Shown here: in pieces, positions 1 to 64,000 of the stretch
How the letters are laid out: each line of letters opens with the position of its first letter
Numbering within the stretch: the first letter of the stretch is position 1
From: Lunatimonas sp.
GTDB lineage: Bacteria > Bacteroidota > Bacteroidia > Cytophagales > Cyclobacteriaceae
Direction: 5' to 3'
Length of the DNA: 64,000 nt
Assembly (NCBI RefSeq): GCF_020832325.1
Contig: NZ_JAFIEU010000002.1
Location: 1 to 64,000, forward strand
Notes under the pieces: generated by a model
The model's database searches: none
The model's input: the letters and a program-made list of their open reading frames with translations, nothing else
What the model was told of the DNA's origin: nothing
Made by a program: the position numbers and the translations under genes

Positions 1-809
1 AGCATACGCTGGGCAATGTATCCACCACCTCCGGGCTCTGCGCCGGGATACCAAGTGGCCCACCACTGTATGGCTATTGGCATAATAAACAACGGAATCA
101 ACAGATTCCAGTCATTAAAGTCTGGCACCAGGTCTAGCTTGTCCGATACATTCGGGTGTGCCAGCAGATTACCTAGGCTGCCAATTTCCGGCAAACCGAC
201 AATATAGATGGCCGCGCCAAACGATCCCGCCATCGCAATGAAAAATTGAAAAAAGTCTGTGAGCAAAACCCCTTTCAATCCCCCCAACGAGCTATATATC
301 ACCGTGACCACTGAGACCAAAAGTAATGTGGTCAGCGGCGTTAAACCCATCATGGTACCAAAGATTTTGATGGCTGCCAGCAATACGGTTGCCATGATTA
401 CTACGTTGAAAAATACCCCCAGATACAACGCACGGAATGCCCGTAGGAATGCAGCCGGCTTACCTCCATAGCGAATTTCGTAAAACTCCAAGTCTGTGGT
501 TACCTCAGAACGGCGCCATAATTTTGCATACACAAACACCGTCAGCATTCCTGTAAGTAGAAAAGCCCACCAAACCCAGTTGCCGGATACCCCGTCCTTA
601 CGGACAATGTCCGTCACCAGGTTAGGCGTGTCGGCCGAAAAGGTGGTAGCAACCATGGAAATACCCAACAGCCACCAAGGCATATTCCTTCCCGAGAGAA
701 AAAATTCCTTTGCACTTTTGCCGGCAGTTTTAGACGTTAGGATGCCTATGAGCATGGAAATCACAAAAAAGGCGATAATGATTGCCCAGTCTAGTACCGA
801 GATGTTCAT
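1..809 (-). CDS. Sodium:solute symporter (SSS family), C-terminal part beyond the window edge
   Basis: This gene is missing from the ORF track because its stop lies outside the window; I read it from the complement. It starts with ATG at 809 and stays open for 269 codons. The N-terminus is a membrane helix (LDWAIIIAFFVISMLIGI), followed by the SSS signature region FFLSGRNMPWWLLGISMVAT and FSADTPNLVTDIVRKDG, then IYSSLGGLKGVLLTDFFQFF and AIQWWATWYPGAEPGGGGYI. All are typical of Bacteroidota Na+-coupled sugar or solute symporters. It should carry a small organic solute into the cell with sodium. The substrate is not readable. It is divergent from the sugar-kinase-like gene at 1117, which suggests, but does not prove, uptake followed by phosphorylation. 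Confidence 0.94.
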   Translation of the reverse strand, partial: MNISVLDWAIIIAFFVISMLIGILTSKTAGKSAKEFFLSGRNMPWWLLGISMVATTFSADTPNLVTDIVRKDGVSGNWVWWAFLLTGMLTVFVYAKLWRRSEVTTDLEFYEIRYGGKPAAFLRAFRALYLGVFFNVVIMATVLLAAIKIFGTMMGLTPLTTLLLVSVVTVIYSSLGGLKGVLLTDFFQFFIAMAGSFGAAIYIVGLPEIGSLGNLLAHPNVSDKLDLVPDFNDWNLLIPLFIMPIAIQWWATWYPGAEPGGGGYIAQRM

Positions 810-1116
810 GATGTAGGATAAAATTAGATTTGGAAGATATGTGATACAGCTTTTCTCTTATTCGACTCAAAACAGCCCCTAAATTATTAATAATTTTATC
901 AAATAAAGGGTGCTTTATCGATATTTTTATTAATTATTTTCGCTTTTCGGTCCTTATTTCTGCGTGTAAACCGAGGTGGGGATAGTGGCCGGGTAAATAT
1001 AAACGGTTTCGAACAAGATTAAGCAAAACTCTTGTAATTTTACAGGTTAAATACCTCTGGTATTCCAAAATGTACCATTCCGCGTTTCCACTTAGCGTTG
1101 GGACAAACAATAAACC
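810..1116. other. Divergent intergenic region between symporter and kinase
   Basis: This is about 300 AT-rich bases without a credible gene. The minus-strand ORF 934..1209 has no family features and overlaps the kinase start. A TAATTTTA box, one base off the Bacteroidota -7 consensus, lies on the minus strand at 819-826, just before the symporter start. I see no convincing operator or RNA structure. Confidence 0.5.
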
Positions 1117-2181
1117 ATGGAAAAACAGATTATCGATCAGGTGTTGACAGCCTATCCTGATCTCAGAAGCGATGCTTCTTTTTCGAGGTTCGGGTCCGGC
1201 CATATACACAGCACTTACAGGCTACAGGTGGGCCCTGCAGCTTATATCCTTCAGGAGTTTAACGACAAGGTATTCAAGTATCCGGACAGAATATCGGGTA
1301 ATTTAACTGTTTTGTACAGCCATTTAAAAGAGGGCATGCTTTCCTTTGAACTACCCTTGCCGGTGCAAAATAACGAAGGAGAAATGTTTACCTCGGTTGG
1401 AGGCCGGTTATTTCGAATCTTTCCATTTGTGGAGGGCATCACGAAAGATAAGGTAGATGAGCTACCCGCCTGCCGGAAGGCTGCGGCAGCCTTTGCGGAT
1501 TTTATAGTAGCCTTTCTCCCAGTGGACGCTGCCACCATGCGGGATACCATCCCGGATTTTCATAACCTAGCCCTTCGGTTTGAGCAGTTTGAGGAAAGTA
1601 TCCGCAACACACGGGTGGCCATTACACCGGAGGTGGACCGTTTGATCACATTTTATCAGCGGCAGCGTGATTTGGTAGACACTTATAGTATGTATAAGAA
1701 GTCGCTGCCACTTCGCGTTACCCACAACGACACCAAAATAAACAATCTCATTTATCAGGAGGATCTCTCCAAGGTCAATGCACTCATTGATCTAGACACC
1801 ATTATGGCCGGGTATGTTTTTTACGATTTTGGGGACCTTGTCCGAACGGTAACCTGTTCGGAAGACGAGTCTTCCCTGAACTGGGATTCGATCCATGTAG
1901 ATTTGGCGAAATACGAAGCATTGATTGCCGGTTTTTTCCAACCTTTAAAAGGCCTGTTGGATGCAAAGGAAATGGGCTCTTTGACCTATGGAGGGGAGAT
2001 GATGACCTGTATCATGGGGTTGAGATTTCTGACCGATTACCTCAATGGAAACGTGTATTACCACATCTCTTACGAGAACCAAAATCTCCATCGGTCCAAA
2101 AACCAAAGCATGCTATTGCAGTCCCTAAGAGATCATCGGGCACAGATACAGCAGATGGTAGATAGTATCGTGACAGCTTAA
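1117..2181 (+). CDS. APH-fold phosphotransferase, N-acetylhexosamine kinase-like
   Basis: This is a 354-residue cytosolic kinase of the aminoglycoside phosphotransferase fold. The catalytic loop reads THNDTKINN (about residues 202-210, the HxDxxxxN motif). The metal-binding segment is LIDLDTIMAGYVFYDFGD (from about 223). The form D-L-D-T-x-M-x-G followed by YDFGD is characteristic of the NahK-like branch that phosphorylates N-acetylhexosamines at C1, so a sugar is a more likely substrate than an antibiotic. It begins with ATG and is divergent from the Na+/solute symporter, which could supply the sugar. recG follows after 18 bases. The family assignment is firm; the substrate is inference. Confidence 0.88.
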   Translation: MEKQIIDQVLTAYPDLRSDASFSRFGSGHIHSTYRLQVGPAAYILQEFNDKVFKYPDRISGNLTVLYSHLKEGMLSFELPLPVQNNEGEMFTSVGGRLFRIFPFVEGITKDKVDELPACRKAAAAFADFIVAFLPVDAATMRDTIPDFHNLALRFEQFEESIRNTRVAITPEVDRLITFYQRQRDLVDTYSMYKKSLPLRVTHNDTKINNLIYQEDLSKVNALIDLDTIMAGYVFYDFGDLVRTVTCSEDESSLNWDSIHVDLAKYEALIAGFFQPLKGLLDAKEMGSLTYGGEMMTCIMGLRFLTDYLNGNVYYHISYENQNLHRSKNQSMLLQSLRDHRAQIQQMVDSIVTA

Positions 2182-2199
2182 ACGTAAAAATACAAACCA

Positions 2200-4293
2200 T
2201 TGTCGGGATTCTTTGATACGAACATTGAGTTTCTCAGGGGTGTTGGCCCGCTGAAGGCTGAGTTGCTCCGAAAGGAGCTACAGATTTTTACCTTTGGAGA
2301 TTTGTTAGAGCACTTTCCTTTTCGCTACGAAGACAGAACAGCATTTGTAAAAATAAACCAACTGAATCCAGACCTGGAGCATGTGCAGGTAGTGGGAAAG
2401 TTGGGATCTTGGGAGCTGATAGGTGAGGGTAGGAAAAAGCGCTTGACTGCACAGTTTAGCGATGATACCGGGGTAATGGAACTTACTTGGTTCAAAGGAG
2501 TTCAGTGGGTCATCAAACGGCTGGTGAAGGGCGCTTCTTACGTGGCCTTTGGCAAGCCCAATCAGTATGGGAGAAAATATTCCATGGCCCACCCCGAGTT
2601 GGAATTGGTCACCGATCGGCAATCAGACAAGTCTTTTCTACAGCCGGTATATTCAAGCACCGAAAAGCTGCGTGCTAAATATTTAGACAGCAAGGGCATT
2701 TCCAAGCTGATGGAGGAGTTGCTGAAGCAGGGGCTTTCCCAGGTGTCAGAGACACTACCTCCCACGCTGATGCAGGCCCATCGGCTTATGGCAAAGGTCG
2801 AAGCCATTCGACATATTCATTTTCCATCCGATGTGCAGGTGCTTCGTAGGGCTAGGTACCGACTCAAGTTTGAGGAATTTTTCTTTTTGCAGCTTAGGCT
2901 GCTGAAGTTGAAATTGGCCAGAACGGAAAAATTTCGGGGTCAAGCTCTGGGCCAAACCGGGCTGCTGACTAATTTCTACCAAAACCATCTTCCCTTTGAC
3001 CTAACCGACGCCCAAAAGAAGGTGACCCGGGAGATTTTTGCGGATTTGAAGTCTGGGAAGCAAATGAACCGGCTTGTGCAGGGAGATGTGGGATCTGGTA
3101 AGACCATAGTGGCCTTCATCAGTATTCTCATTGCCGTGGACTCCGGCGCGCAAACCTGCCTGATGGCCCCCACGGAGATCCTCGCTACACAACATTTCGA
3201 GGGGTTAAAGGATTATGCGGGTAAGATGGGCTTGGAGATTGCGCTGCTTACCGGGTCTACCAAACGTTCTTCCCGGGACGAGATACACGCTGCACTATTG
3301 GAAGGACGCCTACACATTCTGATCGGAACCCATGCACTTTTAGAAGATGTGGTGCGGTTTCAGAATCTGGGGCTGGCAATTATTGATGAACAGCACCGCT
3401 TTGGCGTTGCTCAGAGGGCAAAACTTTGGGGTAAAAACAAGGATGTATATCCCCACGTGCTGGTGATGACAGCCACGCCGATTCCCCGTACGTTGGCGAT
3501 GACCCTTTATGGGGATTTGGATATTTCGGTCATCGACGAGTTGCCAAGCGGTAGAAAGCCGATACAAACCATCCACAGGTATGACCGGGACAGGCTGCGG
3601 GTCTTTGGTTTTTTACGAAAGCAGATTGAGGAAGGCAGGCAGGTGTACTTGGTGTATCCCTTGATAGAGGAGTCGGAAAAGTCGGATCTAAAGAGCTTGA
3701 TGGACGGATACGAGAGTATTTGCAGGGCTTTTTCCGAGTATCCGATAGGTATTCTTCATGGCAATATGAAGCCTGCCGATAAGGAATACGAAATGGCTCG
3801 GTTTGTAAAGGGGGAGACAAAAATCATGGTTGCCACCACGGTGATTGAGGTAGGTGTCAATGTGCCCAATGCGACGGTTATGGTGATCGAAAATGCCGAA
3901 CGTTTTGGTCTCTCGCAACTTCATCAGCTTCGCGGAAGGGTAGGGCGAGGCTCCAATCAGTCTTATTGCATCTTGATGACCAAGTACGAGTTGTCCAAGG
4001 ATAGCCGAGTTCGGTTAGAGACCATGGTGCGAACCAACAACGGTTTTGAGATAGCAGATGTGGACCTCAAATTGAGGGGTCCGGGGGACCTAACGGGCAC
4101 GCAGCAGTCTGGACTTACGGATTTGAAAATCGCTGATTTGAGTAAGGATGCACCCATTCTGGCACTGGCCCGGGACGTTGCGAGGGAATTATTGGAACGG
4201 GATCCTCAGCTACTTTCGGAGGAGCACAGGCCTATTCTAGCGCAAATTAGCAAACAGAAAAAAAACGCTGTAAACTGGAGTAGAATTTCTTAA
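2200..4293 (+). CDS. recG: ATP-dependent DNA helicase RecG
   Basis: This is a 697-residue protein, the normal RecG length. An N-terminal wedge/OB domain is followed by a superfamily 2 helicase core: Walker A QGDVGSGKT (about 294-302), the motif II variant IIDEQHRFGV, motif III VMTATPIPRTLAMTLYGDLD and the C-terminal motif HQLRGRVGRG. The RecG-specific tail GFEIADVDLKLRGPGDLTGT is intact. RecG remodels stalled replication forks and branch-migrates Holliday junctions. The start is TTG at 2200: an in-frame stop lies at 2185 and the first in-frame ATG is about 90 codons in, which would delete the wedge domain. It sits 18 bases behind the kinase gene and may be co-transcribed. Confidence 0.97.
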   Translation: MSGFFDTNIEFLRGVGPLKAELLRKELQIFTFGDLLEHFPFRYEDRTAFVKINQLNPDLEHVQVVGKLGSWELIGEGRKKRLTAQFSDDTGVMELTWFKGVQWVIKRLVKGASYVAFGKPNQYGRKYSMAHPELELVTDRQSDKSFLQPVYSSTEKLRAKYLDSKGISKLMEELLKQGLSQVSETLPPTLMQAHRLMAKVEAIRHIHFPSDVQVLRRARYRLKFEEFFFLQLRLLKLKLARTEKFRGQALGQTGLLTNFYQNHLPFDLTDAQKKVTREIFADLKSGKQMNRLVQGDVGSGKTIVAFISILIAVDSGAQTCLMAPTEILATQHFEGLKDYAGKMGLEIALLTGSTKRSSRDEIHAALLEGRLHILIGTHALLEDVVRFQNLGLAIIDEQHRFGVAQRAKLWGKNKDVYPHVLVMTATPIPRTLAMTLYGDLDISVIDELPSGRKPIQTIHRYDRDRLRVFGFLRKQIEEGRQVYLVYPLIEESEKSDLKSLMDGYESICRAFSEYPIGILHGNMKPADKEYEMARFVKGETKIMVATTVIEVGVNVPNATVMVIENAERFGLSQLHQLRGRVGRGSNQSYCILMTKYELSKDSRVRLETMVRTNNGFEIADVDLKLRGPGDLTGTQQSGLTDLKIADLSKDAPILALARDVARELLERDPQLLSEEHRPILAQISKQKKNAVNWSRIS

Positions 4294-4407
4294 GTCTGCG
4301 GGAATTTTTTTTGTATCAAATTGGAAGTATATTTCGTACGAGTAGTTGGAAAGAGGGGAAGGTTGGTACGGTTTTTATTGCTAAATCACTAGTTGTACAA
4401 AAAATAC

Positions 4408-5256
4408 ATGGATATGTACTTGTCTCGAATACCCTTGTTTCTCCTTTTTGGCGGAATCCTAGCCTTTTCTTCGTGTGTTTCCAAGAAGAAATTTACCGAA
4501 GCCAATATGCGCATCTCCAGCCTCACCCGATCGCTGGGCGATACCGAGTCTTCTTTACAGACGACTAGGGAAACCCTCCAGAAAACCCAGGAGGAACTGG
4601 ACCAAACCAAGGGCGCGCTGTCCAGAGAAAAAGAGCTCACTGAAACCCTCAATAGCCGTCTAAGTCAGGCATTGTCCACCTCCACTTCTGTACAGCAACA
4701 GTTGACCGAAAAGGAGCGAAGGCTTTTGGAGCAACAGGAACGGCTCGACATGCTTCAAAGCCTGTTGGACGAACAGCGTTCGGTGATGGCCAATCTAAAA
4801 GCTACAGTGGACAGGGCATTGAACCAATACCGATCCGACGAGCTACAGGTCTACGAGGAGGACGGTAAGCTGTATGTCTCCCTACAGGATAAATTGCTAT
4901 TTCCCTCCGGCAGTGCAACCGTAAATCGAGACGGCCGAGAGGCTTTGGGCAAATTGTCTGAGGTGTTGAATTCCAATGAAGAAATTCAGATTATGGTAGA
5001 AGGGCACACCGATAACGTGCCGATCAGCGGTCGATTTGAAGACAACTGGGCGCTAAGTACTGCTAGGGCCACTGCCATCGTTCGGATATTGACACAGACC
5101 TACAAAGTGGATCCCGAGCGCGTAATTGCATCTGGCAGAAGCTATTACTACCCCAAGGCTCCCAACGATTCGGCCGAAGGGAGAGCCAGAAACCGTAGGA
5201 CAGAGATAATCCTAACGCCTAAGCTTGATGAGCTCTTCAAGCTACTCGGGCAGTAA
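4408..5256 (+). CDS. OmpA-family outer membrane lipoprotein
   Basis: This is about 282 residues. A lipoprotein signal peptide ends in a lipobox near ILAFSSC, with acylation expected at that Cys. A long coiled coil rich in Glu, Gln and Ser follows (about residues 30-130). The C-terminal OmpA/Pal peptidoglycan-binding domain carries VEGHTDNVPISG, NWALSTARA and RARNRRTEI. The predicted role is linking the outer membrane to peptidoglycan across a periplasmic stalk. The track start at 4393 is TTG. I prefer ATG at 4408 (4414 is also possible), which gives a cleaner signal peptide. The rluE-like gene starts two bases after its stop, so the two are probably co-transcribed. Confidence 0.9.
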   Translation: MDMYLSRIPLFLLFGGILAFSSCVSKKKFTEANMRISSLTRSLGDTESSLQTTRETLQKTQEELDQTKGALSREKELTETLNSRLSQALSTSTSVQQQLTEKERRLLEQQERLDMLQSLLDEQRSVMANLKATVDRALNQYRSDELQVYEEDGKLYVSLQDKLLFPSGSATVNRDGREALGKLSEVLNSNEEIQIMVEGHTDNVPISGRFEDNWALSTARATAIVRILTQTYKVDPERVIASGRSYYYPKAPNDSAEGRARNRRTEIILTPKLDELFKLLGQ

Positions 5257-5258
5257 CT

Positions 5259-5882
5259 ATGCTATTGCGGTATTTCATCGTATACAAGCCATTTGGTGTG
5301 CTAAGTCAGTTTAGTGGGGAGGACCATACGCTTGGTGGGCTATGGGACTTCCCAAAGGACGTGTATCCTGTCGGGAGGTTGGACAAGGATAGCGAGGGCC
5401 TGCTATTGGTTACGAATGACAAAAAACTCAACCACTTTTTACTGGAGCCCCGCTACGGACACAAGCGGACCTACCTCGTACAGGTAGAAGGTCTGATCAA
5501 GCTGGATGCTCTACAAGCGCTTCAAGCGGGCGTAGAAATTCGGGTAGATAACAAGGACTACCTCACCAAAAAAGCTAGAGCCATGCTGCTACCTTCCGAG
5601 CCGGAGTTGCCGGCGCGAATCCCTCCTATCCGATACCGAAAAAATGTACCGGATTGTTGGATCTCACTGACGCTAACCGAGGGCAAAAACCGTCAAGTGC
5701 GAAAAATGACGGCCAAAGTGGGATATCCAACCCTGCGCCTGGTACGATGGTCCATGGAAAATTTGACGATCGAGGGATTTAAGAGTGGGCAGGTGCTCGA
5801 GAAGTCTCGGGATGAAATTTACCTCAGCCTTGGATTTTCCCCCGAAAACCCGAGGGGCAGTTTTTCTGGAGCAAGAAAATAG
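5259..5882 (+). CDS. rluE: RluE-type 23S rRNA pseudouridine synthase
   Basis: This 207-residue protein is of the RsuA/RluB/E/F family without an S4 domain, which fits RluE. It begins YFIVYKPFGVLSQF and carries the catalytic motif VYPVGRLDKDSEGLLLVTND, in which the Asp of GRLDKDSEG is the nucleophile. Further family motifs are GHKRTYLVQVEG and LTEGKNRQVRKMTAKVGYPT. RluE converts a single uridine in domain V of 23S rRNA. The target base is family knowledge and not visible here. ATG lies two bases after the OmpA-family stop. Confidence 0.9.
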   Translation: MLLRYFIVYKPFGVLSQFSGEDHTLGGLWDFPKDVYPVGRLDKDSEGLLLVTNDKKLNHFLLEPRYGHKRTYLVQVEGLIKLDALQALQAGVEIRVDNKDYLTKKARAMLLPSEPELPARIPPIRYRKNVPDCWISLTLTEGKNRQVRKMTAKVGYPTLRLVRWSMENLTIEGFKSGQVLEKSRDEIYLSLGFSPENPRGSFSGARK

Positions 5883-6020
5883 GCCTTTCTTACTCCCAAA
5901 ACCCAAGAACAACCCCATGTTCGTTGTGAGATCAAGCGAATTGTTCTAATTTAGGCCGAATAATAGATTGGGGGAGAGAAATTTGTTCCTTTTAATAGAA
6001 AACAACATCAAATAGCGGAT

Positions 6021-6992
6021 ATGCATCAGGAGAAAATAGCAGCAGCCATACAAGAAGTGAAGAAAATAGTGGTGGGTCAGGACCGGATGATCAACCGGTT
6101 GTTGATTGGGTTATTTACAAATGGCCACATTCTGTTAGAAGGGGTGCCGGGATTGGCCAAGACGCTGACGGTAAATACGCTGGCGAAGGTGCTGCATCTG
6201 GATTTCAAACGGATCCAATTTACCCCCGATCTGCTGCCCTCAGATTTGATAGGTACCATGATTTATAATCAGCTCAATGCGAATTTTGAGGTGAAGAAAG
6301 GACCGATATTCTCCAATATCATCTTGGCCGATGAAGTGAACCGTTCTCCGGCCAAAGTGCAGTCGGCATTGTTGGAGGCGATGCAGGAGAAGCAGGTTAC
6401 AATCGGTGAAACGACCTTTATGTTGGACAAGCCGTTTTTGGTTTTGGCCACCCAAAACCCCGTTGATCAGGAGGGAACTTACCCGCTACCCGAAGCACAG
6501 GTAGACCGGTTTATGATGAAGGTGAACATCGACTATCCGTCCAAGAGGGATGAAATGGAGGTGATGCGACGGATGACCGATGCCTTTTTTGTGTCGGAGG
6601 TGAATCCCTTGCTTAATAAAGAAGATATCTTTGCTATTCGCGCAGAGATCAACAAGGTACGCATTGCCGAGCCCCTGGAAAATTACATCATTGAGCTGGT
6701 CTTCTGCACCAGGTTTCCGGATAAATACGGCATGGAGCAGGAATCCCGCTATATACAGTTTGGGGCATCGCCACGTGCGAGTATCAACCTGAATCTGGCC
6801 GCAAAGGCCGTAGCTTACATGGACGGGAGGGATTATGTGCTCCCGGAAGATATCAAGGAAATCGCTGTGGATGTACTCAATCACCGCATCATTCTGAACT
6901 ACGAAGCGGAGGCAGACAACGTCAGCACCAGGGACATTATCCTTCGGATCTTGGATAAGATTCCCTTAAATAAAACCGCGGTATTTAACTGA
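6021..6992 (+). CDS. MoxR-family AAA+ ATPase
   Basis: This is a 323-residue MoxR ATPase of the RavA/MoxR clade. Walker A is GVPGLAKTLTVNTLAK (about residues 40-55). ILADEVNRSPAKVQSALLEA is Walker B with sensor context. LATQNPVDQEGTYPLPEAQ and the C-terminal lid with GASPRASINL are diagnostic. MoxR ATPases act as chaperones that mature metalloenzymes or membrane complexes, usually encoded next to DUF58 and von Willebrand A domain genes. None of those partners follows here: the next gene, after 65 bases, is a histidine kinase. This copy therefore appears detached from the usual operon. Confidence 0.95.
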   Translation: MHQEKIAAAIQEVKKIVVGQDRMINRLLIGLFTNGHILLEGVPGLAKTLTVNTLAKVLHLDFKRIQFTPDLLPSDLIGTMIYNQLNANFEVKKGPIFSNIILADEVNRSPAKVQSALLEAMQEKQVTIGETTFMLDKPFLVLATQNPVDQEGTYPLPEAQVDRFMMKVNIDYPSKRDEMEVMRRMTDAFFVSEVNPLLNKEDIFAIRAEINKVRIAEPLENYIIELVFCTRFPDKYGMEQESRYIQFGASPRASINLNLAAKAVAYMDGRDYVLPEDIKEIAVDVLNHRIILNYEAEADNVSTRDIILRILDKIPLNKTAVFN

Positions 6993-7057
6993 TAGGAAGA
7001 TTCCCTAGTAGACCTGGTCGGTGGGGAGTTTGACCTATTTTTTGTTAAATCCCATGT

Positions 7058-8107
7058 ATGGATAAAAGCAAATTATATTGGATACTTCAGGGCGTGGGTT
7101 GGCTGGGATATGCTGGCCTAAACCTGTTTTTTTTATCCTTTGATCGGGGCATCACGCCGATTCAGGTGGGCGCTTACCTATCACTTGCTACCTTTTATTT
7201 TTTGTCAACCCACTTTTTCAGGTATTACATCAAGAAAAACGCCTGGTTTGAATTTTCATTGGAGAAGCTCCTCAAGAAGGTCTTTATTTCCCTTGTCTTA
7301 TTGAGTTTTCTTAACATGTTTGCCCAGGTGTTCATCAATCTAGTATTTGACATCTTGAACCCCTTGGTGGATTTGACACCGTTGTTTTTGCTGGCCAATC
7401 TGTTTACTAGCTTTGTGTTCTACTCACTTTGGGTATTGATGTACTTTCTGTTTTATTTTCTGGACAACTACAATGCTACCCTGAAGTATCAGGCCAAAAT
7501 CAACGAAATAAAGCTGATTCACTTGCGCAATCAGTTAAATCCGCATTTTATATTTAATGCGCTGAACAGTGTGCGGGCTTTGGTTGACGAGGACCCCAAA
7601 AAGGCAAAGTCTGCCATAACGCAGCTCTCGAACATCCTGAGGTACTCGCTGATCATGGACAAGCACAAGGTGATCCCTTTTGGCGAGGAACTGAATACCG
7701 TAAAGGACTACCTTAACTTGGAGCTAATTCGTTTCGAAGAACGGCTTACGGTCAACTACGAAATCGAGGAGGCGGCCTTTCACTATAAAATTCCCCCTAT
7801 GATGCTACAGACCATCGTCGAAAACGGCATCAAGCACGGCATCTCAAACCTCATGCGTGGGGGCATCATTGAGATCAAATCCAGTATTGGACTTTTGGGA
7901 GATTTGTACATTTGGGTAAAAAATAGCGGACAACTAAAAGGAGAGGCAGTCAGCCGAAAACCCGGTGAGGGCCACGGGATTTCCAATACCATTGAACGGC
8001 TAAAACTCATTTATGGAGGGAGGGCTTCTTTCAAAATATTCAACCATGGGCAAGAATTTGTGGTCACTGAAATAAAAATTCCGAAACAAAATAGTAACTT
8101 AGAATAA
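7058..8107 (+). CDS. LytS/YehU-type sensor histidine kinase
   Basis: This is a 349-residue membrane kinase. Four hydrophobic segments fill the first 135 residues. The His_kinase (PF06580-type) motif is LRNQLNPHFIFNALNSVRAL, with the presumed phosphoacceptor His in NPHFIFN at about 163. An HATPase domain follows with IPPMMLQTIVENGIKHGI and GEGHGISNTIERL. There is no separate periplasmic sensor domain, so the stimulus probably acts on the membrane bundle. The LytTR response regulator begins 14 bases downstream; the two should form one two-component system in one transcript. Confidence 0.95.
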   Translation: MDKSKLYWILQGVGWLGYAGLNLFFLSFDRGITPIQVGAYLSLATFYFLSTHFFRYYIKKNAWFEFSLEKLLKKVFISLVLLSFLNMFAQVFINLVFDILNPLVDLTPLFLLANLFTSFVFYSLWVLMYFLFYFLDNYNATLKYQAKINEIKLIHLRNQLNPHFIFNALNSVRALVDEDPKKAKSAITQLSNILRYSLIMDKHKVIPFGEELNTVKDYLNLELIRFEERLTVNYEIEEAAFHYKIPPMMLQTIVENGIKHGISNLMRGGIIEIKSSIGLLGDLYIWVKNSGQLKGEAVSRKPGEGHGISNTIERLKLIYGGRASFKIFNHGQEFVVTEIKIPKQNSNLE

Positions 8108-8121
8108 AAATAAGGATAACA

Positions 8122-8856
8122 ATGCGTGCATTAATAGTAGATGACGAGAGATTAGCTAGGAAGGAACTGATCAACCTTCTTTCGAACCATGATAAAGTAG
8201 AGGTAGTCGGTGAGGCATTGAATGTCGACGACGCCAAGGAAAAGATTGATCAGTTGCAGCCGGATGTGATTTTTCTGGATATTCAAATGCCGGAAAAGAC
8301 GGGTTTTGATCTACTGGAGGAGCTGGACCATGTGCCGTTGGTCGTATTCACCACCGCGTACGATGAGTTTGCGATACAGGCATTTCAAGTGAACGCGTTG
8401 GATTACCTCCTTAAGCCGGTGGAGCCGGCCCGCTTGGCGGAAACGCTCGTCAAGTTGGAAAAGAAAATGGAGGACCTCAAGAAAGAGCAACAGGAATCCA
8501 CCGAATTAGCTCCCAAGAAGCTATCCTTAGCAGACCAGGTTTTTGTGAAGGATGGGGACCGATGTTGGTTTGTAAAACTGGCCAATGTCAGGCTGTTTGA
8601 ATCAGACGGGAACTATATCAAGGTATACTTTGACAACAACAAGCCCATGATTCATAAGTCGCTGAACGCATTGGACGAGCGTCTTGACGAAAAATCATTT
8701 TTTCGGGCTAGTAGGAAGCACATTATCAACCTAAGTTGGGTGGACACCATAGAGCCTTGGTTTAACGGTGGTTTGGTGGTGACACTGAAAGGGGGAGACC
8801 GGATCGAGGTAAGCAGACGGCAGGCCGCACGGTTTAAAGATTTGATGAGTTTATAG
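8122..8856 (+). CDS. LytTR-family response regulator
   Basis: This is a 244-residue regulator. The receiver domain has the acidic pair VDDER near residue 7, phosphoacceptor Asp in VIFLDIQMPEKTG (about 53), Thr in VVFTTAYDEFAIQAF and Lys in YLLKPVEPARL. The C-terminal LytTR DNA-binding domain shows LFESDGNYIKVYFDNNKP, FFRASRKHIINL and VSRRQAARFKDLM. It is the partner of the kinase ending 14 bases upstream. LytTR proteins bind short direct repeats in promoters; I could not assign targets. Confidence 0.96.
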   Translation: MRALIVDDERLARKELINLLSNHDKVEVVGEALNVDDAKEKIDQLQPDVIFLDIQMPEKTGFDLLEELDHVPLVVFTTAYDEFAIQAFQVNALDYLLKPVEPARLAETLVKLEKKMEDLKKEQQESTELAPKKLSLADQVFVKDGDRCWFVKLANVRLFESDGNYIKVYFDNNKPMIHKSLNALDERLDEKSFFRASRKHIINLSWVDTIEPWFNGGLVVTLKGGDRIEVSRRQAARFKDLMSL

Positions 8857-9016
8857 ATTCCATGACGATGCCATAAATATATCGTTTTATTACCTATTTT
8901 TTGCAAATTGTTGTATATTTAATCGCTTCTATCTAAGCTGCCGGAAGGTTTCTATTAAAATAGGGAACAAAGCTGAGCAGCTAGGGAAGTACAGCAAACA
9001 ATGGCAATTAGACGGT

Positions 9017-9077
9017 AAATACCTCTATTAGATCCCACTTACGTGTTGGATAGTAGAGGTTGTACCTATAGGTATTT
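9017..9077 (+). promoter_or_regulatory. Structured leader upstream of the second LytTR regulator
   Basis: The non-coding stretch before the gene at 9099 can fold into a hairpin with arms CCTCTA and TAGAGG and inner pairs ATCC/GGAT and CAC/GTG (about 9022-9060). A competing outer pair joins AAATACCT (9017-9024) to AGGTATTT (9070-9077). A 10-base palindrome ACCTATAGGT lies at 9064-9073. The alternatives share bases, so the region may be a regulatory leader or hold an operator. Function is unknown. Confidence 0.4.
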
Positions 9078-9098
9078 TTCAATAAAAAAACGTGAAAT

Positions 9099-9854
9099 AT
9101 GAAAGAAGAGCGGATACTCATTGTGGAAGATGATGTAAATATTTCGGAGAATATCGAAGAGATTTTACAGCTTTTGGGATATGTAAATATTGATATAGCC
9201 AACTCGGCTAATCAGGCGATCAAGGTCGTGAAGAAATACCGCCCAGACATGGTGTTTATGGACATCAAGCTGAAAGGGGATAAGGATGGGATAGAATTGG
9301 GTGAAATCATTCAGCAGATGGTGGATGCCCCGATTGTTTACGTGACCTCCTACAGTGACCCCGCGATCATCGAACGGGCAAAAAGAACCCATCCAGCTGG
9401 TTTTATCGTGAAGCCGTTTAATAGCAACGACATCCATGCGATGGTGGAGATTGTACTATACAATCAACGAACCCGTCCTACCATGGTCGATCACGGCGGT
9501 GCTGCCCCTGAAATCAGCCCGTATTTAGTAACCGATGCGGTGTTTATCAAAGCAGACAACTCTTTCGAGCGCGTAAACTATACCGATATTTATTATGTGG
9601 AGGCGAATGGCAATATGGTGACGATTTTTACCAAAAACCGAAACTTCACCATCCGAAAGTCCATGAAAGACATGGAAGAGAAATTGCCTTCCAACCTGTT
9701 TTTGAGGGTACAGAAGTCTTTTATCGTGCAGTTAGCACAGATTGAAAACTTCAATACGAAAGAGATTACGCTGAAAACCAACGATGTGGTGCCGGTGGGC
9801 AGGCAGTACTACAATTCCTTCCTGGCCAAACTAAACACCATTACGGAAAGCTAG
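9099..9854 (+). CDS. Response regulator with LytTR DNA-binding domain (orphan)
   Basis: This 251-residue protein has a receiver domain with acidic pair IVEDDVNISENI, phosphoacceptor Asp in MVFMDIKLKGDKDG (about 55), VYVTSYSDPAI and FIVKPFNSNDI. A linker follows, then a LytTR domain (FIKADNSFERVNYTDIYYVE, FLRVQKSFIVQL). No kinase is adjacent other than the LytS protein at 7058, which already has a partner. This regulator is therefore an orphan or a second output of the same kinase. A structured non-coding leader of about 240 bases separates it from the first regulator. It ends nine bases before the convergent phoH gene. Confidence 0.94.
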   Translation: MKEERILIVEDDVNISENIEEILQLLGYVNIDIANSANQAIKVVKKYRPDMVFMDIKLKGDKDGIELGEIIQQMVDAPIVYVTSYSDPAIIERAKRTHPAGFIVKPFNSNDIHAMVEIVLYNQRTRPTMVDHGGAAPEISPYLVTDAVFIKADNSFERVNYTDIYYVEANGNMVTIFTKNRNFTIRKSMKDMEEKLPSNLFLRVQKSFIVQLAQIENFNTKEITLKTNDVVPVGRQYYNSFLAKLNTITES

Positions 9855-9863
9855 AATCATTGC

Positions 9864-11210
9864 CTACAGCAGGTCGTTGGCCAAGTTGGCCAGTTCAGAC
9901 CGCTCCCCTTTCTCCAGCTTAATATGTGCATAGATGGGATGGTTTTTTACACGGTCTATCAAATAAGATAGACCGTTGCTTTGACTGTCCAAATAAGGGG
10001 TGTCTATTTGGAATACATCGCCTGTAAAAACTATCTTCGTATTCTCTCCCGCGCGGCTGATGATGGTCTTCACTTCATGAGGTGTCAGATTTTGCGCCTC
10101 ATCCACGATGAAAAAGATATTGGACAGGGAGCGTCCGCGGATATAGGCAAGGGGCTGTATGACCAGTTTTTCCAGATTTACCAGTTCCGTTATTTTTTGA
10201 AACTCCTTTTCTCCCTCTTTGTATTGGTTCTGAATAAATTTTAGATTATCCCATAGGGGCTCCATGTAGGGGTTCAACTTTGACTTGATATCTCCGGGGA
10301 GGAAACCGATGTCTTTGTTGCTTAGGGGTACGATGGGCCTGGCTAGGAAGATCTGCTTGAATTCATGCCGTTGTTCCAAAGCACCGGCAAGTGCCAACAA
10401 AGTTTTACCGGTTCCTGCCACCCCTTGTATGCTGACCAATTTTATCGCTGGGTTTAGAATGGCATGCAGTGCAAAGGTTTGCTCTGCATTTTTAGGTTTG
10501 ATATTGTAGGCGGTTTTCTTCTCAATCTTCTCCAGTTGGTTTAAATCGCTGTTGTAAAAAGCGAGCACAGACTTGCTGTTATTTTTTAGGATGTAGAACG
10601 TGTTGGGCTCCTTCAATTTTTCATGCGGGATCTTGGAGGCCTCGATCACTCCTTTGTCGTACAGCTCATTGATCAATTCCGGGTTTACCTCATCGATGAT
10701 GCGCTTGCCGGTATTTTCCAATTCGGAGATGTTCTTTATCTTGCCGGTTTCGTAGTCCTCTGCGGTGATTTCTAGGGACTTGGCCTTTAGGCGCAAATTA
10801 ATGTCCTTACTGACCAGGATAACCTTTCTCCCCTTTTCAGACTGTTTGAGGCTAAGGGCTGCATTCAGAATTTTGTGATCATTCTTCTCCTCTCCGAATA
10901 TATCGTTGGCATTCAGCTTGTTTTCCGGATTCATCAGTACCTTGAAGTGGCCCTTTCCCTTCCCGTTGAGGGGAGTCCAGTCATGAATCATATAGTCCTT
11001 TGACAGATCGTCGAGCAGCCGGATGAATTCTCGAGCCTCAAAGTTTTTGGTATCGTTTCCCTTTTTGAACTGGTCCAACTCCTCCAATACCGTGATCGGA
11101 ATGACCACATCGTGTTCGGCAAAGTTCATGATGGAATTGTGGGCATAGAGTATGACGGAGGTATCCAATACAAAAATTTTTCGGTCGGCAGACTTTTTCA
11201 CACGAGGCAT
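9864..11210 (-). CDS. PhoH-family protein with N-terminal PIN domain (PhoH2)
   Basis: This is 448 residues from ATG at 11210; the GTG at 11216 in the track is a two-codon extension. An N-terminal PIN RNase domain begins KIFVLDTSVILYAHN, with conserved acidic residues through about residue 155. The C-terminal PhoH ATPase/helicase domain has Walker A GVAGTGKTLLALAGAL and Walker B FFIVDEAQNLTPHEVKTIIS followed by KIVFTGD. PhoH2 proteins couple RNA unwinding to RNA cleavage. It ends nine bases from the convergent regulator gene. A 145-base gap separates its start from aroE upstream. Confidence 0.94.
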   Translation of the reverse strand: MPRVKKSADRKIFVLDTSVILYAHNSIMNFAEHDVVIPITVLEELDQFKKGNDTKNFEAREFIRLLDDLSKDYMIHDWTPLNGKGKGHFKVLMNPENKLNANDIFGEEKNDHKILNAALSLKQSEKGRKVILVSKDINLRLKAKSLEITAEDYETGKIKNISELENTGKRIIDEVNPELINELYDKGVIEASKIPHEKLKEPNTFYILKNNSKSVLAFYNSDLNQLEKIEKKTAYNIKPKNAEQTFALHAILNPAIKLVSIQGVAGTGKTLLALAGALEQRHEFKQIFLARPIVPLSNKDIGFLPGDIKSKLNPYMEPLWDNLKFIQNQYKEGEKEFQKITELVNLEKLVIQPLAYIRGRSLSNIFFIVDEAQNLTPHEVKTIISRAGENTKIVFTGDVFQIDTPYLDSQSNGLSYLIDRVKNHPIYAHIKLEKGERSELANLANDLL

Positions 11211-11355
11211 AGGCACAAAATCTTAGGTTTTCTACACGCGATAAGTTAGAAAATTTAACTCTTGCGTAAGCCAATTTGATCAAAAAATATTCTGACTGAA
11301 AGCCTCTAGGACGCTATGCGGTTGATTATCAATAAAAAAATCTACTCCTTACGGG

Positions 11356-12105
11356 CTAGCGATTCCAAATATCCCAGGATGCCTCCGCCTGTAGGTGCAA
11401 CATCTCCAAACCGTTTTTTACCTTCGCCCCTTTTTCAGCCATCGCAATCATGATCGCGGTGTTTTCCGGGTTATAGACCAAATCGTACACGAGGTGTCGG
11501 CTATCAATTTGCGCGATAGGTATGTCGGGGGTTCGCTCGGTATTCGGGTAGGTACCCAGAGGGGTGGTGTTGATAATCAGTGTATACGCTTGCAGCAAAG
11601 CTGAATTACTGTGTAGGTCTTCGTAAGTAATCAGCAAGGGATCTTCCTGGTTTACCTTGGTTCGGGATACGCGTAGGTAGGCGATGTTTAAATCAATCAG
11701 GGCCTGTACGACTGCTTTGGAAGCGCCGCCGGTGCCCAGCACAAGTGCCCTGGGCCGGGCATCACCCAGCCAGGTTTCAAGGGAAGACTTGAAGCCGTAA
11801 TAGTCGGTGTTATATCCGAAGAGTTTCCCCTTGCTGATCTTAATGGTATTTACTGCTCCAATGGCTTCGCAAGCAGGGTCTAGTTCATCCATAAAGGGGA
11901 TAACCTGTAATTTATATGGAATGGTCACATTGAGACCTACCAGTTCCGGATTGGATACGAGTACCTGATTGAGATCCGATATGTCGGGTATTTCGTATAA
12001 GTTGTACAGACAGTCGTGAAGCCCCTCTTTTTCAAATTTATCGGTGAAGTATTTTTTCGAAAAAGAATGGGATAGGGGAAAACCAATTAAGCCGAATTTT
12101 TTCAT
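11356..12105 (-). CDS. aroE: Shikimate dehydrogenase
   Basis: This is a 249-residue NADP-dependent enzyme that reduces 3-dehydroshikimate to shikimate. The shikimate-binding segment GFPLSHSFSKKYF is at the N-terminus. The catalytic Lys lies in VGLNVTIPYKLQVIPFMDEL, and the nucleotide-binding loop reads LVLGTGGASKAVVQAL. It feeds the pathway whose other steps (aroF, aroB, aroA) are in the attenuated operon at 50-54 kb, but it lies about 40 kb away. Two bases separate it from the DUF368 gene upstream, so it is probably the last gene of a TPR-comA-DUF368-aroE transcript and outside the attenuator's control. Confidence 0.96.
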   Translation of the reverse strand: MKKFGLIGFPLSHSFSKKYFTDKFEKEGLHDCLYNLYEIPDISDLNQVLVSNPELVGLNVTIPYKLQVIPFMDELDPACEAIGAVNTIKISKGKLFGYNTDYYGFKSSLETWLGDARPRALVLGTGGASKAVVQALIDLNIAYLRVSRTKVNQEDPLLITYEDLHSNSALLQAYTLIINTTPLGTYPNTERTPDIPIAQIDSRHLVYDLVYNPENTAIMIAMAEKGAKVKNGLEMLHLQAEASWDIWNR

Positions 12106-12107
12106 CG

Positions 12108-13046
12108 TTATTCCGAAGTTTTGGTGTATGCCGCTAAGCGTTCTATACCCACTACCAGCACCACGCCTACCAGAAATGCCAGGATGGCCAACAAAAAATG
12201 GGCTTCCTCTCCCGTCGCAAGTTGATAGTGGTGTGGCCAGATGTTCTTGGTGAGAAAGGGCTTTTGTTCTCCGCTACTCGAAAGCCGGTAAGAAAGTACC
12301 TCCTTCCAAGGCCAAATTTTGTTGATGGACCCGAGCATAAATCCGGATAAGAAGGCCAGTGTGATGGCATGGAAACGCTTCAGAAGCCACGATATCAACC
12401 TGCTAAAGGAAAGAATTCCCACAATACATCCTACTGCAAAGACACCCAAGGTCAGGATATCTTTCTCGTTGACAGCCCGGAGAATCTGCTCATATTGGCC
12501 CAAAATCAATAGAATAAAGCTTCCGGAGATTCCGGGCAAAATCATGGCACAGATGGCTATAGATCCAGATAAGAACGTAAACCAGATAGTCTCGGGTGTG
12601 GCTACCGGAGGGATCTCGGTGATGAAATAGGCAATCGCAGTGCCCAAAGGAATCGCTACAATTGCGAACAGGTTCCACTTTCGGATATCCCTTAAGATCA
12701 CTATCGCACTTATGAGGATCAGCCCACAGAAAAACGACCAAAGTGGTATCGCATGATTTTCCATCAGAAAGGTGATGGCCCGGGAAAGGGTAAAGATGCT
12801 CGTCAAAATGCCCAGCACCAATGTAAGTAAGAAACCACCGTTTACATGCTTCCAGAAGGCTCTAATTTCCAAGCTTTTCAACAAATAAATCGCCTCCATG
12901 TCTATGGACCGGATGCTGTCCAGCAACTTTTCGTATATCTTAGTAACCAGGGCAATAGAACCCCCCGATACACCTGGTACAATGTCTGCACCTCCCATGG
13001 CCATTCCCTTCAAGAACAAAAGGAGTTTGTCTGTTACATTTCTCAT
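12108..13046 (-). CDS. DUF368 membrane protein, PopT-type polyprenyl-phosphate transporter
   Basis: This is a 312-residue polytopic membrane protein of the DUF368 family. The signature GADIVPGVSGGSIALV is at about residues 20-35, and a second internal copy reads AICAMILPGISGSFILLILG, giving the duplicated glycine-rich repeat of the family. Family knowledge: DUF368 (PopT) proteins return undecaprenyl phosphate across the cytoplasmic membrane for reuse in cell wall and polysaccharide synthesis. That fits the nearby envelope-sugar genes at 15.4-17.7 kb. ATG at 13046 follows comA after 44 bases. Confidence 0.9.
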   Translation of the reverse strand: MRNVTDKLLLFLKGMAMGGADIVPGVSGGSIALVTKIYEKLLDSIRSIDMEAIYLLKSLEIRAFWKHVNGGFLLTLVLGILTSIFTLSRAITFLMENHAIPLWSFFCGLILISAIVILRDIRKWNLFAIVAIPLGTAIAYFITEIPPVATPETIWFTFLSGSIAICAMILPGISGSFILLILGQYEQILRAVNEKDILTLGVFAVGCIVGILSFSRLISWLLKRFHAITLAFLSGFMLGSINKIWPWKEVLSYRLSSSGEQKPFLTKNIWPHHYQLATGEEAHFLLAILAFLVGVVLVVGIERLAAYTKTSE

Positions 13047-13090
13047 GAAAGTTCCCTTCGGTGTATGTTAGGTGCGGCAAAAAGGGAGCA

Positions 13091-13858
13091 TTACACTCCC
13101 AGATTCAAAAAATGGTCAAACGTATCCCCTCTCAATCCAAGGCGTAACGTCTCCAAGGAGATAAACTCGTTGGGAGCGATATTTCCCAAGTTCACATTTG
13201 CCCCCAGTAACTTGATAAACCACACCTGCTGCTCTTTTTGTGGAGCCTCCCAAATGATACGTTCTTCGGGGATTTTGGTGAGAATCTCTTCGACCAATCC
13301 TTGTCTCACCTCACCGGAATCTCTAAATAGTCCGACCGTTCCGCCCTCTCGGGCCTCGCCGATTACTTTCCAAGCACCGGCATCTAGCTCCTTTTGCATC
13401 TGCTCTATCCACTTGTAAGGAGGGATTATCTTGGCAGCGTCTTTGGATCCAACCTCAGAAAGCACCGTAACCTGCTTGGCCAGTGTGCGGATGTATTCGC
13501 ATTTTTTCTCGTGGTCCAAGGTGATGGAGCCGTCTGATACTTCTGCAAAAGTAAGCCCGTAGGTATCAAGCAGCCTTCGGTAATCCTCAAACTGACCTCT
13601 TACCAAAAAAGCTTCAAACAATGTTCCTCCAAAATACACGGGGATGCCCGCAGAGCGATATAGTTCTATTTTTTCTTTAAGTCTCTTGGTTACGTAGGAA
13701 GTAGCCCAGCCAAACTTGACTATATCGATAAAATCACCGCTTACTTCAATAAAATCTTCAACTTCCCTTAGGCTTAATCCTTTGTCCATGGCCATGGTAA
13801 ACCCCGACGTCCTAGGCTTTACCGTACGGTCTGGAATGCTCTTTAGAATGTAATTCAT
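13091..13858 (-). CDS. comA: Phosphosulfolactate synthase (ComA family)
   Basis: This is a 255-residue ComA-family protein, a TIM-barrel enzyme that adds sulfite to phosphoenolpyruvate to give (R)-2-phospho-3-sulfolactate. Motifs are DIVKFGWATSYVT, IPVYFGGTLFEAFLV, FAEVSDGSITLDHE, VLSEVGSKDA and GAWKVIGEAREGGTVGLF. In methanogens and Bacillus the product leads to coenzyme M or sulfolactate. In Bacteroidota a plausible use is supplying cysteate-type headgroups for sulfonolipids, but no other pathway gene is in the window. It lies 38 bases behind the TPR gene and 44 before the DUF368 gene. Confidence 0.92.
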   Translation of the reverse strand: MNYILKSIPDRTVKPRTSGFTMAMDKGLSLREVEDFIEVSGDFIDIVKFGWATSYVTKRLKEKIELYRSAGIPVYFGGTLFEAFLVRGQFEDYRRLLDTYGLTFAEVSDGSITLDHEKKCEYIRTLAKQVTVLSEVGSKDAAKIIPPYKWIEQMQKELDAGAWKVIGEAREGGTVGLFRDSGEVRQGLVEEILTKIPEERIIWEAPQKEQQVWFIKLLGANVNLGNIAPNEFISLETLRLGLRGDTFDHFLNLGV

Positions 13859-13896
13859 TCAATAAGTTATTTGTAAAGACGAAATAATAGGAAAAC

Positions 13897-15309
13897 TTAT
13901 TTGGTAAAATCGGTCCTATACTGGTTGATGATTTTATAAATGGCCTTTTGATGCTCCAGTTCCGGCATCAACTCAAATAAAATCACGTGTTTTTCAAACC
14001 CCAAAGTTAATGCATTTTCTAAAATTGAAAAGGCTTCTTTGTATTTCCCCGTCTTTATTAGGTATACCACTAGTCGGTAATATAGTTCGGCTTCCTCCGG
14101 CAATTCTTCCATGCCCTCTTTAATCACATCTTCCGCTTCCTCAAACCGGTTCTGGTCAAAATAGATAATGGAAAGGTTGATATAGGTCTCCAATATCCCC
14201 GGTTCTAGGTTAATCGCTTCCTCGTAAGCCTCAGAGCTTGCTTGAAGATTGCCTAGATTATACTCAGCTTCTGCCAATCCAACCCAATAGTTGGCATTTT
14301 CGTCTGAGATGTGAATCGCCTTTTTGAAATAGTGGATAGCTTCGAAATATTTCTTTTTCTTCAGCATGCACATGCCCATGCCAAACCACGCATCGTCGTA
14401 TTCGGGATCCAACTTGGCTGACTTCTTGAAATATTTAAACGCCATGTCAATCTGATTCAGCTTTTCGTAGGCTGCACCTAGGTAGCAGCAGTTCTCCGAA
14501 TTACTCCCCTCACAGTTGATCGTGTTTTGATAGGCTTCAAGCGCCAGGTCATACTGATTGGTATTCATCAATGCGTTGCCCATGTTAAAGTAGGCCGAGG
14601 CGAAGCTGTCATCAATCAGAATGGCATACTCATAGGCCGAAATGGCCTCCTCAAATTTCCCCAACCGGTTGTAAACCACACCCAAGTTGTACCAAGACCC
14701 GGCATTGTAGGGATCCTGATCGATGAATTCTTGGTAAAACTTGAGGATTTCATCAAATGACCCCTCCTCTTCGGTGATCATGGCAAGCTGAAAGAGGGCA
14801 TCCTCGTGGTTGAGTTTCAGCGTGACACAGTCTTTGTACGACTGTATGGCTTTTTCTTTCTGCCCGTCTGCACGGTACACGTTGCCTAGGAGGTAGTGTA
14901 CTTCTGCCTTGTCCTCTGCAACGGGCAGGTATCCCTCCAGCAATTCGATTGACTCACGGATACTACCCAGTAACGGGTAGGCATTTGCAAGTGCCAACAC
15001 GATATCCTCATTGTTAGGAGAGATATTGTTAAGGTGTTCCAATATTTCTACACCCTCTTCGACATCATCCAAAAAAATCAACGCCTGTGCCCTCAGCAGC
15101 TTGATCTCTTGGGAAAACGGAAACCGCTCCAAGGCGATCTGACTGGCTTTGTGGGCCTTCTTAAATTTCAGATTATCCAGGTAAAACCTGACGATATCCT
15201 CCAGCTCCTCCTCTCCAAAATACAGGTCCAAATTGGACTTCAGGGAGTTTTCGAATCTTAGAACCAACTCCCGGTCCTGTTCTGAATGGTTTTCAAAATC
15301 TCCCGTCAT
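13897..15309 (-). CDS. Tetratricopeptide repeat protein
   Basis: This is about 470 residues from ATG at 15309. The track start at 15438 would run into the epimerase gene and adds 43 atypical residues. After a short N-terminal region the protein is nearly all TPR units of 34 residues, for example AWFGMGMCMLKKKKYFEAIH and YINLSIIYFDQNRFEEAEDV. There are about a dozen repeats, no signal peptide and no membrane segment. TPR arrays are protein-binding scaffolds; the partner is unknown. It heads the likely TPR-comA-DUF368-aroE transcript, and its start lies 89 bases after the epimerase stop. Confidence 0.88.
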   Translation of the reverse strand: MTGDFENHSEQDRELVLRFENSLKSNLDLYFGEEELEDIVRFYLDNLKFKKAHKASQIALERFPFSQEIKLLRAQALIFLDDVEEGVEILEHLNNISPNNEDIVLALANAYPLLGSIRESIELLEGYLPVAEDKAEVHYLLGNVYRADGQKEKAIQSYKDCVTLKLNHEDALFQLAMITEEEGSFDEILKFYQEFIDQDPYNAGSWYNLGVVYNRLGKFEEAISAYEYAILIDDSFASAYFNMGNALMNTNQYDLALEAYQNTINCEGSNSENCCYLGAAYEKLNQIDMAFKYFKKSAKLDPEYDDAWFGMGMCMLKKKKYFEAIHYFKKAIHISDENANYWVGLAEAEYNLGNLQASSEAYEEAINLEPGILETYINLSIIYFDQNRFEEAEDVIKEGMEELPEEAELYYRLVVYLIKTGKYKEAFSILENALTLGFEKHVILFELMPELEHQKAIYKIINQYRTDFTK

Positions 15310-15398
15310 TGAATATCTTTTCTGTTTAACACATAAGTTACCAAAATTTTTGGTAGACCATACAGGTTGGGTGATAAATTTCCAGGTATTTAAGTCTA

Positions 15399-16376
15399 TT
15401 AAACGGGGATGCTTTTGCTTTCGTTCCCAGCCGCCCACAGAAGTGTTTCCTCCAATGGTCGGAACCGATAGGCGCTGAGACGCTGGGCTTTTTGGTTGTC
15501 ATAAACCAGGGGCTTGTCCGAAATCAAGCCGTTGAGTCCGTCAAATCTACCGTAACTCTTTCGCTTAAAGAGAGATGGGATAAACTTCCTCCAGCCAATT
15601 GGTTTTTTCCCAGGAAGTTCTCTGTTACCGGATAGGAGGTTGAATGCCTCCTGCAGTTGGGCCAAAAACTCTCTGAAAGGAATGCTTTCTTTGTTGATGA
15701 TATACCTGGCGTTCCAGTCTGCTTTCTGTACCAATCGGGCGATCCATTTACTAGCATCCCGAATGTCGATGTAGTTGAAATTTCCTGCCTCGGAACCGTA
15801 CTGAGAACCTAACAAGTACCTATATATGCGTGCACTGGACCGAGAATCAGTTATTTTGGGTAGTAAGGTTGTTGGGTTAAAAACCATCACCTCCAGACCC
15901 TCCTGGGCACCTCTCCATACTTCAAGTTCTGCCAGATGCTTCGATACGGCATAGGGTGAGTTGAAGTCAGAGGTGGTCCACTTGTACTGTTCGTTGATAA
16001 CATCGGTGTCTGGATCAATGCCCAATGCAGATGCAGAACTAATATATACCAATCTTTTGGTGCCCGCACTTAGCATAGCATTTACCAAGTTTGTGGTGCC
16101 TTCTGTGTTCACTTTCAGCAGTCTCTCTTCTTCTGGGGCGTTCACTGGCGTTAGTCCAGCTGCATGGACCACCATGTCCATGTCCTGTAGTGCATCTTCC
16201 AGTGACTGAAAATCGTTGATATCCCCTTCATGCCAACTGATTTGGCCTTCCAATCCATCCAACAGGTTTAACGGACTGTCTTTCCTTCTCAACCCATGTA
16301 AAGCACCTAGGTCTGCAAACTCCTTTGCCAGATAACTCCCCAAAAGGCCGGTGATGCCTGTGATTAATACCTTCAT
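15399..16376 (-). CDS. NAD-dependent epimerase/dehydratase (extended SDR)
   Basis: This is a 325-residue extended short-chain dehydrogenase. The N-terminal nucleotide motif is ITGITGLLGSYLAKEF, then VVHAAGLTP, VYISSASALG and the catalytic YxxxK in SPYAVSKHLAEL. The substrate is probably a nucleotide-sugar or dihydroflavonol-like ketone and cannot be read from sequence. Its ATG overlaps the stop of the CpsB-type phosphatase by four bases, and rfbC precedes that gene, so the three genes form one operon consistent with envelope polysaccharide metabolism. Confidence 0.9.
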   Translation of the reverse strand: MKVLITGITGLLGSYLAKEFADLGALHGLRRKDSPLNLLDGLEGQISWHEGDINDFQSLEDALQDMDMVVHAAGLTPVNAPEEERLLKVNTEGTTNLVNAMLSAGTKRLVYISSASALGIDPDTDVINEQYKWTTSDFNSPYAVSKHLAELEVWRGAQEGLEVMVFNPTTLLPKITDSRSSARIYRYLLGSQYGSEAGNFNYIDIRDASKWIARLVQKADWNARYIINKESIPFREFLAQLQEAFNLLSGNRELPGKKPIGWRKFIPSLFKRKSYGRFDGLNGLISDKPLVYDNQKAQRLSAYRFRPLEETLLWAAGNESKSIPV

Positions 16377-17122
16377 AGGGTGGAGTTAACCAACGGGAGG
16401 GACATCAGTTTTTCGTAGTATTTTTCGCTTGGCAGGTGTTCGAGTGCATCGAGGTACCGGTGGTTGTGGCAATCAGTGCCCACTACTTTTACCAACCCCA
16501 TATCGATCAGTTTTTCAGCAAATTTTTTCACTGGCTTGGAGTAATATCCAGTGATTGAAAGCAAATTTAGCTGAAAGTAGATATTACGCTCCGCCAAAGA
16601 CTCTAACAGAGTAGGGTTTTGATGCAGGTAGAGGTACCGCTCCGGATGTGCATAGATGGGTTTGTATCCGGCCGTCTCTAGTCGAAAAAGGGTATCCTCG
16701 AGGATGTGTGCCTTGTTCATGAAGCCGGTTTCTACCAATATCATGTTGTCCCCAAAGGTCAAAAGGGGTTCTTTTTTAAGGACTTTGTCATAAAACAGCT
16801 CGTCGAGATAATACTCCGCAGCCGCTTCCAGATGGATATTGATCCCCTCTTTGTTGACTGCCTTTCTGAGAGCCTGCAGGCCGGATTGAATGATTTCCGG
16901 TGTGTTTTTGTAAAACTCACTCATCACGTGTGGCGTAATGATAAGCTTCTGAAGTCCCCAGTCTGCCAGACGGCTGATTAGCTCTAGGGATTCGTCCATT
17001 GTTTGAGCCCCATCGTCTACGCCCGGAATGAGATGGCTATGCATGTCTGTCTTCATCCAAGACAGGTCCAGGGTGAGTTCTTCTTTGGTTTTCTTTTTCT
17101 TAAATAGATCTAGTAGTGACAT
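16373..17122 (-). CDS. PHP-type tyrosine-protein phosphatase (CpsB/YwqE family)
   Basis: This is 249 residues from ATG at 17122; the track uses a TTG one codon earlier. The metal-binding PHP motif TDMHSHLIPGVDDGAQTM lies near residue 27. Further ligands are in LIITPHVMSEF, HLEAAAEYYLDE, PIYAHPERYLYL and VVGTDCHNHR. CpsB-family enzymes dephosphorylate the bacterial tyrosine kinases that control capsule and exopolysaccharide export. No Wzc-like kinase is in the window. The start overlaps the rfbC stop in the form TGATG and the stop overlaps the epimerase start, so the gene is translationally coupled on both sides. Confidence 0.93.
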   Translation of the reverse strand: MSLLDLFKKKKTKEELTLDLSWMKTDMHSHLIPGVDDGAQTMDESLELISRLADWGLQKLIITPHVMSEFYKNTPEIIQSGLQALRKAVNKEGINIHLEAAAEYYLDELFYDKVLKKEPLLTFGDNMILVETGFMNKAHILEDTLFRLETAGYKPIYAHPERYLYLHQNPTLLESLAERNIYFQLNLLSITGYYSKPVKKFAEKLIDMGLVKVVGTDCHNHRYLDALEHLPSEKYYEKLMSLPLVNSTL

Positions 17123-17673
17123 CAAAGTCCTCCTCCACTCATTTTTTCAAATTCGTCTAAGGTGGGTAGCGCCAGGTCTTTGTCCGAAAGCACTGGATTA
17201 GATACTCCCCATTTTATATTTAGTCGGCTATCATCCCAGATAATTCCCCCTTCGCTTGCTTTATGGTACAGGTTGGAACATTTATATGAAAAGATAGCGT
17301 CTTCCCATACAGCGAACCCATGCGCAAAACCTTTAGGAATATAGAGCATATTCTGTAGGTTTGCATCCAATACGACGGCATGATACTGGCCGAATGTGGG
17401 AGATCCTTTTCGCAGATCCACACATACATCGAGCACTTTGCCAACGATTACCCGGGCCAGCTTGGCCTGCGCAAATTCGCCGGACTGAAAGTGTAGTCCC
17501 CGCACGATATCCCGCTCCGAAAAGGATTGATTATCTTGCATCCAAACAGTGGGTAAGCCGTGTTTTTCAAAGACATCTTGCTTATACGTCTCTAAGAAAT
17601 AGCCTCGGTCGTCCCTGAATATTCGAGGGTAAATTTCAAGTACATCTTTAATGGGAGTTTCACGTATCTCCAT
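17122..17673 (-). CDS. rfbC: dTDP-4-dehydrorhamnose 3,5-epimerase
   Basis: This is 183 residues from ATG at 17673, the usual RmlC length. The track start at 17706 is a GTG extension. The cupin enzyme isomerises dTDP-4-dehydro-6-deoxyglucose on the way to dTDP-L-rhamnose. Seen motifs are EIYPRIFRDDRGYFLETY, DNQSFSERDIVRGLHFQ (catalytic His), GKVLDVCVDLRKGSPTFGQY, IPKGFAHGF (catalytic Asp/His region) and IWDDSRLNIKW. rfbA, rfbB and rfbD are not in the window. It leads a three-gene overlapping operon. Confidence 0.96.
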   Translation of the reverse strand: MEIRETPIKDVLEIYPRIFRDDRGYFLETYKQDVFEKHGLPTVWMQDNQSFSERDIVRGLHFQSGEFAQAKLARVIVGKVLDVCVDLRKGSPTFGQYHAVVLDANLQNMLYIPKGFAHGFAVWEDAIFSYKCSNLYHKASEGGIIWDDSRLNIKWGVSNPVLSDKDLALPTLDEFEKMSGGGL

Positions 17674-17769
17674 GGGTGCGGTGTAGCTAACTGATTTTAG
17701 TATCACACAATCGAGCGATGGTCAACCTTCACGTTTGCGCATCACCCGTACTTTCTGCGTATTTTCGCC

Positions 17770-17777
17770 CAAAATTA
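17770..17777 (-). promoter_or_regulatory. Candidate -7 box for the rfbC operon
   Basis: TAATTTTG on the minus strand matches the Bacteroidota TAnnTTTG box exactly. It would give an untranslated leader of roughly 90 bases before rfbC. I see no clear -33 TTTG at the usual 19-21 spacing, so this is a candidate only. Confidence 0.4.
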
Positions 17778-17810
17778 GCTAAATTTAACCTGCTAAAATA
17801 GCAATAGAGT

Positions 17811-17818
17811 TAATTTTG
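17811..17818 (+). promoter_or_regulatory. Candidate -7 box for hflX
   Basis: TAATTTTG on the plus strand matches TAnnTTTG exactly and lies about 118 bases before the hflX start, back to back with the rfbC candidate. The -33 element is weak. Confidence 0.4.
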
Positions 17819-17935
17819 TGGCTTGTAGCCGATTTGGGCATGGGGTTTGACCGCCCTAACGCTACACAACCAACGAAAAAGACCTGTAAAGGTTAGCAAC
17901 TCAAAGGAGTTTTTCATACGTAAGAAGAAACATAC

Positions 17936-19213
17936 ATGAATAAATACACGAAGAAGTTAAAAAAGTTGATCGATACCGCTCCGGAGCAAGAAAAAGCGGT
18001 GTTGGTGGCACTAATTCATCAGCAGGACACCGAACGTTTGATTCAAGAGCACCTGGATGAACTGGCCCTATTAACCGAGACATTGGGGGCCAAAGCCATC
18101 CACCGATTTACCCAACGGCTGGAGAAACCCGATATTCGGACATTCGTCGGTTCAGGCAAGCTGGAGGAGATCAAGTCCTATATTGAGTTTTTTGAAGTGG
18201 ACATGATCATCTTCGACGATGACCTATCTCCCTCGCAGATGCGTAACCTGGAAAATGAATTGAAGATTAAAGTGTACGACCGGTCTTTGCTGATCCTCGA
18301 TATTTTTCTTCAACGGGCGCAGACGGCCCAGGCAAAAACTCAGGTGGAACTGGCCCGATATCAATATTTGCTTCCCCGGCTTACGCGGATGTGGACCCAC
18401 TTGGAGCGGCAACGGGGCGGAACTTCCACCCGTGGCGGTGCCGGTGAGAAGGAAATTGAGACAGATAAGCGTGATATACGTGCCAAAATCACCCTTTTAA
18501 AGGAAAAACTCGACAGGATCGAAAAACAAGGCATCACACAGCGGAAGGGCCGAAAGGGAATCGTGCGCGTCGCCATGGTAGGATACACCAACGTAGGTAA
18601 AAGTACGCTGATGCGGCTAATGACCAAAGCAGACGTGCTGGCAGAAGACAAACTTTTTGCCACGGTAGATTCCACGGTACGAAAGGTGGTGCTGGAAAAC
18701 CTCCCCTTTTTGCTCTCCGACACGGTAGGGTTTATTCGGAAATTGCCCACTCACCTAATCGAGTCGTTTAAATCGACGCTTGCAGAAATCAAAGAGGCTG
18801 ACTTATTGGTGCATGTAGTGGATGTATCGCATCCCGGATTTCAGGATCAGATCAACGTGGTAAATCAAACCCTCAACGAATTGGGTGCAGGTGACAAGCC
18901 TGTGGTTTTGGTGTTCAACAAAATTGACATTGCACCGAAAATGCCTGACGAAGAAACGCTTATGCAAATGAGTGAGCTAGAGGTCGAAGAGGCTGGTTAC
19001 ATCGATTTTGAAAAACTTGAGCAAAGCTATGCCAAGAAATTGGCCATCAAGCCAGTCTTTATGGCAGCAGAGTCCGGAGTAAATGTTGAAGAGTTTCGAA
19101 GCGTCCTGACAGGAGAAGTGAAAAAGATACACCAGAAAATATATCCCCACTACCTGGAAGACGAGGTATTCGACTTATCCCGCTTCAACGACGAGGACGA
19201 GGATGCCTATTGA
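17936..19213 (+). CDS. hflX: Ribosome-associated GTPase HflX
   Basis: This is a 425-residue HflX. The N-terminal domain carries RTFVGSGKLEEIKSYIEFFE and IFDDDLSPSQMRNLE. The glycine-rich linker QRGGTSTRGGAGEKEIETD is diagnostic. The G domain has G1 VGYTNVGKSTLM (about 217-228), G3 DTVGFIRKLP and G4 VLVFNKIDIA. HflX splits stalled or heat-damaged 70S ribosomes and rescues translation. Its 3' end overlaps the convergent methyltransferase gene by seven bases. Confidence 0.97.
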   Translation: MNKYTKKLKKLIDTAPEQEKAVLVALIHQQDTERLIQEHLDELALLTETLGAKAIHRFTQRLEKPDIRTFVGSGKLEEIKSYIEFFEVDMIIFDDDLSPSQMRNLENELKIKVYDRSLLILDIFLQRAQTAQAKTQVELARYQYLLPRLTRMWTHLERQRGGTSTRGGAGEKEIETDKRDIRAKITLLKEKLDRIEKQGITQRKGRKGIVRVAMVGYTNVGKSTLMRLMTKADVLAEDKLFATVDSTVRKVVLENLPFLLSDTVGFIRKLPTHLIESFKSTLAEIKEADLLVHVVDVSHPGFQDQINVVNQTLNELGAGDKPVVLVFNKIDIAPKMPDEETLMQMSELEVEEAGYIDFEKLEQSYAKKLAIKPVFMAAESGVNVEEFRSVLTGEVKKIHQKIYPHYLEDEVFDLSRFNDEDEDAY

Positions 19214-20598
19214 GCCATACGTATTCTCCATTCCTTGGGGTAATAATTGTTGATCCGGTTTCCCAAATTCTTAACCCAGCCCAAAGGTTGCTGTTGATAG
19301 GTAATTAACACCCAGCCGATCGAGGGAAGCTCTATTGGAAGGTTTTCTTTGCGGAGAAATTGGATAGCCTGTTCCAACGTGACCTCCGCTGTATGGATTC
19401 CTTCTTTTGGAAGGATAGACATGGCCCACTCATGGCTGGGAATCCACTGATTGTGGTTCATCTCTCCCAGGGCAATTCCCATATAGCGTAGGTTTAGGTG
19501 CTGCGCGATACATTCAAATGTTGCTTGGAATTTCATGGGAAATAAAAAAAAACCACCGCCCAAAGCGTAGAGTGCCTCCTCTCCTACGGTAGGCACCTGC
19601 CTTACCAACTCTTCATTGATCTGACGGGTGGCTACTCGTTTGAGGTGGGGATGCCGAAATTCCTTTTGCAGCTTGGGTGAAGCACTGACCGATGATGCGG
19701 TCCTTTTCATCACGCTGATGAAAAAGCCTTCGCCCCGTACTTTGTGCGGAAAAAAGCGGTAGCCGAAATAGTCCCCTGCAAGGGTTTTTACTTCGCTTTC
19801 CTGGATCCCCCAATCCTCTGATAGGGGTATGCGCACAGGCTCGTAGGAAAACTCCTCTGCTAGAAAGCGGATGTTTTCCTCGTTTTCCGTTTCATTGTAG
19901 GTACAGGTAGCATATACCAGGTATCCCCCCGCCTTTGGAAGTATCCCGACCTCGTCAAGGATTCGCTGTTGCCGTATCGCACAGTGCGTCACATGGTCTG
20001 TTGACCATTCGGCTATGGCGTTTGGGTCTTTACGAAACATTCCCTCTCCCGAACAGGGAGCATCCACCAGAACCAAATCAAATAAGCCCGCCAGTGGCTG
20101 GAAATGCGATGCATCGTTTTGGGTGACAACCGTGTTCCCAATACCCCATTTGACGATATTTTCTTTGAGAATCTGTGCCCTGCCCGATATCACTTCGTTG
20201 GCTACGAGCAATCCTTCCCTCCCTAAATAGGAAGCCAGTAAAGTGGATTTTCCGCCCGGCGCTGCGCATAGATCCAAGAATACCCCGTCCTTTGGTGCCG
20301 AAAGGCTGGATAGCATGTGAGACAGAAAAGTGGAGGAAGCTTCCTGTACATAGTAAGTACCCGCATGAAACAACGGATCTAAGGTAAATGATGGGCGTTG
20401 ACTCAGGTATAGAGCGTCCGAACACCAGGGTACCGGAAGGGTGTCAGTAAATTGAGCCACAGGCTTAAAAGGGTTCAACCGCACGGAAGTGGGCGTATCT
20501 TCTTTCAAAGCGGCTAAAAAGGAAGGGATTTCACCGGCTTCCAAGACAGGCGCAAGGGATCGGAGGAAAGGCTGCGGTAGTGGTGAATCTATTTCCAT
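19207..20598 (-). CDS. NOL1/NOP2/Sun-family rRNA cytosine-C5 methyltransferase (RsmF-like)
   Basis: This is 463 residues from ATG at 20598; the track adds 15 residues from a TTG. The SAM-binding motif DLCAAPGGKSTLLASYLG lies at about residue 110. LVDAPCSGEGMFRKDP and VYATCTYNETENEENI hold the two cysteines used by m5C methyltransferases (catalysis and product release). A C-terminal RsmF-like/PUA-type extension follows from about 290. The expected product is a single m5C in 16S rRNA. Two-domain RsmF-like proteins of this length are usual in Bacteroidota. It is convergent with hflX, overlapping by seven bases. Confidence 0.92.
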   Translation of the reverse strand: MEIDSPLPQPFLRSLAPVLEAGEIPSFLAALKEDTPTSVRLNPFKPVAQFTDTLPVPWCSDALYLSQRPSFTLDPLFHAGTYYVQEASSTFLSHMLSSLSAPKDGVFLDLCAAPGGKSTLLASYLGREGLLVANEVISGRAQILKENIVKWGIGNTVVTQNDASHFQPLAGLFDLVLVDAPCSGEGMFRKDPNAIAEWSTDHVTHCAIRQQRILDEVGILPKAGGYLVYATCTYNETENEENIRFLAEEFSYEPVRIPLSEDWGIQESEVKTLAGDYFGYRFFPHKVRGEGFFISVMKRTASSVSASPKLQKEFRHPHLKRVATRQINEELVRQVPTVGEEALYALGGGFFLFPMKFQATFECIAQHLNLRYMGIALGEMNHNQWIPSHEWAMSILPKEGIHTAEVTLEQAIQFLRKENLPIELPSIGWVLITYQQQPLGWVKNLGNRINNYYPKEWRIRMAQ

Positions 20599-20731
20599 AA
20601 TTTTAGGGGCTTTCGTGGGGCTCACAGATTGACTGCATGGCAAAAATAGATTTTATCGGACACTATGCATCACGAACACTGCATTTATACCTAAATTAGC
20701 CCCATGGTCACCATCGGTTCATTCAACTAGT

Positions 20732-21424
20732 ATGTGGAAAAAACTCAGAAAAATCGCGGTGTTTTTGGCTCAGCTTCTGTTGGGTCTGTTGATTTTTTCT
20801 TGGGTCATGGTAGCAGTTTATCGGTTTGTACCTGTATGGATTACGCCATTGATGGTGATCCGCGTAGCCGAGTCACTGTTTGGACCGGAGGAGTTTTCAG
20901 GAGTACACCAATCCTGGGTTTCCTACGAGCGCATTTCACCCCATGTGGTACTGGCTGTGATTGCGGCCGAAGATCAGAAATTCCCAACCCATCGTGGCTT
21001 TGACTGGGAGGCAATTGCAGAAGCCAGAAAAGAGATATCCACCGGCAAACGATTCCGTGGCGGGAGTACAATTACCAATCAAACCGCTAAAAACGTATTT
21101 CTATGGCCTGCAAGAAACCTATTCAGAAAGGGGTTAGAGTCCTATTTCTCTTTGCTCATCGAATACGTGTGGGGCAAGCGCCGCATCATGGAAGTTTACC
21201 TGAACGTAATCGAAATGGGTGATGGGCTGTACGGTATAGAAGAGGCTGCTCAGCGGTATTTCAAAAAATCCGCGGCAGATCTCACCCGTCAGGAAGCTGC
21301 CTTAATCGCAGCCGTATTGCCCAACCCAAGACGTTGGAGTCCGGCACAGCCCACCAGCTATATCCGAAACCGGCAGACTTGGATTTTGAGAAATATGCGT
21401 AACCTGGGGCAGGTGGAGCTTTAG
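20732..21424 (+). CDS. mtgA: Monofunctional biosynthetic peptidoglycan transglycosylase
   Basis: This 230-residue protein has one N-terminal membrane helix (about residues 8-30) and a GT51 domain facing the periplasm. The catalytic Glu is in VIAAEDQKFPTHRGFDWEA. GGSTITNQTAKNVFLW, KRRIMEVYLNVIEMGDGLYG and AQRYFKKSAADLTRQEAALI are the remaining GT51 motifs. It polymerises lipid II into glycan strands and has no transpeptidase domain. It starts at ATG, 133 bases from the divergent methyltransferase gene. Confidence 0.97.
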   Translation: MWKKLRKIAVFLAQLLLGLLIFSWVMVAVYRFVPVWITPLMVIRVAESLFGPEEFSGVHQSWVSYERISPHVVLAVIAAEDQKFPTHRGFDWEAIAEARKEISTGKRFRGGSTITNQTAKNVFLWPARNLFRKGLESYFSLLIEYVWGKRRIMEVYLNVIEMGDGLYGIEEAAQRYFKKSAADLTRQEAALIAAVLPNPRRWSPAQPTSYIRNRQTWILRNMRNLGQVEL

Positions 21425-21522
21425 GCATTTTCTGCTGGTCTAGCTCGGTGATACTTGGTTTAGACAGGTATTATTGCCCAGATCACTAGAATGTTGGGGC
21501 AGGAGGTTTGCCTATGGGGGTG

Positions 21523-22125
21523 CTATTTGCGTATTTTTCCTAGCAGGCGTACGGCAAAGTTTGGGCGGTCTTCCGTCATGCTAAAGTCGTCCTCGCTTAC
21601 CCGCTTCACACTTTCGATGGTATAGAAGGCCTTTTCGTTTACGGTTTTCACTTTTGCTACAAAATCCTTCAGGTTTTCGCGTTTCAGCACCGTAAATAGC
21701 AGTTGCACCCTGCCGTAGCGGCCCTCCGCTCCCACAATCGTGAAGCGGTGTTCTTTTTCCTTCATGTATTCCACCAACTGCGGCATCGGTTCAGGGGTAA
21801 TCACCCGCACCAGTACCCTACCCAGGGCCAACTTTTCCTCGATGGTCATACCCACCCAGATACCCATGGCAAACCCGCCCGAGTAGGCAATGTATGAGAG
21901 TGGGTTGTTGATGTTTTGGAATATCTGCCCGATAGCCAACAGCCAGATCATCGCCTCAAAAAAACCCATGATCGGCGCGATATATTTTTTTCCGGACATC
22001 ACAAAAACGATCCGAAGGGTATTGATAGACACATCCCCGATTCTCGCCAGGAAGATCAGAAGTGGCATGATCACATAGGTGAAGACGTTTTCAGAAATTC
22101 CGAAGGTAGACAGGTACTCTTGCAT
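21523..22125 (-). CDS. DUF2179 / UPF0316 membrane protein
   Basis: This is 200 residues from ATG at 22125; the track begins at a TTG eight codons earlier. Three N-terminal membrane helices of the DUF5698 type include RIGDVSINTLRIVFVMSGKK and AIGQIFQNINNP. A cytoplasmic DUF2179 domain follows with FTIVGAEGRYGRVQLLFTVL. Related domains bind small ligands or nucleotides, but no function is established. It lies 40 bases behind the MFS gene and is probably co-transcribed. Confidence 0.88.
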   Translation of the reverse strand: MQEYLSTFGISENVFTYVIMPLLIFLARIGDVSINTLRIVFVMSGKKYIAPIMGFFEAMIWLLAIGQIFQNINNPLSYIAYSGGFAMGIWVGMTIEEKLALGRVLVRVITPEPMPQLVEYMKEKEHRFTIVGAEGRYGRVQLLFTVLKRENLKDFVAKVKTVNEKAFYTIESVKRVSEDDFSMTEDRPNFAVRLLGKIRK

Positions 22126-22165
22126 GGCAAAGGATTTGGTATCACACAAAGTTACCTATTAACCA

Positions 22166-23341
22166 CTAAACCTTCTTATTCTTACCCGCAAAATAACCAA
22201 ATCCCCCGAAGAACAGCGAAGTAATCAGTACCAGGTAGATCAAGTGATCCCAGTTTTGCCATTGATCCATCGCCATGCCAAATAGTACCGGTCCCAATGC
22301 AGCTAGGTAGTATCCGGTAGACTGGGCCATCCCGGAAAGTGCCGCAGTCGTTCGGTCGTTTGCTGTTCTCAGCGTGATCAGGGTATAGGCCATGCTCAGA
22401 CTGGCTCCCATACAGAGTCCCGCAAGGGATATGCCAGCGATATTCCAGACGATTGCTGGTGAAAACAGCAACCCATACCCCACCAGGTAACAACCTCCCA
22501 GTACAAGGATCATCTGGGATTGCTCACGAGAACGAACGGCTATAATAGGTGCCAAAAAGGTCCCGATTAAGGCCACCAGTTGCATGAGAGATATTATAAG
22601 ACCTGCGTTTACCGGAGTCACACCACGGGAGATAAACAGATCAGGCAGCCAAGTAATCAGGGTAAAAAAAAGCAGCGACTGAACCCCCATGAAAAGGGAT
22701 ACTTGCCAGGCAAGTTTGGATTTCCAGACGTTTACGATCGGACTGTTGCTCTGGATAGGATTTACCGTTTTCTGGGGTTTGACCTGTGGTAGCCAAATGA
22801 CGATGGCAACTACTAAGAGGACTATCCAAGCAACCAGCGATCCCCGCCAGCCCAATGAAAAGTCCACTGCTAAAGGGACGCTGACGGCGGAGCCAATTGC
22901 GGCAACCAGTGTCATCACCGTGGCATAGATACCTGTTATCTTCCCTACTTTTTCGGGCATGCGTACTTTTACCAAGGGGATGAGGAGGACATTGCAGATC
23001 ACGATGCCAATCCCAGTCAGGCCTGTGCCCAGAAATAGCAAAAAGGGTCCACCAGTCACCCGTACCAAGATACCAATTGCAATGATGATCATCCCAAGTA
23101 GGATTGCCCGCGCATAGCCCATACGCCGGCCAATGGATGCCGAAAACAAAGAAAAAGTCGCAAACGTGATCAAGGGCAAGGTGGTCAAAAAGCCGGCAAG
23201 GCCGTTGGATAGACCCAAGTCGGCGCGTATCATGGGAATCAACGGCCCCACAGTCGTGATGCTTGGCCTGAGGGTGGCAGCAACCAAGATAATCCCTAAT
23301 AGCAAATGGCTGGGCTGGGTTTGGGGTAGTCGGTTTACCAT
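22166..23341 (-). CDS. MFS transporter (CynX/NimT-like)
   Basis: This is a 391-residue protein with twelve predicted membrane segments of the major facilitator superfamily. ILVAATLRPSITTVGPLIPM at the N-terminus, FSASIGRRMGYARAILLG at the loop 2-3 position and GASLSMAYTLITLRTAN in helix 10 are typical of the CynX/NimT (cyanate or 2-nitroimidazole) branch. The transported substrate is not known, and no cyanase or nitroreductase gene is nearby. ATG at 23341. Confidence 0.88.
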   Translation of the reverse strand: MVNRLPQTQPSHLLLGIILVAATLRPSITTVGPLIPMIRADLGLSNGLAGFLTTLPLITFATFSLFSASIGRRMGYARAILLGMIIIAIGILVRVTGGPFLLFLGTGLTGIGIVICNVLLIPLVKVRMPEKVGKITGIYATVMTLVAAIGSAVSVPLAVDFSLGWRGSLVAWIVLLVVAIVIWLPQVKPQKTVNPIQSNSPIVNVWKSKLAWQVSLFMGVQSLLFFTLITWLPDLFISRGVTPVNAGLIISLMQLVALIGTFLAPIIAVRSREQSQMILVLGGCYLVGYGLLFSPAIVWNIAGISLAGLCMGASLSMAYTLITLRTANDRTTAALSGMAQSTGYYLAALGPVLFGMAMDQWQNWDHLIYLVLITSLFFGGFGYFAGKNKKV

Positions 23342-23692
23342 TTGGGCAAAATTAAGGTAAAAAGGCAGTGATTGGTCAATCCAGGTGGGATATTTAGTAC
23401 ATCATCTTCGTGTGCATATTATGGCTTCGAAAAGTTTAAAAAAATGGGGGTTAAAAAATATTCGAAACAATAACCCCCGATTTTAATCCATAAAAACATC
23501 CAGTTTGAAAAGTTGCTTAATCACCCGATGTAAAGGTAGGCCATTGATTTGGTTTAAAAAATACCCTGATCGGGGTATTTTTCAGGTTTTTTGGGTCATT
23601 TTCTGTCCGTTTTTGAACAATTTTCGATAACGAAGTAAGATTTCTCATTTTTTTGGGCATTTTGGTGACTATAAAGGGCTATAAACCTTGGG
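23342..23692. other. Intergenic region between MFS transporter and purple acid phosphatase genes
   Basis: This is about 350 AT-rich bases with no open frame of note. It holds one strong intrinsic terminator (23556-23582). The remainder, between the terminator and the MFS start, should contain the MFS promoter, but I could not single out a -7 box. Confidence 0.6.
23556..23582 (-). terminator. Intrinsic terminator after the purple acid phosphatase gene
   Basis: A ten-base-pair perfect stem (AAAAATACCC / GGGTATTTTT) encloses a six-base loop TGATCG. Its A/T flanks supply a T-tract on either strand. It lies about 110 bases past the phosphatase stop and before the MFS promoter region. Confidence 0.75.
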
Positions 23693-25600
23693 TTACTGCT
23701 CGATGAAAAAGCGCCATTGTTCCGCGGGTTCCCGCAGCCCGCTTGGGTGTACAAGTTCTAAACTACCATAGGCATCGTACCGATCAGGGAGGTGGTATTC
23801 GATTCGAAACGGGTGGAGTCCTTTCTCCAGCAACACCTCCCCGGTGATACCGACCTCCCTCGTATTCTCCTCGATGAGGAGTTGATCGTGTAAGTAGAAG
23901 CGGAAAAGCTGATAGGCATGGCCTTTAAATCGGTAGTATCCGCTTTCAGGTATGGATAGATAGCCGGTAAGTTCCGCTCCCCAGTTATTCGCACGGCGTG
24001 GAAGGAGATTCCAGTCATAGCTATCGATTATGCCGCTTGCGGTTTGCTGTAATTGGGAGGATAGTGGAGCCTTGGGGTCTGATAATTTTCCGGTGTAGTA
24101 GATATATCGTAGCCCCGACTTCGGATTGCTTACCGAAGCAGGTTTCAACGCAGCCATATGTTCAAAGCGATAACTCCCAACCGGCCCGGCTCCCTGTTTA
24201 TTGAAGGCGATTGCCTGGAGGTGAGTGGTTTCGCGGATGGTGATAGGTTTGCTATACCTTGGAGACTTCCTGGAGGGAATGCTGCCATCTGTAGTATAGA
24301 ACAATTCGTCATCACCATGGGCGGTGCTCAAAGCGACGTTCAGCGGCTGCGAAAATTTTCGCTGCGGGGTGCTAGGTGCCGGTGTAGTCGGAGCGAGTGC
24401 TGAAGCTGGGCTTTTGGGTCGAGGTGCTAGAAGTTCGAACTGGTCAAAGAGGCTACCGTATTGATCAATAGCCTGGTACTGTAGGTGATTTCCGTTAATA
24501 GCGATGTACGCATAGTGGTGGAGTGTGCGTACCTTGTTGGTAAACCATGTACGGGTAGGTGCGGCCTTTTCCAAGCCACCTCCAGAACCACCTAAGATGA
24601 AATACCTCACGCCATTCTTTTCTACTACCCGGCCATTTAAGATAGGCCAGGTCCGCTCATACATGTGCAAATGGCCCGAAAACACCATATCCACGCCATA
24701 TTTTTCATATAGAGGTACCAACAGACGGGCCTCATCGTCTCCCTGTTCCGAACTTTCGTACTGGGTGTTGCCATAGTCATTTTCTTCGGAGGAGTAAGGC
24801 GGATGATGCTGCACCACAAATTTCCAAGTTGCCTGAGAGGTCGCGAGCGCCCTTTCCAGCCATAGGTAAAGTGGTGTGCCTGGCTTTTGATACTGATCTG
24901 TATCGATCATGAAAAAATCTGCATTGCCGTAGCTAAAGGTATAATAGTGCTCCGGGTCGGGATTTTTCATGTACTGGTAATAGTAGGCTGCATCGTGCTC
25001 GTGATTCCCCAGAGTGGAAAAAATGGGGATCTGCTTCATAAAGTGCTTGGCAGGCGCGAAAAATTCCTGTATCCATTCGTTTTTGCGGTAACCGAGTCCT
25101 ACGAGATCTCCTGCATGTACCGCAAAATTTGGACGCTCCTCGAAGGCGTGATGAGTGACGTTGGCCCAGACTTCGGGGTTGTTTTGAGAGTCAGAAAACA
25201 CCGTGAACGCAAAGGCGCTTTCTTTGTGTACGGCTGTTCGGAACGGGATAACATCACTCTGAATGGTATCGCCTGCCTCGGTGACTGACAAGACCCGATA
25301 GAAGTAGTTGGTTTCCGCTTCGAGTGAGGTAAGCGTGACCTCGTGCATGGTCTGGTGCTGTGAATTTCCGACACTTTCTGAAAGGATGGCCTTCCCCGTG
25401 TTGAACTGAGATGGTCCATACATCACCTGGGTCGATGCGGGATGGGTGGTTTCCCAAAGTATGGAAATTTCCGTCTGGGTGCTATATTGCAGGTAGGGGT
25501 GTATCAAAAACCCTGGCCTATTGTCTGGGTGCTGCTGCGCAAACAGGAGTCCTGTGGCAACAAATAGGAAAGTGGAAAGGAGGGGAAGTGTTCGGTTCAT
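23693..25600 (-). CDS. Secreted purple acid phosphatase-like metallophosphoesterase with PA14-type domain
   Basis: This 635-residue exported protein has a signal peptide ending near LLFAQQ. An N-terminal fibronectin-like purple acid phosphatase domain spans about 30-125 (PYLQYSTQTEISILWETT). The metallophosphoesterase core (about 130-370) has FTVFSDSQNN, AVHAGDLVGLG, STLGNHEHD, VVQHHPPY and VFSGHLHMYERTW. A chitobiase/FN3-like segment follows (ELFYTTDGSIPSRKSPRYSK), then a C-terminal PA14-like module (about 490-630). It should release phosphate from organic phosphoesters outside the cell. The PA14-like part may bind carbohydrate. Confidence 0.92.
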   Translation of the reverse strand: MNRTLPLLSTFLFVATGLLFAQQHPDNRPGFLIHPYLQYSTQTEISILWETTHPASTQVMYGPSQFNTGKAILSESVGNSQHQTMHEVTLTSLEAETNYFYRVLSVTEAGDTIQSDVIPFRTAVHKESAFAFTVFSDSQNNPEVWANVTHHAFEERPNFAVHAGDLVGLGYRKNEWIQEFFAPAKHFMKQIPIFSTLGNHEHDAAYYYQYMKNPDPEHYYTFSYGNADFFMIDTDQYQKPGTPLYLWLERALATSQATWKFVVQHHPPYSSEENDYGNTQYESSEQGDDEARLLVPLYEKYGVDMVFSGHLHMYERTWPILNGRVVEKNGVRYFILGGSGGGLEKAAPTRTWFTNKVRTLHHYAYIAINGNHLQYQAIDQYGSLFDQFELLAPRPKSPASALAPTTPAPSTPQRKFSQPLNVALSTAHGDDELFYTTDGSIPSRKSPRYSKPITIRETTHLQAIAFNKQGAGPVGSYRFEHMAALKPASVSNPKSGLRYIYYTGKLSDPKAPLSSQLQQTASGIIDSYDWNLLPRRANNWGAELTGYLSIPESGYYRFKGHAYQLFRFYLHDQLLIEENTREVGITGEVLLEKGLHPFRIEYHLPDRYDAYGSLELVHPSGLREPAEQWRFFIEQ

Positions 25601-25676
25601 GGAGGTGAAGATACGGCTTAGTGGATACCCGTAATACTTCTTTCCTCCTAATTAAGGCCCCTGATGCGTGTATCAA

Positions 25677-26267
25677 TTAGTCCTCATGCACCAAAAATAC
25701 CGTCATACTCCTAGGTCCGTGAGCGCCTATTACCAGAGACTGCTCTATATCTGCCGTTTTTGAAGGCCCTGCGATAAATACACCGTAGCCGGGGCTGTTT
25801 ACCTGAACTTTTTCATAAACGGCATGCATGTCCCCCAGTAGGTAGCTACTAGAGATCACGACTGCCAAGTGCTGTGCTATAAACGGTAGGACCCTGTGTA
25901 CTAGGTTTTCCTCGGGCATCCATATCGCAGCGTTCTCGGCTGCCGACCAAGTACCTTCTAACACAGCCAGTTCCACCGCCTCTAGATCGTGGGGATCGGA
26001 AATGGTACTAAGATCCACGGTACTGCTTACTTCAGACACCGTGGAAACCACTTGGAGGCCTTTTTCGGTATGTTCGCGTAGGTAGCTGCTAATTTCCGCC
26101 CGGCTTTTGATCCGGATGGTTTTTCCCCCATTTAGCCTGCTAGCTTCCTGAAAACGCTCGAACAAAACTTCTTGGGAGGGACTCTCGAATGAAAGGTGAT
26201 CGGGTAATTGGGTTGGGGCCGGCTTATTTGCTTTTGCGGCGGCAAGTATTTGTTCCCTACTGCTCAT
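25677..26267 (-). CDS. lutC: LUD-domain protein, lactate utilization protein C
   Basis: This is 196 residues from ATG at 26267; the track extension of 25 residues runs inside lutB. The single LUD domain is marked by VSEVSSTVDLSTI, GTWSAAENAAIWM and VFIAGPSKTADIEQSLVIGA. It is the third subunit of the LutABC L-lactate-oxidising complex. The ATG overlaps the lutB stop by four bases. Confidence 0.94.
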   Translation of the reverse strand: MSSREQILAAAKANKPAPTQLPDHLSFESPSQEVLFERFQEASRLNGGKTIRIKSRAEISSYLREHTEKGLQVVSTVSEVSSTVDLSTISDPHDLEAVELAVLEGTWSAAENAAIWMPEENLVHRVLPFIAQHLAVVISSSYLLGDMHAVYEKVQVNSPGYGVFIAGPSKTADIEQSLVIGAHGPRSMTVFLVHED

Positions 26268-27640
26268 TTTTTTCGGTTTTTCTGGTACCACTCTTTGAAA
26301 CTTTCTTTCGGTACTGCCGGAAGGTCGCGTTTTTTGCCCCAAGCATTCAACTTCGAATATATCAGGCTGTCCGGTGTGATCTTCAGCATGATGCGGGCAC
26401 TTTTACCCATAAAATTATACCAAGCGGGACTTCCTAGTACTTTACCAGCAAGCTTCATCGACCATTTTTTGGCCAACTGCGGATGCCCTTCCTTCGCAAT
26501 GACCTGACGCCACTTGTATAATTGTTCGTGGATGTTGATTTTTACGGGGCATACATCGGAACAGGAACCACACAGTGTAGAGGCAAAGGGAAGTGTACTG
26601 TATTTGTTGAGATCTATACCTGGTGATAGAATGGATCCTATGGGGCCCGGTACGGTGGATCCATAACTAAACCCACTGCTGCGGCGATAGATGGGGCAGG
26701 TATTCATACAGGCACCGCAACGAATGCATTTTAGGGAATTTCGGAAATCCTCCCGTCCAAGCTGCGTGGTTCTACCGTTATCCACCAGGATGAGGTACAT
26801 TTTTCTGCCCGGTGCGGGGCGATGAAAGTGGGAGGAATAATTGGTGATGCTTTGTCCAGTGGCACTCCTAGCCAGTAAGCGAAGGTATACGCCCAGGTCT
26901 GCTGCCCGGGGAATCAATTTTTCAATGCCCATACAGGCGATGTGCACATCTGCCAAGTGGGTGCCCATATCGGCATTTCCCTCGTTGGTACAAACAACAA
27001 ATCCGCCCGTCTCGGCAATTCCAAAGTTCACACCGGTGATGGCGGCATTGGCCTGAATAAACTTCTCACGCAAGTGGATGCGTGCAGCTTCTGTCAGGTA
27101 CCCCGGGTCCTCGGCCCCCTCTTCGGTGCCCAGGTGCTTGTGGAATATTTCTCCGATCTCCTTTTTCTTCAGGTGGATGGCCGGCATGACGATATGGCTA
27201 GGTACCTGATGGTTGAATTGGATGATCCGTTCGCCTAGGTCCGTATCCACCACGTCGTACCCTTTTTCTTCCAAAAAATGGTTTAGACCACATTCTTCCG
27301 TCAGGATAGATTTGCTTTTTACGAGCTTTTTGACCTGGTTTTCCTGAAGGATCCGGTAGACGTGCTCGTTGTGCTCCTTGCCGTCTTTGGCCCAGAGGAC
27401 GGTGATTCCGTTTGCTTTGGCATTTTTTTCAAACTGAACCAGCAGTTCGTCCAAATGGGAGAGTACGTAGTCTTTTATCTGAGAAGCTTGGTTGCGGAGG
27501 GTCTCCCACTCTGGTAGCTTTTGGGCGGAGGTATCCCTTTTTTGCCGCACATGCCAGAGGGTCTCGTCGTGCCAGTGGGTTCTCGCTTCGTCCTTTAAGA
27601 ACTCTTCGGCGGCAGCCGCATGGGTTTTTGGTGATGACAT
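26264..27640 (-). CDS. lutB: Lactate utilization iron-sulfur protein B
   Basis: This is 458 residues. The N-terminal LUD domain (about 60-290) shows GVNFGIAETGGFVVCTNEGN and LADVHIACMGIEKLIP. The ferredoxin-like region holds two 4Fe-4S motifs, IRCGACMNTCPIYR and LCGSCSDVCPVKINIHEQ. A DUF3390-type tail follows. It is the core electron-carrying subunit of LutABC, which oxidises L-lactate to pyruvate. It starts six bases after the lutA stop. No lactate permease is adjacent. Confidence 0.96.
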   Translation of the reverse strand: MSSPKTHAAAAEEFLKDEARTHWHDETLWHVRQKRDTSAQKLPEWETLRNQASQIKDYVLSHLDELLVQFEKNAKANGITVLWAKDGKEHNEHVYRILQENQVKKLVKSKSILTEECGLNHFLEEKGYDVVDTDLGERIIQFNHQVPSHIVMPAIHLKKKEIGEIFHKHLGTEEGAEDPGYLTEAARIHLREKFIQANAAITGVNFGIAETGGFVVCTNEGNADMGTHLADVHIACMGIEKLIPRAADLGVYLRLLARSATGQSITNYSSHFHRPAPGRKMYLILVDNGRTTQLGREDFRNSLKCIRCGACMNTCPIYRRSSGFSYGSTVPGPIGSILSPGIDLNKYSTLPFASTLCGSCSDVCPVKINIHEQLYKWRQVIAKEGHPQLAKKWSMKLAGKVLGSPAWYNFMGKSARIMLKITPDSLIYSKLNAWGKKRDLPAVPKESFKEWYQKNRKK

Positions 27641-27646
27641 GGTCGT

Positions 27647-28378
27647 TTAGGTTTTTGAGAGCGTGGTTCCGTTCAGGATTTCAGCTATGTGGAGGATCTT
27701 GACGGGACTTTTTTGTCGTTTGAGCAATCCCTCTAGGTGCATGAGGCAGGACATATCTGCCCCAGTGATTACCTCCACCTCTTTGCCGAGGTGATCGGCT
27801 ATGCGGTCCTTTCCCATCTGTACGGATATACCTTCCTCAAAGACGGCAAAGGTTCCGCCAAAACCGCAGCATTCATCCTTTCGGTCGAGGGTAACCAACT
27901 GTAGGTTGGCAACTTTTGCCAATAGGCTTTCCGGCTTATTAAAGTCCTCGCCCACAATTTCGGAAGGCTTGGCGAGCCGTAATCCACGCAATCCGTGGCA
28001 GCTAGAGTGAAATCCCACCTTGTGGGGAAAACTTACGCCCAGCTCTTCCACCTGTAGCACGTCCGTGAGGAACTCGCAAAGTTCGTAAATCTGAGGGCCA
28101 CTGCCATCGTGGGCCAGAACGTGTTCTTTGACGTGAAGTGTGCAACTTCCTGACGGGGCCACGATGTAGTCATACCCCGCAAAGGTCTTCGTGAAGTGGT
28201 CAGAGGTTCCATCACTGAAATGCGCATAGCCCGAGTTGGCCATGGGTTGTCCGCAGCAGGTTTGGTTCTGGGGGTAATCTACGTTTACGCCCAGTTTTTC
28301 CAATAGCTCAAGGGTAGCTATGGCCACCGAAGGGTAAAACTGATCTACGTAGCAGGGTATAAACAATCCAACTTTCAT
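27647..28378 (-). CDS. lutA: Lactate utilization (Fe-S)-binding protein A
   Basis: This 243-residue protein has two CCG domains. The cysteine motifs are NQTCCGQPMANSGYAHF and the repeat copy DRKDECCGFGGTFAV, the same architecture as GlcF/HdrD C-terminal halves. The N-terminus GLFIPCYVDQFYPSVAIATL is typical of LutA (YkgE). It heads lutABC and should start the transcript. A leader of about 140 bases separates it from a candidate promoter at 28521-28528. Confidence 0.95.
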   Translation of the reverse strand: MKVGLFIPCYVDQFYPSVAIATLELLEKLGVNVDYPQNQTCCGQPMANSGYAHFSDGTSDHFTKTFAGYDYIVAPSGSCTLHVKEHVLAHDGSGPQIYELCEFLTDVLQVEELGVSFPHKVGFHSSCHGLRGLRLAKPSEIVGEDFNKPESLLAKVANLQLVTLDRKDECCGFGGTFAVFEEGISVQMGKDRIADHLGKEVEVITGADMSCLMHLEGLLKRQKSPVKILHIAEILNGTTLSKT

Positions 28379-28520
28379 GGGTTAGGTTTTCAATGGTACA
28401 ACATGCCCTAAGGGCGATAGTTTGAGCTAGCACCTTTAAAGATAGCAATAAAGGGAAAAAGGGGCAGTGGATAAAATGATTTTTGATACAAATACACCCG
28501 TTGGGTTTTTTCCTCAGGTC

Positions 28521-28528
28521 CAAAATTA
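28521..28528 (-). promoter_or_regulatory. Candidate -7 box for lutABC
   Basis: TAATTTTG on the minus strand matches TAnnTTTG. At the usual spacing upstream lies TTTC, close to the TTTG element. It predicts a leader of about 138 bases. The rest of the 293-base gap (28379-28671) shows nothing else I can name. Confidence 0.45.
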
Positions 28529-28671
28529 GGGGATATGTGTGAAATACTATCCTGTACTGTGCTGATGGATTTGGCCCCAGTGGACTGGCATGGGAATGGT
28601 CTGGGATATTGAACCAGGCAGTTTGATCAGGATCTTACGGTCGGGCGGTCGCCGTACTTCGAAATGGATGC

Positions 28672-29385
28672 TCACTCGAAATAGGTAAAGATCTCGTCAG
28701 CGATCAATTGGTGGCCGTTTTTATTTGGGTGGTTTACCTGCGACATGAAATGCGTAAGACTATCACCTGCGATAATTCGGTCCTTGAACAATTGATAGCT
28801 GTCTACTAATCCAACTCCATGGGCTTCTGCCAGTCTGACGACCTGATCTCTGTGCTGTTCCAATTCATTATTCGGCTCGAATATATCGATTCGCTGGTCG
28901 GGCGATGGTGTAAGTAGAATAACCTTAAGCTGATGATCCAAGGCCTTTTTAATCATTTCGTTCCAAGCCTGGAAGGCATTTTCCAATCCAATCCCACGAT
29001 CATTCAGTGAATAATCGATGAAGAGAATGTCTGGATGGTGTGTCAGTACCTCGGCGTCAAATCTTTTTCCACCATTGACAGCGTGCTCTCCCCCAATTGC
29101 TGTATTGATCACATTTATTACGGCATAAGGGTATTGTTCTTTCAATTTTATCAGCAAGAGGAAAGGATACGAATCCAGTGTATTTACGGTGGGCGTTTTG
29201 AAGTACCCCGCTGGAACCGAATGGCCATGAAAGACCAGGTTGATGGTCCTATTTTCCGGCCACTTTTTCTCCAATTCGGCTTTTATTTCCTGTAAATAGC
29301 TCGATTTATTCTCAATCCTATTTTCAGGTTTTGGGTTTAATGATGCCAGCATAATAATGATGATGGCGTAAATGAGTTTTTGCAT
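28672..29385 (-). CDS. SGNH/GDSL-type hydrolase, probably exported
   Basis: This is a 237-residue protein with an N-terminal hydrophobic segment (KLIYAIIIIMLASLN) that looks like a signal peptide. The SGNH blocks are LVFHGHSVPAGY (position of the nucleophile Ser), AIGGEHAVNG (Gly), DILFIDYSLNDRGIG (Asn) and VNHPNKNGHQLIADEIF (His). Such enzymes deacylate esters, often on polysaccharides. Specificity is unknown. It stands alone, with lutA about 290 bases downstream. Confidence 0.87.
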   Translation of the reverse strand: MQKLIYAIIIIMLASLNPKPENRIENKSSYLQEIKAELEKKWPENRTINLVFHGHSVPAGYFKTPTVNTLDSYPFLLLIKLKEQYPYAVINVINTAIGGEHAVNGGKRFDAEVLTHHPDILFIDYSLNDRGIGLENAFQAWNEMIKKALDHQLKVILLTPSPDQRIDIFEPNNELEQHRDQVVRLAEAHGVGLVDSYQLFKDRIIAGDSLTHFMSQVNHPNKNGHQLIADEIFTYFE

Positions 29386-29536
29386 ACGTGTAGGTTGTTG
29401 CCGGCAGGTGTGTCATTCGGGTCTAGACGCTGTACCAGAGTAGTAAGTTAACGGATTTCTGCTAAATTTACCCCGATCGAATGGTAATTTACCTCTTGGC
29501 ATCTAAGACTTGGGCTCAGTACTACGTTCATTCGAT

Positions 29537-29569
29537 TTTTGAGGAAGTGTTTTAGTATTGCTAATTTTA
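29537..29569 (+). promoter_or_regulatory. Candidate promoter of the DUF1684 gene
   Basis: TTTTG is followed after about 21 bases by TAATTTTA, seven of eight matches to TAnnTTTG. The start point would fall within a few bases of the ATG at 29577, giving an almost leaderless transcript. Confidence 0.35.
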
Positions 29570-29576
29570 CGGGCCT

Positions 29577-30515
29577 ATGGACCTATATGCTATTAGTTTG
29601 AACTCCCCTGCGAACAGATCGGTGTTTCTATTTGCCCTACTGTTTTTGGTTTTCGGACTTTCCTGCACTACCCAAGAAAGTCGGCTGCAAATTTCGGATA
29701 GTGAACACGAAGCGGATATGGCTACCTGGGAGGATTTGCGAAGGGAGGCGTTGACCGCAGAGGACGGCTGGTTAAACCTAATCGGACTGGAATGGTTAAC
29801 TCCCGGATTAAACAGGATGGGATCCGGCGAAGCGCTTGAGGTGCCTTTGCCACATGAGGCTTTCCCTTCAGAATTAGGGGTTTTTGATTGGTCGGCTCAT
29901 CAGGTTTTTTTCGAGGCAACCGTAGATGGGGTACAAATGGACGGGCAGCAAGTGGTGGGAAAGGTTTTGGTGTTTGATGCCGACACGGGATTGTCGCCTC
30001 TCATGGCGTTTGAATCGCTTCGTTGGCAACTCATTCAGCGGGGGGATCGCATAGGAGTCCGCTTGAGGCATCTGGATTCAGAGGTTGTTCGGAATTTTCA
30101 GGGAGTAGACCGATTCCCTCGTCAGATCGGCTGGCGCAAGGTGGGCATGTTTACACCCTACGAACCCCACAAACTGGTTCCATTGGCCAATGTGCTGGGG
30201 CAGACCCTTCCTACTCCGGCGCTTGGCACGGTAGACTTTGAAGCCGAGGGGAAAAGATTTCAGCTCGATGCGTTTGAAGAAGGGGAAGAGCTTTTTTTGA
30301 TTTTTGCCGATGAGAGCAGCGGCAGATCTACCTATGGGGGAGGGAGATATCTCTATGCGGAAAAGCCTGATGCGGAAGGCAGGGTAATTTTGGATTTTAA
30401 CAAAGCCATCAACCCACCATGTGTGTTCACCCCGTTCGCGACCTGTCCCTTGCCTCCGAAGCAAAATATCGTGGAACTGCTCATCGAGGCAGGAGAGATG
30501 GCCACGTATCAGTGA
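29577..30515 (+). CDS. DUF1684 lipoprotein
   Basis: This is a 312-residue lipoprotein with a signal peptide whose lipobox is VFGLSC (about residue 30). The DUF1684 signature includes EDGWLNLIGLEWLTPGLN, RHLDSEVVRNFQGVDRFP, LIFADESSGRSTYGGGRYL and FNKAINPPCVFTPFATCPLP. The family is widespread in Bacteroidota and Actinobacteria and has no settled activity. It is a single gene. The intergenic region after it runs to the broken map gene. Confidence 0.88.
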   Translation: MDLYAISLNSPANRSVFLFALLFLVFGLSCTTQESRLQISDSEHEADMATWEDLRREALTAEDGWLNLIGLEWLTPGLNRMGSGEALEVPLPHEAFPSELGVFDWSAHQVFFEATVDGVQMDGQQVVGKVLVFDADTGLSPLMAFESLRWQLIQRGDRIGVRLRHLDSEVVRNFQGVDRFPRQIGWRKVGMFTPYEPHKLVPLANVLGQTLPTPALGTVDFEAEGKRFQLDAFEEGEELFLIFADESSGRSTYGGGRYLYAEKPDAEGRVILDFNKAINPPCVFTPFATCPLPPKQNIVELLIEAGEMATYQ

Positions 30516-30597
30516 AGGGCATGTTGGGATTATTAGTTGGTGGGTGACTTTAAATGTGTCAAATACTTTACCTGAGTCTATAGTCCAATAAATCTCA

Positions 30598-30605
30598 TAA
30601 TTTTG
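30598..30605 (+). promoter_or_regulatory. Surviving -7 box upstream of the map pseudogene
   Basis: TAATTTTG is an exact TAnnTTTG match about 50 bases before the pseudogene ATG. The promoter may still be active even though the gene is broken. Confidence 0.4.
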
Positions 30606-30654
30606 TGCACTGTTACTTTGTTATAGGTGGTCATCCAATTATTCAAGTTAAACT

Positions 30655-31040
30655 ATGTCAATAACTAAAGAATCAGAGCTTATCGGGATGAAGCGGGTAA
30701 GCGAAGCAGTTGCATGTACGCTTAGGGAGATGATTGGCTTCGCCCGGCCTGGTATGGCCACAAAGCAGCTAGATGACTTTGGGGCAGAAATTTACACGAA
30801 CAACCCGATGAGCTTTTAAATCACAGAAACAAATTTGACCAAAGGCGATTCAAGAAGAATTCGGTTGTAGCTATTGAAACGTTTATTTCAACGGCTTCCA
30901 CGTACGCAGTTGAGCAGCGAGATGGTTGGACACTAGTCGGTGATAGAGGGGGCTTTATGGCTCAACATGAACATACGATCGTCGTAACAGACCATATGCC
31001 GATCATTTTGACGGAGAGCAATGGATTATGGTCCGATTGA
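30655..31040 (+). pseudogene. map: Type I methionine aminopeptidase remnant with internal deletion and frameshift
   Basis: The first 45 codons read as the N-terminus of type I Map (KESELIGMKRVSEAVACTLR, GMATKQLDDFGAEI). The frame then stops at TAA. In frame +2, starting at the junction near 30791, 82 codons read as the Map C-terminus: LHEQPDELLNHRNKFDQRRF, VVAIETFISTASTYAVEQ and GGFMAQHEHTIVVTD, ending at TGA 31038-31040. Roughly half of the normal 250-residue protein is missing, including most metal ligands, so it cannot be active. The sides stay close to consensus, so the loss looks recent. An intact map is presumably elsewhere in the genome. Confidence 0.9.
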
Positions 31041-31063
31041 GCCGCTTCGATGCCAGCTTTTCT

Positions 31064-31426
31064 CTACTGTAGCTTTTCATTTTCCTTATGCCGGTCCTTG
31101 TCTCGGGTGGATTTCTTCTCAAAGTTCTTTTCCAGTGCTGCACTTAGGTCTATACCGGTTTGGTTAGCGAGGCATATAAGCACCCAAAGTACATCGGCCA
31201 TTTCGTCAGCGAGGTCTTTATCCCGGTCACTTTGCTTAAAGGACTGTTCTCCGTATTTGCGTGCGACAATTCGCGCCACCTCCCCGACCTCTTCTGTCAG
31301 AATGGCCATGTTCGTCAGCTCGTTAAAATAACGGACACCAGTGGTGTTGATCCATTCATCTACGCGCTTCTGCGCTTCAGCGATGGTTAGGGGATTGGAT
31401 TTGTTTTGCATGGATTCGTTTGCCAT
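31064..31426 (-). CDS. MazG-like nucleotide pyrophosphohydrolase
   Basis: This is 120 residues of an all-alpha NTP pyrophosphohydrolase. The Mg2+ ligands are in ILTEEVGEVARIVARKYGEQ (ExxE) and KDLADEMADVLWVLICLAN (ExxD). It hydrolyses (d)NTPs to monophosphates and pyrophosphate, a pool-cleaning role. ATG at 31426 overlaps the 3' end of the ABC ATPase gene by about 50 bases; ATG at 31411 would shorten the overlap. It is convergent with the map pseudogene. Confidence 0.9.
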   Translation of the reverse strand: MANESMQNKSNPLTIAEAQKRVDEWINTTGVRYFNELTNMAILTEEVGEVARIVARKYGEQSFKQSDRDKDLADEMADVLWVLICLANQTGIDLSAALEKNFEKKSTRDKDRHKENEKLQ

Positions 31427-32900
31427 TTTCCAAGAGTATTTCTTTATCTACTGATTCGGGAATGTCGTCTGCGTAGTGGCTTACATAGACCAGCCCGATC
31501 GGTGCCTCCCGACAGATATGGTCTACAATGTGTTTGAAGCGGGTCCGCTGTTCATCGTCCATTCCTTGGGCTGCTTCATCCAATATCAGCAAGGCAGGCT
31601 TTTTGATCATGGCTCTGGCCAATAGACAAAACCGCTGATCTTCGAGGCTGGCTTGATGCAGCAGGAGACGCTGTACGTGTGGTATCTGAAGGGCGGCGAG
31701 CCAGTGCTTGGCCATTTCGGTTTGTTCCGGTGTTGCCTGCCGAAAGAGGCCCATCGTATCAAACAATCCGGAAAGGACTACCTTGAGGCAGGTTTGGTTT
31801 TGGGGAAAGTACCTGCTAAGCTCGGGAGACACGAAGCCAACCGGTCGCTTGATATCCCATATAGATTCCCCCGTGCCCCGTTTGCGGTCAAACAAGGAAA
31901 AATCGTTGGCGTAGGCTTGGGGGTTTTCTCCGAGCAGCAAGCTGATCAGGGTGGATTTCCCAGCGCCATTGTGGCCTTTGAGTGCCCATCGCTCGCCGGG
32001 TTTGACGGTCCACTGCACGGTATCCAGCAATAGCTTGTCGCCGTATCGAATAGAAACGTCGCGCAGTTCGATGAGATTTTTGTAGGGAACCGACGGATAG
32101 TCGCTGATCAAAGCTTTGATATGCGCAGTCTCTTCTGGAGAAACTGCCGGTTTTTCCACCGTCAGGCTTGATCGGTCCGGCACAGGAAGTAGGTTTCCCT
32201 GACTGATTTTACCCACATGGGTGATCGCTTTTGGGATCTCCTCCGGGGAGGTAGTCATTACTACCTGAATGCCAGATCCTATGATTTGATCCAGGATGCC
32301 GTCGAATGCCTGGCGCGTCGCCAGGTCAAGTCCCGTGAGCGGCCGGTCCATTAGAAAGAGTTTGGGATTTTTTAGTAGTGCAACGGCAATGGCCAGTCTG
32401 CGGGTTTCTCCATTGGAGAGTTTGATCAGTGATTTCTCGGCAAGGGGGGTCAGGCCCAGCAGGGCCATGGTATTTTCCTTGTTCCAGTACCCGGGTCGTT
32501 TTCCTTCCGTTTGGTCTAGGTAGTTGGAGACGGTATCGGCTTCTTCGGATTCGCTGCTGTTGAACCGTTGCTGGTAATAAAACTCCTGTACGTTGGACTT
32601 ATTCTTAAATGTATAGGCTTGGGAAACAAAAGACACCAAGTCGCGAAAGCTATTTACTTTGCCCTGCTTGGACTGTTCCTCCTGATAGATTTGGGAAAAA
32701 AACCGCGTTATTCGCCCCTGGGTGATGGAGGTGCGTCCATACAGGGTTTCGAGAAAAGCCGTCTTTTCGGCGCCTGAGGCAGCAAGTATGGCCCAATGCT
32801 CTCCGGTCTGCATCGAAAAGTCCAGTCCTTGAAAAAGGACTTTGTCGTTTTTACGAATGGTAGCGTTTTCAATGGTTAAAAAGGGTAGATTCTGGTGCAT
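31377..32900 (-). CDS. Tandem ABC ATPase, ModF-like, with one degenerate site
   Basis: This is a 507-residue soluble protein with two ABC domains in one chain and no membrane segments. Domain 1 (about 8-235) has an altered Walker A ILAASGAEKTAFLE, a good signature LSNGE and Walker B LFLMDRPLTGLD, where Arg replaces the catalytic Glu. Domain 2 (about 275-500) has a canonical Walker A LKGHNGAGKSTL, Walker B LLILDEAAQGMD and a poor signature ASLEDQR. The layout and the QGMD motif resemble ModF. One composite ATP site is therefore intact and the other degenerate. The role is unknown; no permease is adjacent. Confidence 0.85.
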   Translation of the reverse strand: MHQNLPFLTIENATIRKNDKVLFQGLDFSMQTGEHWAILAASGAEKTAFLETLYGRTSITQGRITRFFSQIYQEEQSKQGKVNSFRDLVSFVSQAYTFKNKSNVQEFYYQQRFNSSESEEADTVSNYLDQTEGKRPGYWNKENTMALLGLTPLAEKSLIKLSNGETRRLAIAVALLKNPKLFLMDRPLTGLDLATRQAFDGILDQIIGSGIQVVMTTSPEEIPKAITHVGKISQGNLLPVPDRSSLTVEKPAVSPEETAHIKALISDYPSVPYKNLIELRDVSIRYGDKLLLDTVQWTVKPGERWALKGHNGAGKSTLISLLLGENPQAYANDFSLFDRKRGTGESIWDIKRPVGFVSPELSRYFPQNQTCLKVVLSGLFDTMGLFRQATPEQTEMAKHWLAALQIPHVQRLLLHQASLEDQRFCLLARAMIKKPALLILDEAAQGMDDEQRTRFKHIVDHICREAPIGLVYVSHYADDIPESVDKEILLENGKRIHAKQIQSPNHR

Positions 32901-32933
32901 ATTCGTGGTAAAAATCCGCTGGAAATTCTTGTC

Positions 32934-33386
32934 TTACACTTTGTTTTTGGAGTCAAGGATGATGGTTACGGGCCCATCGTTTACCAATGCTACCTGCATA
33001 TTGGCACCAAACTCACCGGTTTCAATAGACTTGCCCATTTCCCCTATCAGTGCAGCGATGGTTTTTTCGTACAGTGGGATGGCTATATCCGGCTTTGCGG
33101 CCTTGATGTAGGACGGGCGATTGCCTTTTTTGGTGCTGGCGTGTAAGGTAAACTGACTGATGAGCAGCAGGTCTCCCGCTGCCTCTAGGATGCTCCGGTT
33201 CATGACCCCTTGATCATCTGGGAAAATACGCATCTGCACAATTTTACGACTGATCCACTGTATATCCTCCTCATTATCGGCGTCTTCAATCCCTAGCAAT
33301 ACGAGCAGACCGATCCCGATTTTTCCGCGTATCTCTCCGGAAATCGCGACCGATGCTTCTGAAACGCGCTGTAATACGGCTATCAT
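32934..33386 (-). CDS. dtd: D-aminoacyl-tRNA deacylase
   Basis: This is 150 residues from ATG at 33386; the track begins at a TTG two codons earlier. It carries the DTD motifs VLQRVSEASVAISGE, LLVLLGIEDADNEEDI, LLISQFTLHASTKKGNRPSY (the SQFTL motif) and ALVNDGPVTIIL (the NxGPVT proofreading motif, here NDGPVT). It removes D-amino acids and glycine from mischarged tRNAs. It lies 33 bases before the ABC ATPase gene and ten after the oxidoreductase gene, in a minus-strand run. Confidence 0.96.
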   Translation of the reverse strand: MIAVLQRVSEASVAISGEIRGKIGIGLLVLLGIEDADNEEDIQWISRKIVQMRIFPDDQGVMNRSILEAAGDLLLISQFTLHASTKKGNRPSYIKAAKPDIAIPLYEKTIAALIGEMGKSIETGEFGANMQVALVNDGPVTIILDSKNKV

Positions 33387-33396
33387 CGGCAATGGG

Positions 33397-34116
33397 TTAA
33401 AGTTGATGCATCTCCTCGTTGGAAACGGTTTCTATCATTTTCACAGAGGACCGTTTTGCATAGATCAGCATGGCCTTGGCCACTTGATGGTCGTAGATAG
33501 GCTTGTACTTTTTGAGGACCCCAAGGGCAGTGATACCCCGCATGACCAGGGATCCGATTTCCTCTCCCAGCCTGGATTCGCGGCGGTTTCCGAGCAATAC
33601 CGATGGCTGAAATATCGCGAGGTAGTGAAAAGCGATCAGCTTGAGATCGTCCTCGGTTTCGCCCTTCACGCGGCTGTAGAATACGCTGGATTGCGGATTA
33701 GCCCCAACGGAACTCACGTACATAAATTTGCTGGTTCCCTGATGATAGGCCCATTGGGCAAAGTCAACTACATAGTCGTGGTCTATCTGGTAAAACGCAT
33801 CCCGGGATCCAGCTTTCTTGATGGTGGTGCCCAACGAACAAAAGCCGTGTATCTCCACCGACTTCTCTTCCAGCCATCCGATCAACGCATGATAGTCACC
33901 TCCCATATTTCGCTGCCGGATTTTCTCGATCAGGTTGGTAAGGTGCAATCTTTCAAAATCCACGGTCACCTGGATTAGTTTTTCGTGTTTGATGGCTAGT
34001 TCACGCCTACCAAATGAGATAACATACGTATACTCGGGGTCCTTGAACAACTGATGAAGCACCTGCATGCCTACCAGTCCAGATCCCCCAGCAACAAACG
34101 CGATCTTTTTTATCAT
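33397..34116 (-). CDS. NAD(P)-binding oxidoreductase of the HTATIP2/YtfG-like type
   Basis: This is 239 residues with an N-terminal Rossmann motif KIAFVAGGSGLVGMQVLHQL. FCSLGTTIKKAGSRDAFYQI and FMYVSSVGANPQSSVFYSRV, with Tyr and a Lys/Arg shortly after, resemble the TIP30/HTATIP2 atypical SDR group; the tail includes FQPSVLLGNRRESRLGE. The substrate is unknown. Its ATG overlaps the DUF1232 gene's stop by four bases. Confidence 0.86.
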   Translation of the reverse strand: MIKKIAFVAGGSGLVGMQVLHQLFKDPEYTYVISFGRRELAIKHEKLIQVTVDFERLHLTNLIEKIRQRNMGGDYHALIGWLEEKSVEIHGFCSLGTTIKKAGSRDAFYQIDHDYVVDFAQWAYHQGTSKFMYVSSVGANPQSSVFYSRVKGETEDDLKLIAFHYLAIFQPSVLLGNRRESRLGEEIGSLVMRGITALGVLKKYKPIYDHQVAKAMLIYAKRSSVKMIETVSNEEMHQL

Positions 34117-34544
34117 AATCTGATATCCGTTTTAGGTCGGTTTTGCTCCCAAAACAGGAACTTTTCAATGTCTGCCTGTAGGCTTTTGTATATACCCAAA
34201 AGCACGGATAAGTCGTCCACGTAGCCTACAAAGGGTATAAAGTCCGGAACCATATCTAAGGGTAGCGCGAAGTAAAACAGCCCTAGGACCAGCAATCCCA
34301 ACGAGCGGCTGGAGAGGCTTTTGTAGTCTCCCTTGATGTGGGCTGTGAGCATTCGAACGAATATTTCTAGTTGTATACGCGCACCTGCCACCAGCGGTGT
34401 TTCCATCAGTTCGTACGTTTTTAAGCGTACTCGGTAGATTAGTTCCCTTAGCTTCGATTCCGAGGCGGCGATGCGCTGCGCCTTTGCAAAGTAGATTGCT
34501 TTTGCTTTCTCGAAGACCTGCTGGTACTCTTCCTTTATGTTCAT
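34113..34544 (-). CDS. YkvA-family (DUF1232) membrane protein
   Basis: This is 143 residues from ATG at 34544; the track TTG adds three codons. The DUF1232 core LGLFYFALPLDMVPDFIPFV is followed by GYVDDLSVLLGIYKSL, the family's amphipathic/membrane hairpin. The N-terminal half is charged and helical. Function is not established. It overlaps the oxidoreductase gene downstream by four bases and follows the gene at 34555 after ten bases. Confidence 0.88.
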   Translation of the reverse strand: MNIKEEYQQVFEKAKAIYFAKAQRIAASESKLRELIYRVRLKTYELMETPLVAGARIQLEIFVRMLTAHIKGDYKSLSSRSLGLLVLGLFYFALPLDMVPDFIPFVGYVDDLSVLLGIYKSLQADIEKFLFWEQNRPKTDIRL

Positions 34545-34554
34545 AGTTGGCAAG

Positions 34555-35076
34555 TTAGAAATATACCTGGATTTCGGATTTTATTTTTTTGCGGGCGCCT
34601 GCTATCACATCATTTTCGCTTTCCAGAGAAAGCTGAAAAATCCGCTTGGCAAGTTCAATACCCTGTGCTTCCGGAGCCAATCCCTTATTGGCCCGATTGA
34701 TCAGCGTGATGACCTGTTCTACAGCGTTTCGCACGTCTTCCCAAGCTTCGTCGGAAAAGTACACTTGCTGGGAAAGGTTGTGATTAAACTCCTCGCGCAC
34801 TTCGTTTATCAACAGCACATAGAGCTCGGATGCGGCTAGCCCTCCTTGGTTAATGCGCCGCACCAGATTGTTTGGTGTGATGCGTTCCAGCAGAAGACAA
34901 AGTCGCTCGGCCGCCTGTACCCGAAGGGGCAGGATAGTGTCGGTGTTTTTGGTTTTGAGTTCGAGTACACGCTTCTCCCATTCTTTTTTCAAAAAAGAAA
35001 TGGTTACAATATACATGCCGTAAACCGCCAAACCGGCGGGCAACAAAACCTTTAAAAGTTCCGAGATAAATTCCAT
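34555..35076 (-). CDS. Conserved Bacteroidota membrane-anchored protein of unknown function
   Basis: This is 173 residues. One N-terminal membrane helix (LLKVLLPAGLAVYGMYIVTI) is followed by a charged helical cytoplasmic domain. QAAERLCLLLERITPNNLVR and LYVLLINEVREEFNHNLSQQ resemble the DUF7935 family seen across Cytophagales. No catalytic motif is visible. It leads a tightly spaced minus-strand run with the DUF1232 gene, the oxidoreductase gene and dtd. Confidence 0.82.
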   Translation of the reverse strand: MEFISELLKVLLPAGLAVYGMYIVTISFLKKEWEKRVLELKTKNTDTILPLRVQAAERLCLLLERITPNNLVRRINQGGLAASELYVLLINEVREEFNHNLSQQVYFSDEAWEDVRNAVEQVITLINRANKGLAPEAQGIELAKRIFQLSLESENDVIAGARKKIKSEIQVYF

Positions 35077-35148
35077 GTTTTGTAGTATTAACGTTCTAAT
35101 ATCTTAAATCTATGCTTCCCATGCTATAGGTGTCGGTTTTTTCTACCG

Positions 35149-35156
35149 TATCTTTG
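35149..35156 (+). promoter_or_regulatory. Candidate -7 box for the IscA-like gene
   Basis: TATCTTTG matches TAnnTTTG exactly, about 30 bases before the ATG at 35189. No clear TTTG is present at the -33 position. Confidence 0.45.
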
Positions 35157-35188
35157 AACCTTTAGACGCACAAAGGAATTTATTTGTC

Positions 35189-35503
35189 ATGTTGAATCCA
35201 ATAAGTATTTCGGCAAAGGCACTGGATGAAATCAAAAACATCATGCTCCATAAAAACATTCCCGGCGAATATACACTACGGGTGGGTGTTAAGGGCGGCG
35301 GATGCGGAGGTGTATCTTACATGCTGGGCTTTGATAAGCCCAAGACCGATGATCAGGTGTTTGAATGGGAGGGTTTGGAGATTCTCATTGAGAAAAAACA
35401 CGTGATGTTTTTGATGGGTATGCACATCGATTTCTTTGAGAGTAGCGAAGCCCGGGGATTTACGTTTATCAATCCGGAGGTACCTAAACGGCACGATGCC
35501 TGA
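35189..35503 (+). CDS. IscA/HesB-like protein lacking the C-terminal CxC
   Basis: This is a 104-residue HesB/IscA-fold protein: ISISAKALDEIKNIMLHKNI, RVGVKGGGCGGVSYMLGFD and SSEARGFTFINPEVP. The first conserved cysteine (GGGCGG) is present. The protein ends in PKRHDA, where canonical A-type carriers have the CGCG(E/S)SF motif, so two of the three cluster-binding cysteines are missing. A single Cys could still allow cluster transfer in a dimer, or the protein may have another role. It is a single plus-strand gene. Confidence 0.88.
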   Translation: MLNPISISAKALDEIKNIMLHKNIPGEYTLRVGVKGGGCGGVSYMLGFDKPKTDDQVFEWEGLEILIEKKHVMFLMGMHIDFFESSEARGFTFINPEVPKRHDA

Positions 35504-35514
35504 ATCGCACCCTT

Positions 35515-35976
35515 TCAAATAAGTCCTTCGAATCCATATTTCATAGTAGACCAGAACGCATCTAGGGCGATGATACGGGGCTTTAAGAAAGAAATGATGT
35601 CTCCCCATTGTGCCTGATCCATCACACTTACCAGATTCAGGCGTTTTTCGATCTTGGCTATGGGCTGCCCCGACTCCGTGAGGGCGTGCAGTTCCCAGTC
35701 CCAAGGTTCGCCCAGCTCTGTGTGCAGGATTTTTTCAAATTGTCGGAACTGGTCAAAAAACAATTCCCGGATATCTGGGTCAGGATGGACAATTTCTATC
35801 CCTATGGAGGCAAAGTTTCGCTCGGCTTTCATCCGGAAATAGATTCCCTTGATACCGGTTTTGTAGTTCTGCCATTGCAGTCGTGTACCTTCGGCGGATG
35901 GTACGGGTTTCATGTATAAGCCAAATGCCGTCCAAAACGCTTGCTTTATTTTGCTAACTTGGTTTCGTGTATACAT
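35515..35976 (-). CDS. DUF4268-family protein
   Basis: This is a 153-residue protein resembling the DUF4268 family found in Bacteroidota, with ACTAFG-like aromatic-rich segments such as KQAFWTAFGLYMKP, GIKGIYFRMKAERNFASIGI and ELFFDQFRQFEKIL. It has no signal peptide or membrane segment. Related domains occur beside nucleases in some genomes, but no activity can be claimed here. It is convergent with the IscA-like gene. Confidence 0.8.
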   Translation of the reverse strand: MYTRNQVSKIKQAFWTAFGLYMKPVPSAEGTRLQWQNYKTGIKGIYFRMKAERNFASIGIEIVHPDPDIRELFFDQFRQFEKILHTELGEPWDWELHALTESGQPIAKIEKRLNLVSVMDQAQWGDIISFLKPRIIALDAFWSTMKYGFEGLI

Positions 35977-36066
35977 ACGGAAAAAACGGATCGCAGCGAT
36001 GTATCAGAGGTTTTCCAGGCGAAAGGAGCTATACATCAAATCCCGTCCCATGGCCATTTCGTGCTA

Positions 36067-36435
36067 TCAGCTGTAATCGGCGGGATAACTGACTTCTACC
36101 ACCGAATAGTTTACTACGCCTCCTAGGGCGGGATTGTGTTTTTTGATAATAATGTCTATCTCCTTCAGTGAAGGGTAGGCCTTGAGGATATCCTGTATCA
36201 TCCGATGAGCGAGGTGCTCCAATAGCTTTACCGGTTCCTGCATGTGGGATTTGGCAATCTGGTAGATTCGAAAATAGTCAACAGTAGCCTTTAAATCATC
36301 CTCCAGCATAGCCCGGGTGAAGTCTGTGTTCACATGGATGTCTACTGTAAAACGGTTTCCGAGTTTCTTCTCTTCCGAAAAAACCCCGTGGTAGGCATGA
36401 AACTCAATGCCTTCAAGCGATACCCTTCCCATCAA
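36067..36435 (-). CDS. folB: Dihydroneopterin aldolase
   Basis: This is a 122-residue FolB: GRVSLEGIEFHAYHGVFSEE (catalytic Glu region), FTVDIHVNTDF, LLEHLAHRMIQDILKAYPSL and IIIKKHNPALGG with the conserved Lys. It cleaves 7,8-dihydroneopterin in folate synthesis. ATG overlaps the stop of the DivIVA gene by four bases, so folate synthesis is translationally coupled to a cell-division-type gene here. Confidence 0.95.
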   Translation of the reverse strand: MMGRVSLEGIEFHAYHGVFSEEKKLGNRFTVDIHVNTDFTRAMLEDDLKATVDYFRIYQIAKSHMQEPVKLLEHLAHRMIQDILKAYPSLKEIDIIIKKHNPALGGVVNYSVVEVSYPADYS

Positions 36436-37277
36436 TCAAACTGGTCAAAAAACGAACCGGTTCCGTTTCCCTTCTTCGTGGAGGCACTGCCGGATGGCGC
36501 GGACTTTTCGTCTTTTTCCCTCTGCTCAGGCCCCTCATCAGGTATCTCTGCTTCGGCTTCCTCGCTACGGATAGATTCCTCATCGACTACTTCGGATGCT
36601 TCATCCCCCTCGGTGTAGAGCCTTTCTACGTCCGGAATTTCCGGTTTCAGTATCAGTTCCATTTCCGGTTCATAATCTTCCGGTTCTTCGGCTGCCGATA
36701 GCGTGCCTCCTTCGAGGAGTTGTTTTACTTGTTGTTTGGGAATAGAGAGATCAATCTGCTGAAAATTTTCTTGGGAGAGACGGATATTTTCCAGGGTGTC
36801 CTGCGCCAGATTTCTGAGGTTGCCCAGCAGGATTTCCCGTTGGCTGAGTAATTGTTCGTAGGCGTCGGAGAGCATAGATACTCCCTCTTTGAGATCTTCA
36901 ATCACGCCTTTGGATTTGGATTCCGCCTGCTCTTGCAAGTTTTTGGCTTTGTTTCTGGCGTCCGATTTCAGCAAATCGGCTTCCATATGGGCTTCCTTTA
37001 GGATCAGATCGGCGGTGTTTTTGGCATGTTCAATGATGGTTTCACCGGTGTCTTCTGCGGTTTTTAGAGTTCTGAAGAGGGACTGTTCAATTTCCCGTAG
37101 CTTTTGAGCCTCTTTATCGGCATGTTCAAATTTCAGTTGGAGTGTCTTTTGCTCATCCAGAACTTTTTCCCATTCTTGGGATAGGTAGGTCAAAAAAGCG
37201 GAAACTTCCTCCTTATCGTAGCCTCTGATTTGTTTTTCAAAGGTTTTCTGACGGATATCCAAAGGTGTTATCTTCAT
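36432..37277 (-). CDS. DivIVA-domain protein
   Basis: This is 281 residues from ATG at 37277; the track begins at a TTG inside the WD40 gene. The N-terminal DivIVA domain reads MKITPLDIRQKTFEKQIRGY followed by DKEEVSAFLTYLSQEW. A long coiled coil runs to about 185, and an acidic Glu/Ser-rich disordered tail ends GTGSFFDQFD. DivIVA proteins bind curved membrane and organise poles or septa. Bacteroidota members are little studied. It lies five bases after the WD40 gene and overlaps folB. Confidence 0.9.
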   Translation of the reverse strand: MKITPLDIRQKTFEKQIRGYDKEEVSAFLTYLSQEWEKVLDEQKTLQLKFEHADKEAQKLREIEQSLFRTLKTAEDTGETIIEHAKNTADLILKEAHMEADLLKSDARNKAKNLQEQAESKSKGVIEDLKEGVSMLSDAYEQLLSQREILLGNLRNLAQDTLENIRLSQENFQQIDLSIPKQQVKQLLEGGTLSAAEEPEDYEPEMELILKPEIPDVERLYTEGDEASEVVDEESIRSEEAEAEIPDEGPEQREKDEKSAPSGSASTKKGNGTGSFFDQFD

Positions 37278-37282
37278 ACGTG

Positions 37283-38191
37283 TTACACTTCTATGTTCCA
37301 AATTGATGCGGTACGGTCATCACTCACTGCCACTACATGTCCGTTGTACCGGCTCCAAAAAAGCTTGTTTACCGAGGTGCCGTGTCCGGCATGGCGTCCT
37401 TTGTCGATTACTTTCAGGAGTTGATACTTATGGGCGTCCCATAGTTTAATGGACTTGTCCATACTACAAGTTACAAAATATCTGCCATCATCCCGAAAAG
37501 ATAGGTAATTAATCGCAAACATGTGGGCTACGATGGTTTTTTCCAAGTTAAAATTGGCCGCATTCCAGATGTTGAGGTGGGCGTCTCTGCCACCACTTAG
37601 GAGGGTACTGCCGTCTGGAGAATATCCCAGTGCAAAGACGGAATTGCGATGTTGGTCCAACTTAGCCACGGGGCTAAAGTCGGTGCTATTCAAGATTTTT
37701 ACAGAATGGTCGGAAGATCCTATGGCCAAATGTCCCGTACTTGGATTTGTTGCCAGAGAGCGAAGGGCGGCGTCACTGAGTTTGATATGTTTGAGGGGAG
37801 ATCTTTCTTCCATATCTACCACGATCAGAACGCCGTCTCCGGTAGCCACATGCAATAGCCCTCCGGAGATCTTCAAGTCAAAGATGGGTTGGGAGGTCAG
37901 TTTGAGTGACCACAGCTCTTTTTTATCGGTAAGATCTATTACGTGGATTCCCTCAAAATTATGCCCGATCACCAGCAAGTTACGCGCATGGTCTACCGTC
38001 AGCGCATAGACAGAATGGGGGAGTTTGGCGATCAGTTTCCCGTCCTTTGGATGATCCATATCCCATTCCACCACATACCCATCCCCGGCGCCTGTGTAAA
38101 AAAAACGCGGGTTTACCCCCTCCGATAGTGCATAGATGGAATGATTGTGGCCTGCAAGTGTATGTAGTTTATTTACTGTGATTTTTGACAT
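37283..38191 (-). CDS. WD40-repeat beta-propeller protein
   Basis: This is 302 residues from ATG at 38191; the track uses a GTG three codons upstream. About seven WD40 units form a full propeller, for example HNHSIYALSEG, HRNSVFALGYSPDGSTLLSG with GRDAHLNIWN, FRDDGRYFVTCSMDKSIKLW and DDRTASIWNIEV. There is no signal peptide, so it is cytoplasmic. WD40 propellers are docking platforms; the partner is unknown. It is the first gene of a compact WD40-DivIVA-folB operon. Confidence 0.92.
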   Translation of the reverse strand: MSKITVNKLHTLAGHNHSIYALSEGVNPRFFYTGAGDGYVVEWDMDHPKDGKLIAKLPHSVYALTVDHARNLLVIGHNFEGIHVIDLTDKKELWSLKLTSQPIFDLKISGGLLHVATGDGVLIVVDMEERSPLKHIKLSDAALRSLATNPSTGHLAIGSSDHSVKILNSTDFSPVAKLDQHRNSVFALGYSPDGSTLLSGGRDAHLNIWNAANFNLEKTIVAHMFAINYLSFRDDGRYFVTCSMDKSIKLWDAHKYQLLKVIDKGRHAGHGTSVNKLFWSRYNGHVVAVSDDRTASIWNIEV

Positions 38192-38231
38192 ATATTGCAC
38201 CTAATTTATCACCACCCCTCCTCGTTTACGC

Positions 38232-38861
38232 ATGCAAACAAAATTAGAAAAAATTAGTCCGTTATCGGCTTTTGCGGTCAATAATATTCATGACCTTCAC
38301 GATCGGGACTTGGATTTTTTGAGTTTTAGAGAGAAACTTTCCTTTGCCAACATCAGCCATCCCCAAAAACGGCTGGAATGGAAAGGTGCCCGTTTAGCGG
38401 TAAAATCAGCTCTGGACTTGATACCACTTCCCTATCCGGGGTTTTATAAGGACTCCCACGGAAAATCCTACTCCATGGATGGTTACGGCCATGTATCGCT
38501 GTCTCACTGTACGCACGTGGCTGCGGCGATTTTCCATCGGGAGATGCCTGTGGGAATCGACCTGGAAATGATCCGGGAGAAGACAGTAACCGTTGGCCAC
38601 AAGTTTTTGCAGGAAGCAGAGATGGAGTTTTTGGAACAGGATGTGCTGCTGCACACCATCGCATGGTCCGCCAAAGAATCAATCTTCAAATGCCAAGGAA
38701 GAAAAGGCATTAGCCTGAGGCAGCATATCTCCCTGCAGCGTTTTGATGCAGATACCGAGGTCATCAAAGGTAGGATCTCAGGCACGGGCACTTCCGATCA
38801 CCACTATGAAGTACGGGTGATGGTGGAGGGAGATATGGTACTCACGTACACTATTTGGTAA
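38232..38861 (+). CDS. 4'-phosphopantetheinyl transferase superfamily protein
   Basis: This is a 209-residue Sfp-like transferase that moves phosphopantetheine from CoA to carrier-protein serines. The motifs are VSLSHCTHVAAAIF, VGIDLEMIREK (metal-binding D/E) and AWSAKESIFKCQGRKGI (WxxKE region). ATG at 38232 is divergent from the WD40 gene across 40 bases. No polyketide or peptide synthetase is nearby, so it may be the cell's only carrier-protein activator. Confidence 0.9.
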   Translation: MQTKLEKISPLSAFAVNNIHDLHDRDLDFLSFREKLSFANISHPQKRLEWKGARLAVKSALDLIPLPYPGFYKDSHGKSYSMDGYGHVSLSHCTHVAAAIFHREMPVGIDLEMIREKTVTVGHKFLQEAEMEFLEQDVLLHTIAWSAKESIFKCQGRKGISLRQHISLQRFDADTEVIKGRISGTGTSDHHYEVRVMVEGDMVLTYTIW

Positions 38862-38951
38862 AAAAACGCCGTAATGCAGTGAATCCCGCAGAATTTGCCT
38901 AATTTTTGTGGGGGAACGCCGTATGGAGGCATAGCAGACTCCCGAAAAAAA

Positions 38952-39542
38952 ATGATACAGGTAATTAGGACACTGGTATTGGTTGGGTTATCCATGTCAT
39001 TGGTACTCATGGGTAAGGCTCAGCGGCTGTCGGATATTGAGTTGCAGGATGCGGTTTCCGGGGAGGTATTCTCGTTAAAAGAACACCGCTCTGCCAAAGC
39101 CGTGGTGCTTATATTTTCCAGTTTGGGCTGCCCCTTTGCCAAACTTTATGAAGAACGCATCCGGTTATTGCACGAGGAGTATGCCGGGCAGGGTTTTGTG
39201 TTTGCCCTGGTAAATCCGCACGCGGGGCGGGGAACTGGTGAAAATCAAGCCGATATGGCGAAGCGTGCAGAGGAGAAAGGATATCCCATGCCCTATCTCA
39301 TGGATACCGACCAAGAGATGACCCGGTATCTGGAGGTAACCAAGATTCCGGAGGCGGTAGTAATCAGCAATGGTCCGACGGGCTATTCGGTGGTTTACAA
39401 GGGGGCGATCGACAACAATCCCCAGTCTGCCGACAATGCCCAGATGAAGTACCTTGATGCTGCGTTGGGAAATATCCTGGCTCGCAAAAATCCCAGCCCG
39501 GCAGCTACGAGGGCAGTGGGTTGTAATGTTCGTTTGCAATAG
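38952..39542 (+). CDS. Secreted redoxin-family protein with a single CPxxK motif
   Basis: This is 196 residues from ATG at 38952; the track TTG adds 19 non-signal residues. It has a signal peptide (TLVLVGLSMSLVLMGKAQ) and a thioredoxin-like fold with FSSLGCPFAKLYEERIRLL in place of a CxxC, KIPEAVVI with the cis-Pro, and a C-terminal VGCNVR. The Cys pair (CPF and GCN) matches a group of periplasmic peroxiredoxin-like proteins. The predicted role is thiol redox chemistry in the periplasm. Partner and substrate are unknown. Confidence 0.85.
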   Translation: MIQVIRTLVLVGLSMSLVLMGKAQRLSDIELQDAVSGEVFSLKEHRSAKAVVLIFSSLGCPFAKLYEERIRLLHEEYAGQGFVFALVNPHAGRGTGENQADMAKRAEEKGYPMPYLMDTDQEMTRYLEVTKIPEAVVISNGPTGYSVVYKGAIDNNPQSADNAQMKYLDAALGNILARKNPSPAATRAVGCNVRLQ

Positions 39543-39544
39543 CG

Positions 39545-40390
39545 CTAATCCACTGCTAGGATATCCAAGAGTTCCTGCACTTCTCGGGCCTTATCAGGCT
39601 CGCCGATTTTTTCAAAAGATAATTTTAGGTTTCGCAGGGTTCTGCGGATAATTTCGATGTTCTCACAGGGTTCGAAGTACTCGTCTTTGGGTTCGTATTT
39701 CAGGTGCTCCAGGTAGTTTAGGATATCGTGCCGTGTAAAAATAAGCCCTTTGTTAAAAGCATTGATATAAAAGGTCGTTTCTTCTGTTTTGTAGCTGAGT
39801 ACAAACAGGTTGGGGAGGTTAACACCGTATACCGGAAGTCCTAATTTTTTGGCTACTAATAGGTAGACTGAGCAAAGGCTGATCGGATTGCCTCTTTTGG
39901 AGTCCAATACAATACTCAGCATGCTATTGCTGGGGGAATGGAAATTTTTGGTATTTGCGGCAAACTTCAGTTCATGGAAAAGGACGCTGTTAATCGTGCG
40001 AACTTGCTCGTAGGGTGTGAGATGATTGTCGAAGGAGGTCCATACATCAAAGTAAATTTGGTGCATCGAAGCGTTTAAGGTATCAAATTCCAATTCCGGA
40101 TATTGAAAGGTGTTGACAATCCAAAGGCCTTGTAGAAGCTCTTGATCAGAGTCATGTCTCCATGTATGGAGGCGCTGTTTCAGTAGCGAAAACTGAAGCT
40201 CGTGCACCAAGTCTTCGATCTCCTTTTGGATGACCGGGTCAAAGCTGTCCTCCCATTTTTTTTCCAGAAATGGAATAATATCGTTACCTAAAGAAATAAT
40301 CTTCTCCCGAATGTGATCTTTTACTTCCGGATCTTGATCATCCAGTAGAGAGACCAATGCTGCTAATTCCTTTTCATTCAATACTCCCAT
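39545..40390 (-). CDS. SirB1-like transglutaminase-fold protein
   Basis: This is 281 residues from ATG at 40390; the track extension of 69 residues lies mostly in the amidase gene and shows no family features. A helical N-terminal part (about 1-75) is followed by a transglutaminase-like SirB1 domain: NSMLSIVLDSKRGNPISLCS with a candidate Cys, then AKKLGLPVYGVNLPNLFVLS and a C-terminal TPR-like hairpin. Family members are widespread, with no demonstrated enzyme activity. It lies two bases from the convergent redoxin gene. Confidence 0.85.
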   Translation of the reverse strand: MGVLNEKELAALVSLLDDQDPEVKDHIREKIISLGNDIIPFLEKKWEDSFDPVIQKEIEDLVHELQFSLLKQRLHTWRHDSDQELLQGLWIVNTFQYPELEFDTLNASMHQIYFDVWTSFDNHLTPYEQVRTINSVLFHELKFAANTKNFHSPSNSMLSIVLDSKRGNPISLCSVYLLVAKKLGLPVYGVNLPNLFVLSYKTEETTFYINAFNKGLIFTRHDILNYLEHLKYEPKDEYFEPCENIEIIRRTLRNLKLSFEKIGEPDKAREVQELLDILAVD

Positions 40391-40490
40391 GCGCGTGCCC
40401 TGATAGCGCTCTTGGCAACCTGCCTGTAGCGAATACTTAAAATTATCAATAATTTTAGAAAATTGATACCTAAGCGGTGAGGGATGTAGG

Positions 40491-41291
40491 CTATAGTGAT
40501 TCGATCTCCTCTTTGTAGGCCTTGATGGCGCGGAATAATCCGGAGGCAATATAGGTTTGGCCATCTTTGCTATTGAGGTAACGCTCTTCGTTGGCATTGG
40601 ACAAAAATCCTACCTCCACCAATACACTCGGCATACTGGTGGTCCACAACACATAAAATGGTGCCTGCTTTACCCCTCGGCTGTAACGGTTCACCCGGGT
40701 TTTGAAGTCGTTTTCGATTTTTTCAGCGAGCGAAAGACTATTGGCGAAATAGGCTTTTTGCATGAGGTTAAACATCATGTAGGATTCTGGTGAGGAGGGG
40801 TCAAATCCTTCGTAGTTTTCTTCGTAATCATCCTCCAGTAAGATTACCGCATTCTCTCGCTTGACGATCTCAAAATTGGCATTAAAGTTTTTATTCCCCA
40901 TCACAAAGGTCTCCGTACCGTACACTTGCGTACCGGCAGTGGCATTGCAGTGAATGGAAATAAAGAGGTCGGCTTTGTTGCGGTTGGCGATGTTTGCCCG
41001 TTCCTTTAGCTCGATAAACGTATCGGATTTACGGGTGTAGATCACTTCCACTTCGGGTAGCAGGTCATTGATGTATTTACCCAATTGCAGAGCCAAGGCT
41101 AGGGCAACATCCTTTTCTCTGGAGATTTTACCCACGGTTCCGGGATCCTTGCCACCATGTCCTGCATCGATCACGATACGGCGCAATTTGTACTCTGCAG
41201 TGCGTTTACCCGTCGGGATGAAAGCCGTAAAAATCAAGGAGAATGTCAGTAAGGAAATAATGAGAATATTTTTCGGTCTCCTTCGTTTCAT
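40491..41291 (-). CDS. N-acetylmuramoyl-L-alanine amidase (Amidase_3)
   Basis: This is 266 residues from ATG at 41291. An ATG at 41358-41360 exists but would overlap the lptD start and add a poor leader. It has an N-terminal signal anchor (NILIISLLTFSLIFTAFIP) and a zinc amidase core: RRIVIDAGHGGKDPGTVG (His), KRENAVILLEDD (Glu region), DLFISIHCNATAG (His) and SVLVEVGFLSNANEERYL (catalytic Glu). It cleaves the amide between MurNAc and L-Ala in the periplasm. It is divergent from lptD across a 63-base palindromic spacer. Confidence 0.93.
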   Translation of the reverse strand: MKRRRPKNILIISLLTFSLIFTAFIPTGKRTAEYKLRRIVIDAGHGGKDPGTVGKISREKDVALALALQLGKYINDLLPEVEVIYTRKSDTFIELKERANIANRNKADLFISIHCNATAGTQVYGTETFVMGNKNFNANFEIVKRENAVILLEDDYEENYEGFDPSSPESYMMFNLMQKAYFANSLSLAEKIENDFKTRVNRYSRGVKQAPFYVLWTTSMPSVLVEVGFLSNANEERYLNSKDGQTYIASGLFRAIKAYKEEIESL

Positions 41292-41301
41292 AAACGTTAT
41301 T

Positions 41302-41333
41302 AAAGTTAACTTTACGCAAAATTTATAAATTTT
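41302..41333. promoter_or_regulatory. Two palindromes between the amidase gene and lptD
   Basis: The 63-base divergent spacer holds AAAGTTAACTTT (12 bases, 41302-41313) and AAAATTTATAAATTTT (16 bases, 41318-41333), both perfect palindromes. Each strand also reads TAAATTTTTG or TAAATTTTG, near the TAnnTTTG box. The region may combine two promoters with an operator. I could not tell operator from plain AT-rich symmetry. Confidence 0.4.
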
Positions 41334-41354
41334 TGAAGCAAACAGAAATAAACG

Positions 41355-44129
41355 GTGCATAATCTTAAGCTCGTATTTCTTTCCGTAACGCTCCTAACCC
41401 TTATTTATCAGGATCTTTTGGGACAGGAGCCCGGTAGAAGACCCGTCGAAAGAGAGCTTACTGTACCCGATACGCTTGTCAATCCGCCGTCGTTTGCAGA
41501 TACCCTACTTCCTTCCCTTCCAGATAGTATCCTTTCGATCGAACCGGAAATGTTGGAGCCCGACTCCGCACAGTTGGCGCAGATAGGCGACATCGAAACC
41601 GTTATCAATTATTTTGCCGAAGACAGCATAGTATCTGATTTTTCGCAAAATAAAGTTTTTTTGTACAAAGATGCATGGTTTGAGTATGGAAACATCCGAC
41701 TAGATGCGGATTATATCGTGATCGATTGGGAGAAGAGTGAGCTTTATGCCTCCGGATTGGCCGATACCACCGGGGTGATTCAGGGAACGCCCATGTTTAA
41801 GGAAGGGTCCAGCATCTATGAGATCCGAAAGGACATGCGCTACAATTTCAAATCCAGCAAAGCAATCATCACAGACGTGGTAACTCAACAAGACGAGGGG
41901 CTTTTACGCGGGCAGACCGTAAAAAAGGGCCGGGATGGCAGCATTTATCTGAACAAGGGCTTTTACACTACCTGTGATTTGCTGGAGCCGCACTGGCACA
42001 TCTCCTCTTCTAAAATAAAATCTATTCGGGGCAAACAGGTGGTTTCAGGTCCTTTTAATCTTTACTTTAACGGAATACCTACTCCTTTGGGATTGCCGTT
42101 CGGTATTATCCCGGACACCCCCGAAGAGAAAGTTTCCGGGATCCTGTTTCCCTCCTATGGGCAGGAGCAGGTGCGTGGGTTTTTTTTGAGGGACTTTGGT
42201 TATTATTTTGCGCTGAACGACTACATCCACTCCAAAGTTACCGGAGAGGTATTCTCCTTGGGTGGATGGGGAGTGAAGACAGCCTCTGTGTACAATAAGC
42301 GCTATCGCTTCAAGGGAGGTTTTAACATAGACTTTCAGAAATTCCAAAGCCCCGAGACAGCAGAGACTCCGATCGCTTACGATGCGTTTTGGTTGCGCTG
42401 GAACCATACACCTGAATCAAGGGGAAATTCCCGCTTCTCAGCATCGGCCAACTTCGGAACCAAGTCCTATAATGACAACGTCTTGCAGCAAGCCAATTTT
42501 CAGCAAAACATGTCCTCTGACTTTTCCTCCAACATTGCGTACAGTAAAACCTTCGTAGGTACGCCTTTTAGTATGTCTGCCAACCTACGACACTCCCAAA
42601 ATCAGGTTACGGATGAAGTAAACCTGCTTCTTCCCGATGTGGCGGTGAACATGAATCGGCAGAATCCCTTCCGAAATGTCAAGTTTGAGCCGCTAAAGAC
42701 GCTCAATATCTCCTGGAACTTTAATGCGCAAAACTCCATCAACAACCGGATCACGCCGGAGTTTGGGGTAGACCCAAACCTACTGAGAAACGAAATGGAG
42801 ATGTTTAGCCAGCCAAACGCGCCGAATATCCTGCCGTTCACCTTTGCCAATATGCCGCAGCTTCTCAGGGAAGCCGATAATGGTTTTAGGCACACGGTCC
42901 CGGTGTCCTCTAACTTTACCTTGTTTCGGTTTTTTACGGGCACTGCCTCTATGAACTTCACTGAACTTTGGTACCTGGAGCGGATCAACTACTATTACAA
43001 CCCTCAAGAGGGCCGACTGGACAGGATTTTGGAACCTGGATTTAATCGGGTTGGGTATTACAATAGTTCCTTTAACATGGCTACCAACATCTACGGGTTT
43101 TATACCTTTAAGAAAGGGTCAAAAATAGAGGCAATCAGGCACCACATGCAGCCTACCTTTGGCTTTTCGTCCACACCGGACTTTTCGGACCCACGGTTTG
43201 GCTATTACCAGGAGTTACAAGTGGATCCATCCGGACGCACGCAGCGCCTGTCTAGGTACCAGGGCTTTCTATATGGCGGAGCTCCTATGGGAGAGGCCAA
43301 AGCGTTGAGTATCAATATCCGTAACGTGGTAGAGGCGAAGGTAAGAATGGAAAGTGACACCGCTGAAGTACAAACTAAGAAAGTACCCCTGCTGCAAACG
43401 CTCAATATCGCTACCAACTACAACTTTGCGGCAGACTCGTTTCAGCTAGCTCCCATAAACATGAATACCAGAACCTCCCTGTTTGACAACAAAATATCGG
43501 TATTTGTGAGTGCTAACTTGGACCCCTATGCCACTGGAGTCTATAACATTGGCGGTCAGGAACGCGTGTCTCGGATCAATGATTTTGCCTATAGACGCGG
43601 GCAGGGCATCGGAACGATCCGAAGTGCGACCATGAATCTCAACGGAAGCATTAATCCGAGTAGGACGGAAAAATCACCCGGTGAAGTAAGGGATGAACTT
43701 ACCAATGATTTTTTGAACAATGGGGGACAAATGACGGAGTTTGTGCAAAATGAAATCGACCGCATCGCAAACGATCCCAGCCAATACATTGACTGGTCAA
43801 TACCTTGGAATATGACGTTTGGATATAACCTCAGTTACAATAAGCCACCTACAGGGGACTCCAGAATTACCCAAGCGGTCAACATCTCCGGTGATATCAG
43901 TCTGTCTGACAAGTGGAAGGTAAACTTCAATTCTGGCTTTGATGTCACTGCTGGAAATATTACCCAGACGATGATAGGCATCGCCAGGGATCTACACTGC
44001 TGGCAGATGAATGTTAACTGGGTTCCTTTTGGCCGCTTCACCAGTTACAACATCGATATCCGCGTTAAGTCAAACATCTTGCGAGATCTGAAAGTATCGC
44101 GTAGACGCTCCTTCTTCGATAGCTTTTAG
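41355..44129 (+). CDS. lptD: LPS-assembly outer membrane protein LptD, Bacteroidota type
   Basis: This 924-residue outer membrane protein starts at GTG 41355. An in-frame stop lies two codons upstream, and the next Met is far beyond the signal peptide. It has a signal peptide (LVFLSVTLLTLIYQDLLG), a periplasmic OstA/LptA-like domain (about 95-260, FEYGNIRLDADYIVIDW, KDMRYNFKSSKAIITD) and a large C-terminal beta-barrel with alternating aromatic strands. It inserts lipopolysaccharide into the outer leaflet with LptE. The family assignment rests on layout and the OstA region. It ends three bases before the convergent arginine deiminase. Confidence 0.9.
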   Translation: MHNLKLVFLSVTLLTLIYQDLLGQEPGRRPVERELTVPDTLVNPPSFADTLLPSLPDSILSIEPEMLEPDSAQLAQIGDIETVINYFAEDSIVSDFSQNKVFLYKDAWFEYGNIRLDADYIVIDWEKSELYASGLADTTGVIQGTPMFKEGSSIYEIRKDMRYNFKSSKAIITDVVTQQDEGLLRGQTVKKGRDGSIYLNKGFYTTCDLLEPHWHISSSKIKSIRGKQVVSGPFNLYFNGIPTPLGLPFGIIPDTPEEKVSGILFPSYGQEQVRGFFLRDFGYYFALNDYIHSKVTGEVFSLGGWGVKTASVYNKRYRFKGGFNIDFQKFQSPETAETPIAYDAFWLRWNHTPESRGNSRFSASANFGTKSYNDNVLQQANFQQNMSSDFSSNIAYSKTFVGTPFSMSANLRHSQNQVTDEVNLLLPDVAVNMNRQNPFRNVKFEPLKTLNISWNFNAQNSINNRITPEFGVDPNLLRNEMEMFSQPNAPNILPFTFANMPQLLREADNGFRHTVPVSSNFTLFRFFTGTASMNFTELWYLERINYYYNPQEGRLDRILEPGFNRVGYYNSSFNMATNIYGFYTFKKGSKIEAIRHHMQPTFGFSSTPDFSDPRFGYYQELQVDPSGRTQRLSRYQGFLYGGAPMGEAKALSINIRNVVEAKVRMESDTAEVQTKKVPLLQTLNIATNYNFAADSFQLAPINMNTRTSLFDNKISVFVSANLDPYATGVYNIGGQERVSRINDFAYRRGQGIGTIRSATMNLNGSINPSRTEKSPGEVRDELTNDFLNNGGQMTEFVQNEIDRIANDPSQYIDWSIPWNMTFGYNLSYNKPPTGDSRITQAVNISGDISLSDKWKVNFNSGFDVTAGNITQTMIGIARDLHCWQMNVNWVPFGRFTSYNIDIRVKSNILRDLKVSRRRSFFDSF

Positions 44130-44132
44130 TGG

Positions 44133-45350
44133 CTAAAAATCTGCTCTACTGATGGGCATGGTCATGCACCTGGGTCCGCCCAATCCCCGAGACAGTTCCG
44201 AAGAGGGGATTTCCAACACCTCTACCCCCACATCGCGCAGTGCCCGATTGGTGTGTTTGTTGCGGCTGTAGGATATTACCCTTCTGGGTGAAATGGTCAA
44301 TACGTTGGCCCCGTCAAACCACTGCTCGCGCAATGCGTAGTCTGGGTTCCCGTTGCCGGTATGGATGATCTGTAGGTGTGGGATTTCTAATTGAAGGATA
44401 TCGGCCAAGGATTCGGTAAGGATCGTTTTTTTGATATGGACTTGATCTTGTTCCCTGCTTTTTAGTGTATATACGGAGGTTTGTACCACCGCTTCTAGGG
44501 CATCGGGATAGGTTAAGATCAGGTTTTCATCCAGGACCGTAAACACCGTATCCAAGTGCATGAAGTTCCGTTTTTTGGGAAGCTGTACTTTGTAAACGCG
44601 CTCAATGGTACCCTCCGATATCAGCTGCTTGGCCAGGTGATAGATGGAGCGCTCATCGGTCCGTTCTGAGTCTCCCACCGCGATGGCCTTTTCCGAAAGG
44701 ATGATGATGTCCCCCCCTTCTATGCATGGGGGGTTATTTTGATTGTCCTTGGGATAAACCCGGTGAATTTGATTTTTAAAATCGGGGTGGTTTTCAAAAA
44801 CAACCCTAACCAAATCCGCTTCCCGTTGTCTCTCTTCATTACGCATGCTGGAAAACAGCATCCCGCCGGGGCAAATGGCGGCGGTGTCCCGCTGGAAATA
44901 GAGGTTCGGTATGGGCGGTATCAGGTAGGCAAAATCCAAGAGCTCCTCCAATTGCAGCCCCTTCATTTTGCGCCTGGCTTCGTGAACCTTTATACCTGCA
45001 ATAAGTGCGGTCGCACATTCGGAAGTAGAGAGTTTTTCCATAAACTCATCTGCCAAGTATCCCAGCCGGTATTTTTTCAGTCCTTCGGTGAGGAGCCTAT
45101 GTTGTAGTTTCTTATCGAGCAGCACCTCCATCAGCAGCTCGTGTAGCAGATACACCTTGGCCCCAGTAGTCTGGGTCAGTAGGGATCGGAAATAATCATG
45201 CTCACGCTGCATGTCTTCCAAGTAAGGGACATCCTCGAAAAGCAGTAGGTGCTTGTTATAAGGGGTAAGCCGGTCGATTTCCTTGCCGGGGCGGTGCATC
45301 AACACAGCTTTAAGTGTTCCGTATTCTGATTTTATTCGAAGGTCTGTCAT
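44133..45350 (-). CDS. arcA: Arginine deiminase
   Basis: This 405-residue enzyme hydrolyses arginine to citrulline and ammonia. Motifs include YGTLKAVLMHRPGKEIDRLT, LYFQRDTAAIC, CIEGGDIIILSEKAIAVGDS, FMHLDTVFTVLD and the C-terminal catalytic cysteine in GGPRCMTMPISR. Length and order of motifs fit the microbial ArcA family rather than agmatine deiminase. No ornithine carbamoyltransferase, carbamate kinase or antiporter follows, so this is a solitary arcA. It is convergent with lptD. Confidence 0.94.
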   Translation of the reverse strand: MTDLRIKSEYGTLKAVLMHRPGKEIDRLTPYNKHLLLFEDVPYLEDMQREHDYFRSLLTQTTGAKVYLLHELLMEVLLDKKLQHRLLTEGLKKYRLGYLADEFMEKLSTSECATALIAGIKVHEARRKMKGLQLEELLDFAYLIPPIPNLYFQRDTAAICPGGMLFSSMRNEERQREADLVRVVFENHPDFKNQIHRVYPKDNQNNPPCIEGGDIIILSEKAIAVGDSERTDERSIYHLAKQLISEGTIERVYKVQLPKKRNFMHLDTVFTVLDENLILTYPDALEAVVQTSVYTLKSREQDQVHIKKTILTESLADILQLEIPHLQIIHTGNGNPDYALREQWFDGANVLTISPRRVISYSRNKHTNRALRDVGVEVLEIPSSELSRGLGGPRCMTMPISRADF

Positions 45351-45447
45351 AGAGGGTCTACCCGTTTAGCTTTGGTAAGACGCTCTAATTTCGCAAAATC
45401 TAGACAATATTGTATCTTTCCCCCTCAATTTATCAACGTTACTTACT

Positions 45448-46872
45448 ATGAAGTTTTTCTTTCAATTATTCTACCAACTCCTTTGTATTGCTCTTCTAAC
45501 GGGATCTCTGACCGTTCATGCGCAGTCGTACTTTGCAGATGGTCTATCTCCTGCGTTTCACAAAGAACGAAGGCAGGCGTTTCGGGACCTTTTACCCGAA
45601 AACGGCGTTGCTGTTATTTTTAATAATCCTGTAAAGAATAGGTCCAATGACACGGAATTTAGTTACCGACCCAATTCTGATTTCTATTACCTGACGGGAT
45701 TCAGGGAACCCAATGCCGCACTGATTATTTTCAAAAAGCCACAGACGGTCGATGGGGCAAAAGTAAATGAAATCATCTACGTGCAGCCTCGAGACCCCAG
45801 AAAGGAACAATGGGATGGCGTTCGGTTGGGAGTCGATGGCGTGAAAGAGAAGCTGGGTTTTGAACATGCGTATGTTCATTCCGATTTTATGAAATCCCCT
45901 CAGATTGATTGGAACAATTTGGCACCGGTGTTATCCTTTGATATGGGGATCATAGAGGGTGGAAGCCACAATGCGCCCCTTAATGAGATGGTTTCAAAGT
46001 TAAAAAGTATGAGCCTGTCTACAGAAGTTCCCAGCAATACCGCATTGAATCAGATCATGGCGAAATTGCGTGCGGTGAAGACAGCGGAGGAGTTGGTGAT
46101 TTTGGAAAAGGCAATCTTGATTTCGGGCAAAGGACATATCGAATCGTTTAAGTCCATCAAGCCGGGGGTATCGGAACGGGCCGTACAGGGAGTTCATGAG
46201 TTTGTCCATAAGGCCATGGGTGCGGAGGATATCGGCTATGGATCTATCGTGGGTTCGGGAAACAATACCACCATTTTACACTATGTAGAAAACAGCGTTG
46301 AAGATTTGACAGATGGATTGATTTTAATGGATGTGGGAGCGGAGTACAAGGGCTATTCTGGAGACATTACCAGAACGGTTCCGGTGAAAGGCGTTTTCTC
46401 ACCCGAAGAAAAAGCCATTTACGAGATTGTCTTGGAAGCCTTGGAGGCGGGAATTGCCGCATGTACCGTTGGGGCGGAATATAAGGAGATTGACCAAGCT
46501 GCAAGAAACGTAATTGATGCCGGGTTGGTAAAATTGGGATTGGTGAAGCCAGGAGAAAAACATCCTTATTTCCCCCATGGGACCGGCCATCACCTGGGAT
46601 TGGATGTGCACGACCGTGGAGGACGGGGAATCTTAGAGCCTGGAATGGTCCTTACCGTGGAGCCTGGAATCTACATTCCTGAGGGAAGTGATGTAGATCC
46701 CAAGTGGTGGAGAATAGGCGTCAGAATCGAGGATAATATTCTGATTACCGCTGACGGTAATAGAAATCTTAGTGCCTTTGTTCCCAAAACAGTTGAGGAT
46801 ATAGAAAGGACGATGAAGGAAGAGGGTATTTTACAAAAGCTGGAGCTGAATAGTGTCGCGGGGTCGTTTTAG
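45448..46872 (+). CDS. Secreted Xaa-Pro aminopeptidase (aminopeptidase P)
   Basis: This is 474 residues with a signal peptide (LCIALLTGSLTVHAQ). The N-terminal AMP_N domain has FSYRPNSDFYYLTGFREPNA. The M24 catalytic domain (about 205-450) binds two metals through LMDVGAEYKGYSGDITRTVP (Asp, Asp), PHGTGHHLGLDVHDRG (His), MVLTVEPGIYIP (Glu) and GVRIEDNILI (Glu). It removes N-terminal residues preceding proline from peptides in the periplasm. It is followed by a long hairpin and the convergent tyrA gene. Confidence 0.94.
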   Translation: MKFFFQLFYQLLCIALLTGSLTVHAQSYFADGLSPAFHKERRQAFRDLLPENGVAVIFNNPVKNRSNDTEFSYRPNSDFYYLTGFREPNAALIIFKKPQTVDGAKVNEIIYVQPRDPRKEQWDGVRLGVDGVKEKLGFEHAYVHSDFMKSPQIDWNNLAPVLSFDMGIIEGGSHNAPLNEMVSKLKSMSLSTEVPSNTALNQIMAKLRAVKTAEELVILEKAILISGKGHIESFKSIKPGVSERAVQGVHEFVHKAMGAEDIGYGSIVGSGNNTTILHYVENSVEDLTDGLILMDVGAEYKGYSGDITRTVPVKGVFSPEEKAIYEIVLEALEAGIAACTVGAEYKEIDQAARNVIDAGLVKLGLVKPGEKHPYFPHGTGHHLGLDVHDRGGRGILEPGMVLTVEPGIYIPEGSDVDPKWWRIGVRIEDNILITADGNRNLSAFVPKTVEDIERTMKEEGILQKLELNSVAGSF

Positions 46873-46883
46873 ACCGCCAAAGA

Positions 46884-46967
46884 GTAAGCTACGAATACAA
46901 ACAAGTCCCGATATCGTTTCAATAGCAATTGAAGTGGTATAGGGACTTGTTTCAAATGGTAAGCTAC
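46884..46967. repeat. Long hairpin flanked by 9-base direct repeats; likely bidirectional terminator
   Basis: Between convergent aminopeptidase and tyrA genes, arms AAACAAGTCCC (46899-46909) and GGGACTTGTTT (46942-46952) form an 11-pair stem, continued inward by ATATC/GGTAT and TTCAAT/ATTGAA. The T-rich flank suits termination in both directions. GTAAGCTAC occurs on both sides (46884-46892 and 46959-46967), the form expected of a small inserted palindromic element with target duplication. Confidence 0.65.
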
Positions 46968-46983
46968 ACAAATGGAGTGGCTA

Positions 46984-47838
46984 TTACCTTCCTTTTTCCA
47001 AATCCAAAATATCCCGGATTTTGTTCGCTTCTGCCATTTCTTCGGATAGGCCCTTGTAGTCTTCTGCAGCGATCTTATTGCGGAAGTCCTGCATATGGGC
47101 GATGTACGAGTCCATGGCTTCCAGCAGATTTTTGCGGTTTTCGACAAATATCGGTGCCCACATGGCCGGAGAGCTCTTCGCCAACCGCACCGTAGAGGCA
47201 AATCCACTGCCTGCCATGTCAAAGATGTGCTTTTCATCTGCCGTCTTGTCCAGTACCGTCTTGCCCAGCATGAAAGAGGTAACGTGCGACAGGTGCGATA
47301 CAAACGCTAGGTGCAGGTCATGGTCTTTGGGGTCCATGAAACGGAGCTTCATATTCATCAGCTCAAACAGCTCGTAGGCCATTCCTTTCAGGTGTACATC
47401 GGTTTTTTCCATTTCACAGATGATCATCACCTTGCCGTCGAACAGGTCTACTTCAGCGGCCTTTGGTCCGGAGTTTTCCGTTCCGGCGATGGGGTGCACA
47501 GCCAGGTAATTCGCGCGTTTTGGGTGCTTGGCGATTTTCTCGCAGATCAATTCCTTAGTGGAGCCGAAGTCAAACACTAAAGTCTTGTCGCCGGTCTCTG
47601 CCAGGGTTTGTTCCAAGAGGCTGGTTAAGGTATCTACCGGGGTAGCCAGGACCACCACGTCGGTATCGGCGTCCGGTTTCTCTTTGGCTTCGGTGATCAT
47701 GCCCAGGGCTTGGGCTTGCTCCAAGTGAGTGGAGTTTTGGTCGAAACCTGTAACGATCAGGTCGGGTCGCTTCTTCTTTAGTACCAGGGCAAATGATCCC
47801 CCCAGCAATCCCAAACCAATAATGTGTATCTTCTTCAT
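46984..47838 (-). CDS. tyrA: Prephenate dehydrogenase
   Basis: This is a 284-residue enzyme with the NAD motif HIIGLGLLGGSFALVLKKKR at the N-terminus. AVHPIAGTENSGPKAAE, FMDPKDHDLHLAFVSHLSHV and GSGFASTVRLAKSSPAMW are typical active-site segments. It oxidatively decarboxylates prephenate to 4-hydroxyphenylpyruvate for tyrosine. There is no fused chorismate mutase or ACT domain, so mutase activity must come from the AroF-AroQ fusion in the same operon. It is the last gene of the attenuated operon, 19 bases after the aminotransferase. Confidence 0.96.
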   Translation of the reverse strand: MKKIHIIGLGLLGGSFALVLKKKRPDLIVTGFDQNSTHLEQAQALGMITEAKEKPDADTDVVVLATPVDTLTSLLEQTLAETGDKTLVFDFGSTKELICEKIAKHPKRANYLAVHPIAGTENSGPKAAEVDLFDGKVMIICEMEKTDVHLKGMAYELFELMNMKLRFMDPKDHDLHLAFVSHLSHVTSFMLGKTVLDKTADEKHIFDMAGSGFASTVRLAKSSPAMWAPIFVENRKNLLEAMDSYIAHMQDFRNKIAAEDYKGLSEEMAEANKIRDILDLEKGR

Positions 47839-47857
47839 GGGTAACGTTGTTTGTTAA

Positions 47858-49006
47858 TCAGTGTTCAATTCGATTCAATGCCTCCAAAATATCCTCTTCG
47901 GCAACGCATAACGAAAAGCGAATATACTGCTCGCCCGCACTGCCAAAGATCATTCCCGGTGTCACGAAGAGGTGCTTCTCGTGCAGCAGCCTATCTACCA
48001 TTGCCAATGCGTCGGTTCCTAAAGGGACCTTGGTCCAGACGAACATCCCGCCCGGTTGTTTCAGCAGTTGTAAACCCAGCTTTTCGGCCAGTTTCCATAC
48101 CAGCGCCCTTCTGCGTGCGTAGATCGCATTGTTTTCGGCAAACCAGTCATTGCCTAGGTTGAGCGCAGCTACGGCCCCTTCCTGTAGGCCCAAAAACATG
48201 CCCGAATCCATGTTGCTTTTTACCCGAAGTACCGCCTGCAGGTAGTCCTTTCTTCCTGCCAACATCCCTACCCGCCATCCGGGGATATTGAAACTCTTGC
48301 TCAAGGAGTTCAATTCCAACGCATGTTCTTTGGCACCGGGCACGGCCAAAAGGCTGATGGCTTCCTCATACAGCACAAAGCTGTAGGGATTGTCGTTGAT
48401 CAACAGGATATCGTTGGCTTCTGCAAATTGGAGCAGGCGCTCAAAGAGCTTGGGATTTCCAGGTGCACCTGTAGGCATGTTTGGGTAATTCACCCACATC
48501 AACTTTACCTTTTTTAGGTCCATTTGTGCCAGCTGTTCCCAATTGGGCTCCCAGTTGCTGCTTTCATCCAGCTCGTAATACACAGGATTGGCATTTAATA
48601 GCTTGGTCACGGATGTGTAGGTGGGGTAGCCAGGATTGGGAATCAGCACCTCATCTCCCTCATCCAGGAATGCCATGGAAATATGCATGATACCTTCTTT
48701 GGATCCCATCAGAGGGAGGATTTCCTGTTCAGGGTCTAGCGATACGCCATAGTGCCGCTCGTAGAAGGCGGCAAAGGAGTTCCTCAGCGCCGGAATACCG
48801 GTGTAGGACTGATAGCCGTGGGCCTTTGGGTTTTCTGCGGCTTTTTTCAAGGCATCGATTACGCTGGGGTGCGGTGGCAGGTCCGGACTGCCGATGCCCA
48901 TGTTGATGATCGCGTGACCAGCCTGCCGAAGCTGTGCCACTTCCTTTAGTTTCGTGGAGAAGTAATATTCCTTTACTTCACCTAGCCGCTTGGAATACCC
49001 TTTCAT
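47858..49006 (-). CDS. PLP-dependent class I/II aminotransferase, likely aromatic amino acid aminotransferase
   Basis: This is a 382-residue fold-type I aminotransferase. AIINMGIGSPDLPPHPSVI, ALRNSFAAFYERHYGV, MWVNYPNMPTGAPGNP (NxPxG, here NMPTG), INDNPYSFVLYEE and the Schiff-base Lys in ELNSLSKSFNIPGWRVG are visible. Its place between pheA and tyrA, overlapping the pheA stop by four bases, argues for the last transamination to Phe and Tyr. Sequence alone cannot exclude aspartate or diaminopimelate substrates. Confidence 0.92.
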   Translation of the reverse strand: MKGYSKRLGEVKEYYFSTKLKEVAQLRQAGHAIINMGIGSPDLPPHPSVIDALKKAAENPKAHGYQSYTGIPALRNSFAAFYERHYGVSLDPEQEILPLMGSKEGIMHISMAFLDEGDEVLIPNPGYPTYTSVTKLLNANPVYYELDESSNWEPNWEQLAQMDLKKVKLMWVNYPNMPTGAPGNPKLFERLLQFAEANDILLINDNPYSFVLYEEAISLLAVPGAKEHALELNSLSKSFNIPGWRVGMLAGRKDYLQAVLRVKSNMDSGMFLGLQEGAVAALNLGNDWFAENNAIYARRRALVWKLAEKLGLQLLKQPGGMFVWTKVPLGTDALAMVDRLLHEKHLFVTPGMIFGSAGEQYIRFSLCVAEEDILEALNRIEH

Positions 49007-49848
49007 ATTTTTCGGTTTTGATACTCCCCAAATAGTTTTACTTCACCGAAGTTCTCTTGGATTTGTGCGATGGCCTGTTTAAAAAGGTCGTAGTCACCGA
49101 TCAGTGTGTCGATGAAAAAAGCATACTCCCAAGGTTTATTAATCACGGGGATGGATTGGATCTTGGTGAGGTCCAGGTCGTGTTCACTCATTAGGGTGAG
49201 TAATTTGGCTAACCCACCTTTTTGGTTGTGGATGGTTACTTTTAACGAGGCTTTGGTGGGAGTTTCCTTGATTTCCGGTTTCTCTCGCTGTAGGAGGATA
49301 AATCGGGTAAAGTTGTTTTTAACAGTTTGGATGTTGGAGGCAATGATTTCCAGTCCGTAGTAATCGGCGGCTTTGGGGCTGGCGATGGCACCTATTCCCT
49401 TGAGTTCTTTTTCGGCGATTAGTTGTGCTACGTAGGCGGTATCTACGTCGTCTATCAAGCGGATATGGGGATGCTGTGCAAAAAACACCTTGCATTGCAG
49501 TATAGCCATCGGATGAGACCGCACCTCGTGTATAGTATCGATAGATTGACCGGGCCAAACCATCAGGTTATGGGAGATGGGGAGATAATACTCGTCGAAT
49601 ACGAAGAGGTTGTGCCGGTCTATGATGTCGTAATTGGGAAGGATGGCTCCCGCGATGGAGTTTTCGATTGCCATGACGGCATAGTCGGCGGTTCCAGCCT
49701 CAACGCTTTTTGCTACTTCCTCAAAGGTGTGAAAGCCGCCCACATCGATGTTTTCACCGAAATACTGCTGGGCTACCTGATGGTGAAACGAACCCGGTAC
49801 GCCCTGAATGGCGATGTTGAGCTTTTTGGTTTCCAATACTTCATTCAT
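49003..49848 (-). CDS. pheA: Prephenate dehydratase with ACT domain
   Basis: This is 281 residues. The dehydratase domain (about 8-185) has IAIQGVPGSFHHQVAQQYFG, YAVMAIENSIAGAILPNYDI and the catalytic Thr region NFTRFILLQREK. The C-terminal ACT domain (about 197-270) begins KASLKVTIHNQKGGLAKLLT, with IQSIPV at the regulatory-ligand position. It makes phenylpyruvate and should be feedback-inhibited by Phe through ACT, adding enzyme-level control to the transcriptional attenuator. It overlaps the aminotransferase gene by four bases. Confidence 0.96.
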   Translation of the reverse strand: MNEVLETKKLNIAIQGVPGSFHHQVAQQYFGENIDVGGFHTFEEVAKSVEAGTADYAVMAIENSIAGAILPNYDIIDRHNLFVFDEYYLPISHNLMVWPGQSIDTIHEVRSHPMAILQCKVFFAQHPHIRLIDDVDTAYVAQLIAEKELKGIGAIASPKAADYYGLEIIASNIQTVKNNFTRFILLQREKPEIKETPTKASLKVTIHNQKGGLAKLLTLMSEHDLDLTKIQSIPVINKPWEYAFFIDTLIGDYDLFKQAIAQIQENFGEVKLFGEYQNRKI

Positions 49849-49873
49849 ACCATTGCCTCCATCCGGAGATTAA

Positions 49874-50242
49874 TCATTTTTTGAAAATAAAATAGACAGC
49901 CAAAACCAGAAAGCCAAAGCCTACCAAATGGTTCCAGCGGAAGGATTCATTTTTGAAAAACAGAAAGGTGAAGATCATGAACACTACCAACGTAATCACT
50001 TCCTGCAAAACTTTCAGCTCCACCAAGGAAAAAGGACCTCCGTAAGCTTTATATCCCAATCGATTGGCGGGGACCTGAAAGAAATATTCAAATAGGGCTA
50101 TTCCCCAGCTTATCAAAATGATGGAGATCAGTCCCAAGTTTTCAAACCACTTGAGTTCTTTGAATTTCAAGTGGCCATACCATGCCATGGTCATAAACGC
50201 ATTTGAAATGACCAACAGGACGATTGCATAGACACCTTTCAT
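49874..50242 (-). CDS. DUF486 (DMT superfamily) small membrane protein
   Basis: This is a 122-residue protein with four predicted membrane helices: IVLLVISNAFMTMAWYGHL, LISIILISWGIALFEYFFQV, the segment after YGGPFSLVELKVLQEVI, and LVGFGFLVLAVYFIF. It belongs to the DUF486/DMT group of half-size transporters, which work as dimers. The substrate is unknown; export of an aromatic compound is conceivable from its position inside the aromatic operon. The 125-base repeat leader ends exactly at its ATG. Confidence 0.87.
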   Translation of the reverse strand: MKGVYAIVLLVISNAFMTMAWYGHLKFKELKWFENLGLISIILISWGIALFEYFFQVPANRLGYKAYGGPFSLVELKVLQEVITLVVFMIFTFLFFKNESFRWNHLVGFGFLVLAVYFIFKK

Positions 50243-50367
50243 CTGTTTATTTTTTGTTTTTCAAAGGTCAGATGGAATCCCTGCCTACCGCAGGCAGGTC
50301 GCATGGTTACCACGATAGCTATCGGGGCATCCCAGTGTGTGTCGCTTGCGTCATGCTCGATTTCATG
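50243..50367 (-). repeat. 125-base repeated leader, copy 1 (before the DUF486 gene)
   Basis: Read in the gene's direction, this stretch aligns over its full length with 58970-59094 (about 84% identity, one compensating one-base indel pair). It runs from CATGAAATC to ATAAACAG and stops at the ATG. It contains two inverted repeats: CGATAGCTATCG, and CCTGCCT/AGGCAGG with a five-base loop. It lies 22 bases after the aroA stop. Confidence 0.88.
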
Positions 50368-50389
50368 GCGGATTCTAGATGACAAGGGC

Positions 50390-51616
50390 CTATTGTTGGA
50401 TCAGGGGTTCCACGCCGAGCAGCGCCACATGTTTCCAAAAGCTGGGGTAGGACTTATTGACTACCTCAGGATCGTCAAACGACACTTCCATCTTAGCCAT
50501 CAGTGGCATAAAGGCCATGGCCATGCGGTGATCGTCGTAGGTGTGAATCTGCACCCGGTCGGGGAGCTGTGTACTGGGGACAAGGGTGAAAACGCCCTCT
50601 TTCCGCTCTTCCAGTCCGGCGTGGATTTTTGCCAGTTCCCGTTGCAATGCATCTATGCGATCGGTCTCTTTTATCCGCAGGCTTTCCAACCCGCTAAATT
50701 CACAGCTACGTCCCAACAGGGCACACGTGACGGCTACCGTCTGAGCAATGTCCGGACAGTGGGTGAAATCGATGTGTTCGATGCCAACTATTGGTTTCTT
50801 GGTCAATCGAACGCCTTGGGAGTCAAATTGACTCTGCACTCCTAGCTTATCCATGATGGCTACGATGTGCGAATCTCCTTGCATGCTGTTTGCCTTTAAT
50901 CCGGTCAGGTACAGCTCCCCCTCTTCGGCACAGGCTAGCAGGCTGAACCAATAGCTCGCCCCGGACCAGTCACTTTCCACGGTAAATCGCGTTGGCCGGT
51001 AGGTCTGGGGTTTGATGAAAATAATGTTTTCTTCAAAGGTGTATTCCACACCAAATTCCTTCATCAGCTCCAGAGTCATTTCGATGTAGGTTCGGGAACC
51101 GATCTTTCCAGTCAATTCCAGCGTTAGCCCTTTGGGTAGTAGGGGGGCGTTCATGACCAAGGCGGAAATGTATTGGCTACTTACATCACCCCGAATCTGG
51201 AGGCGGTCGGTCAGTTGGGAGGTAAATCCCTTTGTCTTTAGGGGTGGGTAGCCTTCCACTCCCAAGTATTCGATGTCAGCGCCCAGGGTCCTCAGGGCAT
51301 CAACCAATATCCCTATGGGCCGCTCACACATTCGGGGAGTGCCGGTGAGTATTTTTGTCCGGTTGGTAAGGGCAGCGTATGCCGTCAGAAAACGCATGGT
51401 GGTGCCTGCATCAAGCACATCTAACGTGTCGGGATCCTCTTGAAGCAAGCGGATCATGGTTTGCGTATCCCTCGCCTCGGCCAGGTTGCTTAGCTGATTG
51501 TCCCCCTCTGTCAATGCATCGATGATCAGGGCCCGGTTACTTTCACTTTTGGATGAAGGCAGGGGGATCATCACTTGGCCGAAGCGGCTTTTTCGGGGGA
51601 TAGTGACGGTGTTCAT
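50390..51616 (-). CDS. aroA: 3-phosphoshikimate 1-carboxyvinyltransferase (EPSP synthase)
   Basis: This is a 408-residue enzyme that joins shikimate 3-phosphate and PEP. Seen motifs: PLPSSKSESNRALIIDALTE (N-terminal Lys/Ser region), LDAGTTMRFLTAYAAL, RPIGILVDALRTLGADIEY, GDVSSQYISALVMNAPLL and the C-terminal RIKETDRIDALQRELAKI and YDDHRMAMAFMPL. The length is slightly below the usual 430 residues. It follows aroB by 132 bases that hold no gene or clear signal. The repeat element separates it from the DUF486 gene. Confidence 0.95.
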   Translation of the reverse strand: MNTVTIPRKSRFGQVMIPLPSSKSESNRALIIDALTEGDNQLSNLAEARDTQTMIRLLQEDPDTLDVLDAGTTMRFLTAYAALTNRTKILTGTPRMCERPIGILVDALRTLGADIEYLGVEGYPPLKTKGFTSQLTDRLQIRGDVSSQYISALVMNAPLLPKGLTLELTGKIGSRTYIEMTLELMKEFGVEYTFEENIIFIKPQTYRPTRFTVESDWSGASYWFSLLACAEEGELYLTGLKANSMQGDSHIVAIMDKLGVQSQFDSQGVRLTKKPIVGIEHIDFTHCPDIAQTVAVTCALLGRSCEFSGLESLRIKETDRIDALQRELAKIHAGLEERKEGVFTLVPSTQLPDRVQIHTYDDHRMAMAFMPLMAKMEVSFDDPEVVNKSYPSFWKHVALLGVEPLIQQ

Positions 51617-51748
51617 GTGATTATAAAAGCTTTTTTTGCGGTCACAAGGTGTCCAGGTGTATGCGGATCATATATCCCATAGTTGCTGGATAACGTGTTG
51701 CCGGATTGGTGATCATTCCTTGGTATGGCTCGTTCCCCCGGTCCGATT

Positions 51749-52786
51749 TTACGGGGCAAGGTCGTTGTAGTAACGTAGGGATTGGAAGATTTCATCCTTA
51801 CCAACGGCAATATTGTATTCGCACTGACCGATTTTGGTCAATAGCGAAAAGTTGAGAATGGAACCCTCGTTCTTTTTGTCCTGAAAGCACAGGGAAACGA
51901 TGGCTTCAAAGTCATCATCGGGAATGCTAACCTTACCAAAAACCCCTAGGATCTTAGACTCGATCTTTTGAAGGTCCTCGTGGCTCAAGCGAAGGTATTT
52001 TTGTGAGAGGAACGCTTCGGCCAACATGCCGACTGCGATCGCTTCGCCGTGTAACAGGTGGTTTGGGCTATCCAGGTAGTGGGATTCCACTGCATGGCCT
52101 ATCGTATGGCCAAAATTTAGGATTTTCCGCAGTCCTTCTTCCCTTGGATCTCGGCTGACTACCGACTCCTTGATCCCCACAGACACTTCGATGATGTCCT
52201 TCCAATTTTGAGTTTGCCAGTTTTCGGTTTTGAGACTTTCAAAATAGTTGGCGTTGGAGATTAGCCCGTGCTTGATGATTTCTGCATACCCGGAGCGCAG
52301 TTCTGCTTCCGGCAGAGTCTGCAGAAATATGTCGCTGATGATCACTGCTTCGGGTTGGGTGAAGACACCGATGTGGTTCTTGAACCCCATGAAATCTATG
52401 CCGAGTTTGCCGCCCACGCTGGCATCCACTTGAGAAAGTAGGGTAGTGGGGATATTGATGAAGCGTATGCCTCTTTTGTAGGTGCTTGCGCAAAATCCGC
52501 CCATATCACCCGTGACACCACCGCCAATATTGATCACCAAGGCTTTTCGGTCAAATCCCTGTTCGGTCATCCACTGCCAAATCTGGGTACAGGTATCCAG
52601 GTTTTTGTGGATCTCTCCGGCTTCGAATGCGAAGACGGTGTGTTCCGGCAGGGATGACTGAAGGAGGGGGTAGCAAGTCTGCACGGTATGGCTGTCTGCG
52701 ATGACCCCCAGCTTGGAATATTTCCGGGTGTCCAGATAGCGCTGTATATCCTTAGCGATTTGCGCCGAATAGATGACTTTTTCCAA
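51749..52786 (-). CDS. aroB: 3-dehydroquinate synthase
   Basis: This is a 345-residue NAD- and metal-dependent enzyme that converts DAHP to 3-dehydroquinate. Motifs are VINIGGGVTGDMGGFCASTY, RFINIPTTLLSQVDASVGGK, ELRSGYAEIIKHGLI, RKILNFGHTIGHAVE (metal-binding His) and LLHGEAIAVGMLAEAF. The start is TTG at 52786: no in-frame ATG precedes it and the next Met would cut into the domain. The gap to aroF is 28 bases. Confidence 0.95.
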   Translation of the reverse strand: MEKVIYSAQIAKDIQRYLDTRKYSKLGVIADSHTVQTCYPLLQSSLPEHTVFAFEAGEIHKNLDTCTQIWQWMTEQGFDRKALVINIGGGVTGDMGGFCASTYKRGIRFINIPTTLLSQVDASVGGKLGIDFMGFKNHIGVFTQPEAVIISDIFLQTLPEAELRSGYAEIIKHGLISNANYFESLKTENWQTQNWKDIIEVSVGIKESVVSRDPREEGLRKILNFGHTIGHAVESHYLDSPNHLLHGEAIAVGMLAEAFLSQKYLRLSHEDLQKIESKILGVFGKVSIPDDDFEAIVSLCFQDKKNEGSILNFSLLTKIGQCEYNIAVGKDEIFQSLRYYNDLAP

Positions 52787-52814
52787 TGTGGGTATGTTTA
52801 AGAGCAGGTCAAAA

Positions 52815-53921
52815 TTAGACGCTTTTCTTTACAGATACATCTTCTCTTAACTTTTTCTCTTGTCTTTTCACGGATTCTTCATGGATGCAATAAAGCAATT
52901 CCTTCATGAATTTCTCGCTAAGGTTCTTTTCAATACCTCGTTGCGTCCTGGAGTCCATCACGGCTTTCCAGCGTTCGGCTTGAAACACGGTTAGGTTATG
53001 CTCGCGCTTGTGGTCACCGATTTGGTCGATGATCGCAAATCGCTCGGCAAGCAGGTCCAAAAGCTGATCGTCGATGTGGTCAACAGCTCGGCGTAGATCC
53101 TGAAGTTTTTCAGAAGGTTGTTCCGCTTCCAATGGCTTTTTGAAATCGATCGCGTCGATGATTTCTCTCAAGCGCCGGGGCGTTACCTGCTGTTTCGCAT
53201 CAGACCACGCATTGTCTGGGTCGTGGTGGGTCTCGATCATCAATCCATCTAAGCCGAAATTGATTGCTCGCTGAGCCGTTTCCAGTAATCCCTCCCGGTT
53301 ACCAACGATGTGGCTGGGGTCATTGATTACCTGCATGCCCTTCCAGATTCGCTTTAGGTGCATGGGCATAGACCAGTTTGGCTTGTTTCGGAAACGCTTG
53401 TCGTAGGCGTCACTGAAACCACGATGGATAGCTGCCAACTTGTTAATACCGACGGCCTGCAACCTCTCAAGTGCTCCTCTCCAAAGCTCCAAGTCGGGGT
53501 TCATGGGATTCTTCACCATTACCGGGATGTCCACACCTTTCAGCGCGTCGGCAATTTCCTGTACGGCAAAGGGGTTTACGGTAGTTCGAGCACCTATCCA
53601 AAGGATGTCCACACCATGCTTCAGCGCTGACTCCACGTGGGCGGTGTTTCCTACCTCGGTAGTAATGGGGACATTTAGGTGATGCCTTACAATTTCCATC
53701 CAGGTTAGACCCACTTCTCCGATACCTTCAAAGCTTCCCGGCCGGGTTCGTGGTTTCCAGATACCTGCACGAAACACGTCGGGAACCATATTGGCCTCCT
53801 TCATGTCCAAACAGATTTTTTCGATTTGCTCAGGAGTCTCCGCGCTGCAAGGTCCCGCGATGATCAGGTGCTTGTCTTTCAAGCCCAAACCCCAATCCTG
53901 TGTTTGTAAGTGATTTTCCAT
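52815..53921 (-). CDS. aroF: Bifunctional DAHP synthase / chorismate mutase (AroF-AroQ fusion)
   Basis: This is 368 residues. The DAHP synthase domain of the KdsA-like (type I-beta) form (about 15-260) has HLIIAGPCSAETPEQIEKIC, VFRAGIWKPRTRPGSFEGIG, TEVGNTAHVESALKHGVDIL and GLMIETHHDPDNAWSDA. The C-terminal AroQ mutase (about 275-355) has LRRAVDHIDDQLLDLLAERF. It carries out the first committed step and the chorismate-to-prephenate step. Fusion lets prephenate bound at the mutase inhibit the synthase, as known for Prevotella. It is the first structural gene after the attenuator terminator; ATG follows the terminator T-tract by 20 bases. Confidence 0.96.
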   Translation of the reverse strand: MENHLQTQDWGLGLKDKHLIIAGPCSAETPEQIEKICLDMKEANMVPDVFRAGIWKPRTRPGSFEGIGEVGLTWMEIVRHHLNVPITTEVGNTAHVESALKHGVDILWIGARTTVNPFAVQEIADALKGVDIPVMVKNPMNPDLELWRGALERLQAVGINKLAAIHRGFSDAYDKRFRNKPNWSMPMHLKRIWKGMQVINDPSHIVGNREGLLETAQRAINFGLDGLMIETHHDPDNAWSDAKQQVTPRRLREIIDAIDFKKPLEAEQPSEKLQDLRRAVDHIDDQLLDLLAERFAIIDQIGDHKREHNLTVFQAERWKAVMDSRTQRGIEKNLSEKFMKELLYCIHEESVKRQEKKLREDVSVKKSV

Positions 53922-53940
53922 TTTCTTGATTCTAGTTAAT

Positions 53941-53970
53941 AAAAAAGGCCCGATTCCTTCGAACCGGGCC
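53941..53970 (-). terminator. Attenuator terminator in the aromatic operon leader
   Basis: In the transcript, GGCCCGGTTC pairs with GAATCGGGCC around a GAAG tetraloop, a ten-pair stem with one G-U pair, followed at once by six Us. It lies between the Phe/Tyr leader peptide and aroF, inside the operon leader, so it is an attenuator and not an end-of-operon terminator. Confidence 0.88.
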
Positions 53971-53997
53971 TCTTTAAGTTTATCTTTTGTTTTAGTT

Positions 53998-54087
53998 TTA
54001 ACTCAGACAATAAGCAGCTCCGATTCGCCCTTGGGGACGAAAGTAAAAGTAAAAGAAGCTAAAATAGGTAGCTGCGAAATTTTTCAT
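53998..54087 (-). CDS. Phe/Tyr-rich attenuator leader peptide
   Basis: This is a 29-codon ORF on the complement, too short for the ORF track: ATG at 54087, TAA at 54000-53998. Codons 8-17 read YFSFFYFYFR. In all, six of 29 residues are Phe and four are Tyr, the end products of the operon behind it. Its stop lies 28 bases before the terminator stem. This is the arrangement of pheL-type leader peptides: translation speed through the Phe/Tyr codons reports the supply of charged tRNA. There is no homology claim; identification rests on composition, position and the RNA pairings. Confidence 0.88.
   Translation of the reverse strand: MKNFAATYFSFFYFYFRPQGRIGAAYCLS
54014..54075 (-). promoter_or_regulatory. 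Pause and antiterminator segments of the attenuator
   Basis: In the transcript, segment 1 (GCAGCTACC, codons 5-7) can pair with segment 2 (GGAGCTGC, codons 23-25). GAATCGG (codons 21-23), overlapping segment 2 by two bases, occurs again in the 3' arm of the terminator. Both copies can pair with CCGGTTC in the terminator 5' arm. A ribosome stalled at Phe/Tyr codons 8-16 would cover segment 1, free GAATCGG and so block the terminator. Confidence 0.75.
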
Positions 54088-54091
54088 GCGT

Positions 54092-54122
54092 CAAATTTAA
54101 CCTTCCTGTTATTAAAATCAAA
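54092..54122 (-). promoter_or_regulatory. Promoter of the aromatic amino acid operon
   Basis: TTTG, 19 bases, then TAAATTTG is a full match to the Bacteroidota consensus TTTG-N19-21-TAnnTTTG. The -7 box ends only four bases before the leader-peptide ATG, so transcription would start at or next to the ATG. AGGAAGG lies 13 bases before the ATG, rather far for a Shine-Dalgarno site. Confidence 0.65.
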
Positions 54123-54148
54123 TTAATTATTGAAAAATATGAAACATT

Positions 54149-54180
54149 TTTGTCCGTTCGATTTTTAGCACTAAATTTTG
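54149..54180 (+). promoter_or_regulatory. Promoter of the alpha/beta hydrolase cluster
   Basis: TTTG, 19 bases, then TAAATTTTG (the box with one extra spacer base) points right, back to back with the aromatic operon promoter. The start point would be near 54185. The track's TTG start at 54178 would lie inside this box, which supports the ATG at 54205 instead. Confidence 0.5.
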
Positions 54181-54204
54181 AATACTATAGAGAAGCCATC
54201 ACTT

Positions 54205-55410
54205 ATGCCCCATCTTAACCTACCCAAGATATTTCCGTTGCTTGTTTCCTTATCCGTGCTATCGATATGCGCTATGGTCCCGGATTGCTTGTTTGCCCAA
54301 CGAAACAGCGATTCAGACATGCCGCGCCAACCCCATGAAAGCTGGGAGCAGATCGCTCCTTTCTTTTCGCCGCCGGCGGCTTACAAAAACCAATACGGTG
54401 AATACCGCAGTCCGCTGCTTTTTGAAGATGGAAAGCGCGTAAGGAATAAGCGGGCATGGGAAAAGCGGAGGGTCGAGATCCGGGACAAATGGCATGGTCT
54501 GATGGGAACCTGGCCCGAAATCAACCAACTCCCTGCATTTGAGATCTTAGAGACCATAGAGAAAGAGGGCTTCTGGCAAAAGAAGATTGCCTTCGACTGG
54601 GTGCCCGGCCAACGCACGACGGGTTATCTCCTGATACCTTTTGGGGCGTCCAAGTATCCGGCCGTTATTACGGTATATTACGAGCCCGAAACCGCAGCGG
54701 GCTTGGGCAGACCCGATTTACCGGATCGGGATTTTGCCCTGCAATTGACTCAGCGGGGTTTTGTGACGCTCTCTCTCGGTACCACGGAATCCACCTTAAA
54801 TCAGACTTATTCTATCTACTACCCCTCTATAGATGAAGCGCAGGTAGAGCCCTTGTCCATGTTGGCCTATGCCGCCGCCACCTCCTGGCATGTATTGGCT
54901 CAACAGCCCGAGGTGGATCCAGATCGGATCGGCATCATGGGCCACTCATACGGAGGTAAATGGGCCATGTTTGCGTCCTGTCTGTACGATAAGTTTGTCG
55001 CTGCTGCTTGGTCCGATCCCGGCATCGTATTCCAACAGGATCGCCCCAGTATCAATTATTGGGAGCCGTGGTATTTGGGATATCATCCCCCTCCCTGGCG
55101 AAAAAGAGGCATGCCCGAGGCGGATAACCCTGCGGTTGGCCTGTATCCGATATTGCTGGAAAAAGGGCTGGATTTACATGAGTTGCATGCGCTGATGGCA
55201 CCAAGACCTTTTCTGGTATCCGGCGGTTCTGAAGATCCTGTGGAGCGATGGATCCCACTCAATCACAGCGTGGAAGTCAACAAATTGCTTGGGTATACAC
55301 ACCGTGTAGGAATGACCAATCGGTCTGATCATGCCCCCAATGCGGCTTCCAATGCGGTTATTGTGGATTTTTTCAGTTATTTTCTGCTACTTGAATCCCA
55401 TACCCGTTGA
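54205..55410 (+). CDS. Secreted alpha/beta hydrolase (esterase-like)
   Basis: This is 401 residues from ATG at 54205, with a signal peptide (FPLLVSLSVLSICAMVPDCL then FAQ). The hydrolase domain has RTTGYLLIPFGASKYPAVIT, the nucleophile elbow GIMGHSYGGKWAMFASCLYD (GHSYGG), an acidic residue near VSGGSEDPVERW and a His in RSDHAPNAASN. The pattern resembles acetyl-xylan or glucuronoyl esterases and dienelactone hydrolases. The substrate is unknown. It opens a plus-strand cluster with transporter, SDR, DapA-family enzyme and LacI regulator, so it may release the compound the cluster consumes. Confidence 0.85.
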   Translation: MPHLNLPKIFPLLVSLSVLSICAMVPDCLFAQRNSDSDMPRQPHESWEQIAPFFSPPAAYKNQYGEYRSPLLFEDGKRVRNKRAWEKRRVEIRDKWHGLMGTWPEINQLPAFEILETIEKEGFWQKKIAFDWVPGQRTTGYLLIPFGASKYPAVITVYYEPETAAGLGRPDLPDRDFALQLTQRGFVTLSLGTTESTLNQTYSIYYPSIDEAQVEPLSMLAYAAATSWHVLAQQPEVDPDRIGIMGHSYGGKWAMFASCLYDKFVAAAWSDPGIVFQQDRPSINYWEPWYLGYHPPPWRKRGMPEADNPAVGLYPILLEKGLDLHELHALMAPRPFLVSGGSEDPVERWIPLNHSVEVNKLLGYTHRVGMTNRSDHAPNAASNAVIVDFFSYFLLLESHTR

Positions 55411-55483
55411 TTAAAAAAATGAGTATATTGGCAGGATTTTGCCAGAACGTGGACAAAAAATTTGTCACCCAAACCAACAAACA

Positions 55484-56719
55484 TTGAAAGAACCATCCTC
55501 TCTGCCATCCAAACACCCAGGATCGTTTCGACGCTGGTGGAAGTCCCTGGGACCGGGCATTATCACGGCAGCCCTAGTGTTTGGCCCCGGCAGCCTAACC
55601 ATCACCTCCAAGCTTGGTGCCGTATTTAGCTATAACCTCTTGTGGGTGCTGGTAGTAACCACTGTGCTGATGATGACCTTCACGGGAATGGGAGCCCGTA
55701 TTGGGTTGGTTACCAATCAGTCGCTGTTGGCCACTTTCCGGCAACGCTGGGGAAAATGGGCAGCTCTTTTGGCAGGATTTGGGATCTTTCTGGTAACTGC
55801 CTCTTTCCAAGCGGGAAATACCATCGGAGCCGGTCTGGCATTCGCTGAGTCATTTGGTACGTCTACAGTCCCCTGGATTCTGTTTATCTCCCTCGCCGCA
55901 ATATCCCTGTTATTTACCCGCTCTTTTTATAAGATTTTGGAGAAAGTCATGGTAACCATGGTGGGGATCATGCTAATTTCTTTTTTGTTTACTGTAGTTA
56001 TTTCCAAACCAGATTGGGTTCGAATCCTTCAAAGCCTCGTACCGTCTGTTCCGGAGGGATCGCTGTTGCTGGTCATTGCGCTGGTGGCTTCTACCTTTTC
56101 CATAGGCGGGGCTTTTTATCAGTCTTATTTGGTGCAGGAGAGGGGGTGGAAAACGTCTTCAGCCACTCAGGCCAAAAAAGAAGCCTTTACGGGTATTCTG
56201 GTGCTGGGATTGATCTCTGGGATGATACTGGTAAGTGCTGCGACCATCCTGTTTCCACAGGGTATTCAGGTAAATTCGGCTTCCGATATGGGGAAGGCGC
56301 TTGAGCCCCTGTACGGTAACTTGGCTACGCATATCTTTATGCTGGGGCTTTTTGGAGCTTCATTTTCTTCGTTGGTGGGAAATGCCACCATAGGGGGTAC
56401 CTTATTTGCAGATGCGCTTGGTCTGGGGAGGGATCTGAACAGCAAGCCGGTAAAGATTCTGATATCTTTGGTCATTGTATTAGGGGCCACGGTCGCGCTG
56501 GTGTTTGGAAGGCTGCCGCTGGAGCTCATCGTCTTTGCTCAGGGGGTCACGATCTTTGTGGTGCCGTTTATAGGGATTGGTATGTTTCTCATTGCTGGGG
56601 ACACTAAGTTGATGGGAGCGCTGGCGAATAGTAGGCGTACGCGGGTGCTTGGCGTAGTGGGCATTCTGGTGCTGCTTGTCTTGGCGGGAACCAATTTTAA
56701 GAGTCTCTTTTTGTCATAA
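55484..56719 (+). CDS. Nramp-fold membrane transporter without canonical metal-binding motifs
   Basis: This is about 411 residues with eleven or so membrane helices. The start is TTG at 55484 (alternative TTG at 55439); there is no ATG before helix 2. The Nramp fold is seen in SLGPGIITAALVFGPGSLTI and LLAGFGIFLVTASFQAGNTI. In helix 1 the metal-binding DPGN is replaced by FGPGS. In helix 6 the usual MPH is replaced within STFSIGGAFYQSYLVQERGW. It is therefore unlikely to carry Mn2+ or Fe2+ in the standard way. The operon context points to an organic substrate. Confidence 0.85.
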   Translation: MKEPSSLPSKHPGSFRRWWKSLGPGIITAALVFGPGSLTITSKLGAVFSYNLLWVLVVTTVLMMTFTGMGARIGLVTNQSLLATFRQRWGKWAALLAGFGIFLVTASFQAGNTIGAGLAFAESFGTSTVPWILFISLAAISLLFTRSFYKILEKVMVTMVGIMLISFLFTVVISKPDWVRILQSLVPSVPEGSLLLVIALVASTFSIGGAFYQSYLVQERGWKTSSATQAKKEAFTGILVLGLISGMILVSAATILFPQGIQVNSASDMGKALEPLYGNLATHIFMLGLFGASFSSLVGNATIGGTLFADALGLGRDLNSKPVKILISLVIVLGATVALVFGRLPLELIVFAQGVTIFVVPFIGIGMFLIAGDTKLMGALANSRRTRVLGVVGILVLLVLAGTNFKSLFLS

Positions 56720-56739
56720 CCTAACTGTTACAATAATAC

Positions 56740-57756
56740 ATGAATTCATTGGAAGAATTGGAGAGGAAACTGGCTACACCCAGCGAAGCTTGTGTAGCGG
56801 ACATGGCAAGAATACAGGGAGATATCCTTGTCTTAGGGGTGGGTGGCAAGATGGGCCCTAGCTTGGCAAAACTAGCCGTAAATGCCCTGAGGCAGGCAGG
56901 TTCCTCCAGTAGGGTCATCGGTGTTTCCCGCTTTTCCGAGGCAGGCGTGAAGGATGATTTGATCCGCCATGGGGTGGAGGCGATATCCGCGGATATCCTA
57001 GATGACGGGGAGTTGGCCAGATTGCCCAAGGTGGAGAATGTGATTTTTATGGCTGGGAAAAAGTTTGGTACGAGTGGCAACGAGCATTTTACCTGGGCTA
57101 TGAATGCCTACCTTCCCGGGAGGGTGGCCGAGCACAACCGGGCTGCCCGAATCGTGGTTTTTTCTTCCGGTAACGTCTATCCTTTTGTACCGTTGAGTTC
57201 GGGAGGGGCCACAGAAGATACCCCGCCGGGGCCAGTGGGTGAGTACGCCCAATCCTGTCTCGGCCGGGAACGGATCTTTCAGTCCTTTAGCCACCGCTAC
57301 CAAATTCCCATGCTCATTTACAGGCTGAATTATGCCATTGATATGCGCTACGGAAATTTGTTGGAAATCGCGAAGATGGTTTACGAAGAAAGGGAAATCG
57401 ATGTGACCAACGGATACATGAACGTGATCTGGCAAGGTGATGCAAATGAGATTGCCCTGCGTTCCCTGCTGCATTGCGAAGCTCCGGCCAAGATCCTCAA
57501 CGTCACCGGTCCGGAAATCGTATCTATCCGGTGGGTGGCAGAGGAGTTTGGAGAGTTATTCGGCAAGCGGCCTAAGTTTGGCGGTGAGGAGGCCCCCAGT
57601 GCCTTGCTTAACAATGCGGCACGGTGCCATAGGCTGTTTGGCTATCCCCGTGTTACCCTCAAAGAAATGATAGAAATGACGTACGAATGGGTCATACAAG
57701 GCGGGGAGACCTTTAATAAACCCACCCATTTTCAAGAGCGATCTGGAAAATATTAA
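56740..57756 (+). CDS. Extended SDR (NAD-dependent epimerase-like) lacking the catalytic lysine
   Basis: This 338-residue protein has the nucleotide motif ILVLGVGGKMGPSLAKLAVN near residue 28. VIFMAGKKFGTSG, RIVVFSSGNVYPFVPLS and a C-terminal epimerase-type tail follow. At the YxxxK position the sequence is EYAQSCLGRERIF, so Lys is replaced by Cys while Tyr and the Ser of FSSGN are kept. It may be a lyase or dehydratase-like SDR or use an alternative base. It lies 20 bases after the transporter and 63 before the DapA-family gene. Confidence 0.86.
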   Translation: MNSLEELERKLATPSEACVADMARIQGDILVLGVGGKMGPSLAKLAVNALRQAGSSSRVIGVSRFSEAGVKDDLIRHGVEAISADILDDGELARLPKVENVIFMAGKKFGTSGNEHFTWAMNAYLPGRVAEHNRAARIVVFSSGNVYPFVPLSSGGATEDTPPGPVGEYAQSCLGRERIFQSFSHRYQIPMLIYRLNYAIDMRYGNLLEIAKMVYEEREIDVTNGYMNVIWQGDANEIALRSLLHCEAPAKILNVTGPEIVSIRWVAEEFGELFGKRPKFGGEEAPSALLNNAARCHRLFGYPRVTLKEMIEMTYEWVIQGGETFNKPTHFQERSGKY

Positions 57757-57819
57757 TCCAGCCGGTTCCGGCATTCGGTGCGGGACGAATGCTGACTGCT
57801 GGAGATAAACCAAAGTGAA

Positions 57820-58896
57820 ATGAACATACTAGATAAATCGATAAAGACAGCCTTGCATGATGGCTTGGCCATACCGGCGCACCCCTTGGCATTGGATGGT
57901 GAGCGGAAGTTCGATGAGCGAAGGCAACGAGGCCTTACCCGCTACTACATCGCAAGTGGGGCCGGTGGTGTGGCGGTGGGAGTACACTCCACCCAGTTTG
58001 AAATCAGGGATAAGAAGGTAGGGCTGTTTGAGCCGGTCTTGCGCATCGCCATGGAAGAGATTCACGCGGCCCAGATTACCCGGCCCTTTGTGAAAGTTGC
58101 CGGAATCGTGGGGCCCACGGATCAGGCTATCGCAGAAGCCCAATTGGCGGCTGAATTGGGCTATGACTTGGGTCTGTTGAGTGCCGGTGGCCTTGGGGAC
58201 TGGTCCGAAGCGGAGCTGATACAGCGGGCAGAAAAAGTTGCCGACCATATTCCGCTATTTGGCTTTTACCTCCAGCCTTCAGCGGGAGGCAGGTTGTTGA
58301 GCCATGCATTCTGGAGGGACTTTGCCGATATTCCCAACGTACATGCCATCAAAATGGCACCCTTCAACAGGTACCAATCACTGGATGTCATTCGGGCCGT
58401 GCTGGGTTCAGACAGGTACGCAGATATCGCCCTGTATACCGGCAACGACGATAATATCGTCGCTGACCTCTTGACTACGTACCGCATGTGGGTAAACGGC
58501 AGTTACCGGGAAAAGGAAATCGTAGGTGGGTTACTCGGCCATTGGGCTGTATGGACCCATAAGGCTGTGGAGCTCTTGGAGGATATCAAACACTGTAAGC
58601 GGAGCGGTTCACCGAGTATGTCTGAGCTGCTAGCACTCGGTGTGCAGGTAACCGACGTGAATGCGGCGATCTTCGATCCACACCACCAATTTCACGGCTG
58701 TATCCCAGGGATTCACGAGATACTTCGTCGGCAGGGGCTGTTGGAAGGTCGCTGGTGCCTCAACCCTTCCGAGGAATTGTCACCGGGCCAAATGGAAGAA
58801 ATAGATCGGGTATACAGGGACTATCCGCACCTGAACGACGATGACTTTGTTCGGCAACATATGAATGAATTCTTGGGAGGGCAGGCGAATGGGTAG
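57820..58896 (+). CDS. DapA-family (dihydrodipicolinate synthase-like) lyase/aldolase
   Basis: This is a 358-residue TIM-barrel enzyme of the DHDPS/NAL/KDG-aldolase superfamily, longer than DapA (about 290). It shows GAGGVAVGVHSTQFEI in place of the GTTGE loop, FGFYLQPSAGGR (Tyr region) and the Schiff-base Lys in HAIKMAPFNRYQSLD. A C-terminal extension from about 290 is specific to this subgroup. It probably cleaves or forms a 2-oxo acid bond in sugar-acid catabolism. True lysine synthesis is unlikely given the neighbours. Confidence 0.87.
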   Translation: MNILDKSIKTALHDGLAIPAHPLALDGERKFDERRQRGLTRYYIASGAGGVAVGVHSTQFEIRDKKVGLFEPVLRIAMEEIHAAQITRPFVKVAGIVGPTDQAIAEAQLAAELGYDLGLLSAGGLGDWSEAELIQRAEKVADHIPLFGFYLQPSAGGRLLSHAFWRDFADIPNVHAIKMAPFNRYQSLDVIRAVLGSDRYADIALYTGNDDNIVADLLTTYRMWVNGSYREKEIVGGLLGHWAVWTHKAVELLEDIKHCKRSGSPSMSELLALGVQVTDVNAAIFDPHHQFHGCIPGIHEILRRQGLLEGRWCLNPSEELSPGQMEEIDRVYRDYPHLNDDDFVRQHMNEFLGGQANG

Positions 58897-58969
58897 TTGG
58901 GTTGGTTCAGGGATCCGCTAGCCCAATCTTTGTGCGCAAGATATGACAGCCAATAAAAAGTTATAAACA

Positions 58970-59094
58970 CATGAAATCTAGCATGATGTAGCCGTCACAC
59001 AGCGGGATGCCCCGATAGCTATCGGGAAAACATGCGACCTGCCTGCCGATAGGCAGGGATTCTATCTGACCGTTAAAGAACAAATTATAAACAG
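58970..59094 (+). repeat. 125-base repeated leader, copy 2 (before the LacI-type gene)
   Basis: This is the same element as 50243-50367 in the same orientation relative to its downstream gene, again ending at the ATG. Hairpins here are the 16-base palindrome CCCGATAGCTATCGGG and CCTGCCT/AGGCAGG with a six-base loop. TTATAAACACATGAAA at its left edge and TTATAAACAGATGAAA at its right edge form a 16-base direct repeat with one mismatch. Confidence 0.88.
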
Positions 59095-60150
59095 ATGAAA
59101 AGCAAGAGAGTTCTTTCGGGGGTCAAGGAAATAGCCCGCAGGGCAAACGTATCCATTGCTACCGTAGACCGCGTATTACACAATCGAAGTGGGGTGTCTC
59201 CCAAAACGAAAAAGAAGATTGAAGCCATTATCAAAGAGCTCAACTACCGACCCAATATCTTGGCGAGTAGGCTGGCATCGGGTAAGGTGTTTCACATCGC
59301 CGTGATCATTCCCAAGCGTTCAGAGCGGACCGACTTTTGGGATGCTCCTTTGAAGGGCATTGAACGGGCACAGGAGGAAATCAAGCAATACGGCGTGACG
59401 GTGGATACCTTCCTCTTTGATCTGCAGGACAGAAGTACCTTTCAGCAGGGGGTAGAAAAAATCAAGGAAAAGAACTATGACGGCGTGTTAATCGCTCCTT
59501 CTTTTGTGGAAGAGGCCGTGCCATTCCTGAAATACTGTAAGGAGAAAGGTATGCCGTTTGTGTTTATAGACAGCAATATCGAGAACCAACCGAGCCTATC
59601 TTATATCGGCCCGCCGTTACTTCAGAGTGGCTTTCTTGGCGCGAGATTATGTGATTTTGGACTTGGTAAGTCCCGGAAAATTTTGTTGGTGCATATCACC
59701 AAGCAACCAAATAGCTATAACTACGCACAGATCGAAAAGGGCTTTAGATCCTATTTTGAACAAAGTGATGATCCCTATGACCTGATCAGACTGGACATTG
59801 AGCATGCGGATCAAGAATCGGTGGAAATTTCGCTGAAGCGGGCCATGATGCATCATCCCGCTGTGGAGGCGATTTTCGTGACGAATTCGCGGGTGTTTTC
59901 CGTGGCAAAGTTTCTGGAAGACGAAGGAATCACCCATTTGCACCTGGTTGGATACGATTTTGTGTTACAGAATCAGGAATATCTGCGAAAGGGAGTCATA
60001 GACTTTTTGATTTGTCACAAACCGGAGGATCAGGGTTATAAGGGTCTGATGAATCTTTACCGCCATTTGAGTCTCAAGCTGCCCGTAGACCCGGTGTACT
60101 ACATGCCCATTGATATCGTGACCAAGGAGAATCAGGAGTATTACCGTTAG
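59095..60150 (+). CDS. LacI-family transcriptional regulator
   Basis: This is a 351-residue regulator. The HTH VKEIARRANVSIATVDRVLH and hinge YRPNILASRLASGK are at the N-terminus (about 5-65). A periplasmic-binding-protein-like effector domain follows (FHIAVIIPKRSERTDFWDAP, YDGVLIAPSFVEEAV, EAIFVTNSRVFSVAKFLEDE). It probably represses or activates the upstream hydrolase-transporter-SDR-DapA cluster in response to a sugar or sugar acid. I could not identify an operator. Its leader is the 125-base repeat. Confidence 0.94.
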   Translation: MKSKRVLSGVKEIARRANVSIATVDRVLHNRSGVSPKTKKKIEAIIKELNYRPNILASRLASGKVFHIAVIIPKRSERTDFWDAPLKGIERAQEEIKQYGVTVDTFLFDLQDRSTFQQGVEKIKEKNYDGVLIAPSFVEEAVPFLKYCKEKGMPFVFIDSNIENQPSLSYIGPPLLQSGFLGARLCDFGLGKSRKILLVHITKQPNSYNYAQIEKGFRSYFEQSDDPYDLIRLDIEHADQESVEISLKRAMMHHPAVEAIFVTNSRVFSVAKFLEDEGITHLHLVGYDFVLQNQEYLRKGVIDFLICHKPEDQGYKGLMNLYRHLSLKLPVDPVYYMPIDIVTKENQEYYR

Positions 60151-60319
60151 GTGTGTTAGGCTGGTAGTATGATATAAGCGTGATCCAAGTATCAGGAGAG
60201 CTAATCATAGAGGGGGGTTCTCTTTGAGAGGTTTTGGGAAATCGTGAATAGTTAGGTTTTTTTCAGAATATTTGGTTACTTGGATAATTGATAGTTTTTA
60301 ACGATGATACAACTTTACT

Positions 60320-63300
60320 ATGGCCTCGAGTATTAAGGAGGAAGAACAGGAGAGATTGAGAGTGTTAGGAGAGTACCATTTAGATGGTATAACCGACCTA
60401 GAAGAGTTTGATTTTTTAACGAAGATGGCGTCTCGGATTTGTGAGACCCGTATATCGTTGATCAGCGTGGTTTTCGAAGATAAGCAGTGGTTTCTCGCCC
60501 GTCATGGGATCGAGCAGCGGGAGACTCCAAGGCAGTATTCTTTTTGTGCGCATGCCTTGCATCGGAATGGTGAGATGATGGTGGTACAGGACGCCAGAAG
60601 GGATCCTCGATTTCAGGATAATCCGCTCGTCCTTGGTGACCCCCATATAGTTTTTTATGCAGGGATACCTTTAGTTAGTCAGGAGGGATTCACGTTCGGT
60701 ACCCTATGCGTGATCGATAGTAATCCGCATGTCCTTTCGGATGAGCAAGCTGACTCCTTGAAGCGTCTTGCCACCCAGGTGATGAAGTTGTTGGAGTTGA
60801 GAAAAAAGAACCTGGATTTCGAGAAGAATGAACTAAAGCTTCGGAAGGCACTTTTTCTGTTGGAGGAAGCTCAGCAAATTAATCAGATTGGAGCATGGGA
60901 GCTTGATATATCGACAGGAAAGACCCGTTGGACAGAACAGGTTTACGATATCCATGAGTTACCGGTTGGTTTTGATCACAATCGTTCCAATGGCATTGAT
61001 TTTTATCATCCAGATGACCGGCATATTATCCGGTCGGCGCTAGTGCAATGCATTGAAAAGGATACTCCATTTGACGTGACCTGCCGTTTGGTCACTGCCA
61101 AAGGGAATTTGAAGTGGGTGCGAGCTACCGGGAAGCGGATCAATGGCACGGTAGTCGGGGCTTTTCAAGATATCTCGGTCGTCAAAAAGCAGATGCTGAA
61201 ATTTCAGGGTATATTTAATTCCAGTAATTCTTTCATTGGATTTCTGGATACCCAGGGCATCTTGTTGGATGCCAATGAAACCGCTCTGAATAGGGCTGGG
61301 TTGAAAAGAACAGACGTGATAGGTAGATTTTTCTGGGACTGCTATTGGTGGCAGATATCGGAGGCAGCTCAACAACGGCTAAAAGAGAGTTTTGAAAAAG
61401 TACTTGAAGGACAGGAAATAGCTTATGAAGAAACTGTGTTGGTTAAAGATGGTCTTACAACGACCATTTTATTTAGTCTAAAGCCCGTAATAGATGAGTC
61501 AGGCCAGGTTTTATTTATTATTCCTGAAGGTCGACCTATCCAAGATATTGTCGATTCCAGAAACCGCTATCGAGAGCTGATCGAAAGTACCAGCGCAGGA
61601 ACGTTTGAGTGGGATATATCAACCGGCGAGGTAGTGATTAATGACCGTTACGCCCAGATGCTTGGTTACGAGAAGAATGAGATTCAGCCTATTTCCTTTT
61701 CGGGGTGGGAGTCTCATGCCGATAAAGATGGACTTGAAGGTGCGAGGAGACTATTGATCGAGTGCTTCAAAAAGCAGCGGGAGTTTTTCCAAACGGAACT
61801 GCGTATGAGGCACAAAAATGGCAACTACATTTGGGTAAATGTACGTGGTAAAGTTATTTCATGGTCGACCGATGGTAGGGCCTTGAAGATGTATGGAACA
61901 CACCAAGAGATTACTGATAGGAAGCAAAGAGAAGAGGAGGCAGAATACCAAAGGAACATTCTCAAAGCGTTGTATGATTTATCTCCGATTGGTATTTCTC
62001 TAAACGATTATCATACTGGCGAATTTCTAGATGTGAATGCTAAACTCTTAGAGCCCACTGGTTACGAAAAGAGCGAGTTTCTGGGGTTAAGCTACTTTGA
62101 TATCACCCCAGAGGAGTATGCAGACAAAGAGAGCGAGGCTGTGCGGAATATGGAATTGTCAGGGAGATATGGTCCACTTGAAAAGCAGTACATCAGGAAA
62201 GATGGATCTCGTTACCCGGTTCTTTTAAATGGTGTCGTCATCAAAGACCTAAATGGCAGGAAGTTAATTTGGTCTGTGATTGAGGATATATCCGAAAAGA
62301 AGAAACGCGAAAAAGATCTTCAACGTGCAATTTCCAATTTACAAGCTGTGCTGGATGCAGGGTCACAGGTGAGCATTATTGCCACAGATACGGAAGGTAC
62401 CATATCGTTGTTTAATACTGGAGCTGAAAAGATGCTGGGGTATTCAGCGGGTGAAGTGGTAGGAGTTGCCTCACCTCAAGTTTTTCACCTAGAAGAGGAG
62501 GTCGTTCAGGAGGCAAATATCTTAACAGATAAGTACGGAGTTGAGGTCTCGGGGTTCGATGTGTTTGTGTTTAGAGCGAAACAGGGTGTCGCTCATACGC
62601 AGGAATGGACATATATTCGAAAAGATGGATCAAAATTGCCTGTCTTGTTGTCGGTTACCGCAATAGTTCAAAACGATCATACGATTGGTTACTTGGGCAT
62701 TGCGGTGGACATTAGCCAACAAAAGGATGCTGAAAAAAGAATCGAGACATTGCATCAACTCACAATGGCCCAAAACGATCGGCTTAAAAATTTCGCCTAC
62801 ATCGTATCCCACAATCTCAGGTCTCATAGTGGTGGGATATCCGGGTTGTTGGAAGTGTTAAAAGCAGTACAACCTGAGTATTTCGAAAACGAAATCGTTC
62901 AGATGATTGAAACCGGGTCAGAAAATCTCATGAATACCATCAAGGACCTCTCTGAGGTTATTCGTGTAAACTTGGACGAGGAAGCTAGGTTTATACTTTC
63001 AATTCGGCCGATTGTACGGAAAAACATAGAGAGTTTGCGTGCGATAATCGAAAGAGAAAAAATTGAAGTCATCAACGAAGTTTCCGAGGACCTAAAAATT
63101 CGAATTATTCCTGCATATATCGAAAGCATCACGCTGAATTTTATTACAAACGCCATTAAGTACAAGTCACCCGAACGACCTAGCTGTCTTAAAATATTCT
63201 CAAGAGAAGAGAAGGATGTTGTAAAATTGTATTTTGAAGATAACGGACTGGGGATAGATTTAACTAAATATGGCAAAGACCTTTTCGGCATGTACAAGAC

Positions 63301-63439
63301 CTTTCACCGACATGAAGATTCACGGGGTGTTGGCTTATACATTACTAGAAATCAAATTGAAGCTATGGGGGGCTACGTAGAGGTCGAAAGTGAAGTTGGG
63401 AAAGGAACTACCTTTGTGGTGACCCTTCCCTACGAGTGA
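60320..63439 (+). CDS. Multi-PAS sensor histidine kinase with N-terminal GAF domain
   Basis: This is a 1039-residue cytoplasmic kinase. A GAF domain (about 20-165; FCAHALHRNGEMMVVQDARR, FYAGIPLVSQEGFTFGTLCV) is followed by five PAS/PAC units to about 810 (for example RKDGSRYPVLLNGVVIKDLN). The phosphoacceptor helix is AYIVSHNLRSHSGGISGLLE, and the HATPase domain has NFITNAIKYKSPERPS, YFEDNGLGIDL and GVGLYITRNQIEAMGG. There are no membrane helices and no receiver domain, so signals are sensed inside the cell and the partner regulator lies elsewhere. Confidence 0.95.
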   Translation: MASSIKEEEQERLRVLGEYHLDGITDLEEFDFLTKMASRICETRISLISVVFEDKQWFLARHGIEQRETPRQYSFCAHALHRNGEMMVVQDARRDPRFQDNPLVLGDPHIVFYAGIPLVSQEGFTFGTLCVIDSNPHVLSDEQADSLKRLATQVMKLLELRKKNLDFEKNELKLRKALFLLEEAQQINQIGAWELDISTGKTRWTEQVYDIHELPVGFDHNRSNGIDFYHPDDRHIIRSALVQCIEKDTPFDVTCRLVTAKGNLKWVRATGKRINGTVVGAFQDISVVKKQMLKFQGIFNSSNSFIGFLDTQGILLDANETALNRAGLKRTDVIGRFFWDCYWWQISEAAQQRLKESFEKVLEGQEIAYEETVLVKDGLTTTILFSLKPVIDESGQVLFIIPEGRPIQDIVDSRNRYRELIESTSAGTFEWDISTGEVVINDRYAQMLGYEKNEIQPISFSGWESHADKDGLEGARRLLIECFKKQREFFQTELRMRHKNGNYIWVNVRGKVISWSTDGRALKMYGTHQEITDRKQREEEAEYQRNILKALYDLSPIGISLNDYHTGEFLDVNAKLLEPTGYEKSEFLGLSYFDITPEEYADKESEAVRNMELSGRYGPLEKQYIRKDGSRYPVLLNGVVIKDLNGRKLIWSVIEDISEKKKREKDLQRAISNLQAVLDAGSQVSIIATDTEGTISLFNTGAEKMLGYSAGEVVGVASPQVFHLEEEVVQEANILTDKYGVEVSGFDVFVFRAKQGVAHTQEWTYIRKDGSKLPVLLSVTAIVQNDHTIGYLGIAVDISQQKDAEKRIETLHQLTMAQNDRLKNFAYIVSHNLRSHSGGISGLLEVLKAVQPEYFENEIVQMIETGSENLMNTIKDLSEVIRVNLDEEARFILSIRPIVRKNIESLRAIIEREKIEVINEVSEDLKIRIIPAYIESITLNFITNAIKYKSPERPSCLKIFSREEKDVVKLYFEDNGLGIDLTKYGKDLFGMYKTFHRHEDSRGVGLYITRNQIEAMGGYVEVESEVGKGTTFVVTLPYE

Positions 63440-63472
63440 AACCAATCGTCAGTCAAAGCAAACCTGTACTCT

Positions 63473-63847
63473 TTACCACGATACGGTTCCTAGGTATTGA
63501 TTGTTTGCCTTGTTGGCATCCTTGGTATTGATCTTTAGTTTAAATTTCAGCGGCTTGTTTTTTTTGTCGCTTGGAGTAAATTTTGTCTCTGAGGTGTAAA
63601 GAAGGGATTTGCCGGGATCCAATGCCGAGGTTTTGGTATCCAGGCTGATCACCCGCCCGTTTACTGAAAGGAATACTTCGTAGCTTCCCGCCGGGGCAAT
63701 TTCACTTCCCACGTTGGTGATGAGATACGAAAAATAGCGCTCACCGGCATCGGTGGTTTTCACAACGACCTCTGTGGCTTCCAGGTCATATAGGACGCCC
63801 TGTGGTAAAAAGGTTAGCGCGGTCCATAGCAAAACGGATAAACTCAT
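63473..63847 (-). CDS. Small exported protein with CARDB-like beta domain
   Basis: This is 124 residues. A short signal peptide (LSVLLWTALTFLPQGVLY) is followed by one beta-sandwich-like domain: RYFSYLITNVGSEIAPAGSY and LKFKLKINTKDANKANNQYL. The pattern of an N-V-G-x-x-x-P turn and an N-K-x-N-N strand end resembles CARDB cell-adhesion modules. I do not recognise a specific family or role. It is convergent with the PAS kinase and is preceded upstream by a terminator of the next gene. Confidence 0.75.
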   Translation of the reverse strand: MSLSVLLWTALTFLPQGVLYDLEATEVVVKTTDAGERYFSYLITNVGSEIAPAGSYEVFLSVNGRVISLDTKTSALDPGKSLLYTSETKFTPSDKKNKPLKFKLKINTKDANKANNQYLGTVSW

Positions 63848-63898
63848 TTGGTGCTGGGGTTGGGTAAATAAGAAATCTGCCTCTAACTATAAAAGTAT

Positions 63899-63936
63899 AA
63901 AAAAAGCCCACACCGAAGGCGGAGTGGGCTCATAAT
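63899..63936 (-). terminator. Intrinsic terminator after the gene at the right edge
   Basis: On the minus strand AGCCCAC pairs with GTGGGCT, continued inward by CCG/CGG around a four-base loop after one mismatch, followed by seven Ts. It lies about 20 bases past the stop of the edge gene. Plus-strand TTTTTT on the other side would also allow termination from the left. Confidence 0.8.
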
Positions 63937-63951
63937 TTTTTAATGTTAAAA

Positions 63952-64000
63952 TTAATTATTCGGATTTGCTGGAGGCGTCACTCCCAGTTTGGTCAATACC
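63952..64000 (-). CDS. C-terminal tail of a gene continuing beyond the window
   Basis: The last 49 bases read on the minus strand as an open frame ending VLTKLGVTPPANPNN and TAA at 63954-63952, with the terminator just downstream. A second frame is also open over this length, so the reading is tentative. No function can be assigned. Confidence 0.45.
   Translation of the reverse strand, partial: VLTKLGVTPPANPNN

Follow-up and report, generated by a model that had tools for sequence, protein, structure and literature searches.

A conserved and probably leaderless Phe/Tyr leader peptide, part of a putative transcription attenuator, upstream of aroF-aroQ in Lunatimonas and other Cyclobacteriaceae

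The window analysed here is a stretch of 64,000 nucleotides from Lunatimonas sp. It contains a cluster of genes whose products jointly make phenylalanine and tyrosine. In the order of transcription, the cluster consists of the following genes:

52815..53921, minus strand: aroF-aroQ, a DAHP synthase fused to a C-terminal chorismate mutase, the first regulated gene (NCBIfam NF009239, TIGR01361 and chorismate mutase families)
51749..52786, minus strand: aroB, after a gap of 29 bp to aroF-aroQ (TIGR01357, above cut-off)
50390..51616, minus strand: aroA, after a gap of 133 bp (TIGR01356, above cut-off)
49003..49848, minus strand: pheA, prephenate dehydratase (NF008865, E 4.7e-59)
47858..49006, minus strand: aminotransferase, overlapping pheA by about 4 bp (NCBIfam)
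46984..47838, minus strand: tyrA, prephenate dehydrogenase (NF006307, above cut-off)

A membrane-like protein of 122 aa, which has no NCBIfam match, is encoded between aroA and pheA (49874-50242). The close gaps within the cluster amount to 29, 26, about -3 and 20 bp, and suggest co-transcription within aroFQ-aroB as well as from the 122-aa ORF to tyrA. The gaps flanking aroA are 133 and 148 bp, and the cluster may comprise more than one transcript.

The region upstream of aroF-aroQ combines a promoter, a short leader ORF, and four RNA segments that can pair in alternative ways:

54119..54122, minus strand: -33 promoter element TTTG (aligned as a column block among unique leaders, with T at 1.00, 0.99 and 0.84 and G at 0.80)
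54092..54099, minus strand: -7 promoter element TAAATTTG, consensus TAnnTTTG (spacing to the ATG kept across leaders)
53998..54087, minus strand: leader peptide ORF MKNFAATYFSFFYFYFRPQGRIGAAYCLS, from ATG to TAA, probably leaderless (conserved in orthologues)
54067..54075, minus strand: segment 1 (GCAGCTACC), partner of segment 2 (covariation; permutation test of cognate against non-cognate pairs)
54040..54066, minus strand: putative regulatory codon run YFSFFYFYF (TTY/TAY codon bias across leaders)
54014..54028, minus strand: segment 2 (GCGAATCGGAGCTGC), partner of segment 1 or segment 3 (covariation, permutation, synonymous-codon control)
53960..53972, minus strand: segment 3 (GAGGCCCGGTTCG), 5' arm of the terminator and 3' strand of the antiterminator (covariation)
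53941..53956, minus strand: segment 4, 3' arm of the terminator followed by U6 (terminator call, covariation)

An earlier note on this DNA had described a 29-codon ORF with six Phe and four Tyr codons around the core YFSFFYFYF; an ORF of exactly this kind (29 aa) lies at 54087-53998 on the minus strand. The aromatic cores of 106 unique leaders contain 840 TTY/TAY codons (525 TTY and 315 TAY) and no TTR or TAR codon, which is not what a merely U-rich tract would yield. Phe and Tyr are exchanged for each other within the core among relatives, with few interruptions by Ser, Thr, Ala or Ile. The C-terminal RIGAAYC of the peptide is well conserved in the close family. In distant clades the C termini vary freely (RVGPC, GVGSGLF, NGSVLLF) while the RNA pairing is kept, and the conservation of the peptide end therefore tracks the RNA.

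The intrinsic terminator proposed just before aroF is also found. It consists of GGCCCGGTTC-GAAG-GAATCGGGCC and T6, ending at 53941 on the minus strand, 19 nt from the aroF ATG at 53921. The neighbouring gene, from 54178 onward on the plus strand, is divergent to the leader, so the terminator can serve only a transcript begun at the leader promoter. The motif GAATCGG does occur twice, as the same note had observed, namely in leader codons 21-23 (within 54028-54014) and in the 3' arm of the terminator. The earlier pair said to hide the first copy is likewise present: GGAGCTGC is complementary to GCAGCTACC but for a single bulged base.

The note had further proposed to test the mutually exclusive pairings 1:2, 2:3 and 3:4 for covariation. 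In an alignment of 35 leader sequences, covariation is clear for two of the three helices and less strong for the other. In the terminator helix 3:4, 99.4% of cells are paired and 5 pairs are changed on both sides. For the antiterminator 2:3 the paired fraction is 95.7%, as against no more than 60% in slid controls, and both bases have changed in 4 pairs. Helix 1:2 scores 0.382 for covariation as compared to 0.193 in shuffles, with 66.7% of its cells pairing, a low fraction that is partly due to register shifts between clades. Its variants include GCAGC:GCTGC, CACAGC:GCTGTG, CACAAC:GTTGTG and ACAAGGAC:GTCCTTGT. Among 19 diverged leaders, each leader's own segments 1 and 2 pair better than in all 20,000 permutations, and the corresponding test for cognate 2:3 pairing gives 5e-5. 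When codons are replaced by synonymous ones, the native helix 2:3 is the stronger in 94% of leaders (mean z -1.70); for helix 1:2 the same control reveals no clear excess strength (mean z -0.31). The comparison thus supports helices 2:3 and 3:4 firmly and helix 1:2 moderately. An additional inner hairpin after the Phe/Tyr run (a recurring UUCG:CGAA) was considered and dropped, being no stabler than shuffled or synonymous versions.

An AroF relative is encoded in 197 of 198 genomes of the family. The earlier note had named a lack of conservation of ORF or pairings in close relatives as the outcome that would speak against an attenuator; the outcome is the opposite. Every one of the 51 family orthologues sampled at 79% AroF identity or more has the leader, as does each of the 18 sampled at 55-65%. 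Among 80 named loci it occurs at 79, and the lone exception lies at a contig edge. The named loci are mostly from Cyclobacteriaceae (Lunatimonas, Cyclobacterium, Algoriphagus, Belliella, Echinicola and others). One of the 51 leaders, read by eye, has a degenerate core (YFFYFLLLL), as if shifted by an indel, with the RNA pairing segments retained; the leader may be decaying, or the sequence may contain an error. Upstream of 20 AroF homologues with at most 54% identity the search found no leader; some of them are directly preceded by a TyrA-like ORF and others are second paralogues. In six genomes, a second AroF-AroQ paralogue (about 48% identical) is located directly upstream of the attenuated copy, and no Phe/Tyr leader was found before this paralogue.

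The locus therefore has a short ORF with a codon run for the products of the operon, an intrinsic terminator between this ORF and the first structural gene, and an antiterminator (2:3), supported by covariation and synonymous control, whose formation excludes that of the terminator. Chance is a very poor explanation for this layout, as 106 unique leaders share it and its helices covary. Comparison among relatives supports the leader ORF, its aromatic codons, the terminator and the alternative helices, with compensatory changes in the terminator and in helix 2:3 across Cyclobacteriaceae. We consider it highly probable (about 0.9) that the leader controls the aroF-aroQ aromatic operon by ribosome-mediated transcription attenuation, in support of the classical Phe/Tyr attenuation that the note had suggested.

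Other explanations have to be weighed against ribosome-mediated attenuation. The hairpin might merely terminate other transcription and the ORF be a chance frame in a U-rich stretch, since Phe is easily encoded by U-rich tracts. The divergent upstream gene, the ratio of 0 TTR/TAR to 840 TTY/TAY codons, the retention of ORF and start site throughout the family and the covariation of helix 2:3 already contradict such an arrangement, leaving it barely credible. A riboswitch or T-box, in which an aromatic metabolite or a tRNA binds directly to control the terminator, would have parallels in the T-boxes used for aromatic genes in other bacteria. The leader has a minimal structure centred on codons, and a search of the window retrieved no Rfam family at gathering score, including T-boxes and known riboswitches; the best matches below threshold were to Thr_leader and to further families of leaders or sRNAs. 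We regard direct ligand control as extremely improbable. In a TnaC-like manner, the nascent peptide could also sense free Phe or Tyr and arrest the ribosome; alternatively, the RNA or the peptide, once released, could act in trans, as has been proposed for peTrpL of Sinorhizobium (PMC7298713). The well-conserved RIGAAYC end in the close family would fit such a role of the peptide; the divergence of this end in distant clades with persisting RNA pairing does not, and the Phe/Tyr swaps in the core are what codon reading predicts. An arrest or trans-acting peptide is accordingly very unlikely.

A further alternative concerns the start of the transcript. The promoter reported upstream of the ORF is of the Bacteroidota type (TTTG and TAAATTTG) rather than sigma-70; a sigma-70 scan of the window gave no match, as expected for Bacteroidota. 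On the minus strand of the window, 19 nt separate TTTG from TAAATTTG and 4 nt separate TAAATTTG from the leader ATG. Of 109 unique leaders, 99 have exactly 4 nt between TAnnTTT(G/A) and the start codon and 5 others have 5 nt, and a Shine-Dalgarno-like stretch precedes the ATG in only 2 of the 109. In Flavobacterium, the TAnnTTTG box is located at -12 to -5 (PMC9723704). A box that ends 4 nt before the ATG hence predicts +1 at the A of the ATG, and the transcript of the aroF-aroQ leader is probably leaderless. The same attenuator could have an ordinary 5' untranslated region, with a start further upstream and the 4-nt spacing caused otherwise. In favour of this, the leaderless start is a prediction from promoter spacing, and leaderless mRNAs are a small minority in Bacteroidota: they account for 5.5% in F. 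psychrophilum (PMC9723704), and 5' UTRs under 10 nt for 3.7% in B. thetaiotaomicron (PMC7366714). As an independent control, the published Bacteroid-trp leaders were compared; they mostly have 17-30 nt between box and ATG. An ordinary untranslated region is at odds with the exact spacing, the -33 TTT(G) block upstream and the scarcity of Shine-Dalgarno-like stretches, and we deem it unlikely. The Bacteroid-trp spacing also led us to reject a leaderless start as a general trait of Bacteroidota attenuators. Together with the low share of leaderless mRNAs in the phylum, it indicates that the leaderless spacing is specific, and the probable leaderless start appears to be the most unusual trait of the aroF-aroQ attenuator.

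For the attenuator, we infer stalling, kinetics and amino-acid response as follows. The first transcribed base would probably be the A of the leader's ATG, and a ribosome would bind this leaderless mRNA with no Shine-Dalgarno site to guide it. A shortage of charged tRNA-Phe or tRNA-Tyr would stall the ribosome in the YFSFFYFYF run, the part of the RNA that makes up the loop of hairpin 1:2. The stalled ribosome would prevent 1:2, leaving segment 2 free to pair with segment 3 as antiterminator, and RNA polymerase would read through into aroF-aroQ. When Phe and Tyr are both plentiful, the ribosome would reach the stop codon and either cover segment 2 or occupy the 2:3 loop; hairpin 1:2 could then form behind the finished ribosome, and the terminator 3:4 would end transcription. 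Equilibrium folding of the RNA up to segment 3 predicts a probability of helix 2:3 that depends on the ribosome: 0.87 if it is stalled on a Phe/Tyr codon, 0.44 if it has reached the stop codon, and 0.72 in its absence. Before segment 3 emerges, helix 1:2 has a predicted mean probability of 0.87.

We note that the ribosome-free equilibrium favours 2:3, hence termination in the fed state must depend on kinetics or on the ribosome. The value of 0.72 also implies that a loss of translation could raise readthrough. This prediction differs from E. coli trp, where loss of translation is not known to raise readthrough. In most relatives the leader stop codon lies past segment 2, such that a finished ribosome would sit in the 2:3 loop with segment 2 uncovered, and the masked model gives 0.7-0.99 for many of them. 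Simple masking therefore fails to explain termination there; we infer that it results from the ribosome in the 2:3 loop combined with helix 1:2 having formed first behind it.

A covariance model built from the aroF leaders detects the leaders of close relatives at E-values down to about 1e-20. Many of its weaker matches in the order and class share, on inspection, the layout with other codons, and some are plain terminators without a leader. In many of the real leaders in this wider family, 4-7 nt separate the -7 box from the ATG, although the model includes the box and the sample of matches is biased for it; some pheA leaders differ. In one group, of 13 loci from other families of Bacteroidia, the gene directly downstream of a Phe/Tyr-rich leader ORF and its terminator is pheA (an example of the Phe/Tyr run is MIIAKAYRFTYFYFYFYFSKKPGMLLLMSK in L206); several of these leaders are without leaderless spacing. 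A second group of 14 loci consists of Tyr-rich ORFs (often YYYYY) with a terminator before a probable phenylalanine 4-monooxygenase, with the TAnnTTTG box mostly 4-7 nt before the ATG and, in L243, the Tyr-only run MNFKRNTYYYYYLAPTGIGNGSVMHMM. The enzyme family is confirmed for six of these loci; the gene right after the leader is unassigned in two. The Tyr leaders suggest tyrosine attenuation of phenylalanine hydroxylase. Upon direct sampling of phenylalanine hydroxylase genes, a Tyr leader was found in a minority only, and the Lunatimonas genome has none before its own.

Leaders with further codons are also observed. At five loci in Cytophagales, his genes (hisA, hisH) follow His-rich ORFs that have a terminator and, 4-5 nt ahead of the ATG, a TAnnTTTG box. 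Two further types are single examples: the gene for a bifunctional aspartate kinase is preceded by the Thr/Ile-rich leader MTINNTTIITIITTGKYFGGK, and an aminotransferase/MocR-like gene by a leader rich in Val. Five loci of Algoriphagus-type genomes harbour a conserved short ORF, MNPTPRT(Y/F)(V/I)HHSxxxL, upstream of phenylalanine hydroxylase, in which His and Tyr codons are mixed and which in one of them (L306) is followed by a strong terminator. The Lunatimonas genome itself was searched family by family: the search for leaders of the Thr, Trp and His types gave a single candidate, an ORF of 30 codons rich in His upstream of hisG, which starts 10 nt after a TAAATTTG box and is followed by no clear terminator. 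We give even odds to the reading that Bacteroidota, and above all Cytophagales, possess a broad family of often leaderless leader-peptide attenuators with codons matching the gene behind. In this reading, the Tyr-only version would place phenylalanine hydroxylase under tyrosine attenuation as a gene of tyrosine biosynthesis, and gating might depend on which hairpin loop holds the ribosome rather than on masking near the stop codon.

A tiny gene of Phe and Tyr codons before the genes for Phe and Tyr biosynthesis would act as an off-switch when both amino acids are plentiful, as strong comparative evidence indicates. As such, the aroF leader is a concrete and testable candidate for controlling the entire Phe/Tyr branch in a large family of environmental bacteria, where regulation of this kind has hardly been studied. 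Attenuation without Shine-Dalgarno sites, and probably without a 5' untranslated region, could be studied here in a natural system. The covariance model finds related switches with other codons and could aid the annotation of missed small ORFs, and matched leader codons could give functional clues, for example to a phenylalanine hydroxylase acting in tyrosine synthesis.

Among known systems, the aroF leader resembles the pheL/pheA attenuator of enterobacteria (RF01859, Phe_leader), which likewise combines a short ORF of Phe codons, alternative hairpins and an intrinsic terminator before Phe biosynthesis genes. It differs in its mixture of Phe and Tyr codons, in aroF-aroQ as first gene, in the absence of a Shine-Dalgarno site, and in segment 2 lying mostly inside the ORF; the RF01859 model scores 22.5 bits on the aroF leader, below its gathering score of 55 bits. 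Bacteroidetes candidates are reportedly listed among the leader attenuators of Vitreschak et al. 2004. Leaderless attenuator ORFs are said, in the title of a paper, to exist as polycysteine leaders in mycobacteria. These and trpL of Sinorhizobium meliloti share the leaderless start with the aroF leader, but belong to other phyla, concern other amino acids and are unrelated in sequence. In S. meliloti, the attenuator RNA rnTrpL starts at the trpL ATG (PMC7298713). A survey of five bacterial genomes tied Phe/Tyr-rich uORFs to genes of shikimate metabolism (PMC6429828, Fig. 6b); the passages concerned mention no aroF-aroQ fusion, Cyclobacteriaceae or leaderless start. Within the phylum, Bacteroid-trp (RF01692) is a predicted leader-peptide attenuator of trp (PMC2864571; PMC6414381). 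Unlike the aroF leader it has Trp codons, precedes trp genes and has a normal short untranslated region. RF01692 has no match in the window, none at E<=0.001 in the Lunatimonas genome and none in the family members searched. A study of F. psychrophilum reports 'strong clues' that amino acid operons are attenuated by leader peptides upstream of them, in main-text passages that name no Phe/Tyr or aroF leader (PMC9723704). With Bacteroid-trp and F. psychrophilum, leader-peptide attenuation has putative precedents in Bacteroidota. The open-licence papers searched describe no Phe/Tyr attenuator of an aroF-aroQ operon in this phylum. The putative aroF-aroQ attenuator is thus a new and very well conserved addition to a known class of mechanism, marked by its conservation throughout the family and its probable leaderless start.
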